Positions 1-40,918 of a stretch of 40,918 nt of DNA are shown here, in pieces. The stretch is from a virus. The translations under genes and the position numbers were made by a program. The stretch spans positions 1 through 40,918 of the IMG/VR virus record IMGVR_UViG_3300043496_000255; one strand, written 5' to 3'. A model generated the notes under the pieces. The model worked only from the letters and a program-made list of their open reading frames with translations. It was not told the origin of the DNA and ran no database searches. How positions within the stretch are numbered: the first letter of the stretch is position 1; the number at the start of each line of letters is the position of its first letter.

Positions 1-1836
1 TGCGCTGCTCGTGGGCACACTGGTGATGTGCAGCTCTTCGTAGCCGCCCTCGCCGCCGCCGCTGCCAATGTTGCCGTCCGCGGTGCCAGCGCCGCCGCCG
101 CCGCCGCCGCCGCCCTTGAACCGCACCTTGGCTCGCTTGGTGCGCGTGTCGTAGGTGTGCGTGCCCGAGCTGCTGGTGTACGTGGTGACCGCGAGGAGCC
201 GCCCTGGGCTGGGATCGCCGATGACGATGGCCCGATCGAAGGCGTTGCGAATCAACACCGAGTCCCCCGGTGTCAGCACCGCATCTGCGTTGTTAGGGCA
301 AAAGAAGCGGTCCGCGGCCACGACGCCGCCGGTGGAGTCGTTATGGTTCAGTGTGACATTGAAAGTGCTGGTCCTAGAATTGTAGAGCACCAGCTCTTGG
401 CCCTCAGCCAGATTCATGCTGCGCATGACGACGGCCGCCGTATTGAGGGTCCAGCGTGCCGACGTTGTAATAGCGGAGGGCGTCCAGACCGCGAATGTGC
501 CGCCCCCACTCACGTCCACCGCGAGCGAGTCGATGTCACTCGCGTCCGTGGCGAACCGAATCAGCTCCCCCACCTCGGCGCCGGTCAGGTCGACAGGGTC
601 CGCGGGCCCCGCGGCATCGATCTGCAGGCCCTTGACCGTGCCGGACGGCACGTTGGCGAGCTTGGCGTTGGTGACCGCGTCGTTGGCGATGGTGGTGGCG
701 TTGCTGTTGGCGGCTGCCGTGGCGTCGCCGGTCAATGCCGCGCGTTGGAACTCGATCTGACCGGCAACGCTGGTGGATACCGTGACGCTGGTGGAGCTGG
801 TCGTCACCCGCTCGGCGCTCATGTTGGCGCTCGCCGAGTAGGTCACGATGGGCTCGGCGCTGGTGGTGGCGTTGCTGTTCTGCGCTGCCTCGGTGAAGCC
901 GGTGAGCGCGGCGCGCTGGGCGGTAACCTCTAGCTCATCGTTCCCGGCGTCGTCGGTGACGACCGCGACGACCGAGGTAGTGCTGAGGAAGTTCAGGTTC
1001 GTTCGGTCGTTCTCTGCCGAGCCATTGTCTCGGATACCCGCGAAGAGAGTGGCGTTGCTGTTCTGGGTCGCGGCCACCGCGCCTGTCAGCGCGGCACGCT
1101 GGAACGTGTGGGTCGTCGCGTCGTAGATGATGCTGGTCGAGTCGACGTCCGCGAGCGGCACCGCGACGGGCGCCGCCGTGCCGGTCGTGATGTTGCCGAC
1201 GAAGGTGTCGGGGGCAATGGGGGTCAGCGCACCCACGGGGATGGTGGAGCCCGCCGCCGAGACGCCCGAGATGAAGCCGATGACGACCGCCTCGTCTTCC
1301 ACGAACGGCTCGGGGCCGCTCGACTCGATGACGGTGATGCCCAGGTCCCAGTAGGCGCCCTGGTCCGTCATGGTGTTGAGGTCCCAGCGGATGAAGCGCG
1401 CCGGGTTGATGGCGTCCACCAGCGTCACCACCCCGAGCGGGGTCGTTGGCCCGCCCGCCATCACGTCGAGCCAGGGCTGGACGTCCACCAGCCGCGCGTT
1501 GGTCTGAGACACGCGCATCACGGTGGCCGTGTTCTGGACGGCCTGGTTGAGGCGGATGCGCCCGACGGTGGGGTCGGCGGCGGCCACGCTGGTGGAGAAG
1601 TAGAACGCCAGTGGGTTGGCCGACGGCGCGTTGTCGGCGACCTGGAGGAAGCACTCGTTGATGGCGTCCCGGGTCGAGCGCACGGCGGGGCCGAGCTCCC
1701 GGTTGACGTAGTCGATCAGGTTCTCGATGGTGGCGCTGCCGCTGAAGGGGCGCACCGCGCGCGCCACTCCCGTGCGTTGCTGCTGATACGCAGCCTCGCG
1801 CTGGGCTTGGGTGAGCTGGCGGTCATTACACGCCAT
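1..1836 (-). CDS. Tail fibre / receptor-binding protein, 3' end cut by window
   Basis: An open frame of 612 codons starts at ATG 1836 and runs off base 1 without a stop. Three copies of a motif of the form ALTGxxxAxxNSNAT lie near residues 245, 304 and 363, so the repeat spacing is about 60 residues. This is typical of the shaft of phage tail fibres. Near residues 574-582 there is a run of eight glycines coded by a GCC-repeat tract; glycine-rich tips are common in fibre ends that touch the receptor. It is the last gene of the virion operon and its start overlaps the stop of the upstream gene by 11 bases. Being a fibre is inferred from repeats and position; receptor and trimer state are unknown. 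Confidence 0.75.
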   Translation of the reverse strand, partial: MACNDRQLTQAQREAAYQQQRTGVARAVRPFSGSATIENLIDYVNRELGPAVRSTRDAINECFLQVADNAPSANPLAFYFSTSVAAADPTVGRIRLNQAVQNTATVMRVSQTNARLVDVQPWLDVMAGGPTTPLGVVTLVDAINPARFIRWDLNTMTDQGAYWDLGITVIESSGPEPFVEDEAVVIGFISGVSAAGSTIPVGALTPIAPDTFVGNITTGTAAPVAVPLADVDSTSIIYDATTHTFQRAALTGAVAATQNSNATLFAGIRDNGSAENDRTNLNFLSTTSVVAVVTDDAGNDELEVTAQRAALTGFTEAAQNSNATTSAEPIVTYSASANMSAERVTTSSTSVTVSTSVAGQIEFQRAALTGDATAAANSNATTIANDAVTNAKLANVPSGTVKGLQIDAAGPADPVDLTGAEVGELIRFATDASDIDSLAVDVSGGGTFAVWTPSAITTSARWTLNTAAVVMRSMNLAEGQELVLYNSRTSTFNVTLNHNDSTGGVVAADRFFCPNNADAVLTPGDSVLIRNAFDRAIVIGDPSPGRLLAVTTYTSSSGTHTYDTRTKRAKVRFKGGGGGGGGAGTADGNIGSGGGEGGYEELHITSVPTSSA

Positions 1837-2161
1837 CGATGGCCCTCACGTCGGTGTGCCTCACGAAGACCGTGGTCTGGCTCGACTGGTTGACGGTGCC
1901 CGTGCCGAGCCAGAAGCCCACATGCCGCTCGGCTTTGCGGGTCACGTACACGACGTGATAGTTGCCCGTGGCGTCCTTCACGATGGGGTTGGCGCCTGTC
2001 GGGTAATGTGTGCCTTCGACCGGGGCGGCGTTGTAAGTCCACTCGCGCTCGCTGGCGTCGACGACCTCGTTCAGCCAGAAGCTGACGGTCGTGGGGTCCG
2101 TTGCTGAGCCGCTGGTGTTGGTGAACGCGACCGTGAAAGTGACCGTGCCTCCGACGTGCAT
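1826..2161 (-). CDS. Small virion-appendage protein, beta-rich, unknown function
   Basis: This 111-residue protein starts at ATG 2161, directly after the 320-residue repeat protein, and overlaps the fibre gene by 11 bases. It begins with a beta-rich stretch (GGTVTFTVAFTNTSGSA) that looks like an Ig-like or head/tail-surface domain, followed by a tryptophan- and tyrosine-containing middle. No enzyme motif, signal peptide or membrane segment is visible. Placed among fibre-type genes, it is most likely a structural or adaptor part of the tail appendage. I do not recognise the family. Confidence 0.7.
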   Translation of the reverse strand: MHVGGTVTFTVAFTNTSGSATDPTTVSFWLNEVVDASEREWTYNAAPVEGTHYPTGANPIVKDATGNYHVVYVTRKAERHVGFWLGTGTVNQSSQTTVFVRHTDVRAIDGV

Positions 2162-2162
2162 G

Positions 2163-3125
2163 TTAGTTCTCCGTGGCCGCGCCCGTGGCGCGCGGGGTGC
2201 TGAAGGTGGCGATGGGCTGACTCAGGCTGGCGCCGCCGCGGGCCTGGCTGCGGGTGATGTCGGCGTGGAACACGTCTGTCCCAAGGGGCTCGGCGAAGGC
2301 CGAGATGCTGGGCACCGGGGCCGAGATGTTCCCGCTCACGCTCACGATGACAGACACGGTGCCCGCCGAGCTGGCCTTGGGCGCGTTGACGGACCCGCTG
2401 ACGTCGACCCCCGGCACGAACGGCGTGGCGGTGCCCGCCGAGCTGGCCTTGGGCGCGTTGATGCTGCCGCTCACGCTCACGATGACCGAGGCGCTGCCGG
2501 CGCTGGAGGCCTTGGGCGCGTTGATGCTGCCGGAGACCGAGACGCCCGTCGATGCGGTGCCGGTGGAGGCGGCGACCGGGGCGCTGATGCTGCCGCTCGC
2601 GTTGACCGAGTCCCCGAAGATGGCCCCGGCGTAGTCGGGGTCGGTGGCGCTCGACACCCCGACGGTGACCGAGCCGGAGGCAGTGACGAGGCGGTCGGCG
2701 TAGTAGTCGCCGCCCTCCTGGCGCTCGTTCGTGTTGGAGAGCGGCGTGTGGGTGACGCTCCCCGCCACCATGCCGAAGATGATGGCGCCGCCCATGTTGG
2801 GGGCGAAGCTGGCGCTCGCTACGCTCCCCGCCTGCCCGCTCTGGAACGAGCCGATGCCCGTGTAGTGGGCAGCGATGACCGAGCTGATGTTGGCGCCCGA
2901 GACCGCCATCGTTGCTGCACCCGCGGGCGGGTTCAGCATGTAGAAGATTTGGGTCCAGCCGTTCGCCGTGGTGGCGACCGACATGCTCACGCCGTTGTAG
3001 GTCGCCGTGCGCGCCGCGGTCGAGGCGTTCGAATGCGCGATGGCCACGAGCAACCGGTCCGTACCCGCGGGCACGGTCACCGAGCGCGAGGCAGCGCCCG
3101 TCGTGAAGCTGACGAACGCCGCCAT
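2163..3125 (-). CDS. Repeat-rich tail appendage protein
   Basis: A protein of 320 residues. The first half (about residues 1-170) is a beta-rich Ser/Thr/Ala domain without a recognised motif. The second half holds about five tandem copies of a unit around SGSINAPKASSAG, each about 20-25 residues, coded by near-identical DNA between roughly 2290 and 2620. Such low-complexity beta repeats suit an extended stalk. It lies between small appendage genes and the fibre. The repeats could expand or contract by recombination. A structural role is inferred from context. Confidence 0.75.
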   Translation of the reverse strand: MAAFVSFTTGAASRSVTVPAGTDRLLVAIAHSNASTAARTATYNGVSMSVATTANGWTQIFYMLNPPAGAATMAVSGANISSVIAAHYTGIGSFQSGQAGSVASASFAPNMGGAIIFGMVAGSVTHTPLSNTNERQEGGDYYADRLVTASGSVTVGVSSATDPDYAGAIFGDSVNASGSISAPVAASTGTASTGVSVSGSINAPKASSAGSASVIVSVSGSINAPKASSAGTATPFVPGVDVSGSVNAPKASSAGTVSVIVSVSGNISAPVPSISAFAEPLGTDVFHADITRSQARGGASLSQPIATFSTPRATGAATEN

Positions 3126-3133
3126 GAATCAGC

Positions 3134-3511
3134 TCAGGACGCGGGCCACGTAATGGTGAAGGCCGTGAGGTTGACGGTTTGGCCCGAGGTGATGGTGTCC
3201 GCGCCCGTGACGCCGCCCGTCCAGCACGCCGTGCCGTCGATGCGAATCTCGTACGTCTCCGCCGTGGCCGCTGCCCCTGCCGAGGCCGAAGCTGACAGTG
3301 GCAGCCCGGTCAGCGTGATGGCTCCCGAGCTGGCGGCGCCGAAGGCGTTGGTCCCGTCGAGCGTGAAGGTGACCAGCACGGTGGGGCCGGTCGAGTCGAT
3401 GAGCACGAGGGTCTGCGCCGTGCCGGCGTTGATGAGGGTGTCGAATGCATCGGCCTGCGCGTTGCGGGCGCTGGTCGAGATGGTGGTAGCTACGCCGAGA
3501 GTGAGTGCCAT
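3134..3511 (-). CDS. Small virion-associated protein, unknown
   Basis: A 125-residue acid-to-neutral, beta-rich protein starting at ATG 3511. It has a long run of Thr, Ala, Val and Ile with the pattern of a beta-sandwich and ends in ITWPAS. There is no signal peptide, although the N-terminus is mildly hydrophobic. It is the third small gene downstream of the LamG-type gene and is probably part of the same tail-appendage set. No family recognised. Confidence 0.7.
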   Translation of the reverse strand: MALTLGVATTISTSARNAQADAFDTLINAGTAQTLVLIDSTGPTVLVTFTLDGTNAFGAASSGAITLTGLPLSASASAGAAATAETYEIRIDGTACWTGGVTGADTITSGQTVNLTAFTITWPAS

Positions 3512-3512
3512 G

Positions 3513-3677
3513 TTAGCCTCCGATGGGTTCGAGCAGAATGAGCTTGGCCCGCATCTCGCGGTTCTCCGCCAGCAGCCGCTCGACCTTCTCGATGAGCGCT
3601 TGCACGACGGGGTCCGGGTGCGGTTCCACGTGAAACTCGATCTCGACCTTGGGTGTGGGTGCGGTGGGGTTACTCAT
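3513..3677 (-). CDS. 54-residue coiled-coil protein
   Basis: ATG at 3677 opens a 54-residue frame ending with TAA at 3513-3515. The middle part (VVQALIEKVERLLAENREM) has a heptad pattern typical of a short coiled coil. The start overlaps the stop of the upstream gene in an ATGA, and its stop lies 2 bases from the ATG of the next gene, so it fits the operon exactly. It may be a small trimerisation or chaperone piece for the appendage proteins; that is inference. Confidence 0.65.
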   Translation of the reverse strand: MSNPTAPTPKVEIEFHVEPHPDPVVQALIEKVERLLAENREMRAKLILLEPIGG

Positions 3678-4093
3678 TGGAGAGTGATGCTCCCTTCGAG
3701 GGTGAGGCTGCCGTCCATGGCCATGCGCACGACCAGCGCGTTGAGCGTCTGCGTCGCGGCCGCGGTCACCGTGAGCGTGGGCACCTGCAGTACACCACCG
3801 CCACCGACAGCGCTCACCGTGCCGCTCAGCGCGGCGTCGCCGTTCTGGTTGGTGATGATGAAGCGGTTGGCCGTGCCCGCTACCTCGGTGCCGGTGGAGT
3901 TGATGGGCGCTGATGCGAGCGTCAGGCTGTCGAGCGCGGCGGCCCCGAAGGGGGAGGCGGCGAGCGGGAAGACGCAGAGCGCGGTGTTGGTCTGGTAGAG
4001 GGTGAGGTTGGCCGTGCCGCTACCGAGCAGCATGTAGGTCTCGAAGCCGTCGAGCAGATAGGCGCGCGCGCCTACGGGTAAGGTGGGGCTCAT
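3674..4093 (-). CDS. Small appendage protein, unknown
   Basis: A 139-residue protein. I chose the ATG at 4093 (MSPTLPVG) because AAGGAAA stands 5 bases upstream; an earlier in-frame ATG at 4123 would overlap the upstream gene and has no better site. The protein is Thr/Leu/Ala-rich and beta-prone, with a central NRFIITNQNG stretch. The stop overlaps the next start in an ATGA. No known domain; a structural role is inferred from its neighbours. Confidence 0.7.
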   Translation of the reverse strand: MSPTLPVGARAYLLDGFETYMLLGSGTANLTLYQTNTALCVFPLAASPFGAAALDSLTLASAPINSTGTEVAGTANRFIITNQNGDAALSGTVSAVGGGGVLQVPTLTVTAAATQTLNALVVRMAMDGSLTLEGSITLQ

Positions 4094-4103
4094 GGTGTTT
4101 CCT

Positions 4104-4298
4104 TCAGCCGTTGGGGTCGTCATAGGCGAGCACGAGCCGCCCGAGCTGGTCGCGGGTGTCGATGAGCTTGGTGGCTCGCACGTTGCCCACGAGCAGGGAG
4201 CGCATGAACTCCGCGTAGGCGAAGGCGTCGATGTCCTTCGACTTGCGCGGCTTGCGCCGCCGGGGCGGCCTCGGGACGAAGGGCTTGCGCTGGGCCAT
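4104..4298 (-). CDS. 64-residue basic protein, unknown
   Basis: A short protein whose first 20 residues are very basic and proline-rich (RPPRRRKPRKSK), followed by a mildly amphipathic helix and an acidic end. Its start is coupled to the upstream LamG-type gene by a TAATG overlap. The basic N-terminus could bind nucleic acid or an acidic partner. The family is not recognised. Confidence 0.65.
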   Translation of the reverse strand: MAQRKPFVPRPPRRRKPRKSKDIDAFAYAEFMRSLLVGNVRATKLIDTRDQLGRLVLAYDDPNG

Positions 4299-5053
4299 TA
4301 GGTGGGCCTCTCGAAGTTCATGAGGGCCACGTCTTCGGCGGTCGTGAGGTCTACGCCCGTCGAGTAGAGGTTGGGCCCGAGATCTCCGGCGTACGGGCCC
4401 GCGGCCACGCCGTCGTTGAAGTTGCCGAGCAGTGCGTTACCGGTGGGGGCAAGCAAGTCTGTGGGTATGGGCCCCGCCAATACATCGGCGTAAGAGCCGG
4501 AGGCTTGTGCCCCTCCTACGTAGACGCGCAGCTTGTCGTCACCCGTCCGTGAACTAGTCCAGTCCGCGCGCACCCAGGTCCAAACGCTTGCCGACAATGC
4601 CGCCGATATGGTCAAGCTCCGGCCATTGCTCCCGGAGCTGAACGCGGAAAACCTCAAGGCGTTGAAATGCTGCTCCAGGAGAACCTTTTTAAGGCTGGCG
4701 CCGGCCGTCCCGTCGCAAATGCTGGCTAACACCAGGCTGCCCGTCCCGACGGACGCCGGCCGCATCCAGAAGCCGATGCCCCAATGGGTCGTGCCATTGT
4801 TGGATGCGTTGAGCGGCCATGACCAACAGTCGTTCGTGGCGAACGTAGCGATCGGCAGTGCGTTGGCGCTCGAACCGACGGCCGCCCGGCGTGCCGCATT
4901 GCTCGTGGCCGGGTTGCTGTTGATCACATCGGTGATGCTCGTCCATTCCCCAGCGCTCTGGCTCGACGCGGCCAGCCGCAGCCAAGCGGAAATCTTGGAG
5001 AGCTGCCCGGGATTGAACCCGAGGCCCCGAAAGCTGCCGCGCGCGTGGCCCAT
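4298..5053 (-). CDS. LamG / concanavalin A-like appendage protein
   Basis: A 251-residue protein with a pattern typical of a LamG-like (concanavalin A-type) jelly roll. It contains a GFWMRPAS strand, a VRADWTS strand and a RVYVGGAQASG strand, followed by GPYAGDLGPNLYSTG near the C-terminus, which resembles the end of LamG domains found in phage adhesins. Such domains usually bind glycans. Start and stop are both TAATG-coupled to neighbours. The fold assignment rests on motif recognition only; a search with a profile model would settle it. Confidence 0.65.
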   Translation of the reverse strand: MGHARGSFRGLGFNPGQLSKISAWLRLAASSQSAGEWTSITDVINSNPATSNAARRAAVGSSANALPIATFATNDCWSWPLNASNNGTTHWGIGFWMRPASVGTGSLVLASICDGTAGASLKKVLLEQHFNALRFSAFSSGSNGRSLTISAALSASVWTWVRADWTSSRTGDDKLRVYVGGAQASGSYADVLAGPIPTDLLAPTGNALLGNFNDGVAAGPYAGDLGPNLYSTGVDLTTAEDVALMNFERPT

Positions 5054-5472
5054 TACACCCCGGCGCTCGTGCGCTCGGTGGCGTCGAGCGTCATGTTGAC
5101 GGCGAAGAGCGAGGCCTGCGCGAGCGCCCCGTTGTTGAAGCGCACGCGGATGTCCTGGTAGGGGCCGATGAAGATTTCGTCGGTGAACGTGGTGCCGTCA
5201 CCGACGGGCTCATTGGTCGCGCTGGCGTAGAACTCGTTCCAGGTGGTGCCGCCGTCGTTGCTGTACTGGGCGGTGACGCTGTTGCCGGTGGCGTTGGTGG
5301 ACGGCGCGATGCTGTAGGTAAACCAGTAGAAGACCCCGGTCGCCTGCATGTTGCGCGGGCCGTTGAAGGCCACGACGCTGTTGAAGAGCGTGACGACCTC
5401 GGCGGCGCCAGGCAGGCCCGTGCCGCTGAGGGTCTGGGTGGCTTTGAATGGGATGTAGGTCTTGCTGCTCAT
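5053..5472 (-). CDS. Small virion protein, beta-sandwich-like
   Basis: A 139-residue protein starting MSSKTYIPF. The middle (VTAQYSNDGGTTWNEFYAS) resembles the exposed beta-hairpins common in phage tail and decoration proteins. The end contains IRVRFNNG and a beta strand. It is TAATG-coupled to the 1020-residue ejection-type protein upstream and to the LamG-type gene downstream. Probably a tail or appendage component; no precise function can be given. Confidence 0.7.
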   Translation of the reverse strand: MSSKTYIPFKATQTLSGTGLPGAAEVVTLFNSVVAFNGPRNMQATGVFYWFTYSIAPSTNATGNSVTAQYSNDGGTTWNEFYASATNEPVGDGTTFTDEIFIGPYQDIRVRFNNGALAQASLFAVNMTLDATERTSAGV

Positions 5473-8400
5473 TAGTCGTCCTTCCGTTCCCGGACCTTGG
5501 TCACGGCCTTGCGCTCGCGGACCTTCTTGCCGCCGCTCTTCTTGCTGTCCGCTGCCGGGCGGTTCGCCTTGTCGCGCGCCTTGCGCCGCTCGATTTCCTG
5601 CTTGTCCGGGCCGAGCTCGGAGACGCGCCCGAGCTTCTTGCCGTGCTGCTCGATGGCTCGGGTTGCCGGGTAGACGCCGCGAAGCACGGCCGCGTCGAAG
5701 ATGTTGTTCGCACCGAGCAGCCAGCGTCCGCCTTCGCGCCCGAAGCCGCCGAGGCTCTGGAGCTTCGAGAGCGAGTTGGCGACGCGCGCCGCCTTCACCT
5801 TGTCGAGCGTGTCGCCGCCTGCGCGCTTGGCCGTCTCGACCATCGCGGCCACATCTTCGCTGTCGTTGGGCTTGCGGTTGGCGAAGTTCTCGACCTTGCC
5901 GGAGGTGTCGGTGCGCTTGGTGCCAGCCGAACGCGACTGCGTCTCCTTGGCGACCCGGATGGCGGCCTCGTTCTCTTGCTGCTGCTTGGACCAGCCGCCC
6001 TCTTTGCCGCCCAGCTTGCGCTTGTCGCGGTCGACGAGGGAAGCGTGGTGCAGGTCCACCATGTCGCGGTCGTTGGGGCTGTCGGCTCCCTTGCGGCGGA
6101 GCTGGCGCGTTGCCGACTCGCCGTGCTGAGCGTTGTAGCGGCGGGGCGCGACGTACACCGTCTTGATGCCCTGCTTGCGCAGCTCTTGGCCGAGCGTGCC
6201 GGGCTTCACGCCGCGGGGCAGCGGTTGCTTGCCGGGGCGCTGCGGGCGGGGCACGCGCTTGCGCTGCTCGGTGAACTGAGCATCAGGGATGGGCGCGGGC
6301 CCACCGGGCCTGTTCTCCGTGAACTCCGCATCGGGGATGCCGTCCTGCGGGCCCTTCGGGCGGACTCGCGGATCCACCATGGGCCCACCTGGCGAGCCGG
6401 GCCGCTTGGTGAGACCGCCAGCGGGGTCCAGCTTCGCCAGCGCCCGCTGCTCGTCGCCGTGAAAGCGGGAGCCGCTCTCCTCCAGGCGGTTGAATGACTG
6501 CTGCCCCGGCTGGGCGCGCGACAGACCACGCTCTTCGCCGGACGGCAGCCGCTCGGGGCGCCTGATGCGGTGCCCGCCACGGTCGATGGCGCCGCCCGCC
6601 TCGTCGCTGCTGCGCTGGATGCCCGCGGGCGGCGCCGGGCGGCGGCTCGTCACTGACCCGCCGGGAGCCGTCCGCTTGAGCGCCGTTGTGCTCCGCATGG
6701 CGGGCTTGGCAGGCTGGCGCGAGGCGCGCAGTGCGCGGGCCTTGTTGGCGGGAGACAGGACGTCGTCGACCTCGCGGGTGGAGACGGGAATCCAGCCCTC
6801 GCGCGGCGTGACCGACACGCCCTCGATGTTGGTGTTGAAAATGCCCTTCGGGTTGCGCTCGGCGTTGGGCACGCCGACCGAACGCATCCGGCCGCCGCTC
6901 GACGACATACGCTCGCGCGTCTTGTCGAGGGCCGTGGTCGCGAGCTGGGTGTAGGGCAGCTTCGCCCGGCCCTCGGGGGTGCGCTCGAAGGCCGTGTTGC
7001 GCTCGCCGACGGCGCGCTTGATGTCGGTAACGTGCCCCTTGGCCGCGTCGAAGAGTGGCTTCTTCACCTGCTCGGCGAGCACCCCGAGTGCGTCGACCGG
7101 CACCTCGCGCGACTTGCCTTCGACGCGCGCAGCCTTCAGCGCCGGTGGGGTCGCGTGGCCCGCGATGGGGTAGACCTTGCCGCCGTTGAGCTTCTCGACT
7201 TCGCCCGGCAGCCCCTCGTAGCGGGAGCCTTCGCGCACCCAATTGCCGCCGACGCGCGCCCCGGCAAAAGCTGCCGCGGGTCCAGCTGCGCTCTTGGCTG
7301 CGTCGAACACGCGCCCGCCCGCTTCGCCGAGCGTCGTGCCGGTGTCCCCAGTGGCGGCGTAGTTGGAGCCAGCGCGCGCTGCTTCGCTCACGGCGTGGCT
7401 CGCCCCGCCAGCTACGCCAGCCTTGGCCACGTCGACCGCAGCAGCGCCGAGGACGTTCTTCGGCGTGTAGGCGCCCGTCACCCACTCCCAGAGCGAGTTG
7501 GCGGGGTTCCAGTGGCGGAGCTCCGCGATGCCCTTCTCGACCGCTTCGCCGCTGCCCTTGCGGACGAGGTTGGCGGCCTTGCCTGCGGCGCCCGCAACCA
7601 TCGTCGGGTCAACGATGCCGGCGACCTGCCCCGCTACGCGCGCCTTCGGGTACTCCTCCCGAATCATGTCGTTGGACTCGCGCGTGCTAGCGCCGCTCTT
7701 GGCGGCCGTAGCCGCGACGCCGCCCACGACCTCATCGTTGCCGCCGCCGACGGGCACGCCGCCCGCCTTGCCCTCTTTGACCCAGCTCTTGGGCACCTTG
7801 CCGAGCGTCGGGTGGTAGCCGTACTTGCCGCTCGCCTCTTCCTCGGGCGTGAGCTTCGGCGGCGCGTTGTCGAGCAGACCCGCATCGCTCGCCGCGTTGG
7901 CTGCGCCGAAGTTCGCCGTGTCGTCCACGCCCATCACGAAGGCCGTGGCTCCCTCGGAGCCCGGCAACACCGACGCCTTCACTTTGGTCGAGAGCGTGTC
8001 GAGGAAGCTGGCGTTCTTGCCGCCTGCCACCCAGGGCGCGCGGCTGTAGCGGTAGGCCGTCTTGCCTGCCTTGGCGGCCGCGTCTGCCGTCTCCCGGAAC
8101 TTAAAGTCCTGGTAGGCCTGTTCGGTAGCTCCGCCCTTGTCGACCTTGGCGCCGGGCGAGATGCTCATGCCGACCGCATCCAAGAGGGCCGGGTTCTTGG
8201 CGAGGTCTTCCCTCACCTTGGCCATCGGCGCGTCGTAGACAATCACCACCCCGTTGGGGTTGGACAGGTCGCCGCGCAGCCACTCCTCCTTGGCGCCCTC
8301 GTCGCCCGCGGGGTGCGTGGTCGCGGGCTGCACGGAGAGCGCCTGCGGGATGAGCGGGCTCATTGGGTCGAGCATGCTCTTCAGGTCGCCGCCCATCTGC

Positions 8401-8534
8401 GGCGCCTCGTGCGAGAGCCCGGCGCTCTCGTACTCGTCGATGGCGGCCTGCACTTTGGCGACCGCCTCGGGGCTGAAGTTGCCGCCGCTCGCGAGCAACG
8501 CCTTCTTCTTCTCGTACTGCTCCTCGGTGAGCAT
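5472..8534 (-). CDS. Large internal virion / DNA-ejection protein (1020 aa)
   Basis: The largest protein in the window. It begins with a helical segment (residues 1-45), has a long alanine/glycine-rich central part with hydrophobic patches (about 290-450), an Arg/Pro-rich disordered stretch (about 580-790) and a strongly basic tail ending KVRERKDD. Size, composition and position after the transglycosylase protein match the last ejection proteins of P22-like (gp16) and T7-like (gp16) phages, which enter the host cell with the DNA. It is TAATG-coupled on both sides. No catalytic motif was seen. The ejection role is an inference from gene order and size. Confidence 0.7.
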   Translation of the reverse strand: MLTEEQYEKKKALLASGGNFSPEAVAKVQAAIDEYESAGLSHEAPQMGGDLKSMLDPMSPLIPQALSVQPATTHPAGDEGAKEEWLRGDLSNPNGVVIVYDAPMAKVREDLAKNPALLDAVGMSISPGAKVDKGGATEQAYQDFKFRETADAAAKAGKTAYRYSRAPWVAGGKNASFLDTLSTKVKASVLPGSEGATAFVMGVDDTANFGAANAASDAGLLDNAPPKLTPEEEASGKYGYHPTLGKVPKSWVKEGKAGGVPVGGGNDEVVGGVAATAAKSGASTRESNDMIREEYPKARVAGQVAGIVDPTMVAGAAGKAANLVRKGSGEAVEKGIAELRHWNPANSLWEWVTGAYTPKNVLGAAAVDVAKAGVAGGASHAVSEAARAGSNYAATGDTGTTLGEAGGRVFDAAKSAAGPAAAFAGARVGGNWVREGSRYEGLPGEVEKLNGGKVYPIAGHATPPALKAARVEGKSREVPVDALGVLAEQVKKPLFDAAKGHVTDIKRAVGERNTAFERTPEGRAKLPYTQLATTALDKTRERMSSSGGRMRSVGVPNAERNPKGIFNTNIEGVSVTPREGWIPVSTREVDDVLSPANKARALRASRQPAKPAMRSTTALKRTAPGGSVTSRRPAPPAGIQRSSDEAGGAIDRGGHRIRRPERLPSGEERGLSRAQPGQQSFNRLEESGSRFHGDEQRALAKLDPAGGLTKRPGSPGGPMVDPRVRPKGPQDGIPDAEFTENRPGGPAPIPDAQFTEQRKRVPRPQRPGKQPLPRGVKPGTLGQELRKQGIKTVYVAPRRYNAQHGESATRQLRRKGADSPNDRDMVDLHHASLVDRDKRKLGGKEGGWSKQQQENEAAIRVAKETQSRSAGTKRTDTSGKVENFANRKPNDSEDVAAMVETAKRAGGDTLDKVKAARVANSLSKLQSLGGFGREGGRWLLGANNIFDAAVLRGVYPATRAIEQHGKKLGRVSELGPDKQEIERRKARDKANRPAADSKKSGGKKVRERKAVTKVRERKDD

Positions 8535-10960
8535 TACTCCATGCCCTCCAGGAGGTCAGCGTCGGTGGCGGCCGTGGGCGCGGTGCTGGCAACGGTTGCC
8601 GGCTTGCCGCCGTGCCCGTGCCTGCCGGCATGAAGATAGAAGTCGAGCAGACTACCGACGGTCACATCTCCGCCGCCCTCGGGCCACCACGGGCGGTTGG
8701 CGGCGTGCTCTTTCGAGCCCTTGGGGTACACGACCGTGTCCCGCTCCGCGGACCTACCAACGAAGGCCGGTGCCGCTACCGCGAGCGCGTAGTCCTCGAC
8801 TGGGCTGTCTGCCGTGACCCCGCGGTCGGCGAAGTACTTGGCCACGATGGGCGCCTGCTCGGCTGCCGATAGCTCGCGCAGCTCGGCGGCGCTCTCGAAG
8901 TTCTTGTCCGTGCGCGGGTTGATGTAGCCCCGCGCTACCGAGTCAATCATCTGGATGAGCCCGCTCGCGCTGGAGCCCGCGTTCTTGGCACCGGAGTTGC
9001 CCCCGCTCTCGGGTCCGATGATGGCCAGCATCTTGTCTGGGTCGAGACCGCGAGCGCCTGCCTCGGCGTCGAGCATCGACATAAAGTGCTCATCGTTTTG
9101 CAGCCCACCGGGAGGCGGCGGCGCCTGGTACAGAGGTTTGGCGTCCGCGCTCTGTGTTGCGCCAGAGGCAGGCGTCGCGGCCGCAGGCGCCGTCGCGGGC
9201 TTGCTGGCGCGAGACGCCTTCTCCGCCTCGTGCGCGTCGCGGTACTCCTGCGGGATGTTGACCGCGGCGTAGTCGAGGAGTCCTCGGCGCACGTCTTCGT
9301 CCTGCGCGCGCCGAGCGCCTTCATCGATACCGTCGAGGAACTTGTAGATGAGACCGTCGTCGGTCTTCATCTTGTTCTCGATGATGGCAATGAGCGACTC
9401 CTTGCGCATCTCGGTGTAGCCACCGTCGATGATGTTGTGCAGGCGCTCCTTGATTTGGTCGACCGTGCTCATGGCATCGATGCCGAGAGCGACCGCGAGG
9501 TCTTTGTTGGACTGCGCGCCCCGCGAGCCGAGCATGTTGGGCAGCTCGAAGGCGATGGCCTGGTCGTTGTTCGGGTCGTCATCGTTGAGGATGCCGAGCA
9601 TGTTCTGGGCTGCGCCCGAGCGGATGGGCACCTCGTCGAGGTGGTTGTTTTGGTAGAGCTCCTTCGCGCGCCCCTCGCCCTTCATGGCGAGAGAGTCGAT
9701 GTCCATGCGAGTGAGCGGCTTCGGCGCGGCAGCAGCCGTCGCCTTCGCTGCTTCGGCTTCGTTGTTGCGCTCGTCGCGGAGCGCCGTCTCGGCGAGGCCA
9801 CGGTTGGCGCGGGCCTCGGCAAACGCCTTCTCGGCGGGCAAACCCGACGCGAGTGCGGCCTCGTTGTTGGCGCGCGTCTCGGCCTGGTAGGCCTGCGGCA
9901 TGCCGCGGACGAGGTTCTCCATCACGGGCCCGAGGCGCTGCGCGCGCTGCTTCTGCATGGCGCCCGTGTCGATGACGTTCTTCGGGACCGAGCCCATGAT
10001 GTCGGCGCGGTCTGCGGGGCGCGCGGGGCGACCGGTGGCTTGGAAGATGCTGGGCTCCAGCCCTGGCGGCGGCGCCATCGGCGTCGAGCGCCCCGGCTCG
10101 GCGAAGTTCTCGGCCGCGTCTCGTTCGCCCGCCAGGTCGTAGGGCGCCGCGCCACCGTCGGCGGGCGCCGCCTCCGGCTCGTCGCGGTCGAGGTCGCCCG
10201 GTTGCCACGCCTTGGGCTCGGCGGGCGCTGCCGCTGCGGCTTCGGGGCCACGCGCTGCGCGCTGGGCAGAGCGGAAGGCATCCTCGGTGGAGAGCGGGGC
10301 AGCCGCGCCGGCAGCAGTCTCGGGCTGGGCATCGCGCAGACCGAGCGTCGGGTAACCGAGCGCGCCCAACCGGTTGAGAGAGCTGTCGACCGACTCGTCG
10401 AACTGAGGCCCGCGCCCGTAGCCGGGAGCCTCGGCCTCGCTCTGCAGCTCCATGGGCCCCACCGCCGTCTGCTTGTCCTGCGCTTCGTCCGCTGCGCGCG
10501 CAGCTTCGGCGTCAATCTCGATGCGGAAGGAGGGGAAGCCGTTCTCGTCTACGCCCTGGTCCTCTGCCAGCCCGCCGAGCTCGTTGAGGCGGCTGGCGTC
10601 CAGGTACATGCCCTCGACGTCGGCGCCGCGCGCGTGCAAGCTGGCGATGGCCTCCTGCCGGAGCTTCATGTTCTCGGCCTTGGCTAATCCTTCGCGCTGC
10701 GCCAGCTCGCGCGCGGCCATCGCCGCCTGCTGCTCGCGCTGCATCTCCATCTGCATCTGCGCGCGAGTCGCCTCGCCCGACTCGGCAATCTCTCGCCACT
10801 CGGCGTCCTGGATGTTCTGACGCTTGACCTCCTCGAACTGCTCGCGCATGAGCTGGAGCCGCTCGCGCTCCATGCTCGCCGCTTTCTTGTCTGGCAGGTC
10901 GAAGCCGATGGGCGTGAGGGGGCTCAGCTTGAGCAGGGCTGCGTTGACGTTGAGTGCCAT
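8534..10960 (-). CDS. Ejection protein with C-terminal lytic transglycosylase domain
   Basis: An 808-residue protein. Residues about 25-110 form a long charged coiled coil (Arg/Glu/Gln rich); residues 200-400 are low complexity. Near residue 651 the sequence GPESGGNSGAKN followed by SGLIQMI is the SLT-type lytic transglycosylase signature, with E651 as the expected catalytic acid. It would cut peptidoglycan locally during DNA entry. The closing region ends with an acidic helix. The gene is TAATG-coupled to the 1020-residue gene. This is the only peptidoglycan-degrading domain found in the window. Confidence 0.8.
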   Translation of the reverse strand: MALNVNAALLKLSPLTPIGFDLPDKKAASMERERLQLMREQFEEVKRQNIQDAEWREIAESGEATRAQMQMEMQREQQAAMAARELAQREGLAKAENMKLRQEAIASLHARGADVEGMYLDASRLNELGGLAEDQGVDENGFPSFRIEIDAEAARAADEAQDKQTAVGPMELQSEAEAPGYGRGPQFDESVDSSLNRLGALGYPTLGLRDAQPETAAGAAAPLSTEDAFRSAQRAARGPEAAAAAPAEPKAWQPGDLDRDEPEAAPADGGAAPYDLAGERDAAENFAEPGRSTPMAPPPGLEPSIFQATGRPARPADRADIMGSVPKNVIDTGAMQKQRAQRLGPVMENLVRGMPQAYQAETRANNEAALASGLPAEKAFAEARANRGLAETALRDERNNEAEAAKATAAAAPKPLTRMDIDSLAMKGEGRAKELYQNNHLDEVPIRSGAAQNMLGILNDDDPNNDQAIAFELPNMLGSRGAQSNKDLAVALGIDAMSTVDQIKERLHNIIDGGYTEMRKESLIAIIENKMKTDDGLIYKFLDGIDEGARRAQDEDVRRGLLDYAAVNIPQEYRDAHEAEKASRASKPATAPAAATPASGATQSADAKPLYQAPPPPGGLQNDEHFMSMLDAEAGARGLDPDKMLAIIGPESGGNSGAKNAGSSASGLIQMIDSVARGYINPRTDKNFESAAELRELSAAEQAPIVAKYFADRGVTADSPVEDYALAVAAPAFVGRSAERDTVVYPKGSKEHAANRPWWPEGGGDVTVGSLLDFYLHAGRHGHGGKPATVASTAPTAATDADLLEGME

Positions 10961-10963
10961 GGT

Positions 10964-12697
10964 TCAATCCGAGATGGCGTTGATGCCAATCTTCGCGCCC
11001 GTCATCATCGCCTCGTAGGTCCGCTGCTGCTCCTGCTCGCTCAAGCCAGCAGCCTGGAGAGCGGGCAGAATCGAGGCCTGCCAGGCGTCGTCGAAGGCCT
11101 CCTGGTCTTTCCCCATGAGGCTCTCCAGAGATTTGCCGATGAGGTTGGCCATGTCGCGGGACATGCTGGCCACCTCGTTGATTTGCGACTGCGCCCGGTT
11201 CTGTCGGTCGTCCTCGGCCTGGCCCGTCTGGTCGCCGAACTCGTCGAGCCGCGCCAGGTCGTTGTCGCTGCCCACGTCCGCCGCCTGGATGCCGGTGTCG
11301 ATGCGCTGGTCGCGGGTGCTGGCCGAGGACACGGCCGCTGCGTTGGACGAGTCGTAGTCGCCGCGCGCGTTGTCGTCGGCCATATCCGCGATGTCGGCAC
11401 CTGCCCGCAGCCGGTCCACGTCGTTGCGGTCGGCGGCGTTCATGGCGCCAGTGGTCTCGCGGTAACGGTCGGTCGCGCGCGCGTCGGCGTTGTTGGCGAT
11501 GCCGCCGAGCACATCCACGCCCCGGATGTTGCTGTCCTGCGCGGCCTGCGCGTTGTCGTCGGCCGCGTCGGCCTGGTTGCCCAGCATCGTCTGTTGCGCG
11601 GTCGTGTTGCTGGCGGCCTGGCTGGCGAGGTCGCCGTAGGTCTTGGTGCCGGCCAGGTTGGCGTCGAAGGCGCCCAGGGCCGAGAGGTCGCCGGCACGGG
11701 CCTGCTCGCCGAGCAGCTGCTGGCGCATGCGCTGTTCCTGCGCGCGCTGCATCTCGGCGTCGAAGGAGCGGTTGGCGCGCTGAGCCTCGATGTCGGTGAT
11801 GACGTTGCCGACGCCGCTCAGCGACTCGCTCGAGCCGTACACGCCGCGCCCTGCCGCATCCTGGTTGTACGACTGCACGCCGAGCTGCCGCGCCCGGTCG
11901 TAGAACGGGTCGAACTGCGCGATCGGCATATCGCCGAAGGCGCCCTGGGTCTGCTCGTACTGGCCCGCGGCGCGGTTGGGGTCGCTGAAGGTGCCGCGGG
12001 AGTCGTAGTCCCCTGCCGCCTGGTCGTAGAAGGCCTGGGAGGCGTTGGGGCCAAACGCGGCATTCTCTCCGTACTGGCCCTGCGCGTTGCCGGCGCCCTG
12101 GTAGTTGGCGAAGTCGTCATATTGACCCTGCGCCTGGTTGTTGAAGGCCCCCGCTTGCCCTTCCGGGCTGAAGGCGGCGGTCGCTCCGCGCGTGAACTCC
12201 GAGCCCTGCCCGGGACCGTTGAATGCGCCCTGCTGCTGCTGCCAGTACTGCTCGCCCTGCCCCGGGCCCGCGAGCGAGCCGAGGTTCTCGTTGAGGTAGT
12301 CCTCGCCGGCAGACGGCGTTTGCGTCTGCTGGTACTGGTCCTGCATCTGGTCGGCGTAGGGGTCCTGCAGCAGCCGGTTCTGGACGGCCTCGACGCCCTG
12401 CTCGGTGTAGCCGGGATTGAGCATGTTGTTGCCCGGCGCCTGCAGCGGCGGCCGCAGCGACGGGTCATCGAAGTTGGCAAAGGCCGGGTGCGTTTGCGGG
12501 GTGGCGCTCGAACCGCCCTGCCACGCGGTCGACCCGGTGCCGCCAATCGTCGAAGCCTGCGTGTAGGGCTGACGCTGGGTCGTGGACGAGATCGGCGTCA
12601 TGCTGCCGCTATCGACACTGCCCCATAGCTGCTGGGTTGGTGTCGGCGCGGTCAAGCCGCTGGTCTGCGTGGGCGTCTTTTGCGTCCATCCGGCCAT
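10964..12697 (-). CDS. Gln/Gly/Asn/Tyr-rich internal virion protein
   Basis: 577 residues from ATG 12697; the frame extends further upstream but GAGGAAA stands before this ATG and the stop of the previous gene overlaps it as TGATG. Residues about 90-300 are low complexity with loosely repeated units such as GPGQGEQYWQQQQGAF and QAQGQYDDFANYQGA. The second half is alpha-helical and rich in Ala, Asp and Asn with repeated DNA/DNN turns. Its place between the two other ejection-type genes suggests an internal virion protein. The disordered repeats would help threading through the portal; that is speculation. Confidence 0.7.
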   Translation of the reverse strand: MAGWTQKTPTQTSGLTAPTPTQQLWGSVDSGSMTPISSTTQRQPYTQASTIGGTGSTAWQGGSSATPQTHPAFANFDDPSLRPPLQAPGNNMLNPGYTEQGVEAVQNRLLQDPYADQMQDQYQQTQTPSAGEDYLNENLGSLAGPGQGEQYWQQQQGAFNGPGQGSEFTRGATAAFSPEGQAGAFNNQAQGQYDDFANYQGAGNAQGQYGENAAFGPNASQAFYDQAAGDYDSRGTFSDPNRAAGQYEQTQGAFGDMPIAQFDPFYDRARQLGVQSYNQDAAGRGVYGSSESLSGVGNVITDIEAQRANRSFDAEMQRAQEQRMRQQLLGEQARAGDLSALGAFDANLAGTKTYGDLASQAASNTTAQQTMLGNQADAADDNAQAAQDSNIRGVDVLGGIANNADARATDRYRETTGAMNAADRNDVDRLRAGADIADMADDNARGDYDSSNAAAVSSASTRDQRIDTGIQAADVGSDNDLARLDEFGDQTGQAEDDRQNRAQSQINEVASMSRDMANLIGKSLESLMGKDQEAFDDAWQASILPALQAAGLSEQEQQRTYEAMMTGAKIGINAISD

Positions 12698-13788
12698 CAG
12701 TATTTCCTCGCGGCTTGCGGAGTGCGGTGCTGCAGCGGTGCGGGGCCGGGTCCCGGCGGCGCCATGCCATTCATCATCTGGTCGCTCCGCTGCTGGTTGC
12801 CCTGCTCGTATTGCTGCTTCTGTTGGACGAAGGCGGCGTACGCGGCCTTCTGCTCGGGGGTCAGCGGCTTGGTGTTGCCTTCGAGAGCCTTCAGCTCCGC
12901 CGGCATCTCGGGCGGCGGCATCGGGTTCTGCGTCATCGCCGCGAATTCCTGCGGCTGGAACGCCGCTCCGGGCCCGTACATCTGGGCCATCATCTGGTTG
13001 CGCGGGTTCATGGCGAGCAGCTGCTGCCCGAGCGCGTTCATGCGCGACTCCTGCACCTGCGCGATGCGCGCCTTGGCCTCCTTGGCCAGCTGCTCTTGCT
13101 TGTGCAGGAGCGCGCTCTCTTCCTTCGTTCGCCCACCCGCGAGAGCGTCGATGGCCATCGGGGCCACGGCTCCCAGAACGGGAGCAACCTCCTTGAGGGC
13201 CCCGCCGACGGTGAAGGCGGCCTCTGCCGCAGGCACGGCCGCTGCGGCGGTGGTCGCTGCAGTGGTGCCGCCAGTGACAGCCCCCGTAGCTACGGGGGCT
13301 GCGATGGTAGCCTCGGTGACGGCTCCGCCCGTCGTGATGGCTGGCGCCGCTGCGCTGCCGGCCGTGATGCCTCCACCGACTGCCGCGGGGGCAAAGGCAG
13401 CCCCCGCCAGCGGGGCCAGCGGCAAGAGCGGGAGCCACGGATGCTCTGCGACCGTGTCCGCAGCGCGCCCCCAGAAGTTCTTCCCCGCCTCAGCGACGTT
13501 GCGCTTCTTGATGTCGGTCCAGTGCTTGTCGTAGGCCTCTTGCCCACCGTACCGCGCCACTTCTGCGGCGTGGTCTGAGGCCACCTCCGCTCCGCGCGTA
13601 TCGTTGTAGCCACCGCGGCGGTTGTTGATGTTGGTGGTGGCGTTCCTGGTCTCCTCGATGCGCCGCCGACGCCGCGCCTCTTCCATCGCGGCCTGCTCGG
13701 CGAGCGTGAGCGGCTTGCCCGTGGGGGCACCGAACGGGTCGATTGTCCCGCCGTCGAGTAGGTTGCCGTTGTTGGTCGTCGCGCTCAT
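12697..13788 (-). CDS. Internal virion protein with hydrophobic Ala-rich segment
   Basis: A 363-residue protein. It has a charged N-terminal helix with an Arg run (near residues 38-45), a long Ala/Gly/Val-rich hydrophobic middle (about 118-215) able to enter membranes, and a helical Gln/Met/Pro-rich C-terminal part. In gene order it corresponds to the gp14/gp7 class of small ejection proteins in short-tailed phages, which are thought to form part of the conduit through the envelope. No conserved motif to prove this. Confidence 0.65.
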   Translation of the reverse strand: MSATTNNGNLLDGGTIDPFGAPTGKPLTLAEQAAMEEARRRRRIEETRNATTNINNRRGGYNDTRGAEVASDHAAEVARYGGQEAYDKHWTDIKKRNVAEAGKNFWGRAADTVAEHPWLPLLPLAPLAGAAFAPAAVGGGITAGSAAAPAITTGGAVTEATIAAPVATGAVTGGTTAATTAAAAVPAAEAAFTVGGALKEVAPVLGAVAPMAIDALAGGRTKEESALLHKQEQLAKEAKARIAQVQESRMNALGQQLLAMNPRNQMMAQMYGPGAAFQPQEFAAMTQNPMPPPEMPAELKALEGNTKPLTPEQKAAYAAFVQQKQQYEQGNQQRSDQMMNGMAPPGPGPAPLQHRTPQAARKY

Positions 13789-13789
13789 G

Positions 13790-15403
13790 TCAGTTGTCCA
13801 GGGTCAGCACGGTTTCAGACGCCCGTACGAGAAAGAGCCCGGCGCTGTCCGGGAACCGGAACCGCCATTGCCGGCGCCGATAGGTGCCGAGCGAGTGCAG
13901 CGAGATGACCGGCGTGAGGTTGCCGTCGTCGACCCCCAGATCGATGTCGAGCGTGGTCCACTCGGCGCTCAGGTCGTCGCGGTAGTCGAGATAGCAGACG
14001 ACCCCCTCGCTCAAGGCCTGGGTGCGCTTGAAGGTGAGGTGCACCGAGAGCGTCTGCTTGTAGGTGTCGCTCTCGCGGTCGAGAAACCCGGTCGAGCAGT
14101 AGGCGACGATGGCCGAGCCGAGGTCGGTCTCGTTGTCGAGCGACAGCGTGCAGATGACGCCGCTCTCGAGGCCCACGACGTTCAGGCCCCCGTCCTGCCG
14201 GCGGTGGTGGCTCAGCACCGGGAACATGCTGAAGGTGTCGGTCGTGGCCGTGTGGAGCGCCCAGCGGCACCAGCCGATGCCCGGCTGGAGAACGAGCGTC
14301 TCGCTGTCGGCCTCGAAGCGGAAGACGAGGCAGTCAGCGAAGCTCTCGCTGTAGCGGTAGCCGTAGCAATCGCTCGGGGTGGTGAGCGCGTCTAGCGTCG
14401 CCTGGATGGCGCCGCCCACGTCCTTCCACTCCCGCCCGTCGCTCATGACGACCCGCGTCTGGTGGTCGAGCCAGACGAACTGGTCATCGTATTTCACCGG
14501 GCTGTAGGGCGCCAGGCACCCGACTTCGCGCGTGATGCTCGGGGAGAACGTCGTCGACCCGCCCGGCGCGAAGAGCTGCAGGCTCGTGCGACCGAAGAGG
14601 AAGATGTCGTTGGTGTTCTCGTAGCAGGCGACGATGCTGTCGGCGCGCGCCTCTGCCGTGAAGAAGCCGGCGGCGCCGGGGCTCGGGTCCCAGCTCTCGT
14701 GCGCCGCGAAGCTCACGATGCCCTGGGTGATGTCCGAGTAGCGGACCTTGGTCTGGTCGAGCTGCGTGTCGTTGGCGCAGATACGGGAGCTGTTAGCGAA
14801 GACGTGGCTCGCGAGCGGCGGGCAGCCGCCGAGGAAGCTCATCTCGTGGCGGTCCGGGTTGGGGTTGGTGAAGTTGGGGGCGCTGAACGTCTCGGGGCGA
14901 ATGTCAATCTTGCCCATCTCCGCCCCGCCTGCGAGAACGAGCAATGCTTCCGTTTCGGCGAACGTTGGCCTGGGAAACCGCGTTGTCGCAATGGCTGCGG
15001 GAGTTGCCAGGCGGTCCTCATTCGCGACGCCCGTGCCCACTAGCGTGGCCACACCGCCGACGATGCGATAGACGTTCCGCCCGGTATTGTGCCCGCCGCC
15101 GGATGCATTCACCGTGGCTCCGACTGCGTACAAGACTCCGGGGTGCGTGCCGCTGACCGTGGGTGTTCCTGTCGTGTGCGCGACACGCTGCTCGGTCAGG
15201 TACAACCCGAGCACGCCCGCCGAGTCGACGGTAGTAGCGGGAGCGACACCCGTGTACGCGGCGATGCCGGGGCGCTTTCGGAGGACTCCCCGGGCGTCGG
15301 CGATGACGTTGTAAGCCTCTGGGCTTCCGCCGCTAATTTCCTCAGAGCTCGTCTCGAGGGTAGGCCCAAAGGGGATGGGGAGGGTGCGGGCCTCAGCGGG
15401 CAT
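13790..15403 (-). CDS. P22 gp10-like tail hub / packaged-DNA stabilisation protein
   Basis: 537 residues from ATG 15403, which has a GGGGG site 7 bases before it; a GTG at 15430 is an alternative. The central pattern resembles P22 gp10: an NTNDIFLFGRTSLQLF segment, then REVGCLAPYSPVKYDDQFVWLD (a beta-propeller-like strand set) and VMSDGREW, ending in a beta-rich domain. In P22 this protein plugs the portal after packaging and joins the needle. It sits directly downstream of the gp4-like gene, as in P22. No gp26-like needle was recognised. Confidence 0.75.
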   Translation of the reverse strand: MPAEARTLPIPFGPTLETSSEEISGGSPEAYNVIADARGVLRKRPGIAAYTGVAPATTVDSAGVLGLYLTEQRVAHTTGTPTVSGTHPGVLYAVGATVNASGGGHNTGRNVYRIVGGVATLVGTGVANEDRLATPAAIATTRFPRPTFAETEALLVLAGGAEMGKIDIRPETFSAPNFTNPNPDRHEMSFLGGCPPLASHVFANSSRICANDTQLDQTKVRYSDITQGIVSFAAHESWDPSPGAAGFFTAEARADSIVACYENTNDIFLFGRTSLQLFAPGGSTTFSPSITREVGCLAPYSPVKYDDQFVWLDHQTRVVMSDGREWKDVGGAIQATLDALTTPSDCYGYRYSESFADCLVFRFEADSETLVLQPGIGWCRWALHTATTDTFSMFPVLSHHRRQDGGLNVVGLESGVICTLSLDNETDLGSAIVAYCSTGFLDRESDTYKQTLSVHLTFKRTQALSEGVVCYLDYRDDLSAEWTTLDIDLGVDDGNLTPVISLHSLGTYRRRQWRFRFPDSAGLFLVRASETVLTLDN

Positions 15404-15466
15404 ACGTCGAGCCCCCGGTTGGCGAGACACGAGCCGCAGCGGTCGGTGGCAAAGCGCCCCATCCCA

Positions 15467-16195
15467 TTACGCGCTCCACTGGGTCTGGTAGGAGAGCACC
15501 GCTTGCGCGCCGGTGTGCTCAAACGAGTACCGGACGCACGCCTTCTTCTTCTCCTCGGCGATGGCCTGGAGCATCGCGATCTTCTCCGCCGGCATCGAGG
15601 AGTCGATGGCGACGTAGTAGGCCAGGCACCAGACGAGCGCGTCGTACCAGTAGCGCTGCAGGTCCGGGTTCTTCGTGCCGTCGCTGCTCGTGCCCAGCAG
15701 GCGCACGGTCTTTAGCCGCATCGTTCCCGCTTCGCTCGGCACGGGCCAGAAGCGGAGCTCGACGGTGGCTCCGCTGCGCACGGCGACGTAGAGCTGCGGG
15801 CGGGTCGAGGTGCTGCCCTTGGTGGTCAGCGTCTGCCAGGTGGACAGGTCCATCTGCTTGCAGACGAGCTCACCCTGCGTGTACTTGGTGTCCGGGTTCT
15901 CGCTCGGCACGTACATCGCGTCCTCGAAGACGTCGAGGATGGTGTCCGGCAGCGTGTATTGGCTCTCGCCCGCCACGAGAGGCAGGTCGTAGAACTCGGT
16001 GGTGCGCGCGATGAAGCCTTCGGTGGCCAGACCATCGATGATGAGGTCGAGGGTTTGCCGCCCGTGTTCGAGCTTCGGGATGAGGTTGCCGCCCGAAAGC
16101 TTCGCCTCGACCGGCAACACCCCGGCTCGCTTGTAGGCGAGCAGGATGAGCTGGTTGATGCTGATGGGCGTGGACGGTGCCGGGTTGATGCTCAC
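15467..16195 (-). CDS. P22 gp4-like head completion / tail adaptor protein
   Basis: A 242-residue protein starting at GTG 16195. The N-terminal helix (INQLILLAYKRAGVL), a segment about DLPLVAGESQYTLPD, a central TRPQLYVA strand and a helical C-terminus follow the layout of P22 tail accessory factor gp4, which binds the portal ring and extends the channel. Gene order (this, then gp10-like) supports it. P22 gp4 also has muramidase activity; I see no clear catalytic pair here. Confidence 0.7.
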   Translation of the reverse strand: MSINPAPSTPISINQLILLAYKRAGVLPVEAKLSGGNLIPKLEHGRQTLDLIIDGLATEGFIARTTEFYDLPLVAGESQYTLPDTILDVFEDAMYVPSENPDTKYTQGELVCKQMDLSTWQTLTTKGSTSTRPQLYVAVRSGATVELRFWPVPSEAGTMRLKTVRLLGTSSDGTKNPDLQRYWYDALVWCLAYYVAIDSSMPAEKIAMLQAIAEEKKKACVRYSFEHTGAQAVLSYQTQWSA

Positions 16196-16537
16196 TTAGA
16201 ACCCCGTCGGCACGTTGTCGTTGTAGACGTCCTCTGCGGTGTACCGCCGCGTCGGGCCCGTGTAGCTGGAGCTGCTCGACGGTTGCCCGTTGCTGTCGAC
16301 GTCCGGGACGGCGCCGTCCGCAATAGACTGCATCCCGAGCCGCCGAGAGAGAGAGGCAGCCCGGGACGCTGTAAGCTCAGCCAGGGTCAGCTCGTCGCGA
16401 CCCGGCGTGTCGTTGGTGCAGCGCAGGAGCCCATCACGGCCCCTGCGCAGCGCACTACGCAGCCACGGTACCCCGCACACGTCGCACCTGGATAGGTGCT
16501 CGCCCTTTCGGTCGACGTTGCGGGGTACGCTGCGCAT
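16196..16537 (-). CDS. Zinc-ribbon-like small protein in head operon
   Basis: A 113-residue protein from ATG 16537, with GGAG upstream. A CDVCG pair at residues 18-22 and a further cysteine near 40 suggest a small zinc-binding knuckle at the N-terminus. The rest is Ser/Arg rich and ends with AEDVYNDNVPTGF. Its TAA stop directly abuts the GTG of the gp4-like gene. Could be a minor head-tail connector component or assembly factor. Function not known. Confidence 0.65.
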   Translation of the reverse strand: MRSVPRNVDRKGEHLSRCDVCGVPWLRSALRRGRDGLLRCTNDTPGRDELTLAELTASRAASLSRRLGMQSIADGAVPDVDSNGQPSSSSSYTGPTRRYTAEDVYNDNVPTGF

Positions 16538-16546
16538 GCATCTCCG

Positions 16547-17437
16547 TTACGCGCCCGTGACCACCAGCGCGGCGGCCGCCGTCTCATCGTTGGCCCAGTT
16601 CTCGACGTTGCCAACAGTGGTCAGCGTGTTGGCTCCGATCACGATCACGCCAGCGCCTGCGGTGCTAGTGACGGCCGTCTTGAAGTAGTTGTTGCAGTAC
16701 ATCCCGCTGATCCCAGTGGTGCTGGCTGTCGACGAGAAACCGCCGCCGCTGGTCGCCTGCGTTTGCCTGGCGATGTTGCCCGCCACCAGGAAGTTGGTGC
16801 TCGCGGCAGCCGTGATTGCGATCATGGTGGAGGTGCAATCGGCAACGATGTTGTTGCCCACGATGGCGCAGTTGGCGGCGCCGGTGACCGCGATCGGGGA
16901 GTTTGCTCCGAGCGCGAACCCGCTGAAGTTCAGGAAGTTGCCTGCCAGGTTCACGCCCGCTCCGGTGATCACAATCGAGGCTGTGGCAGTTGCCACGCCG
17001 CCCACGATATTGAGCCCGGATAGCGTGACGTTGGCGGAGCTGAGCGCCACGCTGGCGCCAGCATGTGTCAGGTTGATCACAGGGTTGTTGGTGGCCCCGG
17101 GAGCCCCGACGCCTAGAATCTGAGCGCCAGCCACCAGGCTAGTCCCGAAGATGGAGCCCGTGGAGGCGAACGTCTCGGTGTGCCCAGGCAGAACGTAGAC
17201 GATGTCGTTCTGCCCAGCGCGGCACCGGTTAAGGCCGGCGTTGATGGTCGTCACCAGCATGCCGCTCGTGGCGAAATGGTCCTCGCCGTCCTGTGCGCCA
17301 GTGCTGCGCACGTAGGCTGCGATGCGCCCACCTGGCTTGAGCAGCGTCCCGTAGGGAGTGATGATGCCGGGCATCGACTGGTAGTAAGGCAACGCGCCGC
17401 CGAGGAAGTTGCCGTAGGCGTTTTGGAAGAGAGACAT
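16547..17437 (-). CDS. Beta-helix-type capsid decoration / surface protein
   Basis: A 296-residue protein. From about residue 80 it shows short hydrophobic strands alternating with Asn/Gly/Thr turns (for example LTHAGASVALSSANVTLSG and LSGLNIVGGVATATAS), the pattern of a right-handed beta-helix. The N-terminus is aromatic-rich. It is the second gene downstream of coat, where decoration or stabilising proteins are often found. No active-site residues of pectate lyases are apparent, so an enzymatic role is not claimed. Confidence 0.65.
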   Translation of the reverse strand: MSLFQNAYGNFLGGALPYYQSMPGIITPYGTLLKPGGRIAAYVRSTGAQDGEDHFATSGMLVTTINAGLNRCRAGQNDIVYVLPGHTETFASTGSIFGTSLVAGAQILGVGAPGATNNPVINLTHAGASVALSSANVTLSGLNIVGGVATATASIVITGAGVNLAGNFLNFSGFALGANSPIAVTGAANCAIVGNNIVADCTSTMIAITAAASTNFLVAGNIARQTQATSGGGFSSTASTTGISGMYCNNYFKTAVTSTAGAGVIVIGANTLTTVGNVENWANDETAAAALVVTGA

Positions 17438-17508
17438 CAGCAGCCCTTACCCTTCTTGGTCTTCTTGCCCTTCGGGGGCGCCGGAATCGGATTCTTGGTA
17501 TTGGCCAT
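17437..17508 (-). CDS. 23-residue lysine-rich peptide
   Basis: ATG 17508 to TGA 17437-17439 codes for a 23-residue peptide, basic (nine lysines) and ending GKGC, with prolines in the first half. The upstream site is TGAGG and the stop overlaps the next start as TGATG, which supports translation. It follows directly after coat. Tiny Lys-rich genes next to coat occur in other phages, but I cannot name this one. It is short enough for most gene callers to miss. Confidence 0.55.
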   Translation of the reverse strand: MANTKNPIPAPPKGKKTKKGKGC

Positions 17509-17516
17509 GGTGTGCC

Positions 17517-18428
17517 TCAGGCGTTCGAGAAGAGGATGGCGCGCGGGTTGACCCAGCCACGGCTCCAGCGAGCGGTGATGGCGTAGTTCATCATCGTCTT
17601 GTCCTCGGTCACCCAGGTGTTGCTCTTGGGCTTGCGCCGCCAGAACCACATGAGACCCAAGTCGGCGTCCGTGATGAGCGCCCAGTTGGTGGTCGTGTTC
17701 GTCCAGTACTTGATGGGCACCGGCTTGATGTCGAGGTCGCGGTTGATGACGTTGATGGCGTTGTACGCGCCAGGCGTCGGGTCCATCGAGGAGCCCAGCA
17801 CTTCACGCCACACGCCCCATTGCTGCACCGGGAAGATGGCCTTCTTCAGCTCGACCCCATCGATGAGGTTGTCGTGCCCGACTTGCTGCATCGCTTGGGC
17901 CGCCGCGATGATGAGCGACGCCTTGCTCGGGGACATCGCCGTTGCCAGCATGTTCGAGTAAGTGCTGCCGCCCGGCAGTACGTGAGACGTGCTCGCCAAG
18001 GGCAGGCCGTCGCCGCCCACGAAGCTCGTGTTCGTCGCGCGAACCAGCATCAGGGTGGCGTCGAAATCGGCCAGCTTCCAGAGCGAGCGATTGTTGCGCT
18101 TCGCCGCCTGGATGACCTTGTCGTACTTCATGTCCTCGAGGGCTTCGTCGGACACAATCATTCGCTGGCCGTACGTGCGCGCGTTGAAGCGCGTGAGCGG
18201 GCCTTCGGTGATGGTGCCGACCGGGATGCTCTCGCCCTCGGGCTTTTCGCCCGCGAGGCCAGAGCCGGCGACCTCGTAGTACTCGATGTAGTTGTCGCTC
18301 ATCGATTTGACGTTCAACCACTTCGGGAAGACAGCCTTGCTGCCCTCCGAACCGTGGTCGTCGGTGTCGATGTCCTCGAGCGTGTCTTTGAGCGCGAGGG
18401 CTGCCGTGCTGGTGAAAATCTCACTCAT
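17517..18428 (-). CDS. Major capsid (coat) protein
   Basis: A 303-residue protein, the expected size for a HK97-fold coat. The first 30 residues are acidic and helical, then follows an E-loop-like part (GEKPEGESIPVGTITEG), a spine helix (ASLIIAAAQAMQQVG) and a beta-rich end with DADLGLMWFWRRKP and WSRGWVNPRAILFS, features seen in coat proteins of this class. The gene lies downstream of scaffold in the head operon. Copy number in the virion should be the highest of all proteins here. Confidence 0.8.
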   Translation of the reverse strand: MSEIFTSTAALALKDTLEDIDTDDHGSEGSKAVFPKWLNVKSMSDNYIEYYEVAGSGLAGEKPEGESIPVGTITEGPLTRFNARTYGQRMIVSDEALEDMKYDKVIQAAKRNNRSLWKLADFDATLMLVRATNTSFVGGDGLPLASTSHVLPGGSTYSNMLATAMSPSKASLIIAAAQAMQQVGHDNLIDGVELKKAIFPVQQWGVWREVLGSSMDPTPGAYNAINVINRDLDIKPVPIKYWTNTTTNWALITDADLGLMWFWRRKPKSNTWVTEDKTMMNYAITARWSRGWVNPRAILFSNA

Positions 18429-18431
18429 GGC

Positions 18432-19097
18432 TTACTCCTGGTTCCCAGTGATGCGCCACGGCGATGCCTGGACTTGGTTGAACACGACCTGCAACGGCAC
18501 GTTCGCCAGCGTCAGATCGTACTGCTCGAAGCCGCGACCGAGGCCGACCACGCGCAGCTGCCGGGTCTCCGTGCTCTCGACGAAGGAGAGCACCGCCATC
18601 GGGTTTGCCTTCGGGTTGGCGGTGGTCGAGTTAATCTGCGTGTAGCTGAAGGTGCAGACCGCGCCGATGACCGCCTGGAACTCGGCCTTCGAGTCGAAGC
18701 TCGCGCTGGTCGTGGCCGTGTCGATTTCAAACACGCAGCCTTCGACCGGAATCACCGTGACCTGCGTTTGAAACTCGAGGTTCGTGCCGTACACCGTGTT
18801 GGTCGGGTAGTAGGCGTTGGGGCGAGCGGCGCCGTTGATGAGCACCCGCGGGAAGCCGGCGACGATGCCGAACGTGCGTTCGTTGGCGTCGTCATCATCG
18901 AGCTCGCCCGGCTCCACCAGCGCAAACGCGCCGCTGTTGAGCATGCGCACTGGGTCGCCGATGTTGAGATTGCAGGTGGTGGCGCCCGTGACGTTCGGCG
19001 TGTAGCCGCTCGCGAGAAAGCCGGTGTAGACCTCGGGAGTGTCGCCACCCCAACGGTTCTTCAAGAACCGAAAACCATAACGATGGGGATTCGCCAT
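18432..19097 (-). CDS. Putative head decoration or coat-associated protein
   Basis: A 221-residue protein from ATG 19097, ending 3 bases before the coat start. It holds several beta strands (for example DPVRMLNSGAFALVEPG and AVCTFSYTQINS) that resemble head-decoration folds or minor coat proteins. It lies between a gene of unknown type and coat, so it is likely present in the head. No known family was recognised. Confidence 0.65.
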   Translation of the reverse strand: MANPHRYGFRFLKNRWGGDTPEVYTGFLASGYTPNVTGATTCNLNIGDPVRMLNSGAFALVEPGELDDDDANERTFGIVAGFPRVLINGAARPNAYYPTNTVYGTNLEFQTQVTVIPVEGCVFEIDTATTSASFDSKAEFQAVIGAVCTFSYTQINSTTANPKANPMAVLSFVESTETRQLRVVGLGRGFEQYDLTLANVPLQVVFNQVQASPWRITGNQE

Positions 19098-19111
19098 TCA
19101 TTTCCTCGCGG

Positions 19112-19582
19112 TCAGAATTGCCACTTCGAGCGGTCGTCCTGCTCGGTGCGGACGGACTTGATGCCGCGGAACTCGCGCTGCTCTTGCGGAGACAGCGGGT
19201 CGACGTCGCGGTTGCGGATGGTCTGCTGGACGGCGTCGGCCTTGTCCCAGCCCACCTTGTCGAGCGCTGCTTTGCGCTCGAGCGAACACTCCATCAGGGT
19301 CATGCCCATCGACTTGATGGGGTCCCCCTGTTGGAACTCCTGGTACCCGATGGTCGGGCGAGCCTCGTCGGGGTCGTACTGCGCAACCTTGTACCCGAGG
19401 TGCTTGTAGTAGCCGACGTTGATGGTGGGGTCGTTGACCTCACTCACCCACACGTAATGCTTGCCGGGGTCGTGGCCTTCGAGGAAGCCGCGATTGGCTA
19501 CGCCCTCGACGGGACGCGCGGGCGGGTCCTCACGCTTGATGCCGCGCCTGTTGCTGCGCGCGACAACCGTATCGTCTTCCAC
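19112..19582 (-). CDS. Structural operon protein, unknown (156 aa)
   Basis: Starts at GTG 19582 with GGAG 6 bases upstream. The 156-residue product has a GKHYVWVSEVNDPTINVGYYKHLGYKV segment split by polar stretches and a charged helical C-terminus. It is the first gene after the 19.7 kb promoter-like and inverted-repeat region and precedes coat. It may be a minor head protein. No family recognised. Confidence 0.65.
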   Translation of the reverse strand: MEDDTVVARSNRRGIKREDPPARPVEGVANRGFLEGHDPGKHYVWVSEVNDPTINVGYYKHLGYKVAQYDPDEARPTIGYQEFQQGDPIKSMGMTLMECSLERKAALDKVGWDKADAVQQTIRNRDVDPLSPQEQREFRGIKSVRTEQDDRSKWQF

Positions 19583-19689
19583 GAACGCTCCGTCTGCCCA
19601 CTTGGTGCAGACGCGCTCATCGTGGGGGATGGCCGCCGTAGTTGGGTCACCCCACCATCGACCGAAGCCGACGGTGGTGTGATGGTTGG

Positions 19690-19741
19690 GATTCTGAAGA
19701 AAACTATCAGGAAGTCAAGTCTGATAGTTGCTGGCTATCAG
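19690..19741 (-). promoter_or_regulatory. Inverted repeat with promoter-like hexamers before capsid genes
   Basis: AACTATCAG at 19702-19710 and CTGATAGTT at 19721-19729 form a perfect inverted repeat around 10 bases, and a third CTATCAG lies at 19735-19741, overlapping the scaffold stop. On the minus strand TTGACT (19718-19713), 16 bases, then CAGAAT (19696-19691) make a plausible promoter; the repeat flanks the -35. The same repeat followed by TTTTCTTC could instead be a weak terminator for the terminase-to-scaffold transcript. The 155 bases 19583-19737 hold no gene. Confidence 0.45.
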
Positions 19742-20619
19742 ATGACCTTCTTCTGCCGGAGTCGAGCGCCCGTCGTCTTCTCCCATTTCTTGATGGCCTC
19801 GGCTTCGGGTAGGTCGCTGTGCGCAGCGATGGCCATGCGCCGCAGCTCGGGAGTGAGTCCGCCGGAAGTGGGCTTGCCGCCTCCGCCTCCACCCGCAGAG
19901 GGCAGCCCGCTCATGCGCGAGCGCTCGTTCGCCGACGGCGCCGCGCGCTTGCCGAGCTTAAACTCGGTCATCGTCTCGCGCATGATTTCGTCGACCATCT
20001 CGTTGGTTACGGCTTCCCCGCGCGCCTTGCGGCGCTTCCAGGTGCCCTCGGCGTAGTCGTAGGCGGCGCGGTTGCCGTAGACCTCGGGGTACTTCTGCAC
20101 CCAGACCTGCTGCGCCTGCTCGGCGCGCTGGGAGGCAGAGCGGGACTCCATCACGCGCTCGGTGTGGATGCGGGTCTTCTCGGACTCGACCTCGCGAGCT
20201 ACGCGCTCGTAGTACTTCTGGCGCTCGGCGGTGAAGGTGCCGGCGGCAATCTCGGCTTGGGCTGCGGCGTACGCCTCGCCCTGCTTGTCGTAGACCGCGT
20301 CGAGGCGCCGCTCGTACGGGTCTTTGCCGTCATCGTTGGCGGGACGCTGCTGTTGCTGGACTCCAGCGACGTAGCCGCGGAGCTGCTCGAGCTGCGCGCG
20401 GGTGGCGGCCTGCTCGGCCTTCAGTGCCGCGAGCTCTTCCTTGCTCTGCTTGCCTTCGGAGAGCAGCGTGCGGAGCCGCGCCTGGCGCCGCTCTTTGCGT
20501 GTGATGCGCTCTTCGGGACTCGCGTCTGGTGAGTCTTCCTCGAGGTCTTTGGCGGCTTCATCGTCACTAAATGGCACCGAGACCGAGTTGTCTGGGTCAC
20601 CCATCATGTAGTCGGACAT
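19738..20619 (-). CDS. Capsid scaffolding protein
   Basis: A 293-residue, highly charged protein: acidic N-terminus, long Arg/Glu/Gln coiled coil through residues 40-95, a central helical region rich in Ala and Glu, a Gly run near residue 245, and a basic C-terminus ending RLRQKKVI. A basic C-terminal helix is what binds coat in P22 gp8. Position between portal and coat fits. A strong site AGGAGTGAACG precedes the ATG. Confidence 0.75.
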   Translation of the reverse strand: MSDYMMGDPDNSVSVPFSDDEAAKDLEEDSPDASPEERITRKERRQARLRTLLSEGKQSKEELAALKAEQAATRAQLEQLRGYVAGVQQQQRPANDDGKDPYERRLDAVYDKQGEAYAAAQAEIAAGTFTAERQKYYERVAREVESEKTRIHTERVMESRSASQRAEQAQQVWVQKYPEVYGNRAAYDYAEGTWKRRKARGEAVTNEMVDEIMRETMTEFKLGKRAAPSANERSRMSGLPSAGGGGGGKPTSGGLTPELRRMAIAAHSDLPEAEAIKKWEKTTGARLRQKKVI

Positions 20620-20629
20620 CGTTCACTCC

Positions 20630-21352
20630 TCACCAGGAATCCTGGATCCATACGCTCTTCTTCTTGCTCACGTCCCAGGTGCCGTTGTCGTTGACCGCGA
20701 CCTGGTGCTGGTATTCGCCGTCGCCGCCGATGTCGACGACGCGCTTCTTACCGCTCGTTAGTTCCTCGGCGAGCGTCTCGCTGCCGGCGAGGTCGGCCTC
20801 GCGCATCACGAGATAGAACAGGTCCGTGCCGTCGGAGAGGCGGTCGCACCGGCGCGCGAAGGGGACGTTCTTGTTGGTCGTGATGATGTGGCCGAGCTCG
20901 ATGCCGTGGCTCATCAGGCGGTCGGCGGCGGTGAGCCCCGCGCTGATGAGCACGCCGCGGTTGCCCTCGTGCATGTCTTTGAGCTTCTTGACGGCGGGGC
21001 GGATGATGGCGCTACCGGGGGCCGCCGCGTCCGAGTCGTCGAACTGGTCGACGGGGAAGACGTAGATACGGTCGAAGGCGGCCTGGCTCCTGAAGAAGCC
21101 GTCGGTGATGCCCCACTTGAGGCGCTGAGCTTCGAGCAGCGGCGGCAGATTCAGCGTGCCGGGCGGGCTCATGCGCGCGCGAATCATCGCCGTGCGGTGC
21201 TCGGCGCTGTCCTTCTCGAAGTCGCGCAGGTCGACGCTGGGCTCCTTCGGGGTGGCGTTGTCGTTCCAGGCGCTCGACTTCTCGGGCTCCTTGAAGGGCC
21301 AGGCGGTGACTTTCTCGGGGTCGCCTACCGATACTGGGTAGCTTCTGCTCAT
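20630..21352 (-). CDS. Head operon protein, unknown (240 aa)
   Basis: A 240-residue soluble protein coupled by ATGA to the small gene upstream. Middle part: FFRSQAAFDRIYVFP, then GVLISAGLTAADRLMSHG, and a C-terminal beta part with VAVNDNGTWDVSKKK. It lies between portal and scaffold. Might be a minor head or assembly protein; no signature was recognised. Confidence 0.65.
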   Translation of the reverse strand: MSRSYPVSVGDPEKVTAWPFKEPEKSSAWNDNATPKEPSVDLRDFEKDSAEHRTAMIRARMSPPGTLNLPPLLEAQRLKWGITDGFFRSQAAFDRIYVFPVDQFDDSDAAAPGSAIIRPAVKKLKDMHEGNRGVLISAGLTAADRLMSHGIELGHIITTNKNVPFARRCDRLSDGTDLFYLVMREADLAGSETLAEELTSGKKRVVDIGGDGEYQHQVAVNDNGTWDVSKKKSVWIQDSW

Positions 21353-21555
21353 TTCAAAAAGTCCTCGATGAATTTGCCCGAGTCATGCTCGAGCGCTTTG
21401 ATGGCCACGCGGATGCGGTTACAGAGCTCGGCTTCGTGGGCGTAGATTCGGATGTGGCCGATGTCGGCCTTGGTCAGCGCCTCGGCGTGCGCGAGCTGCA
21501 GGCGCTCCTGCCGCAGGCGCAGCAGGTAATCGTCGAGCAGCTGCAGGTCGCGCAT
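21349..21555 (-). CDS. 68-residue helical protein next to portal
   Basis: ATG 21555 follows the portal stop by a single base (TGAGATG on the minus strand), and its own stop overlaps the next start by 4 bases. The product is mostly helical (LLDDYLLRLRQERLQLAHAE). Its function is unknown; size and place suggest a minor assembly factor. Confidence 0.65.
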   Translation of the reverse strand: MRDLQLLDDYLLRLRQERLQLAHAEALTKADIGHIRIYAHEAELCNRIRVAIKALEHDSGKFIEDFLK

Positions 21556-21556
21556 C

Positions 21557-23842
21557 TCATGCTGCCTTTGGGGGTGGGGGTTGTTGCGGCTTGGGCTGCG
21601 GGGGCTTACCGTTATCGTTGCCCGGCGGTCCTCCGGGAGGAGCACCCGGGGGGCCACCTGGCCCTGCCGGCATTGGGGCGCCCGGGGGCGGGGCGGGCGG
21701 AGAGGTGGGCGCGCCGTAGACGGGCGGGGGCTGCGGCGGGGCGCCGAGCGTCGCAATGAGGTCGTAGCGGTTGCGGGCTTCGAGCGCCTTCTGCACGGTC
21801 ATGTGGCGGAAAGCGAAGTTGGCCTTCATCTCCTCGACCGCGTTAGGCAGTTGCACCAGTGCATCGGCCTCGCTGATGCGCTGAGCCGTGCTCGTGAACT
21901 TCAGGTCGGCGCTAATCTCCACATCGTAGGGGCGGTCGTACAGCTCACGCCCCACGCTCATCATCTGCTGCCCCATGGGGCCGAGCGCCGGGTCGTGGTT
22001 GTTGACGGCGAAGAACTCGGCGTCCTCCATGAAGATGGCGTTGATGGCCGCGTTGTTGATGAGCACCTGGGTGAGGAAGTCGGCGTACTTGCCCGTCGGC
22101 ACCGAGAGCATCTTGGTCGCCTGCTCGATGCGGGCGCTGATGCCTTGGGCGGTCTCCCCGCTCTTGCCGCTCTCGCCAGAGAGCACCTCGGGGGTGTTGG
22201 TGACGCGGTTGCCGAAGCCGACCAACATCTCGATGAGCGTGAGCAGCTGCTGGTTGGCTTCCCCGAAGTCAATCGCGACCATGTCCTTGGAGAGGTCCAT
22301 GGCGCCCTCGACCTTGTGAATCTTGCCCGGTTCGAGCACCAGCTTGTCCCCACCGGGGAAGCGCACGTCGCCCTTCATCAGGTAGTTCTTGCAGTTGGCG
22401 AGCATGCTCTGGTCGATGAAGGCCGACAGTGCGATATTGGCGGCGCGGTTCTCCGCGGCGTGGATGGCGCCCGTGCCGAGACCGAGCACGCCCTGCAGCG
22501 GCTCGATGTTGACGCCGTGTGCGAACATCTGGATGGGCACGCTCTCGGGCGGACGCGGCTGAGCGTTGGGGTCGCCGCGCATCCACTCGGGCATCTTCGG
22601 CTCGGGCGGCGGGGGCAGCTCTTCGACGGCGCGCGCCATCAGGATGGCTTGGGCGGGCGCGTCGCTCTCGGGGTCGGAGCTGTGCGCAAGGGCCAAGGCC
22701 GAGCGGCGCGTCTCCTCCATCTCCTGCTGGAACAGCTGCTGCTCTTGGACGTCGGCCTGGTACTTCTTCAGCTGGTCGGTCTCGAACTCGAAGCGGCGCT
22801 TGTCGTACGGGTCGGTGCGCTCGTGGATGTTGAGCGAGAGCACGGTCTGCGTCTGGTAGTCGATGAGCACCTTGCAGTAGCGGTCGCGCGGCTCCTCGGG
22901 CTCCTCCCCGTTGTCATTGGCGGGCGGCGCCACCGACGGCGGCAGGTTGAGCCAGCCCTCGTACTGGATGATGCGGTACTGGCTCGCCTTGTAGGCGGTC
23001 GAGTCGACGCCGAGGTCTTTGTCGACGGCCTCCCGCATCTCGCTCGCGATGCTCGACTCGTCCCAAGCGGGCGGCAGGTTCTCCAACACGGTGGCGACGT
23101 CCGCCCAGAGCTTGCTCATCTTCCGGAGCTCGTGGCCGTCCATGAAGATGACCTTCGCCACCCAGGACACGTCGGAATAGTCCGGCATCGTCGAGACGTG
23201 GGCGTTGGCGCACACGAACTCGTTGGCGGTCAGCATCTCGTGGCGGTTGTACTTGCGCTGCGGGTCCCAGTAGCTGTGGCAGGTGACATCCCCGAAGAGG
23301 TTGTACGCGAGCAGCCCGCGGTACCCGAGCTCGCGCTTGAAGTCCTTGATGCGCTTGCGAATCTGCCAGTTGCCGTGGAGCGAGAGCAGCTTGGCCGTAT
23401 GCTCGTCATCGGGGCCGATGGGGTTGACGCCGAAGACGTTGGTCCAGTTGCCGAACAGCTCGTACGCCTGGCGGTAGCCCATGCGGATGGTGTTCTCCAT
23501 CAGGATGGGGACGTGCGCGTTGGCCATGTGCTGGTACGGCGGTGGCTTCGGGTCGAGCGTGCCGGCGAACAGCTTCCAGGTGTCGGCCATGTTCTTGCGG
23601 AACTTCTCGGTCGCCTCCCATGCCGCGTCGAAGTCGGTGATGCACTTGTCGCTCAGGCGCTTGAGCGCAGCGCGGCCCTCGGGGTGCGCAGCGAAGGTCT
23701 GGACGAGATTGACCTCGTCCTCGGCGTACTCGAAGGGCGCCTCGGCGGGGCTTTCTTGGCCAGCGTCGAAAACGCTGTCGGTGTCGGGCTTCGCGTCGCC
23801 GTCGAGAGCGTCGGGGCGCGGGTGTTCTTCTTCACTTGCCAT
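21557..23842 (-). CDS. Portal protein
   Basis: 761 residues from ATG 23842, close to P22 gp1 (725). The N-terminal part has the phage-portal pattern FRKNMADTWKLFAG and then NTIRMGYRQAYELFG; the central part has SMLANCKNYLMKGD and FGNRVTNTPEVLSGESG, seen in podovirus portals; the C-terminus is a Pro/Gly-rich disordered tail of about 70 residues. It would form the dodecameric ring at the unique vertex and dock the terminase. Gene order after the large terminase supports the call. Confidence 0.85.
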   Translation of the reverse strand: MASEEEHPRPDALDGDAKPDTDSVFDAGQESPAEAPFEYAEDEVNLVQTFAAHPEGRAALKRLSDKCITDFDAAWEATEKFRKNMADTWKLFAGTLDPKPPPYQHMANAHVPILMENTIRMGYRQAYELFGNWTNVFGVNPIGPDDEHTAKLLSLHGNWQIRKRIKDFKRELGYRGLLAYNLFGDVTCHSYWDPQRKYNRHEMLTANEFVCANAHVSTMPDYSDVSWVAKVIFMDGHELRKMSKLWADVATVLENLPPAWDESSIASEMREAVDKDLGVDSTAYKASQYRIIQYEGWLNLPPSVAPPANDNGEEPEEPRDRYCKVLIDYQTQTVLSLNIHERTDPYDKRRFEFETDQLKKYQADVQEQQLFQQEMEETRRSALALAHSSDPESDAPAQAILMARAVEELPPPPEPKMPEWMRGDPNAQPRPPESVPIQMFAHGVNIEPLQGVLGLGTGAIHAAENRAANIALSAFIDQSMLANCKNYLMKGDVRFPGGDKLVLEPGKIHKVEGAMDLSKDMVAIDFGEANQQLLTLIEMLVGFGNRVTNTPEVLSGESGKSGETAQGISARIEQATKMLSVPTGKYADFLTQVLINNAAINAIFMEDAEFFAVNNHDPALGPMGQQMMSVGRELYDRPYDVEISADLKFTSTAQRISEADALVQLPNAVEEMKANFAFRHMTVQKALEARNRYDLIATLGAPPQPPPVYGAPTSPPAPPPGAPMPAGPGGPPGAPPGGPPGNDNGKPPQPKPQQPPPPKAA

Positions 23843-24257
23843 GGTTTGCTTTCTGCAGCCGCTGCCGCTCGCGTTCGATGCACCAGATGGCCTTGCGCAG
23901 GTCCTGGTCTGCGTCGGCTCCCGCCTTCTGCCCGTGACGCCACAGGTACTTGATGGCGCAGCCAATCATGCACGTCATGTGCTCGGTAATCTCGACGCAC
24001 TCGACGCCGCTCGGGTGCGTGTTGTAGTGCTCGGGGCGATTGACGGGGTCGAAGCTCGCGGGCTTCGTGAACTGCGCCATCGCCGCCATCTGCATCTTGG
24101 TCGCGTCCGAGTACGCTTCTTGGTGAAACGGCTTCACGATGTACACGCCATCCTCGGTCTTCATCATCCGACCGTCAGCGACGGCGCGTTCGAGCGCCTC
24201 ATGCGGGACAGCGGCGAACTCGCTGTAGTCCGTGAACTCGCAGGGGTCAGGACCCAT
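23832..24257 (-). CDS. DUF3310-domain protein
   Basis: 141 residues from ATG 24257; an earlier ATG at 24296 has no ribosome binding site and would overlap terminase by 50 bases. Residues about 70-135 show the DUF3310 pattern: VNRPEHYN, then GVECVEITEH, CAIKYLWRHG and DLRKAIWCIERE. This family is common in phages and is usually found among nucleotide-metabolism or accessory genes, so its place between terminase and portal is unusual. It overlaps the terminase stop by 11 bases and the portal start by 11 bases. Biochemical role unknown. Confidence 0.75.
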   Translation of the reverse strand: MGPDPCEFTDYSEFAAVPHEALERAVADGRMMKTEDGVYIVKPFHQEAYSDATKMQMAAMAQFTKPASFDPVNRPEHYNTHPSGVECVEITEHMTCMIGCAIKYLWRHGQKAGADADQDLRKAIWCIERERQRLQKANHGK

Positions 24258-25755
24258 AACCAAACCCACTTCCTGTTGGCCTGAGCTCAGGCTCATCGTT
24301 GTCGTTGTCGGGGCGGTCGAACTCGTGCAGATCCATCACGATGCTGCCGACGCCGCGCGATGCGCGCGCCGAGGCGTAGGCGAGCACGTCGAACCAGTGC
24401 TTCTTCGGGCTGCTCTTGTCCGGCACCGTGTCGTCCTTCTCGTCGACCCCGATGCTGGCGAGCATGGCGGTGCTCTCGCGGCAGTTCTTGAACAGCATCA
24501 ACCCCGGCTGCTTCGTCTTGTCGTAGTCGCGCAGCCGCTCGCTGATGCGCTCGGCGTTGCGCGCGATGCTGGCCTTGTCGGCCTGCTGCCAGTAGATGCC
24601 CTCGGCCGCAAACACGGCCGCCTTGCTCTTGCCCGAGTCGCCGCGCTCCTCCCAGAGTTGCGTGTCTGCAACACCGGTGAGGCGGCTTTTCTTCTTCCGT
24701 GCGTCCCAGAACCCGAAGCGGGTCTCAATCTCGATGAGGCGCTTGGCCACCTCGATGTCGCGCATGAGGCGGAAGTTGAACTCGTAGAACATGTAGAGGT
24801 CGCCGTCGGGATTCATGGCGAACCACCCGATGACCCCCTGGCCTTTGTAGCCCCAATCCATCGAGCGGAACTTGGGCCAGTCGCGCGGAATCTTGAACGG
24901 CTCGATGACGTGCACGTCGCGGTTGAAGTCGTCCTCGAAGTAGCCGCCCTCGACGCTGTCCCAGTCGCCGTAGAGGTAGCGCGCTCGCATGTGCGAGGGC
25001 TTGCTCAACAGCTTCAGCTTGTACTGCGCGACGAAGGCTTTGTCGGGGTTGTCGTCGAGCTTCGCCGGCAAAAACAGCCGCGTCTTGTACGTCGTCTTGC
25101 CCGTCTCGGGGTCGAAGACCTTTACGCGGAAGACGACGTTGCCCTTGGGGTCTGGCTCGACGAAGCGCTTCTTCAGCCAGCCCGGCGTTGGGTTGGACAT
25201 GAGCCGCGAGGCGAGCAGGTACCGCAGCACGGGGTCGGCGGAGCGGACGCGAGCATCGAGCTCTTCGTACTGCTCCTCTAAGAACTGCCCTGCCTCATCG
25301 AGGCCGAGGTACGTGTACTGCTTGCTGAGGTAGTTGACGTGGTCTTTGGGCTCTCGGCAGTGCCCGAAGGTGTTCTTGTAGCCGCTCGTGAACGTGTAGC
25401 GGTGGAGCTCTTTGTTGTAGACGACGCCAGGGTCGAACTGCCGGAACATGCGCTCGGCGCGGTCGATGGTCTCCTGCAACATCGGCATCGTGCGGCGCAT
25501 GTGGAGCGCGTGCCCTTCGCTCTCGCCGGGGCGAATGGGATGCGCGCGGCAGAGAGTCGCGAGCCACTCGGGCAGCTCGTCCAACAGCTGCCCCGTACAG
25601 CGCGCGTGCTCGACGACCGCCTGCTTGACGATGGGGTCCCACAAGAGCGTGAGGCTCTTGCCCGGACCAGCGCTACCGCCGCCGAGGACTTCGTCTGCCG
25701 TCGTCTCGTGGAACTTCGTGCTCCAGGGGCTCGGTTGGTAGAACGACCTGTCGAT
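24247..25755 (-). CDS. terL: Terminase large subunit; no canonical start codon
   Basis: The frame codes for a full terminase. Walker A GGSAGPGKS comes about 30 residues after the first plausible start. Walker B is GLDEA, followed by a SNPTPGW coupling motif and an RNase H-like nuclease with MDWGY, GVADTQLW and HWFDVLAYA. No ATG, GTG or TTG lies between the in-frame stop at 25792-25794 and a TTG at 25644, which is after Walker A and cannot be the start. I set the start at ATC 25755, 9 bases after GAGAGAGG. A frameshift from an overlapping frame or a sequence error is the alternative. Confidence 0.85.
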   Translation of the reverse strand: MDRSFYQPSPWSTKFHETTADEVLGGGSAGPGKSLTLLWDPIVKQAVVEHARCTGQLLDELPEWLATLCRAHPIRPGESEGHALHMRRTMPMLQETIDRAERMFRQFDPGVVYNKELHRYTFTSGYKNTFGHCREPKDHVNYLSKQYTYLGLDEAGQFLEEQYEELDARVRSADPVLRYLLASRLMSNPTPGWLKKRFVEPDPKGNVVFRVKVFDPETGKTTYKTRLFLPAKLDDNPDKAFVAQYKLKLLSKPSHMRARYLYGDWDSVEGGYFEDDFNRDVHVIEPFKIPRDWPKFRSMDWGYKGQGVIGWFAMNPDGDLYMFYEFNFRLMRDIEVAKRLIEIETRFGFWDARKKKSRLTGVADTQLWEERGDSGKSKAAVFAAEGIYWQQADKASIARNAERISERLRDYDKTKQPGLMLFKNCRESTAMLASIGVDEKDDTVPDKSSPKKHWFDVLAYASARASRGVGSIVMDLHEFDRPDNDNDEPELRPTGSGFGYGS

Positions 25756-25784
25756 GCCGCACCGCCTCTCTCGCGATGCGCGGC

Positions 25785-25839
25785 CACATAGCTACATGCC
25801 TGTAATAGTCAATACCTTTCAGACAAGGCGCACTGATAG
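25785..25839 (-). promoter_or_regulatory. Possible promoter for the virion operon
   Basis: On the minus strand TTGACT (25812-25807) is followed after 16 bases by TATGTG (25790-25785), a weak match to the -10. Transcription would start just before the GAGAGAGG site of terminase. A CTATCAG word (25839-25833) lies upstream and matches the repeat words found at 19.7 kb, so both sites may share a regulator. Only the -35 is a good match. Confidence 0.35.
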
Positions 25840-25886
25840 GAACTGGCGATTATGCCGGCAACGGCGCTTTCTGGCAGGCTCCGCGC

Positions 25887-26129
25887 ATGGAAACGAAGGG
25901 GAACCCGGGCAGGTACGACCAACAGGCGATGGACGTAGTCACAGCCACGAAGGCGCGGGTGGTCGTGGTGCTGGTACTTGGGGGCGAGAGCGGCGACGGC
26001 TTCTCTGTGTCCGGGCACGGGACGGCCGCCCTCGATGCCGCGCAGAGCGGAGAGATCTCCTACATGCTGCGTGCGATGGCGGACATTGTCGGGACTCAGC
26101 CGCCTGATGGCGTGCGCGTATCCGACTAA
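25887..26129 (+). CDS. Small protein, unknown (80 aa)
   Basis: An 80-residue protein from ATG 25887 with a GGCAGG element upstream. Contains a hydrophobic core ARVVVVLVLGGESGDGFSVSG and a C-terminal helix. It is an isolated plus-strand gene between the divergent terminase operon and a convergent minus-strand cluster; its stop overlaps the stop of the neighbour by 4 bases. Base use is like its neighbours. No family recognised. Confidence 0.65.
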   Translation: METKGNPGRYDQQAMDVVTATKARVVVVLVLGGESGDGFSVSGHGTAALDAAQSGEISYMLRAMADIVGTQPPDGVRVSD

Positions 26130-26473
26130 CCCGCTGCGCGAGTCTCCCGCTGGCTCAGGTAGTCGACAATCGTAAGCACGAGCCCGGTGTCGTAGGACTT
26201 GTGCTTCAGGGTGAGCGGCTCCCACGTCTTGTGGGGCTCATTGCGCTCGTAGGCGCGCAGCGCCCGATCGGCGTGGGCGGCGATGAGCCAAATCTCGTCA
26301 CTGCGGAGCGGACCCGGCACCAGCTCGTCCGGGTCCCATCGCTCTGTCTTGCTGGCGTAGCGCTCTTCGCCTCGGTCGACGTAGATGATGCGCAGCTCGG
26401 GCCCGTCCAGGGCGACGGTGCCCTTCATGCCGTCACTGCTGCGCACCATGCGCTGACCGAAGACGAGCGTCAC
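26126..26473 (-). CDS. Small protein, unknown (115 aa)
   Basis: Starts at GTG 26473 and overlaps the stop of the 37-residue zinc-type gene by 4 bases (GTGA). The protein has a beta-rich first half (GTVALDGPELRIIYVDRG) and a helical second half with many charged residues (IWLIAAHADRALRAY). It is the last gene of a four-gene cluster with the ssDNA-binding candidate. Function not recognised. Confidence 0.65.
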   Translation of the reverse strand: MTLVFGQRMVRSSDGMKGTVALDGPELRIIYVDRGEERYASKTERWDPDELVPGPLRSDEIWLIAAHADRALRAYERNEPHKTWEPLTLKHKSYDTGLVLTIVDYLSQRETRAAG

Positions 26474-26583
26474 CGGCGTTTCTCACCCGTCTTGCGGCGG
26501 CGTTTGAACTCGTTCTTCAAGCGGAAGGTGCAGAACCAGCAGCGGTTGCGGGCGCAGTTACGGTGACCGCGTGTCCGTGCCAT
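26470..26583 (-). CDS. 37-residue cysteine/arginine-rich peptide
   Basis: ATG 26583 to TGA 26470-26472 codes for a 37-residue protein with cysteines spaced C-x4-C-x2-C (CARNRCWFC) and a very basic C-terminus ending KTGEKRR. It may bind zinc or nucleic acid. The start lies 3 bases after the stop of the SSB-tail gene and its own stop overlaps the next GTG, so it fits the cluster. It is below the usual size limit of gene callers. Confidence 0.55.
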   Translation of the reverse strand: MARTRGHRNCARNRCWFCTFRLKNEFKRRRKTGEKRR

Positions 26584-26586
26584 GGC

Positions 26587-26928
26587 TCAGAACGGGATGT
26601 CGTCATCGGTGCCGGTGGCAGCGAGAGGTTCTGGGCGTGGCTTGTCCGCACGGAAGTCAGGTTGTGCCGTGTCGTTGGCGGCAGCGACGAGCGCGTGCCC
26701 GAGGGCTTCGAGCTCTTTGGCCTTGAGGTGAAAGCGCTGCCACGTCTTGCCCGACTGGCTCGGCTTCTGCACGCTCCAGCGCCAGGAGCCGTCGGGGGTC
26801 AGCCAGTACAGGCCGAGGGTGAAGGTGGGCTTGCCCTGATACTCGCCGCGCTCGAGGCGCAGCTCTTCCTTCTTGTCTCCGTAGGAGCGGTCGAATTTGG
26901 CGATTACGTGCGGTTCTTCAAAGGCCAT
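26587..26928 (-). CDS. ssDNA-binding candidate with SSB-type C-terminal tail
   Basis: A 113-residue protein. The C-terminus is DDDIPF, the same acidic tip that bacterial SSB proteins use to recruit repair and replication partners, preceded by a flexible Pro/Thr/Ala linker as in SSB. The N-terminal 85 residues contain a beta-rich core (LRLERGEYQGKPTFTLGLYWL) and a helix (LKAKELEALGHALVAA), an arrangement that resembles PC4/SUB1-type ssDNA-binding proteins more than the OB fold. The gene is TAATG-coupled to the upstream one. The tail is seen in the sequence; the DNA-binding role is inferred. Confidence 0.65.
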   Translation of the reverse strand: MAFEEPHVIAKFDRSYGDKKEELRLERGEYQGKPTFTLGLYWLTPDGSWRWSVQKPSQSGKTWQRFHLKAKELEALGHALVAAANDTAQPDFRADKPRPEPLAATGTDDDIPF

Positions 26929-27356
26929 TACGTCTCCAGGTCTCTCACTTCGTAGGTCGTGTCGTTGGCGGGGTACGCCGAGGAAGTCGGGGCAGGCAGG
27001 GCGATCTTCACGTTCAGATTGTTCTGCGTAATCTTCATGCGGTAGCCGCGACCGCGGCTGATGCCGATCTGCGCCTGCACGGCCAACTTTGCAGCAGCTG
27101 GAGCTACGCTGGCGGGGAGCCACCCGGCTTTGGCGACCGCCAGGCGCTGCATCGCCGCATCGTAGCCGTATTCGGCAACCCAGGACGGCGGGGGCTCGGT
27201 CTGGTGCGGGGTGACCTCGCTGAAGGACAGATAGGCGTTGACGACCCCTGCCGCACGCTCGAAGATTTCGTTTTCGAGCTCTTCAATCTTGGCGAGGCGC
27301 TCTTCCCTCTTGGCCTCGTCCCGCAAGTCACGGCGAGCGAGGAAGCTGGCAACCAT
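26928..27356 (-). CDS. Small protein, unknown (142 aa), start uncertain
   Basis: The product has a charged helical N-terminus (REERLAKIEELENEIFERAAG), then a more neutral domain ending in NVKIALPAPTSS and a polar tail. The ATG at 27356 shares its bases with the divergent ATG of the next gene (CATG palindrome). No ribosome binding site is visible before it; an in-frame ATG at 27398 also lacks one. It heads the cluster of the ssDNA-binding candidate. Function not recognised. Confidence 0.6.
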   Translation of the reverse strand: MVASFLARRDLRDEAKREERLAKIEELENEIFERAAGVVNAYLSFSEVTPHQTEPPPSWVAEYGYDAAMQRLAVAKAGWLPASVAPAAAKLAVQAQIGISRGRGYRMKITQNNLNVKIALPAPTSSAYPANDTTYEVRDLET

Positions 27357-27777
27357 GGCGCACAAGATGACACAACGGCCGGCCGATGACGAGCGCATCG
27401 TGTGCGCGCCCTACGAGGGGCCCTCTGAGCTGCGCATCTACGTGACGGAGCTGGCGCAGTACCTACACCACCGAGGCAGCCTCATTAAGAAGTTCGCGAA
27501 GAGAGCGAACCTACTGAAGGGGTGCCGGGACCTCCCCTACGTGACGGTGCACGGAGCCCAGCGCATCATCGCCTACATCCGCGCCATCCAGGGAGCGGAG
27601 TACATGCGGGGGAGGCAGTTCCACGAATGGAACGAGCGCGAGCAGCAGCTGATGGCGCGCAAGCGGGCAGCCAAGAAGGCTCTTGCAATCTCCGGAGCCG
27701 GAACAGAAGATAGAGCCAGCGAAGCGCCTGCGAATATCGGAATCGCCGAAACCGCGGTGGTGTCACCAGGCACGTAA
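27355..27777 (+). CDS. HTH-like small protein (140 aa), unknown
   Basis: 140 residues from ATG 27355, with GAGGAAG upstream. Residues 30-75 (VTELAQYLHHRGSLIKKFAKR) look like a helix-turn-helix of MerR/excisionase size, followed by a further helix and a Lys/Arg-rich C-terminal part. It starts the rightward chain of small genes. The start codon overlaps that of a divergent gene. It could be a DNA-binding regulator or, less likely, a small terminase; evidence is not decisive. Confidence 0.6.
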   Translation: MAHKMTQRPADDERIVCAPYEGPSELRIYVTELAQYLHHRGSLIKKFAKRANLLKGCRDLPYVTVHGAQRIIAYIRAIQGAEYMRGRQFHEWNEREQQLMARKRAAKKALAISGAGTEDRASEAPANIGIAETAVVSPGT

Positions 27778-27802
27778 TGCTGGCGCCCGAGGAACGAGGG
27801 GG

Positions 27803-28081
27803 ATGGAGAAGCTGATGGCTGATGAGAGAGACTTTGTGCGGGTCACCGACTTGGAAGACCTATGGGTGTGGGTGTTCTTCACGATGGGCGGGGTGAGTCA
27901 GGCGGCGTTCGTCGCGAGCGGTGATGGCGAGCGGGACAAGCGCTCGCGGCAGGCGGCGCTGAATCTCGGGCGGCTGGTGCCGGCGATAGCGGCGGCGCTG
28001 ACCGTGGCGCGCAACCATCGGGAGGAGTTTGACGCAGAGCTGGCGCAACTGGCACCTGTCGAGCTCGAGCGCCCACTGTAG
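27803..28081 (+). CDS. Small helical protein (92 aa), unknown
   Basis: From ATG 27803 (site GAGG, then a G run); ATG 27815 preceded by GGAGAAG is an alternative. The product is acidic at first (RDFVRVTDLEDLWVWVFF), then mostly helical with LGRLVPAIAAALTVA. Hydrophobic patches are short of a clear membrane segment. No family recognised. Confidence 0.6.
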   Translation: MEKLMADERDFVRVTDLEDLWVWVFFTMGGVSQAAFVASGDGERDKRSRQAALNLGRLVPAIAAALTVARNHREEFDAELAQLAPVELERPL

Positions 28082-28199
28082 CTGGACAACGAGGGGTGTG
28101 AGCCGGTATGGGGGTTCTGCTCGCCGCCGGGGTGCATGAGGGGGTGGTCGACGCTTCCGTCAACACCGGCGTGCGGGCACCAACATCGAGGGAGAGACC
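28082..28199. other. 118-base gap without a convincing gene
   Basis: Between two plus-strand genes. It contains a weak ATG frame (28108) that would overlap the next gene almost completely, but composition is atypical and no ribosome binding site is found. GGGAGAG just before GTG 28200 is the site of the next gene. Nothing else supported. Confidence 0.5.
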
Positions 28200-28475
28200 G
28201 TGGATTCCATCGAGCAATGGCACGCGATCGCTGACGAGCGCAGCGCCGAGATTGTGCGACTGCGCGCCCGCATCGCGGAGCTGGAGGCGAAGCTAGAAAC
28301 GACCAGCGAGCGCGCCCAATGGGACCTCGACTGGCGCATCGAGGCAGAGGCGCTCACCCGCAAGCTGGATGACCGCATCGCCCAAGCCGTGGCGGAGCTG
28401 GAATTCTGGCAGAGAGCCTTCAGTGTAGAAGGCGGTTCCGAGCACGTTGAGCGCGCGCTGGAGGCGCTGCGATGA
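28200..28475 (+). CDS. 91-residue coiled-coil protein
   Basis: Starts at GTG 28200 with GGGAGAG 3 bases upstream. Nearly the whole protein is a charged helix with heptads (IVRLRARIAELEAKLE), so it probably forms a coiled coil. It is the first of eight genes joined mostly by 4-base overlaps. No known family. Confidence 0.65.
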   Translation: MDSIEQWHAIADERSAEIVRLRARIAELEAKLETTSERAQWDLDWRIEAEALTRKLDDRIAQAVAELEFWQRAFSVEGGSEHVERALEALR

Positions 28476-28810
28476 GCGAGTGCAGCCATCCGACGCAACA
28501 CCACGGCGTTTGCACGGTGTGCGGCGAAGAGCCCAAGGACACCGTCCCTCTCGAGGAGCTCGACGAGGCGCTGGTCCGAATCCGAGAGCTCGAGGCCGAG
28601 CTGCGCCAGTACCAGCCGAGCGACGGCATGATGGTGAAGCTGCTCGGGCTCGATGACGTGATTCGGGAGGCAGCGCGCCTGCTCTTCGATTCAGGCTCGG
28701 TGAAGCGCGACATGCCGGAGCACTTGGACGCGGTAGACGCCTGGATGTGTCACCCCACGGTGGACCGAGCGGTAAAGTCGGCGATGGCACGGGCCAAGGT
28801 GAAGCCATGA
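28472..28810 (+). CDS. Small zinc-type / helical protein (112 aa)
   Basis: 112 residues. The N-terminus has CSHPTQHHGVCTVCG, a Cys/His cluster typical of a small zinc knuckle; then an acidic helix (LEELDEALVRIRELEAELRQ) and a second helical domain. Start and stop overlap the neighbours in ATGA. Could bind nucleic acid or a host protein; function unknown. Confidence 0.65.
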   Translation: MSECSHPTQHHGVCTVCGEEPKDTVPLEELDEALVRIRELEAELRQYQPSDGMMVKLLGLDDVIREAARLLFDSGSVKRDMPEHLDAVDAWMCHPTVDRAVKSAMARAKVKP

Positions 28811-28935
28811 GCGATGAGACCCTCACCACGCTGTTCCAATGGGGCGGCGTCATCATCGGCGCGTGTTTGGTGGTGCTGACCGTGGGCGTCACGGTGCACA
28901 TGCTCGGAATGGCATGGCAGGAGTGGCGGCGGTGA
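28807..28935 (+). CDS. 42-residue membrane peptide
   Basis: A single hydrophobic segment (GGVIIGACLVVLTVGVTV) spans residues 13-30, with a short acidic N-terminus and a basic C-terminus ending QEWRR. It is too short for a typical holin but is a candidate for a small membrane effector. It overlaps both neighbours by 4 bases (ATGA, GTGA) and so is probably translated. Function unknown. Confidence 0.6.
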   Translation: MSDETLTTLFQWGGVIIGACLVVLTVGVTVHMLGMAWQEWRR

Positions 28936-29156
28936 GCAGCTGCGAGCATCAGTGGTACCCGGTGGCGGGCAACCGGCTCTGTTGCGTCAAGTGCGACGAG
29001 ACCTGCTCCCCCGTGGACGAGGCGTTCCCGGACACGATGACGTGCTGCGGCTGCGGGGAGCGATTCCCGCATGCAGAACTGCAAACGCTCGGCGGTGGGG
29101 GTCCCTTCTGCGAGCCTTGCGCCGAGCGCATCGAGGCGGAGATGGGTGGGTTATGA
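28932..29156 (+). CDS. Zinc-ribbon protein (74 aa)
   Basis: Starts at GTG 28932 within a GTGA overlap. It has four cysteine groups: CCVKC, CCGCG, CEPC and an N-terminal CEH, enough to hold two zinc ions, in the style of a double zinc ribbon. The rest is polar. Such proteins often mediate nucleic-acid or protein contacts. A precise family was not recognised. Confidence 0.65.
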   Translation: MSSCEHQWYPVAGNRLCCVKCDETCSPVDEAFPDTMTCCGCGERFPHAELQTLGGGGPFCEPCAERIEAEMGGL

Positions 29157-29326
29157 TCAGGCGATACAAGTTTTTCTTCACTGCTCGCGTCGAGAAGGAT
29201 GTGGAGTTTCCGGATGACTGCGTCGAGGAGAGCGACGCTTGGGAGAAAATCATCCAAGACGCGGCGTGCAGCATCAATGTCGACGAACACGCCGACTTCG
29301 AGGACGCCTACGAGGTCGACGAGTGA
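29153..29326 (+). CDS. 57-residue acidic protein
   Basis: ATG 29153 overlaps the previous stop. The first 15 residues are basic and aromatic (RRYKFFFTARVEK), the rest strongly acidic and ends DAYEVDE. Strong acidity with small size is seen in DNA-mimic and inhibitor proteins, but that is only a possibility. Stop overlaps the next GTG. Confidence 0.6.
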   Translation: MIRRYKFFFTARVEKDVEFPDDCVEESDAWEKIIQDAACSINVDEHADFEDAYEVDE

Positions 29327-29460
29327 AATCTCGCGAAAAGCGACGCAGGCGGCAGCTGCGCAAGGCGCGGCAGAGGGCGCGGGGCGTCCAGGTCACCATC
29401 TTGTGGGAGACGCTACGGTATCTGTCTCTCAAAGAGACCGAAGCGGGGCGGAGTTTGTGA
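29323..29460 (+). CDS. 45-residue Arg-rich protein
   Basis: Starts at GTG 29323 and is joined by GTGA overlaps on both sides. The first 20 residues contain 10 arginines or lysines (SREKRRRRQLRKARQRAR), the rest is a short helix. Likely binds nucleic acid or an acidic partner; the acidic protein just upstream is an obvious candidate partner, by inference only. Confidence 0.55.
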   Translation: MKSREKRRRRQLRKARQRARGVQVTILWETLRYLSLKETEAGRSL

Positions 29461-29645
29461 AAATTACGCCTTTTGCAGGCCTGGATGAGGCGCAATTGCG
29501 GTGCGTGGAGCGCAATGTGCTCGAAGCCTGCATCACGCTGGAGGCTTGGTACCACGGGCAGTACGAAGACCGAGCGGCGCTGCGACAACTGAGGGCTCAG
29601 TTGCGCGTCGTGGGCGATATTCTGGCGGGTTTGGTTCAGAAATAG
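29457..29645 (+). CDS. 62-residue helical protein
   Basis: Starts at GTG 29457 in a GTGA overlap. The product is a mostly helical soluble protein (LRCVERNVLEACITLEAWYHG, then LRQLRAQLRVVGDILAG). No motif recognised. It is part of the chain of tiny plus-strand genes. Confidence 0.6.
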   Translation: MKITPFAGLDEAQLRCVERNVLEACITLEAWYHGQYEDRAALRQLRAQLRVVGDILAGLVQK

Positions 29646-29648
29646 TCG

Positions 29649-29852
29649 ATGAAGGGCAAGGTCGACGCCATGAAGGGGTACAAACCCCTGAAGTGGGACG
29701 CAGATTCTTCGCTCGATGCGGAGATGCAGGCGTCGGTGGAGCTGATGCGGCGGGATTTGTGGCGCGGTGGGGTGCGCGGCGAGAACCTGGAGCGCATGGC
29801 GTTCGAGTTTGGCTTCGTGCACTACACGGCCAAGGCTTTGCCTCCTAAGTAG
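29649..29852 (+). CDS. 67-residue protein, end of small-gene chain
   Basis: ATG 29649 stands three bases after the previous stop. The protein has a helical middle (EMQASVELMRRDLWRGG) and an aromatic C-terminal part (FEFGFVHYT). The stop overlaps the end of the convergent minus-strand gene by 8 bases. Function unknown. Confidence 0.6.
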   Translation: MKGKVDAMKGYKPLKWDADSSLDAEMQASVELMRRDLWRGGVRGENLERMAFEFGFVHYTAKALPPK

Positions 29853-30105
29853 GGCGCATCTTGCGCAACGCTTCGACGGTGGTGCGCACGTAGATGCCCG
29901 CGTGGGGGACTTCTTCGCAGGCAGCGCAGCAGTTGTCGCGGATAGCGTCCTTCTCGGCGTCGGCAAACGTCTTGACGATGAGCGCTTCTATGGAGCGCTG
30001 GCGCTCTGGCTCCATGGCGCGGTCTGGGTTGAGGCGATTCCAGCAGTCGCAGCACAGGGCGACGTTGAACCAGCGCCCCCGCAGGGTCGGCATGTCTTCT
30101 CTCAT
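29845..30105 (-). CDS. Cysteine-pair small protein (86 aa)
   Basis: From ATG 30105, or perhaps ATG 30093 which has GAGAGAAG before it. The sequence has CCDCW and CCAAC, two cysteine groups that could bind one zinc ion (HNH-like or zinc-ribbon arrangement; the spacing of His residues does not fit a full HNH nuclease). C-terminal helix with VRTTVEALRKM. Convergent to the plus-strand chain. Confidence 0.6.
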   Translation of the reverse strand: MREDMPTLRGRWFNVALCCDCWNRLNPDRAMEPERQRSIEALIVKTFADAEKDAIRDNCCAACEEVPHAGIYVRTTVEALRKMRPT

Positions 30106-30175
30106 GCCGGGTTTCTAGCGGTTCCCGACATTGGGTTCAGAAATTTCGTGTCTCTGGGCTGAGGTGGGTCAGGGC

Positions 30176-30466
30176 TCAGACCTTCTGAGCGTCGAATTGC
30201 TCGCCCTCGGGCATGTTGGCGCGCTTGAGCTCGTCCAAGGTGGCGTAGTGCAGCGCTGCCATCACGCCTTGGGTGTAGCCGAGCCAGCGATTGGCCTTGT
30301 CGGACTTGTTTTCTGCGAAAAACAGCGCCGCTTGCACGAGCATGTAGGCCAAATGCCAGGGGCTCGTCGGGGCGTCTTGGTCTCGCTTGGCGTCGAAGTC
30401 CCCGCTGCGGGCTTTGAGCAGGGCGAGGGTCTTCCCGCAGGCGGTTTCAAATTGTTCCAGGGTCAT
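30176..30466 (-). CDS. Small helical protein (96 aa), unknown
   Basis: ATG 30466 opens a 96-residue soluble helical protein (TLALLKARSG, WHLAYMLVQAALFFAE, RWLGYTQGVMAALHY) with a charged end. Longer upstream extension is rejected because it enters the repeat region. It stands alone between two gene-free stretches. It resembles conserved phage proteins of unknown role. Confidence 0.6.
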   Translation of the reverse strand: MTLEQFETACGKTLALLKARSGDFDAKRDQDAPTSPWHLAYMLVQAALFFAENKSDKANRWLGYTQGVMAALHYATLDELKRANMPEGEQFDAQKV

Positions 30467-30587
30467 GCCGCGCAGGTGTACTGCGGCAGGTGAGAGCCAA
30501 GCCAGAAAAGTGCTGTCTCTAGCGTGGGGTGGCGCGACCGCGTCCCCCGATCCAGCCCCGGGGGGGTACCCGCCCACATGCACGCGC

Positions 30588-30670
30588 AGGCTCGCGCGCA
30601 CACCCGCGCACTGCGCACGCGCGCACGCATCACACGCGCGCACTGCGCACGCGCATAGCGCGCACGCGCG
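30588..30670. repeat. Alternating purine-pyrimidine tract with 18-bp direct repeats
   Basis: Over about 80 bases G/A and C/T alternate almost without break (GCGCACGCGC-type). CGCGCACTGCGCACGCGC occurs twice, at 30605-30622 and 30637-30654, 32 bases apart, with part of a third copy near 30658-30670. Such sequence can adopt Z-DNA and lowers the energy for nucleosome-free or origin-like opening nearby. Function unknown. Confidence 0.6.
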
Positions 30671-30732
30671 ATCAGGAGAGCCTTCTGCGCAGTGTTCCGA
30701 AACGGCGAGCGATTTGCGCCCCCTGTGCGGCA

Positions 30733-30753
30733 AACGCTTGCGTGGCAAGCGTT
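30733..30753. promoter_or_regulatory. Perfect 9-bp inverted repeat (operator-like)
   Basis: AACGCTTGC and GCAAGCGTT flank the three bases GTG. It is too short-looped and lacks a T run, so an operator is more likely than a terminator. GTGACT follows twice, 12 bases apart (30755-30760 and 30767-30772). A dimeric winged-helix or HTH regulator from this phage may bind here. Confidence 0.5.
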
Positions 30754-30791
30754 CGTGACTAGGCTTGTGACTGGGGAGCCGATAGCGGCCC

Positions 30792-30813
30792 CCCTGACTC
30801 GACCCTGACTCGA
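30792..30813. repeat. 11-bp tandem repeat before first gene of right operon
   Basis: CCCTGACTCGA occurs twice in direct tandem (30792-30802, 30803-30813), followed by CCCCGA. The period is about one helical turn, as expected for stacked protein binding on one face of DNA. It lies 37 bases upstream of the ATG. Confidence 0.5.
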
Positions 30814-30850
30814 CCCCGATCCACCTCACAAGAGCCCACCAGGAGACAAC

Positions 30851-31123
30851 ATGACACTCGCATTCGCCTCGCTCGCCAACGCCACCTCGGCAGAACGCCC
30901 GGCCAACCAGTCTGACTACCTCGCCAACCTGGCGACGATCGAGAGCACCGAACCCAGTGACGAAGCCGTGACTCGCGCTGGTCGCCTGATTGACCGCACC
31001 CCCTACGTGTCGGTCGCATTCGCTGCGATGGCGGCCGCTCTGCAGGAGATTGACCCGGACGCTGCGCAGATTGCGCTGGACGCCGCTGCCCGCATCGCGG
31101 AGCTGGAAGCCGCAACCATCTAA
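30851..31123 (+). CDS. Small Ala-rich helical protein (90 aa)
   Basis: First gene of the rightward operon, with ACCAGGAGACAAC before the ATG, a variant of the repeated leader. The 90-residue product is mostly helical and Ala-rich (VAFAAMAAALQEID, DAAARIAELEAATI). No motif recognised. First intergenic cassette follows its stop. Confidence 0.6.
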   Translation: MTLAFASLANATSAERPANQSDYLANLATIESTEPSDEAVTRAGRLIDRTPYVSVAFAAMAAALQEIDPDAAQIALDAAARIAELEAATI

Positions 31124-31202
31124 CGCTCCGTTACTCGTCGCGACTGGCAACGGTCGCGACTAGTGGCGGGTCCGTTAACCCGAGAAGAAACCAGGAACAC
31201 CA
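31124..31202 (+). promoter_or_regulatory. Intergenic cassette 1: stem-loop A, stem-loop B, RBS
   Basis: Stem A: GTCGCGAC at 31137-31144 pairs with GTCGCGAC at 31153-31160 around loop TGGCAACG; ACT/AGT extends it with one mismatch. Stem B: GGGT 31168-31171 with ACCC 31178-31181. Then GAAGAAACCAGGAAC before ATG 31203. No T run follows, so it is not a typical terminator. Confidence 0.7.
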
Positions 31203-31388
31203 ATGACCGCTCGTATCATCGCCATCGCCATCGCCATCTTCGCGCTCGGAGCCCTCACGGGCATTACCGCCGCTGACGCCTACGGTGCGGAGCCCGCGCC
31301 CACCACGCCGCAACGGTGCCGCATTGTCTACATCAACGGAGACACCGTCATTTCGTGCCCGACCCTGGTTGTGCGAGGCGGCAAGTGA
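31203..31388 (+). CDS. Exported small protein with signal peptide (61 aa)
   Basis: Starts MTARIIAIAIAIFALGALTG, a clear signal peptide or N-terminal anchor with possible cleavage around ADAYGA (residue 27-30). The mature part of about 32 residues has two cysteines (RCRIVYINGDTVISC) that could form a disulfide in the periplasm. A small exported phage product of this kind may alter the cell envelope, for example in superinfection exclusion; this is speculation. Confidence 0.65.
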   Translation: MTARIIAIAIAIFALGALTGITAADAYGAEPAPTTPQRCRIVYINGDTVISCPTLVVRGGK

Positions 31389-31494
31389 GCCGCACGGACG
31401 GAAACCTCTAAGACCCGCCTACACCGCGCAGCACTGGCAACGGTACTGCGCGGTAAGGTGAGCCACAGCGGCCAACCAGAAGGAAACCAGGACC
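31389..31494 (+). promoter_or_regulatory. Intergenic cassette 2: stem-loop A, RBS
   Basis: Stem A: ACCGCGCAG 31423-31431 pairs with CTGCGCGGT 31446-31454, nine perfect pairs; after a C/A mismatch AC/GT closes the same loop TGGCAACG found in cassette 1. A clear second stem is missing or weak. GAAGGAAACCAGGACC precedes ATG 31495. Confidence 0.7.
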
Positions 31495-31773
31495 ATGACT
31501 AAGAAAGCATTCCGCGCATTCGCGATCGGCGACAAGGTCAAGCTGACCGGCAAGTTTTTGCGCTCGACTGGCCAGCATGCGGGCAAAGAAGGTCAATCCG
31601 TCTGGACAATCCTTGGCTTTAGCAATGGTGACCGGTGGGCCATTGTCGACCAGCCGACAGACACCAGCCACTACACCGCGGCAGAGCTGACAGAGGACCC
31701 ATCGCTTCGCTACCGGCGTATCGCTGTGGCCAATCTGTATATCTGCGGCCAACTGGACTCGCGCAACGCCTAA
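31495..31773 (+). CDS. Conserved-looking phage protein (92 aa), unknown
   Basis: 92 residues. An SH3-like beta pattern is visible: GDKVKLTGKFLRSTGQ, then SVWTILGFSNGDRWAIVDQP, and YTAAELTEDPSLRYRRIAVANL. Similar short beta-barrel proteins are common in phage early operons. No signal peptide or membrane segment. Function unknown. Confidence 0.65.
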   Translation: MTKKAFRAFAIGDKVKLTGKFLRSTGQHAGKEGQSVWTILGFSNGDRWAIVDQPTDTSHYTAAELTEDPSLRYRRIAVANLYICGQLDSRNA

Positions 31774-31850
31774 GCGCTCCGCTCAGCCTTGCCAGCTACG
31801 GCTAGCAAGGCTTGGCGGGCCCGCTTGGCTCGAGAAGGAAACCAGGAAAC
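31774..31850 (+). promoter_or_regulatory. Intergenic cassette 3: stem-loop A with TACG loop, RBS
   Basis: AGCCTTGC 31785-31792 pairs with GCAAGGCT 31805-31812; inside, AGC/GCT closes a TACG loop, a UNCG-type tetraloop. A CGGGCCCG palindrome follows at 31816-31823 in place of the second stem. CGAGAAGGAAACCAGGAAAC precedes GTG 31851. Confidence 0.7.
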
Positions 31851-31888
31851 GTGAACGAGAGAGACCTGCCACGAAACTACGGCAAGCC
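31839..31888 (+). repeat. 50-bp exact repeat, copy 1 (RBS and gene start)
   Basis: From AAACCAGGAAAC through GTG 31851 and the first 12 codons of the gene, identical to 33080-33129. It is broken at AAGCC, after which the genes diverge. Confidence 0.75.
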
Positions 31889-32276
31889 CAAGCCGGCTAT
31901 GCCCAAGTTTGAGCAAGCGTTGCGCGCCGCATTCGAGCGTACAGCTGGCGAAGCAAACGTTACGCTAGCGCTCCGCATCATTCGGGGCGAGATTGACCCG
32001 CGCAGTATCCCAGCCGCGGAACGCCTCGAGGCGCAATGCTACAACCCACCGGGCACGCATTACCTCACCATGGTCGCGCTAGACAGCCTGCTAGGTACCC
32101 ACGGGTGCGAGTATATCGGCGAGGCGGATATGCGCGACGGTCCGCCGGTGGAGTATCTCAATACGGGTGACACCTACGCCGCGACCCTGGTCTGGTATCG
32201 CGACCGTGTCAGGCCGTGGTCCGTCGAATCTTGGGGCGACGTAGCAGAACGCCTAGAGCGCAGAGGTGGCAAGTGA
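31851..32276 (+). CDS. Small protein (141 aa), shares first 13 residues with 33092 gene
   Basis: GTG start with GAAGGAAACCAGGAAAC. The protein begins MNERDLPRNYGKP, identical to that of the gene at 33092, then differs. Middle part: ALRIIRGEIDPRSIP, then LDSLLGTHGCEYIGEADM; end includes VWYRDRVRPWSVESWGD. Not a known family. Stop overlaps the next GTG. Confidence 0.65.
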   Translation: MNERDLPRNYGKPKPAMPKFEQALRAAFERTAGEANVTLALRIIRGEIDPRSIPAAERLEAQCYNPPGTHYLTMVALDSLLGTHGCEYIGEADMRDGPPVEYLNTGDTYAATLVWYRDRVRPWSVESWGDVAERLERRGGK

Positions 32277-32674
32277 GCCGCGCAATCGTTCCCGTCAATG
32301 GCTCCAACCGCGACTGGTCGAGGCACCGTTACGTCCTCTGGTTCGGCGCATGCGCGCCCACGCGGCTCATGATTTGGGCCGATGGTCTGGAGTCTGCAAT
32401 CGAGATTGCCGGCGAATGGTTGGCTGAGCATGCCCCGGGGCTCATTATCCGCAATGACGCTCCGCTACTGGCGGAACTGATGGGCGAAGCATGCGCGGAA
32501 CTAGGTGTCGACCCGTCGCAGCCGGGTGGTCCCGAATATGACGCGGCGTGGGAGCAAGCCACGGCCGATCTCACCTACACCGAAAGCGGTTACCTCACCT
32601 CGTACGAATGGGGTATCGACCTGGAGGACCCGACCCGAGCGCAAGTGCTCGAGCTACAGGCCGCTATCGCCTAA
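32273..32674 (+). CDS. Small protein (133 aa), unknown
   Basis: GTG start within a GTGA overlap; no cassette at this junction. Sequence has a strand WFGACAPTRLMIWADG and then a helix ESAIEIAGEWLAEHAPG followed by acidic segments, a layout common to conserved phage proteins of unknown role. Ends with a helix and AAIA. Confidence 0.65.
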   Translation: MSRAIVPVNGSNRDWSRHRYVLWFGACAPTRLMIWADGLESAIEIAGEWLAEHAPGLIIRNDAPLLAELMGEACAELGVDPSQPGGPEYDAAWEQATADLTYTESGYLTSYEWGIDLEDPTRAQVLELQAAIA

Positions 32675-32749
32675 TGTCCCGTTCGGGCCCTGTTGCATGC
32701 GTGCAACTAGGCCCGTGCGGCTACATCAGCCGGAAGGAAACCAGGAACA
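32675..32749 (+). promoter_or_regulatory. Intergenic cassette 5: nested stem-loop A, stem-loop B, RBS
   Basis: CGGGCC 32684-32689 pairs with GGCCCG 32710-32715; inner stem GTTGCA/TGCAAC closes a TGCG loop. Stem B: CGGCT 32718-32722 with AGCCG 32728-32732. GGAAGGAAACCAGGAACA precedes ATG 32750. Numbered 5 because the fourth junction has no cassette. Confidence 0.7.
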
Positions 32750-33019
32750 ATGTCAGACTCACACTGGGTTTATGGATCGGGCATGGTCGGCTGTCTGTAT
32801 GACGGCGGGCCCGGCTGCGCCAGCACGCAAGACGACGCTATCGAGGCGGCACTGTCGAGCTTTAGCGACCTGCCGGACCATGAGCTAGCAGAGGCGCGCG
32901 CCAACCTAGCCAACGATGGTATCCACTACTTCTCTCGCTTGCTGACTGAAGCCGTTGGCGCGGACTATGTCGAGATAACGCCGCAAGACGGCCCCTGCCC
33001 AGAAGACGACGATAGCTGA
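32750..33019 (+). CDS. Small acidic protein (89 aa)
   Basis: 89 residues, acidic, with two cysteines close to the N-terminus (GCLYDGGPGCAS), then a helix pair (DDAIEAALSSF, HELAEARANLAN) and an acidic C-terminus ending EDDDS. It resembles small conserved phage proteins of unknown function. Cassettes on both sides. Confidence 0.65.
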   Translation: MSDSHWVYGSGMVGCLYDGGPGCASTQDDAIEAALSSFSDLPDHELAEARANLANDGIHYFSRLLTEAVGADYVEITPQDGPCPEDDDS

Positions 33020-33091
33020 CCCGTCCGCTTGACCCCGCCAGCTACGGCTAGTGGGGTCCGGCGGGCATTCAGCCCGGGAAAACCAGGAAAC
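33020..33091 (+). promoter_or_regulatory. Intergenic cassette 6: stem-loop A with TACG loop, stem-loop B, RBS
   Basis: GACCCCGC 33031-33038 pairs with GTGGGGTC 33051-33058 (one G-T wobble); after a C/A mismatch AGC/GCT closes TACG. Stem B: CGGGC 33062-33066 with GCCCG 33072-33076. GAAAACCAGGAAAC precedes GTG 33092. The loop part CAGCTACGGCTAG is identical to that of cassette 3, while the stem differs. Confidence 0.7.
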
Positions 33092-33129
33092 GTGAACGAG
33101 AGAGACCTGCCACGAAACTACGGCAAGCC
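33080..33129 (+). repeat. 50-bp exact repeat, copy 2 (RBS and gene start)
   Basis: Identical to 31839-31888; see copy 1. The spacing between copies is 1241 bases, so recombination between them would delete two genes and fuse the rest in frame. Confidence 0.75.
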
Positions 33130-33490
33130 ACGGCCGCGCGTGTCTAAGACGTCCGAGCTATACGCGCGCGCATTGGCCACGTCCGAGCGCATGCGTGCGG
33201 CCGGCAAGTGCGCGAATCGCTACTGCGGCCGCGCCGAGGTAGTCATTACACGCTGTGCCGCACGACTCGGCGAAACTGTGCCCACGTTGTACGTGTCGAG
33301 TGACGGGCAGTGGCTCACTACGTGGATGGGGAACCGCATTGCTCGGCTGTATGTGACCGGCAAGGCGCGTGGATTCAATTGTGAGCTCACTTGCTACAGC
33401 GCAACAATCGAGGGCCGCAACTACCACGGCCGGGGTCTCGGTCCGAGTATGTATATCCGCATGCATGCTGGAAAGCTGGTGAGCAAGTGA
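33092..33490 (+). CDS. Small protein (132 aa), shares start with 31851 gene
   Basis: GTG start. The first 13 residues match the 31851 product. Residues 38-45 hold CANRYCGRAE, a possible zinc pair. The C-terminal half (RIARLYVTGKARGFNC, then SATIEGRNYHGRGLG) resembles a small beta-rich domain I have seen in other phage early proteins, of unknown function. Stop overlaps the next GTG. Confidence 0.65.
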   Translation: MNERDLPRNYGKPRPRVSKTSELYARALATSERMRAAGKCANRYCGRAEVVITRCAARLGETVPTLYVSSDGQWLTTWMGNRIARLYVTGKARGFNCELTCYSATIEGRNYHGRGLGPSMYIRMHAGKLVSK

Positions 33491-33639
33491 GCATCCTATC
33501 CCTACTCGTTCTGTGCGTGCTCGGTTTCTTTGCGCTGTGCCTTGCCGTGATGGTTCTGGGCGTGCTGCTCGAGCTACTGCCGGCCGCTATCGGCCTGCTC
33601 GTTTGCTGGTATCTCCTGCATTTCGTGGGGTGCCTGTGA
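33487..33639 (+). CDS. 50-residue membrane peptide
   Basis: GTG 33487 in a GTGA overlap. The product is almost entirely hydrophobic: two segments (LLVLCVLGFFALCLAVMVL and LLPAAIGLLVCWYLL) that may form two membrane helices. It could act as a holin or an inner-membrane inhibitor; there is no lysis partner nearby. Below usual size limits for annotation. Confidence 0.6.
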   Translation: MSILSLLVLCVLGFFALCLAVMVLGVLLELLPAAIGLLVCWYLLHFVGCL

Positions 33640-33956
33640 AGTATCAGCCCAAACGCAGCACGCAACGCTGGCTAGATGGTGCCCCGAAAGCCTTGCTGGC
33701 CGTGTACGACAACGGCGGACGCTCATTCGACCGCTACACCGCGCTATACGGTGCGCCGCTGTGGCAGCCCGAATGCCGCACCATGCTGCCTGCTCGGTTC
33801 ATGAGCGAGCACCCGCAACACCCGCAAGGGTTCGGCATATTCGGGGAGCACCCGGCGCACCTACGCAGCGCGCTTGGCCGCAAGGTGCGCTTTTGCGACC
33901 TGCCCCCGGACGTGCGGCGCTGCATTGAATCTGACTGCAGCGACGATGAAGGCTGA
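33636..33956 (+). CDS. Small protein (106 aa), unknown
   Basis: GTG start with GTGA overlap. The product has a basic N-terminus, aromatic middle (RYTALYGAPLWQPECRTML) and a C-terminal part with two cysteines. It reads like a small enzyme-free accessory protein. No family recognised. Confidence 0.6.
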   Translation: MKYQPKRSTQRWLDGAPKALLAVYDNGGRSFDRYTALYGAPLWQPECRTMLPARFMSEHPQHPQGFGIFGEHPAHLRSALGRKVRFCDLPPDVRRCIESDCSDDEG

Positions 33957-34030
33957 GCTCCCATCCGGCTCCGCAACTACGGTTGCGGCGCCGCGTGGGC
34001 AATCTAGCCCGGAACGAGAGAGAGAAACCA
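33957..34030 (+). promoter_or_regulatory. Intergenic cassette 7: stem-loop A with TACG loop, stem-loop B, RBS
   Basis: CCGCAAC 33971-33977 pairs with GTTGCGG 33982-33988 directly around TACG; outer GGC/GCC adds three pairs after a mismatch. Stem B: GGGC 33997-34000 with GCCC 34007-34010. GAGAGAGAAACCA precedes ATG 34031. Confidence 0.7.
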
Positions 34031-34402
34031 ATGTCTGACACTGCAACCGAGACCGAAACCGAGTATTCCGACGCGCACCGCGCGCTAGCTGCGCACCTCA
34101 AGGTCGACCCGAGCGAGCTAGAGCCGACCCGCTACGATGATTGTTGCTTTGAGTACGGCCGCGAAGAGTATCGCGTGCTGACCGAGAGTGAGCGCGAGAC
34201 GGCCGCTAGCGAAGCGCTGGACTCCTACATTGACGATTGCCTGGAGATTCCGCCCGCCATTGAGCCCTATTTTGACCGGGACAAGTGGAAGCGGGACGCG
34301 CTGCTGAGTGACGGGTACGGTCACACGCTGTCTAGCTACGACGGCGAGGAAAACGAAGAGCAGATCGATGGCGTCTGGTTCTTTATCTACAGGACTAACT
34401 AA
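34031..34402 (+). CDS. Acidic phage protein (123 aa), conserved C-terminal motif
   Basis: A 123-residue acidic protein. The end KRDALLSDGYGHTLSSYDG followed by FFIYRTN is a pattern found in many phage proteins of unknown function (GRGH...L..YDG...YR.N). The N-terminus is Thr/Glu-rich and probably flexible. Strong acidity has led others to suggest antirestriction roles for comparable proteins; this is untested here. Confidence 0.65.
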   Translation: MSDTATETETEYSDAHRALAAHLKVDPSELEPTRYDDCCFEYGREEYRVLTESERETAASEALDSYIDDCLEIPPAIEPYFDRDKWKRDALLSDGYGHTLSSYDGEENEEQIDGVWFFIYRTN

Positions 34403-34404
34403 CC

Positions 34405-34578
34405 ATGAAGGCCTTACTCGAAACGACCGACGATCGGTTCTGGCATGCGTGGCAGTGGGGCAACGCCTCGCACCGGTACTACGGGCTAGACCTGGACTCT
34501 GAACGCGCACTAGAGCGGCTCGCCCGCAAATGGTTCTATGCCACCATGCGCCGCCTCGAGCAGCGGGGTGCACGATGA
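34405..34578 (+). CDS. 57-residue Trp/Arg-rich protein
   Basis: ATG 34405, two bases after the previous stop, to TGA 34576-34578. The product starts with an acidic-aromatic stretch (RFWHAWQWGNASHRYYG), then a basic helix (ALERLARKWFYATMRRLEQ). The stop overlaps the next ATG (ATGA). Short and missed by length-limited callers. Function unknown. Confidence 0.55.
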   Translation: MKALLETTDDRFWHAWQWGNASHRYYGLDLDSERALERLARKWFYATMRRLEQRGAR

Positions 34579-34778
34579 AAGCCCTGTTTACCCTCGTTCT
34601 GCTCGGCATTCTGTACGTCATTGGCCTGGACGGCGTGTATCTCGCGCTCGACACGGCCGACGCTGCCCTAAAGGGCGCGTATCACCATGCCGTTGCCGAG
34701 AGCGCGGCACGCCGCTGCACCACCCGTACCCAATTACCGAAACGAACCACCCGGAAGGAGTCGCCCGATGGCTGCTGA
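34575..34778 (+). CDS. Small membrane-anchored protein (67 aa)
   Basis: One hydrophobic segment near the N-terminus (ALFTLVLLGILYVIG) with the order of a signal anchor, then a soluble helix and a basic tail. It is coupled on both sides. May be exported or anchored with the tail outside. Function unknown. Confidence 0.6.
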   Translation: MKALFTLVLLGILYVIGLDGVYLALDTADAALKGAYHHAVAESAARRCTTRTQLPKRTTRKESPDGC

Positions 34779-35148
34779 ACTGAACTACTCGCTCGTAAAC
34801 ACGGACGGCGGCCAAGAGCTGGCCGCCGGTATCCAAGGCCTCGATGCTGCCCGCAAGGCAGCGGCGCGGCATGCCGCCAATATCGGGCAGGACGTGGAGA
34901 TCGTCGCCCCCAACGGCCGCACCGTCGAGCGCGTCGGGGCGGGGACCCCGACGTCTCACCAAATCGAAACCCTATACCGCAAGGCAGCGGCCACGGGTGA
35001 CGCCGAGACCTGCATGCTTTGCGATGTGGCGAGCGGAGTAGAGCTAGACTGGGCGATCGAGAGCTTCCTCCCTGTCACGAAGCAGGAGGCTTGCGCCAGA
35101 ATCCTCGCCATCATCCGCGACGCAGGAGGACACACCGATGGCCGCTAA
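34768..35148 (+). CDS. Small protein (126 aa), unknown
   Basis: ATG 34768 has the strong site GGAAGGAG. The first half (ARKAAARHAANIGQDVEIVAP) resembles a small alpha/beta phage protein, the second half is helical with two cysteines (CMLCDVASG). Overlaps neighbours by 11 bases on each side. No family recognised. Confidence 0.65.
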   Translation: MAAELNYSLVNTDGGQELAAGIQGLDAARKAAARHAANIGQDVEIVAPNGRTVERVGAGTPTSHQIETLYRKAAATGDAETCMLCDVASGVELDWAIESFLPVTKQEACARILAIIRDAGGHTDGR

Positions 35149-35413
35149 ACGCCGGCTCGCCTCGCCCTACGTCAAGCCGCGCGCCAGTGACTCACAGAAG
35201 GCCGCGCTCGATGCCGTGCGGGAACTGACCCGCCAGCACAGCCGGTCGCCTACAGCTACCGAGGTGGGCGAGCGTTTGGGCATGACCCGCCAGGGCGCGG
35301 CCCAGCTGCTCCACCTGCTGGAACGTAAGGGCTTACTGAGGGACATACCGAAGATGATTTCGAGCGGCCAATGGGAGCTCACTGAGGCGGGCGTCGGTCA
35401 GTTGCCGAAGTGA
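35138..35413 (+). CDS. LexA-like winged-helix DNA-binding protein (91 aa)
   Basis: Residues 18-70 form a winged helix of LexA type: KAALDAVRELTRQH, SPTATEVGERLGMTRQGAAQ (recognition helix) and LLHLLERKGLLRD. No protease domain. It closes the rightward operon and may repress it. Its 3' end overlaps that of a convergent gene by 16 bases. The fold assignment is good; the target is not known. Confidence 0.75.
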   Translation: MAAKRRLASPYVKPRASDSQKAALDAVRELTRQHSRSPTATEVGERLGMTRQGAAQLLHLLERKGLLRDIPKMISSGQWELTEAGVGQLPK

Positions 35414-35634
35414 CGCAGCTTGCGCAGCCAAGCAGGGGGCGGGCTGTCGAGCACTGGCGCGATGCACTCTTTGGAGTCGTGCATCATGATGAAGTACAGC
35501 CCGCCCGCTGCCCCTATGATGGGGCACCAGTGCCCGCAGTGCGAGCACCAGCGCTCTGCCTCCGAATGCCACCCCGGGCCGCTCAGGCTGCCCGGCTCGA
35601 TGCGCCAGCCGCGCTCTTCGCCGTGCTTAGGCAT
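35398..35634 (-). CDS. Small Cys/His protein (78 aa)
   Basis: ATG 35634 (8 bases inside the upstream gene). A CSHCGHWC cluster near residue 31 suggests a zinc site, followed by a short hydrophobic part (GGLYFIMM) and a helical end. Last gene of the leftward operon. Not recognised. Confidence 0.6.
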   Translation of the reverse strand: MPKHGEERGWRIEPGSLSGPGWHSEAERWCSHCGHWCPIIGAAGGLYFIMMHDSKECIAPVLDSPPPAWLRKLRHFGN

Positions 35635-35827
35635 TGAAGGCCTCGCTCCGCTCGATGCGAACGTGGCAGTCGGGACACTCGAAGTGGCTCGTCCTGTCAC
35701 GGTGACCATCGTAGATCGACCAGAGCCGAGAGAAGTGCGTTTCGTCCTCGGGGAAATACTTTCGGTGCGCCTCGGGTATCGGCTCGCCCTGTAGGTCTGC
35801 CCCACAGTGGGGGCAGACCGTAATCAT
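35627..35827 (-). CDS. Zinc-ribbon protein (66 aa)
   Basis: ATG 35827 opens MITVCPHCG; a second pair CPDC occurs near residue 51, so two CxxC pairs would hold one zinc ion as in zinc ribbons. Between them lies an acidic, aromatic linker. Part of the helicase operon. Possible nucleic-acid contact; function not known. Confidence 0.65.
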   Translation of the reverse strand: MITVCPHCGADLQGEPIPEAHRKYFPEDETHFSRLWSIYDGHRDRTSHFECPDCHVRIERSEAFNA

Positions 35828-35835
35828 TTTGGGGG

Positions 35836-36036
35836 TCACTTCTTCCGCTTGGCTGGTGGCTGCGTCGGGATGGGTGGCGGCGTCACGCGCCAGACGAGCA
35901 CGAGCCACGCCGTGCCGTCGGGCTCGGCGTAGGTGTGGAGGAAGACGGGGTAACCGTCGCACTCCGGCGGGGACTCGAGCTCGGCCGTTGCCGTGCGGTC
36001 CAGATAGAGTGTCTGGACCTGGAACCGGACGCTCAC
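35836..36036 (-). CDS. Small beta-rich protein (66 aa)
   Basis: Starts at GTG 36036, overlapping the helicase stop (GTGA). The product looks like a small beta barrel (VRFQVQTLYLDRTAT, then GTAWLVLVWRV) and ends with a Pro/Lys-rich tail. Function unknown; coupling suggests a link to the helicase. Confidence 0.6.
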   Translation of the reverse strand: MSVRFQVQTLYLDRTATAELESPPECDGYPVFLHTYAEPDGTAWLVLVWRVTPPPIPTQPPAKRKK

Positions 36037-37253
36037 GCCGCCGCTCCATTGCGTTTGCTGCTCTTGGGTGCGACCCGCGAGGCTGGCGCTGGCTCGTCAC
36101 CAAAGAGCGCCTCGAAGCAGGCCAGCGCTACGTCCTCGGTGTAGCCACGGGTCGCCGCGTGCTGGCGCAGCCACCCGAGCTGTCGCCGCTTGTCTTCGGG
36201 CGTCGCGTCCTGCCAGCCAAAGAGCGTGCGAAACTTCGCCCGGTAGGGCTTGAGCTCTCCACGCCCGGCATACTCACGTTCATACGACTGGCCCTGCCCG
36301 CCTCGTCGCTGAATGCCGGTGCCCGTGATGCTATACACCAGGTCTTCGGTGGGTGAGCCATGCCGCAGACTCGCGCCCACGCAATCGAGCACGCGCGACT
36401 TTCGCTTGCCCTCGAAGCGCCGCAGGATGCGCCCGCAGTACTGCAACCACGTGCTGATGTTTTCACAACGCCGACCGAGCACGAGTAGATCTGCTTGCGG
36501 CACGTCGATGCCTTCACCGAGTGCATCCACCGTGGTCAGCGCGTCGAGGGTGCCGTTTTTGAAGGCGGTCAGCGCGGCTGCATTGGCTTTGCGTCCGCGA
36601 TGGCAGTGGTACGGCTGTACACGCTTGAGGCGCTTGGCCGTGCTCTCTGCCTCTTCGATACTCGGGCAGAATATCAGCGCTCGGTTGTGAGCCTCGCGAT
36701 AGTCGAGATACGCCATTGCCAGGTCTGGCGTCTGGTCTTCGTAGAAGGATTCCGGCACGTCCACTTGGCACGGGACGATGGTCTTATTGAGCAGCAATTC
36801 GCTATTGTGCGCGGCCACCACCATGTCCTCGAATAGGTCGAGTGCGAGCCCATCGCTGCGTTGTGGCGTTGCCGTGAGGCCCAGCATCAGCGCATTGGGG
36901 AAGCGCTTGCGAGCGAGCTTGAACGTGGGCGCTTCGCTGTGATGGCACTCCTCCCAGATGACCAGATCGGGAGTGCCGAACTTCTCGGGCTTGCCGTCGT
37001 AGAACTCTTGTGGGGTGAACGTCGGACACAAGAGCGCCTCGTTCTGTTCGTTGATGCTGAGGCGATGGCTGATGCAGCGCACTTGCTTGAACCGCTCGTC
37101 CATCATGACGTGCGCAGCCATCACGGTTTTGCCTGAGCCCGTCGGGCTCACGAGCACGAGCGCTTTGACGCCGCTGTCAAACTTGCTGAGCACTTGCGGA
37201 ATAGCGCGCGCCTGAAACGCATAGGGCCTAGGGGGTAACTTGGCGGGTATCAT
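36033..37253 (-). CDS. Superfamily 2 DNA/RNA helicase
   Basis: 406 residues. Motif I is PTGSGKT (37-43). Motif II is EECH (101-104) where DECH or DEAH is usual, an acidic substitution that may still work. Motif III is TATP (127-130) and motif VI is QYCGRILRR (271-279). These place it in the SF2 group used by many phages for replication or recombination (UvsW-like or DEAD-like). ATGA coupling with the tandem-HTH gene upstream suggests joint action, for example at a replication origin. Role in replication is inferred; no primase or polymerase lies nearby. Confidence 0.85.
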   Translation of the reverse strand: MIPAKLPPRPYAFQARAIPQVLSKFDSGVKALVLVSPTGSGKTVMAAHVMMDERFKQVRCISHRLSINEQNEALLCPTFTPQEFYDGKPEKFGTPDLVIWEECHHSEAPTFKLARKRFPNALMLGLTATPQRSDGLALDLFEDMVVAAHNSELLLNKTIVPCQVDVPESFYEDQTPDLAMAYLDYREAHNRALIFCPSIEEAESTAKRLKRVQPYHCHRGRKANAAALTAFKNGTLDALTTVDALGEGIDVPQADLLVLGRRCENISTWLQYCGRILRRFEGKRKSRVLDCVGASLRHGSPTEDLVYSITGTGIQRRGGQGQSYEREYAGRGELKPYRAKFRTLFGWQDATPEDKRRQLGWLRQHAATRGYTEDVALACFEALFGDEPAPASRVAPKSSKRNGAAA

Positions 37254-38059
37254 CGTTCGTTCTTCTCTCTCATCATGATTTCCATCACGGTTTTGAACGC
37301 CTCGCGTTCTTTCAAGGCTTGCCGGAGCAGCTCGTCTTTGAGGTCGGATTGCGCTTGTTCGCGCGCGCGCTCGGCTTCGTCATACATGGGCACCGCCTGC
37401 ACTCGCTGCGGCTCTTGGTAGAGCGGCAGCTGCTCGGCGCGTGAGCTCTTGGGTGGGCGTCCCTTGCGCGCAGGAACGATCGCCGACGGCTCGGGGCGGC
37501 TGAGCTGCGTGCCGGTCGACGACACCATGTGCTTCGCTATCTGCTGCTCGAGCGGGCCCCGGGAGGGCGGCGTCACTTCCACTTGCCGAAGCCCGCGCCC
37601 CGGAGTGAAGCGGAACGACGGCACCTGTACCCCCGCCTTCTCCACCCAGCGACTGACTATGCTCGACCCGACGCCGATCTCCTTGGCGGCAGCGGAGACC
37701 CCAACCACCTTGGCGCGCTCGACGACGGCCTGCTTGACAGAGTCGGGGCGGATGATGCGCTTCTGCTTACCATTCGGCGGCGGGGTCATCGTGACTTGGC
37801 GCGGCTCGGGGTTGCTGGAGACAGAGGCGAGACTCGGGGGCGGACCCGCTGCGGCCAGCTGTTCGTCGCTGATGCGCGCGCCGCGAAACGACGCCACGGG
37901 CACCCCGGCTCGCCGCGCCCACATACTCACGAGGGCCGTCTCGAGGCCGCGCTCCCGCCCGGCTTGCGCGGGGCCCACCTGCTGCGCGCGCGCTACCGCG
38001 GCCGCCTTGAGCTCATCGCTGTATCTCTGGCGCGTCTGTTTCTTCTTCTTCTGAGCCAT
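37250..38059 (-). CDS. Tandem helix-turn-helix DNA-binding protein
   Basis: 269 residues with two internal repeats: residues 12-59 and 103-151 align, each with DELKAAAVARAQ-like helix, a HTH and a shared AGVxVxSFR end. Each unit resembles the HTH of IS3-type transposase OrfA or phage regulators. An AT-hook-like KGRPP lies at 199-203, and residues 227-269 form a charged coiled coil. The start follows a long GAGAGAGAGA site. It is translationally coupled to the helicase. I infer an origin-binding or replisome-organiser role; a small terminase is an alternative. Confidence 0.7.
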   Translation of the reverse strand: MAQKKKKQTRQRYSDELKAAAVARAQQVGPAQAGRERGLETALVSMWARRAGVPVASFRGARISDEQLAAAGPPPSLASVSSNPEPRQVTMTPPPNGKQKRIIRPDSVKQAVVERAKVVGVSAAAKEIGVGSSIVSRWVEKAGVQVPSFRFTPGRGLRQVEVTPPSRGPLEQQIAKHMVSSTGTQLSRPEPSAIVPARKGRPPKSSRAEQLPLYQEPQRVQAVPMYDEAERAREQAQSDLKDELLRQALKEREAFKTVMEIMMREKNER

Positions 38060-38068
38060 GTCTCTCTC

Positions 38069-38422
38069 TCAATTGGGCAACGGGTGCGCTTTGCTGCGCT
38101 TGACCGCTGCCAGTAGGCGATGCTCTATCCACTCGTCCTGCAGATCGACGGCGTGACCGGCCATGTGCTCCATGTAGTCGATGGCGAATTGCTCGCGCGA
38201 GCGGTCGAGGTGATGGCAGAGCCAGATGTCGCCGATGGTCGCGGTCGCTGTCAGCACGACGCACAACCAATAGAGCGGCCACCAGCCGGTCACCGCAGCG
38301 ACCGTGGCACTGGCGATGTAGAGGACGGGCGACCAGCGCAGGAGCACGGGGCGCAGCCGCTTTTCGCGGCGCTGCCAGCGCTGGATGCGCTCGTACTCGT
38401 CGATGACCTCTTGGCACGTCAC
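38069..38422 (-). CDS. Small membrane protein, two TM segments (117 aa)
   Basis: Starts at GTG 38422, overlapping the previous stop. Two hydrophobic segments (VLLRWSPVLYIASATVAA and WPLYWLCVVLTATATIG) are flanked by a basic N-terminus and a charged C-terminal domain with many His and Arg. A holin-like or membrane-anchor role is possible. No family was recognised. Confidence 0.65.
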   Translation of the reverse strand: MTCQEVIDEYERIQRWQRREKRLRPVLLRWSPVLYIASATVAAVTGWWPLYWLCVVLTATATIGDIWLCHHLDRSREQFAIDYMEHMAGHAVDLQDEWIEHRLLAAVKRSKAHPLPN

Positions 38423-38640
38423 GTCCCCCCTCCGTTGCGCCTCGCCACTCTCTCGGCGATGTCCTCGGCGCGTTTCTGGATCACAATCTCGGCAAAACGC
38501 GGGCTAATTCTGCCCGCTTGCACGCTCTCGATGGCGAGAGCGATGGTCTCGTTGACGAGCTTCTCCTCTTCGTCATTGAGCTCCAAGCCCTCGCACCCCG
38601 TCGACCCCGGCAACCACTTGGCTGCTGCCCCTTTGTCCAT
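38419..38640 (-). CDS. Small acidic helical protein (73 aa)
   Basis: ATG 38640. Acidic helical protein (NDEEEKLVNETIALAIESV, then FAEIVIQKRAEDIAERVA), ending NGGGT. Stop overlaps the GTG of the membrane protein. Unknown role. The 114 bases upstream (38641-38754) hold no gene and no clear signal. Confidence 0.6.
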   Translation of the reverse strand: MDKGAAAKWLPGSTGCEGLELNDEEEKLVNETIALAIESVQAGRISPRFAEIVIQKRAEDIAERVARRNGGGT

Positions 38641-38754
38641 GGTGACCCCGCCTCCCTTGCCCGCCCCGTGTCCCTCGCCCTCGCCCGCGAGACACCAGCG
38701 TCCCCGGAAGCGTACCTTTCTGGCACACCGGCGACGGTGTCAATGGAGGAACAC

Positions 38755-39015
38755 TCACCCCACGGGGTCGCGCTTGGCTTTGGCCGTCGGCAAGAGCACA
38801 CGCATGCGCATGGTGATGGGCTTCTCCTTGAGCCAGCCCTTCTCGACCAGGCGCTTGAGCAGCCGCTGGGCGGCGTACAAGTACACCCCAAGATAGACGG
38901 CGAGCTGTCGATGCGTGGGCGGCACGCCATGCTCGTCGAGGTGCCGCTTGTAGGCCTCGTAGGTCTCCTTTTCGCGGGTGGTCAGCTCTCGGTTGGCGTT
39001 CTTGGGAGCAGGCAT
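38755..39015 (-). CDS. LexA-like winged-helix regulator (86 aa)
   Basis: 86 residues from ATG 39015. KETYEAYKRHLDEHG, PPTHRQLAVYLGVYLYAAQR and LLKRLVEKGWL form a LexA-type DNA-binding fold similar to the protein at 35138. It is the first gene of the leftward operon, facing the int operon over a divergent region with an inverted repeat in its own putative promoter, as expected for an autoregulated repressor or antirepressor. No protease domain. Which of the two winged-helix proteins is the immunity repressor cannot be told. Confidence 0.7.
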   Translation of the reverse strand: MPAPKNANRELTTREKETYEAYKRHLDEHGVPPTHRQLAVYLGVYLYAAQRLLKRLVEKGWLKEKPITMRMRVLLPTAKAKRDPVG

Positions 39016-39295
39016 ATGGAAAAGGTTAGACCAGAGTCTAGGCTTGTACAATACTCGTGGTCTCCGACCAACCGTAGTCCTCGACCACCGACCACCCCTG
39101 TTGTCAGCCCCATACCTACATCTACAGAAAACACAAGGGGCATGTTGCTTCAGTAGTGACACTTTGGTTTCACATCGGCACACTGAGTCCTCTTCGACCC
39201 CGGGTGAGTCACTAGCGACCCGCCCCTGTGTCCAGCCAAAGGACGGGCTCCCCCATGACAGTCAGTGCGCCAATGAGCGAGCGGCGAGGTATTGC
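39016..39295. promoter_or_regulatory. Divergent control region between regulator and xis/int
   Basis: 280 gene-free bases. Minus promoter: TTGTAC (39051-39046), 17 bases, TAACCT (39028-39023). Plus -10: TACAAT (39047-39052) with a poor -35. TAGAC and GTCTA (39027-39040, 4 bases between) overlap both promoters. GACCA occurs four times from 39029 to 39094. The rest up to GTG 39296 shows nothing clear. Promoter matches are by eye. Confidence 0.45.
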
Positions 39296-39595
39296 GTGAA
39301 AACCCCCGCCAACGACAACGCCGACAACGCCCCCGTGTACACCCTGACCCGCGCCCAGCTCGAAGAGCTCATCGCCAAGGCCGTGTGCCAGGCCATGGAT
39401 CGGGGCATCGGCGGCCCCGTGCTGGTCGACAAGCAGGGCCTGGCCCGCGCTATCGGCTGCAGCGCCACCCACATCGACCAGATGCGCCGGGCGGGGCTCC
39501 CCACGGTGCAGGTGGGCCAAAGGGTGCGGTTCGAGCCGGCCAAGGTGGTCGAGTGGCTGCGCGAGCACGGCGCCACCGCGGGCCAGGCCGGGTGA
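39296..39595 (+). CDS. Excisionase-like HTH protein (99 aa)
   Basis: GTG 39296 start. Residues 48-90 (KQGLARAIGCSATHIDQMRRAGLP, split by turns, then GQRVRFEPAKVVEWLREHG) match the MerR/excisionase-type winged helix. It precedes integrase by 62 bases. A role in excision or in regulating int is likely. No RBS of strength precedes the GTG. Confidence 0.7.
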   Translation: MKTPANDNADNAPVYTLTRAQLEELIAKAVCQAMDRGIGGPVLVDKQGLARAIGCSATHIDQMRRAGLPTVQVGQRVRFEPAKVVEWLREHGATAGQAG

Positions 39596-39597
39596 AC

Positions 39598-39642
39598 GTG
39601 ATCCCTAGGGGATCACCCGAGAAGACGTAGAGGGGGCTCTAC
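39598..39642. repeat. Two inverted repeats between xis-like gene and integrase
   Basis: GTGATCCC and GGGATCAC around TAG (39598-39616, perfect), then GTAGAG and CTCTAC around GGGG (39627-39642). No T run follows, so they may be protein binding sites, arm-type or core att sites, or RNA hairpins controlling int. Confidence 0.6.
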
Positions 39643-39657
39643 CGAAGAGAAGACACC

Positions 39658-40918
39658 ATGCCGAGAGAGAAGAAGCCGAGAGAGAAGAAGCGCCGCGGGG
39701 AAAAGCCCGTGTGGCGCGAGCGCTGGAAGACCTGGGTCGCGCGCGTGCGCGAGCCCGGGGAAGACTGGTGCTCCTGGACGGACCTCGGCACGGACAACCG
39801 CGAGATTGCCACCCGCATCTACGAGCACTGGCTCGAGACCGGCGAGCCCCCGCGCTCGTCTCGGGGCAAGGAGACCTTCGCCGAAGCCGCGACGCGCATC
39901 GTGAACGACCACGAAAAAGACGGCAGCACCGAGCCCGAGCTGGCCGCCGACAGGCGCGCGCGGCTGCGGGACTATGCCTTCCCCCGCATCGGCATGGTGC
40001 AGGTGTCGAGGCTCTTGCCTCATCACATCGCCAGCGTGCTCGACGCCATGGCGAAGAAGGACAAGAAGGGCGCCGGCACCATCCTGAAGATGCGCAGCGA
40101 CCTGAGCCAAGTCCTGGCGCAGCTGATGCGGGATGGCGCCGTCGATCACAACTACGCCCGGAGCATGGCGCTGCCCAAGAGCGCGCGCCTCGATACCCGC
40201 GAGCGCATGGGCCTGACCGATGCGCAGATTCTGCGCTTTCAGAAGGTGCGCGGGTTTGAGACGGAGCTCGACATGATGGCGCTCTTCAGTCGCGAGATTG
40301 GCGGCCACCGGACGAGCGACGAGCACGCCGGGCTCTGGGAAGAAGTCGACACCAAACACTTTGCCTGGATGAAAGTCCGCCGCCCGAAGACCGACGGGGA
40401 GGTGGGGCAAAGCTCCCGGGTAGGGCAGCGGCGCACCCGAGCCTACGAGATGGTGACGCACGAGACCGACGAGCGGCACCGGGCCCCCTTGCGGGCCTAT
40501 TGGGAGCGGATGGGCAAGCCCAAGACGGGACCCATCTTCCCGCTCCTGCGCGACAGCAAGGCGGGCCCCGTGACGGACGAGGCAGGCAAGGTGCTCTACG
40601 TCCGCAAGGGCAGCGTGGCGGGCGGAAAGAAGGGCCGAGGCTCGAGCTACGCCAAGGCGCTGCGCCGGGCGGTGTGGGCGGCGGGCATCTACGCGCCCAT
40701 GCCGATCGGCACGCTCATCGACGGCGTGGCCACGACCGTGGACTTCGACCCTCGCCACCCGGACCCGGGCCTGTGTCTTCTCCAGACCGACACCGACCAG
40801 ACCAAGCGCCTCGACTTCCAGTCGTTCCGCCGGGGCCTGGTGACGGCCCTCGCGGACGCCAAGGTCTCGGAGATGGACCAGCTGGCCATCACCGGACATA
40901 CGCAAGTGACCACCCAGC
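39658..40918 (+). CDS. int: Tyrosine recombinase integrase, 3' end cut by window
   Basis: ATG 39658 opens a frame of 420 codons without a stop. The N-terminus is basic, with a 15-bp tandem duplication coding PREKK twice. Catalytic domain: R218 in GGHRTSDEHAGLWEEVD fits Arg I; SFRRG with R391 fits Arg II, but the usual His of the HxxR box is Gln 388; TGH with H414 fits the second His. The nucleophile Tyr lies beyond the window. It integrates the phage by site-specific recombination. The insertion before the HxxR box is of the kind seen in myxobacterial phage integrases, by recollection. Confidence 0.85.
   Translation, partial: MPREKKPREKKRRGEKPVWRERWKTWVARVREPGEDWCSWTDLGTDNREIATRIYEHWLETGEPPRSSRGKETFAEAATRIVNDHEKDGSTEPELAADRRARLRDYAFPRIGMVQVSRLLPHHIASVLDAMAKKDKKGAGTILKMRSDLSQVLAQLMRDGAVDHNYARSMALPKSARLDTRERMGLTDAQILRFQKVRGFETELDMMALFSREIGGHRTSDEHAGLWEEVDTKHFAWMKVRRPKTDGEVGQSSRVGQRRTRAYEMVTHETDERHRAPLRAYWERMGKPKTGPIFPLLRDSKAGPVTDEAGKVLYVRKGSVAGGKKGRGSSYAKALRRAVWAAGIYAPMPIGTLIDGVATTVDFDPRHPDPGLCLLQTDTDQTKRLDFQSFRRGLVTALADAKVSEMDQLAITGHTQVTTQ

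Follow-up and report, generated by a model that had tools for sequence, protein, structure and literature searches.

The DNA analysed here (the window) is a 40,918-base IMG/VR record with matches to a terminase large subunit, a portal protein and a helicase. Its plus strand carries an operon of small accessory genes at 30851-34402, most of them without a confident family match, and a BLAST search with positions 30500-36000 found no similar DNA in INPHARED. Every non-overlapping junction of this operon contains an intergenic cassette, and the remaining junctions are start/stop overlaps. Directly upstream of the operon, at 30580-30670, lie alternating GC-rich repeats (GCGCACGCGC...), with similar ones in two related contigs, L003 and L028. 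In two other relatives, short GTTCAGTG / CAGTG repeats, possibly regulator sites, are numerous ahead of the operon on the minus strand (L014:5340-5140 and L022:6600-6440).

The protein encoded at 38755-39183 has a LexA-type DNA-binding domain that scores above the Pfam cut-off, and L003 encodes a phage integrase domain and an exonuclease-RecT protein. Together, the LexA-type domain and the integrase suggest temperate phages. A terminase-profile search of GTDB genomes retrieved one contig (L066, 70% identity), from a Polyangiaceae (Myxococcota) MAG, and a helicase search of the same genomes gave no match. Because the MAG contig also carries four cassette hairpins (369-1709, minus strand), the host of the clade is probably a myxobacterium, with a binning error of the MAG being possible.

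Anatomy of the six cassettes

A preliminary description of this DNA had reported six junction cassettes, and we found all six with their hairpins, each on the plus strand. Cassette 1 (31121-31202) runs from the stop codon TAA (31121-31123) to the next start codon, ATG at 31203; its long hairpin (31121-31177, symmetric part 31127-31170) is capped by a GCAA tetraloop and followed by the ribosome-binding site (RBS) AAACCAGGA. The same tetraloop caps the hairpin of cassette 2 (31409-31494; hairpin about 31416-31460, symmetric part 31423-31454), which contains a C.A mismatch and is followed by an RBS and the start codon ATG at 31495; the spacer is longer here, as the upstream gene (31203-31388) stops further 5'. 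Cassette 3 (31771-31850) spans the stop codon TAA (31771-31773), a hairpin with a TACG loop and a C.A mismatch (about 31776-31820, symmetric part 31778-31819), a second stem-loop, B (about 31816-31832), and an RBS before the start codon GTG at 31851. The hairpin of cassette 4 (32672-32749) has a TGCG loop (about 32675-32726, symmetric part 32679-32720) and lies between the stop codon TAA (32672-32674) and an RBS with the start codon ATG at 32750. Cassette 5 (33017-33091) has a TACG-capped hairpin that includes the stop codon TGA at 33017-33019 (33016-33075, symmetric part 33023-33066) and an alternative stem-loop B, GGGC-ATTCA-GCCC, followed by an RBS and the start codon GTG at 33092. Cassette 6 (33954-34030), also with a TACG loop (hairpin about 33951-34008, symmetric part 33960-33999), joins the stop codon TGA (33954-33956) to the start codon ATG at 34031 through a diverged RBS, GAGAGAGAGAAACCA. 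Cassettes 3 and 5 have in common a 57-bp repeat (31839-31895 and 33080-33136; GTGAACGAGAGAGACCTGCC...) that spans the RBS and first codons of otherwise different genes, a possible internal duplication.

Folding against dinucleotide shuffles bears out the structure of all six copies (z = -2.3 to -4.6), with 0-4 of 200 shuffles per copy folding equally well. The parts into which the cassettes had been divided need redrawing. What was described as a stem-loop A of 26-32 nt is in each cassette one longer interrupted hairpin, and the CTCCGCT-like stretch listed as a separate part is the 5' strand of the lower stem of A, paired with GGCGGG. The helix runs on into the stop codon, as TAACG/CGTTA in copy 1 and GCTGA/TCAGC in copy 5. 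Stem-loop B is present but is not an independent element, its 5' arm being the 3' strand of the lower stem of A. Its consensus is about RGGC-AYTCA-GCCY, and the bases of its loop are the pairing partners of the stop-codon region; because of this shared arm and loop pairing, the base of A and stem-loop B are mutually exclusive folds. Two loop groups had been proposed, and the UNCG-type group stands (TACG in three copies, TGCG in one), but the supposed 12-nt loop ACTGGCAACGGT of the other two copies is a GCAA tetraloop on four base pairs (ACTG-GCAA-CGGT). Rereading GCAA as GNRA places six of six loops in two classical stable RNA tetraloop classes. The RBS thought common to all copies is AAACCAGGA in five of six, the exception being copy 6. 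A T run is absent, as had been noted, and the cassettes are indeed not simple terminators.

All elements, here and in the related phages described below, lie in a co-directional operon in the order stop codon, hairpin, next Shine-Dalgarno (SD) sequence. In their common architecture, a basal stem takes in the stop codon and often also the sense codon before it. Above this stem come a lower stem of 4-6 bp, a mismatch conserved at 13 positions from the loop and an upper helix of about 12 positions, often with a C.A or Y.Y mismatch; where the loop has four bases, it is UNCG or GNRA about half of the time. Of 66 folds, 55 pair two or more bases of the stop codon with the 3' side, TGA lying opposite TCA and TAA opposite TTA. 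This pairing is specific to each element: stop codons score -7.75 with their own partners vs -6.84 (sd 0.23) with partners swapped between elements, and 0 of 2,000 permutations were as good. Stem-loop B folds at -7.2 kcal/mol vs -3.0 when shuffled, and the SD window is slightly more open with the native hairpins than with shuffled ones (0.564 vs 0.535, p = 0.009), a small gain. The preliminary description had overlooked the stop-codon pairing, the competition between A and B, and the independence of cassettes from genes. We also considered a ribosome bypass like that of T4 gene 60, where a stop codon lies in a tetraloop hairpin, and rejected it because the last codons vary and ordinary RBSs and start codons follow.

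Distribution, covariation and strand

The expectation that related phages would carry homologous cassettes is borne out by 17 further phage contigs. A strand-neutral hairpin scan with ORF context, followed by hand selection, brought the count of homologous elements to 66, spread over 18 phage contigs whose TerL are 63-91% identical; the Polyangiaceae MAG contig adds four. Terminase scans gave 58 loci, and only contigs that extend far enough upstream of the terminase were informative about cassettes. In this group of uncultured phages, most spacers between accessory genes hold a hairpin of the same shape around the preceding stop codon; the stop-to-loop distance (mostly 22-28 nt) and the spacer length (mostly 70-86 nt) are kept while the stems change. 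Seven counterparts occur in L003, whose helicase is 91% identical; their stems have changed yet remain paired, and their RBS, GAGAGAGA, differs from the window's. The hairpins are absent from L026, where the region is covered; the operon is absent beside the helicase of the relative L004; and L006 is a single-gene match at 37%. In IMG/VR, a literal hairpin pattern matched only the contig of L003, and a second conserved cassette pattern matched four contigs, all within this clade. Within the collections searched, the cassette is seen only in this terminase clade. Rfam gave no match at the gathering score for the whole window and none at E up to 1 for 30800-34100. Divergent subtypes occur on the minus strands of L036 (TAACGACC...GGCCGATAG) and L059 (TTCG-capped GC-rich hairpins), and a 258-nt junction with several inverted repeats at L014:2941-2684 (minus strand) perhaps represents stacked or decayed cassettes.

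Over 35 hand-delimited junctions the mean folding z was -3.6, with 30 below -2. Since MAFFT gapped the loops, pairs were counted in a loop-anchored gapless alignment; pooled pairing reached 85.8% vs 45.3% for shuffled elements and at most 41% with slid partners, values that are inflated, as is the pooled covariation, because the elements were chosen by pairing. Less circular are the double changes with pairs kept between related cassettes, drawn from 14 comparisons, some of them matched by position or within one phage. Copies 3 and 5 of the window differ by four double-changed kept pairs with none lost, in agreement with the initial observation that stems differ yet stay paired, and copy 5 differs from its L003 counterpart by four double changes, one single change and one lost pair. 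A covariance-model search, suggested earlier as a check, recovered held-out phages of the clade: the model (R1), trained on the coding strand of 17 sequences from five phages, matched 11 held-out contigs, every hit in the 650 kb falling on a cassette junction or on its antisense shadow. Cassette copies and phages are non-independent samples throughout. Homologues, compensatory change, strand-specific tetraloops and the covariance model support the original proposal of selection on RNA structure.

The acting strand was judged from several features. UNCG and GNRA are RNA-stabilising loops, and among four-base loops from 13 phages they account for 26 of 47 read on the coding strand and 0 of 47 on the antisense strand, the strand having been set from the genes and not from the loops. 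In the upper stem, G.U pairs were no commoner than A.C overall (39 vs 38); outside the mismatch positions the counts were 32 vs 11, a post hoc split. By minimum free energy the antisense strand folds slightly better over a stretch that includes the RBS tail. Summed, these observations favour an RNA of the coding strand, short of proof.

Modularity and candidate roles

BLAST comparisons between operons yielded identity islands that are the cassettes themselves, several of which begin no more than about 3 nt from the stop codon and stop short of the RBS. In 47 of the 55 pairs of similar cassettes from different phages, neither flanking gene has a homologous counterpart; conversely, a similar cassette accompanies just 5 of 50 pairs of homologous downstream genes and 4 of 48 pairs of homologous upstream genes. 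Cassettes and genes thus assort almost independently, though perhaps somewhat less so than these counts imply, as homologues that are short and diverged can escape BLASTP. Within a phage, the 20 nt that precede the start codon resemble one another from junction to junction (13 permutation sd), a likeness that the hairpin arms do not show (1 sd). The RBS thus undergoes concerted evolution, while in the hairpin it is shape and not sequence that is conserved. One large operon gene, which may resemble DUF932, is 74% identical at the nucleotide level between L011:5449-4503 and L014:4390-3444 (minus strand), with different neighbours.

The RNA element itself is well supported, and we infer its precise role. 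We incline, with some reserve, to the view that the cassettes form a family of hairpins acting in cis at mRNA junctions, where they insulate cistrons or take part in their processing and double as module joints. What is shown is the structure and evolution described above; the functional steps that follow are proposals. Transcription presumably runs across the junctions, and the junction hairpin would insulate neighbouring cistrons on the polycistronic mRNA. On free mRNA the entire spacer would be folded; a ribosome terminating at the stop codon would open the base, allowing stem-loop B to form beside the purine-rich RBS. The capped helix may mark the cistron boundary, either as a barrier to 3' exonucleases, for which the galE intercistronic hairpin that blocks 3'-5' exonuclease is a precedent (PMC9239205), or as a processing site for an endonuclease such as RNase III. 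Because the unit spans stop codon to RBS and would work with any flanking genes, it could serve as a joint for swapping gene modules. More tentatively, we suggest a gene-independent RNA joint in which the terminating ribosome opens the stop-codon hairpin, which then refolds beside the next RBS, giving a clade-wide swap connector whose shape is kept and whose sequence is free.

RNase III-type processing is the most specific version of the preferred explanation: the imperfect helix of about two turns would be cut to give monocistronic mRNAs, and the downstream piece would refold into stem-loop B as a 5' stabiliser. It fits the long interrupted helix at nearly every spaced junction, the fixed mismatch position, the absence of a U-tract and the overlap of stem-loop B with the 3' arm. 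GC-rich helices with several mismatches could, however, be poor substrates, and T7 RNase III sites are not known to include the stop codon, which counts against a reading that we hold to be rather doubtful. Strong GC-rich hairpins directly after stop codons would also suit intrinsic terminators of partial strength, or attenuators, by which expression would be graded from gene to gene in the operon, but the T run is missing, no terminator-like sites were found on the plus strand, and there were fewer than chance on both strands. Nor were sigma-70-like promoter sites found in 30400-34600, by a consensus that may not be the host's; without promoter-like sites inside the operon, serial termination would silence the distal genes. 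Terminators are accordingly unlikely, with a very slight chance of being correct.

The palindrome could instead act as DNA, single-stranded or as a cruciform, in recombination joints whose short homology at gene borders would allow modules to be exchanged. Such joints explain the mosaicism, with islands of nucleotide identity falling on cassettes and with the independent assortment of cassettes and genes; the absent wobble bias and the equally good folding of the antisense strand also speak for them. They leave unexplained why UNCG and GNRA loops appear only in the coding-strand reading; the hairpin, moreover, always lies upstream of an RBS in coding orientation, and stop-codon pairing is not expected of such joints. 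Stems also differ between copies of one genome, which makes them poor homology for recombination, and we judge this reading improbable. We find it quite improbable, too, that the hairpins are anti-polarity spacers, whose folding would hide C-rich untranslated RNA from Rho so that transcription survives the ribosome-free gap. Rho requires ribosome-free C-rich RNA (PMC9239205); when the spacer is folded by itself at minimum energy, about 59% of its bases are paired, and its RBS end is rich in A and G. Against this, C still makes up 32% of the bases left unpaired, a length of about 77 nt is close to the minimum for Rho, and the stop-codon pairing goes unexplained.

Should the preferred RNA role hold, the cassettes would provide a testable model of cistron separation on polycistronic phage mRNAs and of gene swapping without breaking operon expression, and module borders could be defined by RNA shape and not by common sequence. 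With its shape kept, its sequence free and its independence of neighbouring genes, the cassette looks like a natural modular insulator-plus-RBS part.

Comparison with known systems

Several phage and bacterial operons contain intercistronic hairpins. The RNase III sites between T7 early genes are imperfect hairpins in a phage operon; the likeness is one of shape only, cleavage here being putative, and the present elements add clade-wide covariation, tetraloop caps and stop-codon pairing. The intercistronic CUUCGG hairpins of T4 are stable and tetraloop-capped, mostly with one loop type and no shared architecture, whereas here UNCG and GNRA caps sit on one architecture with alternative folding. 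Like our elements, the E-hairpin at the Escherichia coli galE-galT junction is intercistronic and follows a stop codon, but it is a single instance, about 100 nt after that codon (PMC9239205), and not a family with stop-codon pairing. In a comparison with integron attC sites, which have conserved R and L boxes and go with an integron integrase, reading the aligned elements revealed no shared core box; a search for an integrase, covering a few proteins, turned up the phage integrase domain of L003.

The closest parallels are repeats of mycobacteriophages and cassettes of T4-type phages. In cluster K mycobacteriophages, the start-associated sequence (SAS) is a 13-bp repeat, GGGATAGGAGCCC, located 3-7 bp before the start codon; SAS and ESAS precede non-structural genes of different families with larger spacers, about half have an inverted repeat ahead of the SD-like one, and the 17-bp inverted repeats of ESAS have an arm consensus per subcluster (PMC3203893). 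The preliminary description rightly set the cassettes apart from these: the SAS repeat is absent from all listed RBS stretches, the inverted repeat changes with pairing kept, and arms are no more alike within than between phages. In contrast to SAS and ESAS, the cassettes have freely covarying arms, an RBS that varies from phage to phage and a hairpin anchored at the stop codon. The PeSLs of T4-type phages, promoter-terminator cassettes reportedly described by Arbiol in 2010 and Comeau in 2014, are likewise repeated intergenic stem-loop cassettes at the borders of swapped genes, proposed for modular shuffling, and the cassettes here also lie at borders of exchanged genes. Unlike PeSLs, which combine an early promoter with a terminator stem-loop, they show no promoter-like (sigma-70-like) or T-run signal, and their hairpin takes in the stop codon and has an RBS behind it. 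The element resembles PeSLs and ESAS but lacks defining features of each; we place it with phage intergenic stem-loop cassettes, where it is best read as a new family of mRNA junction hairpins.
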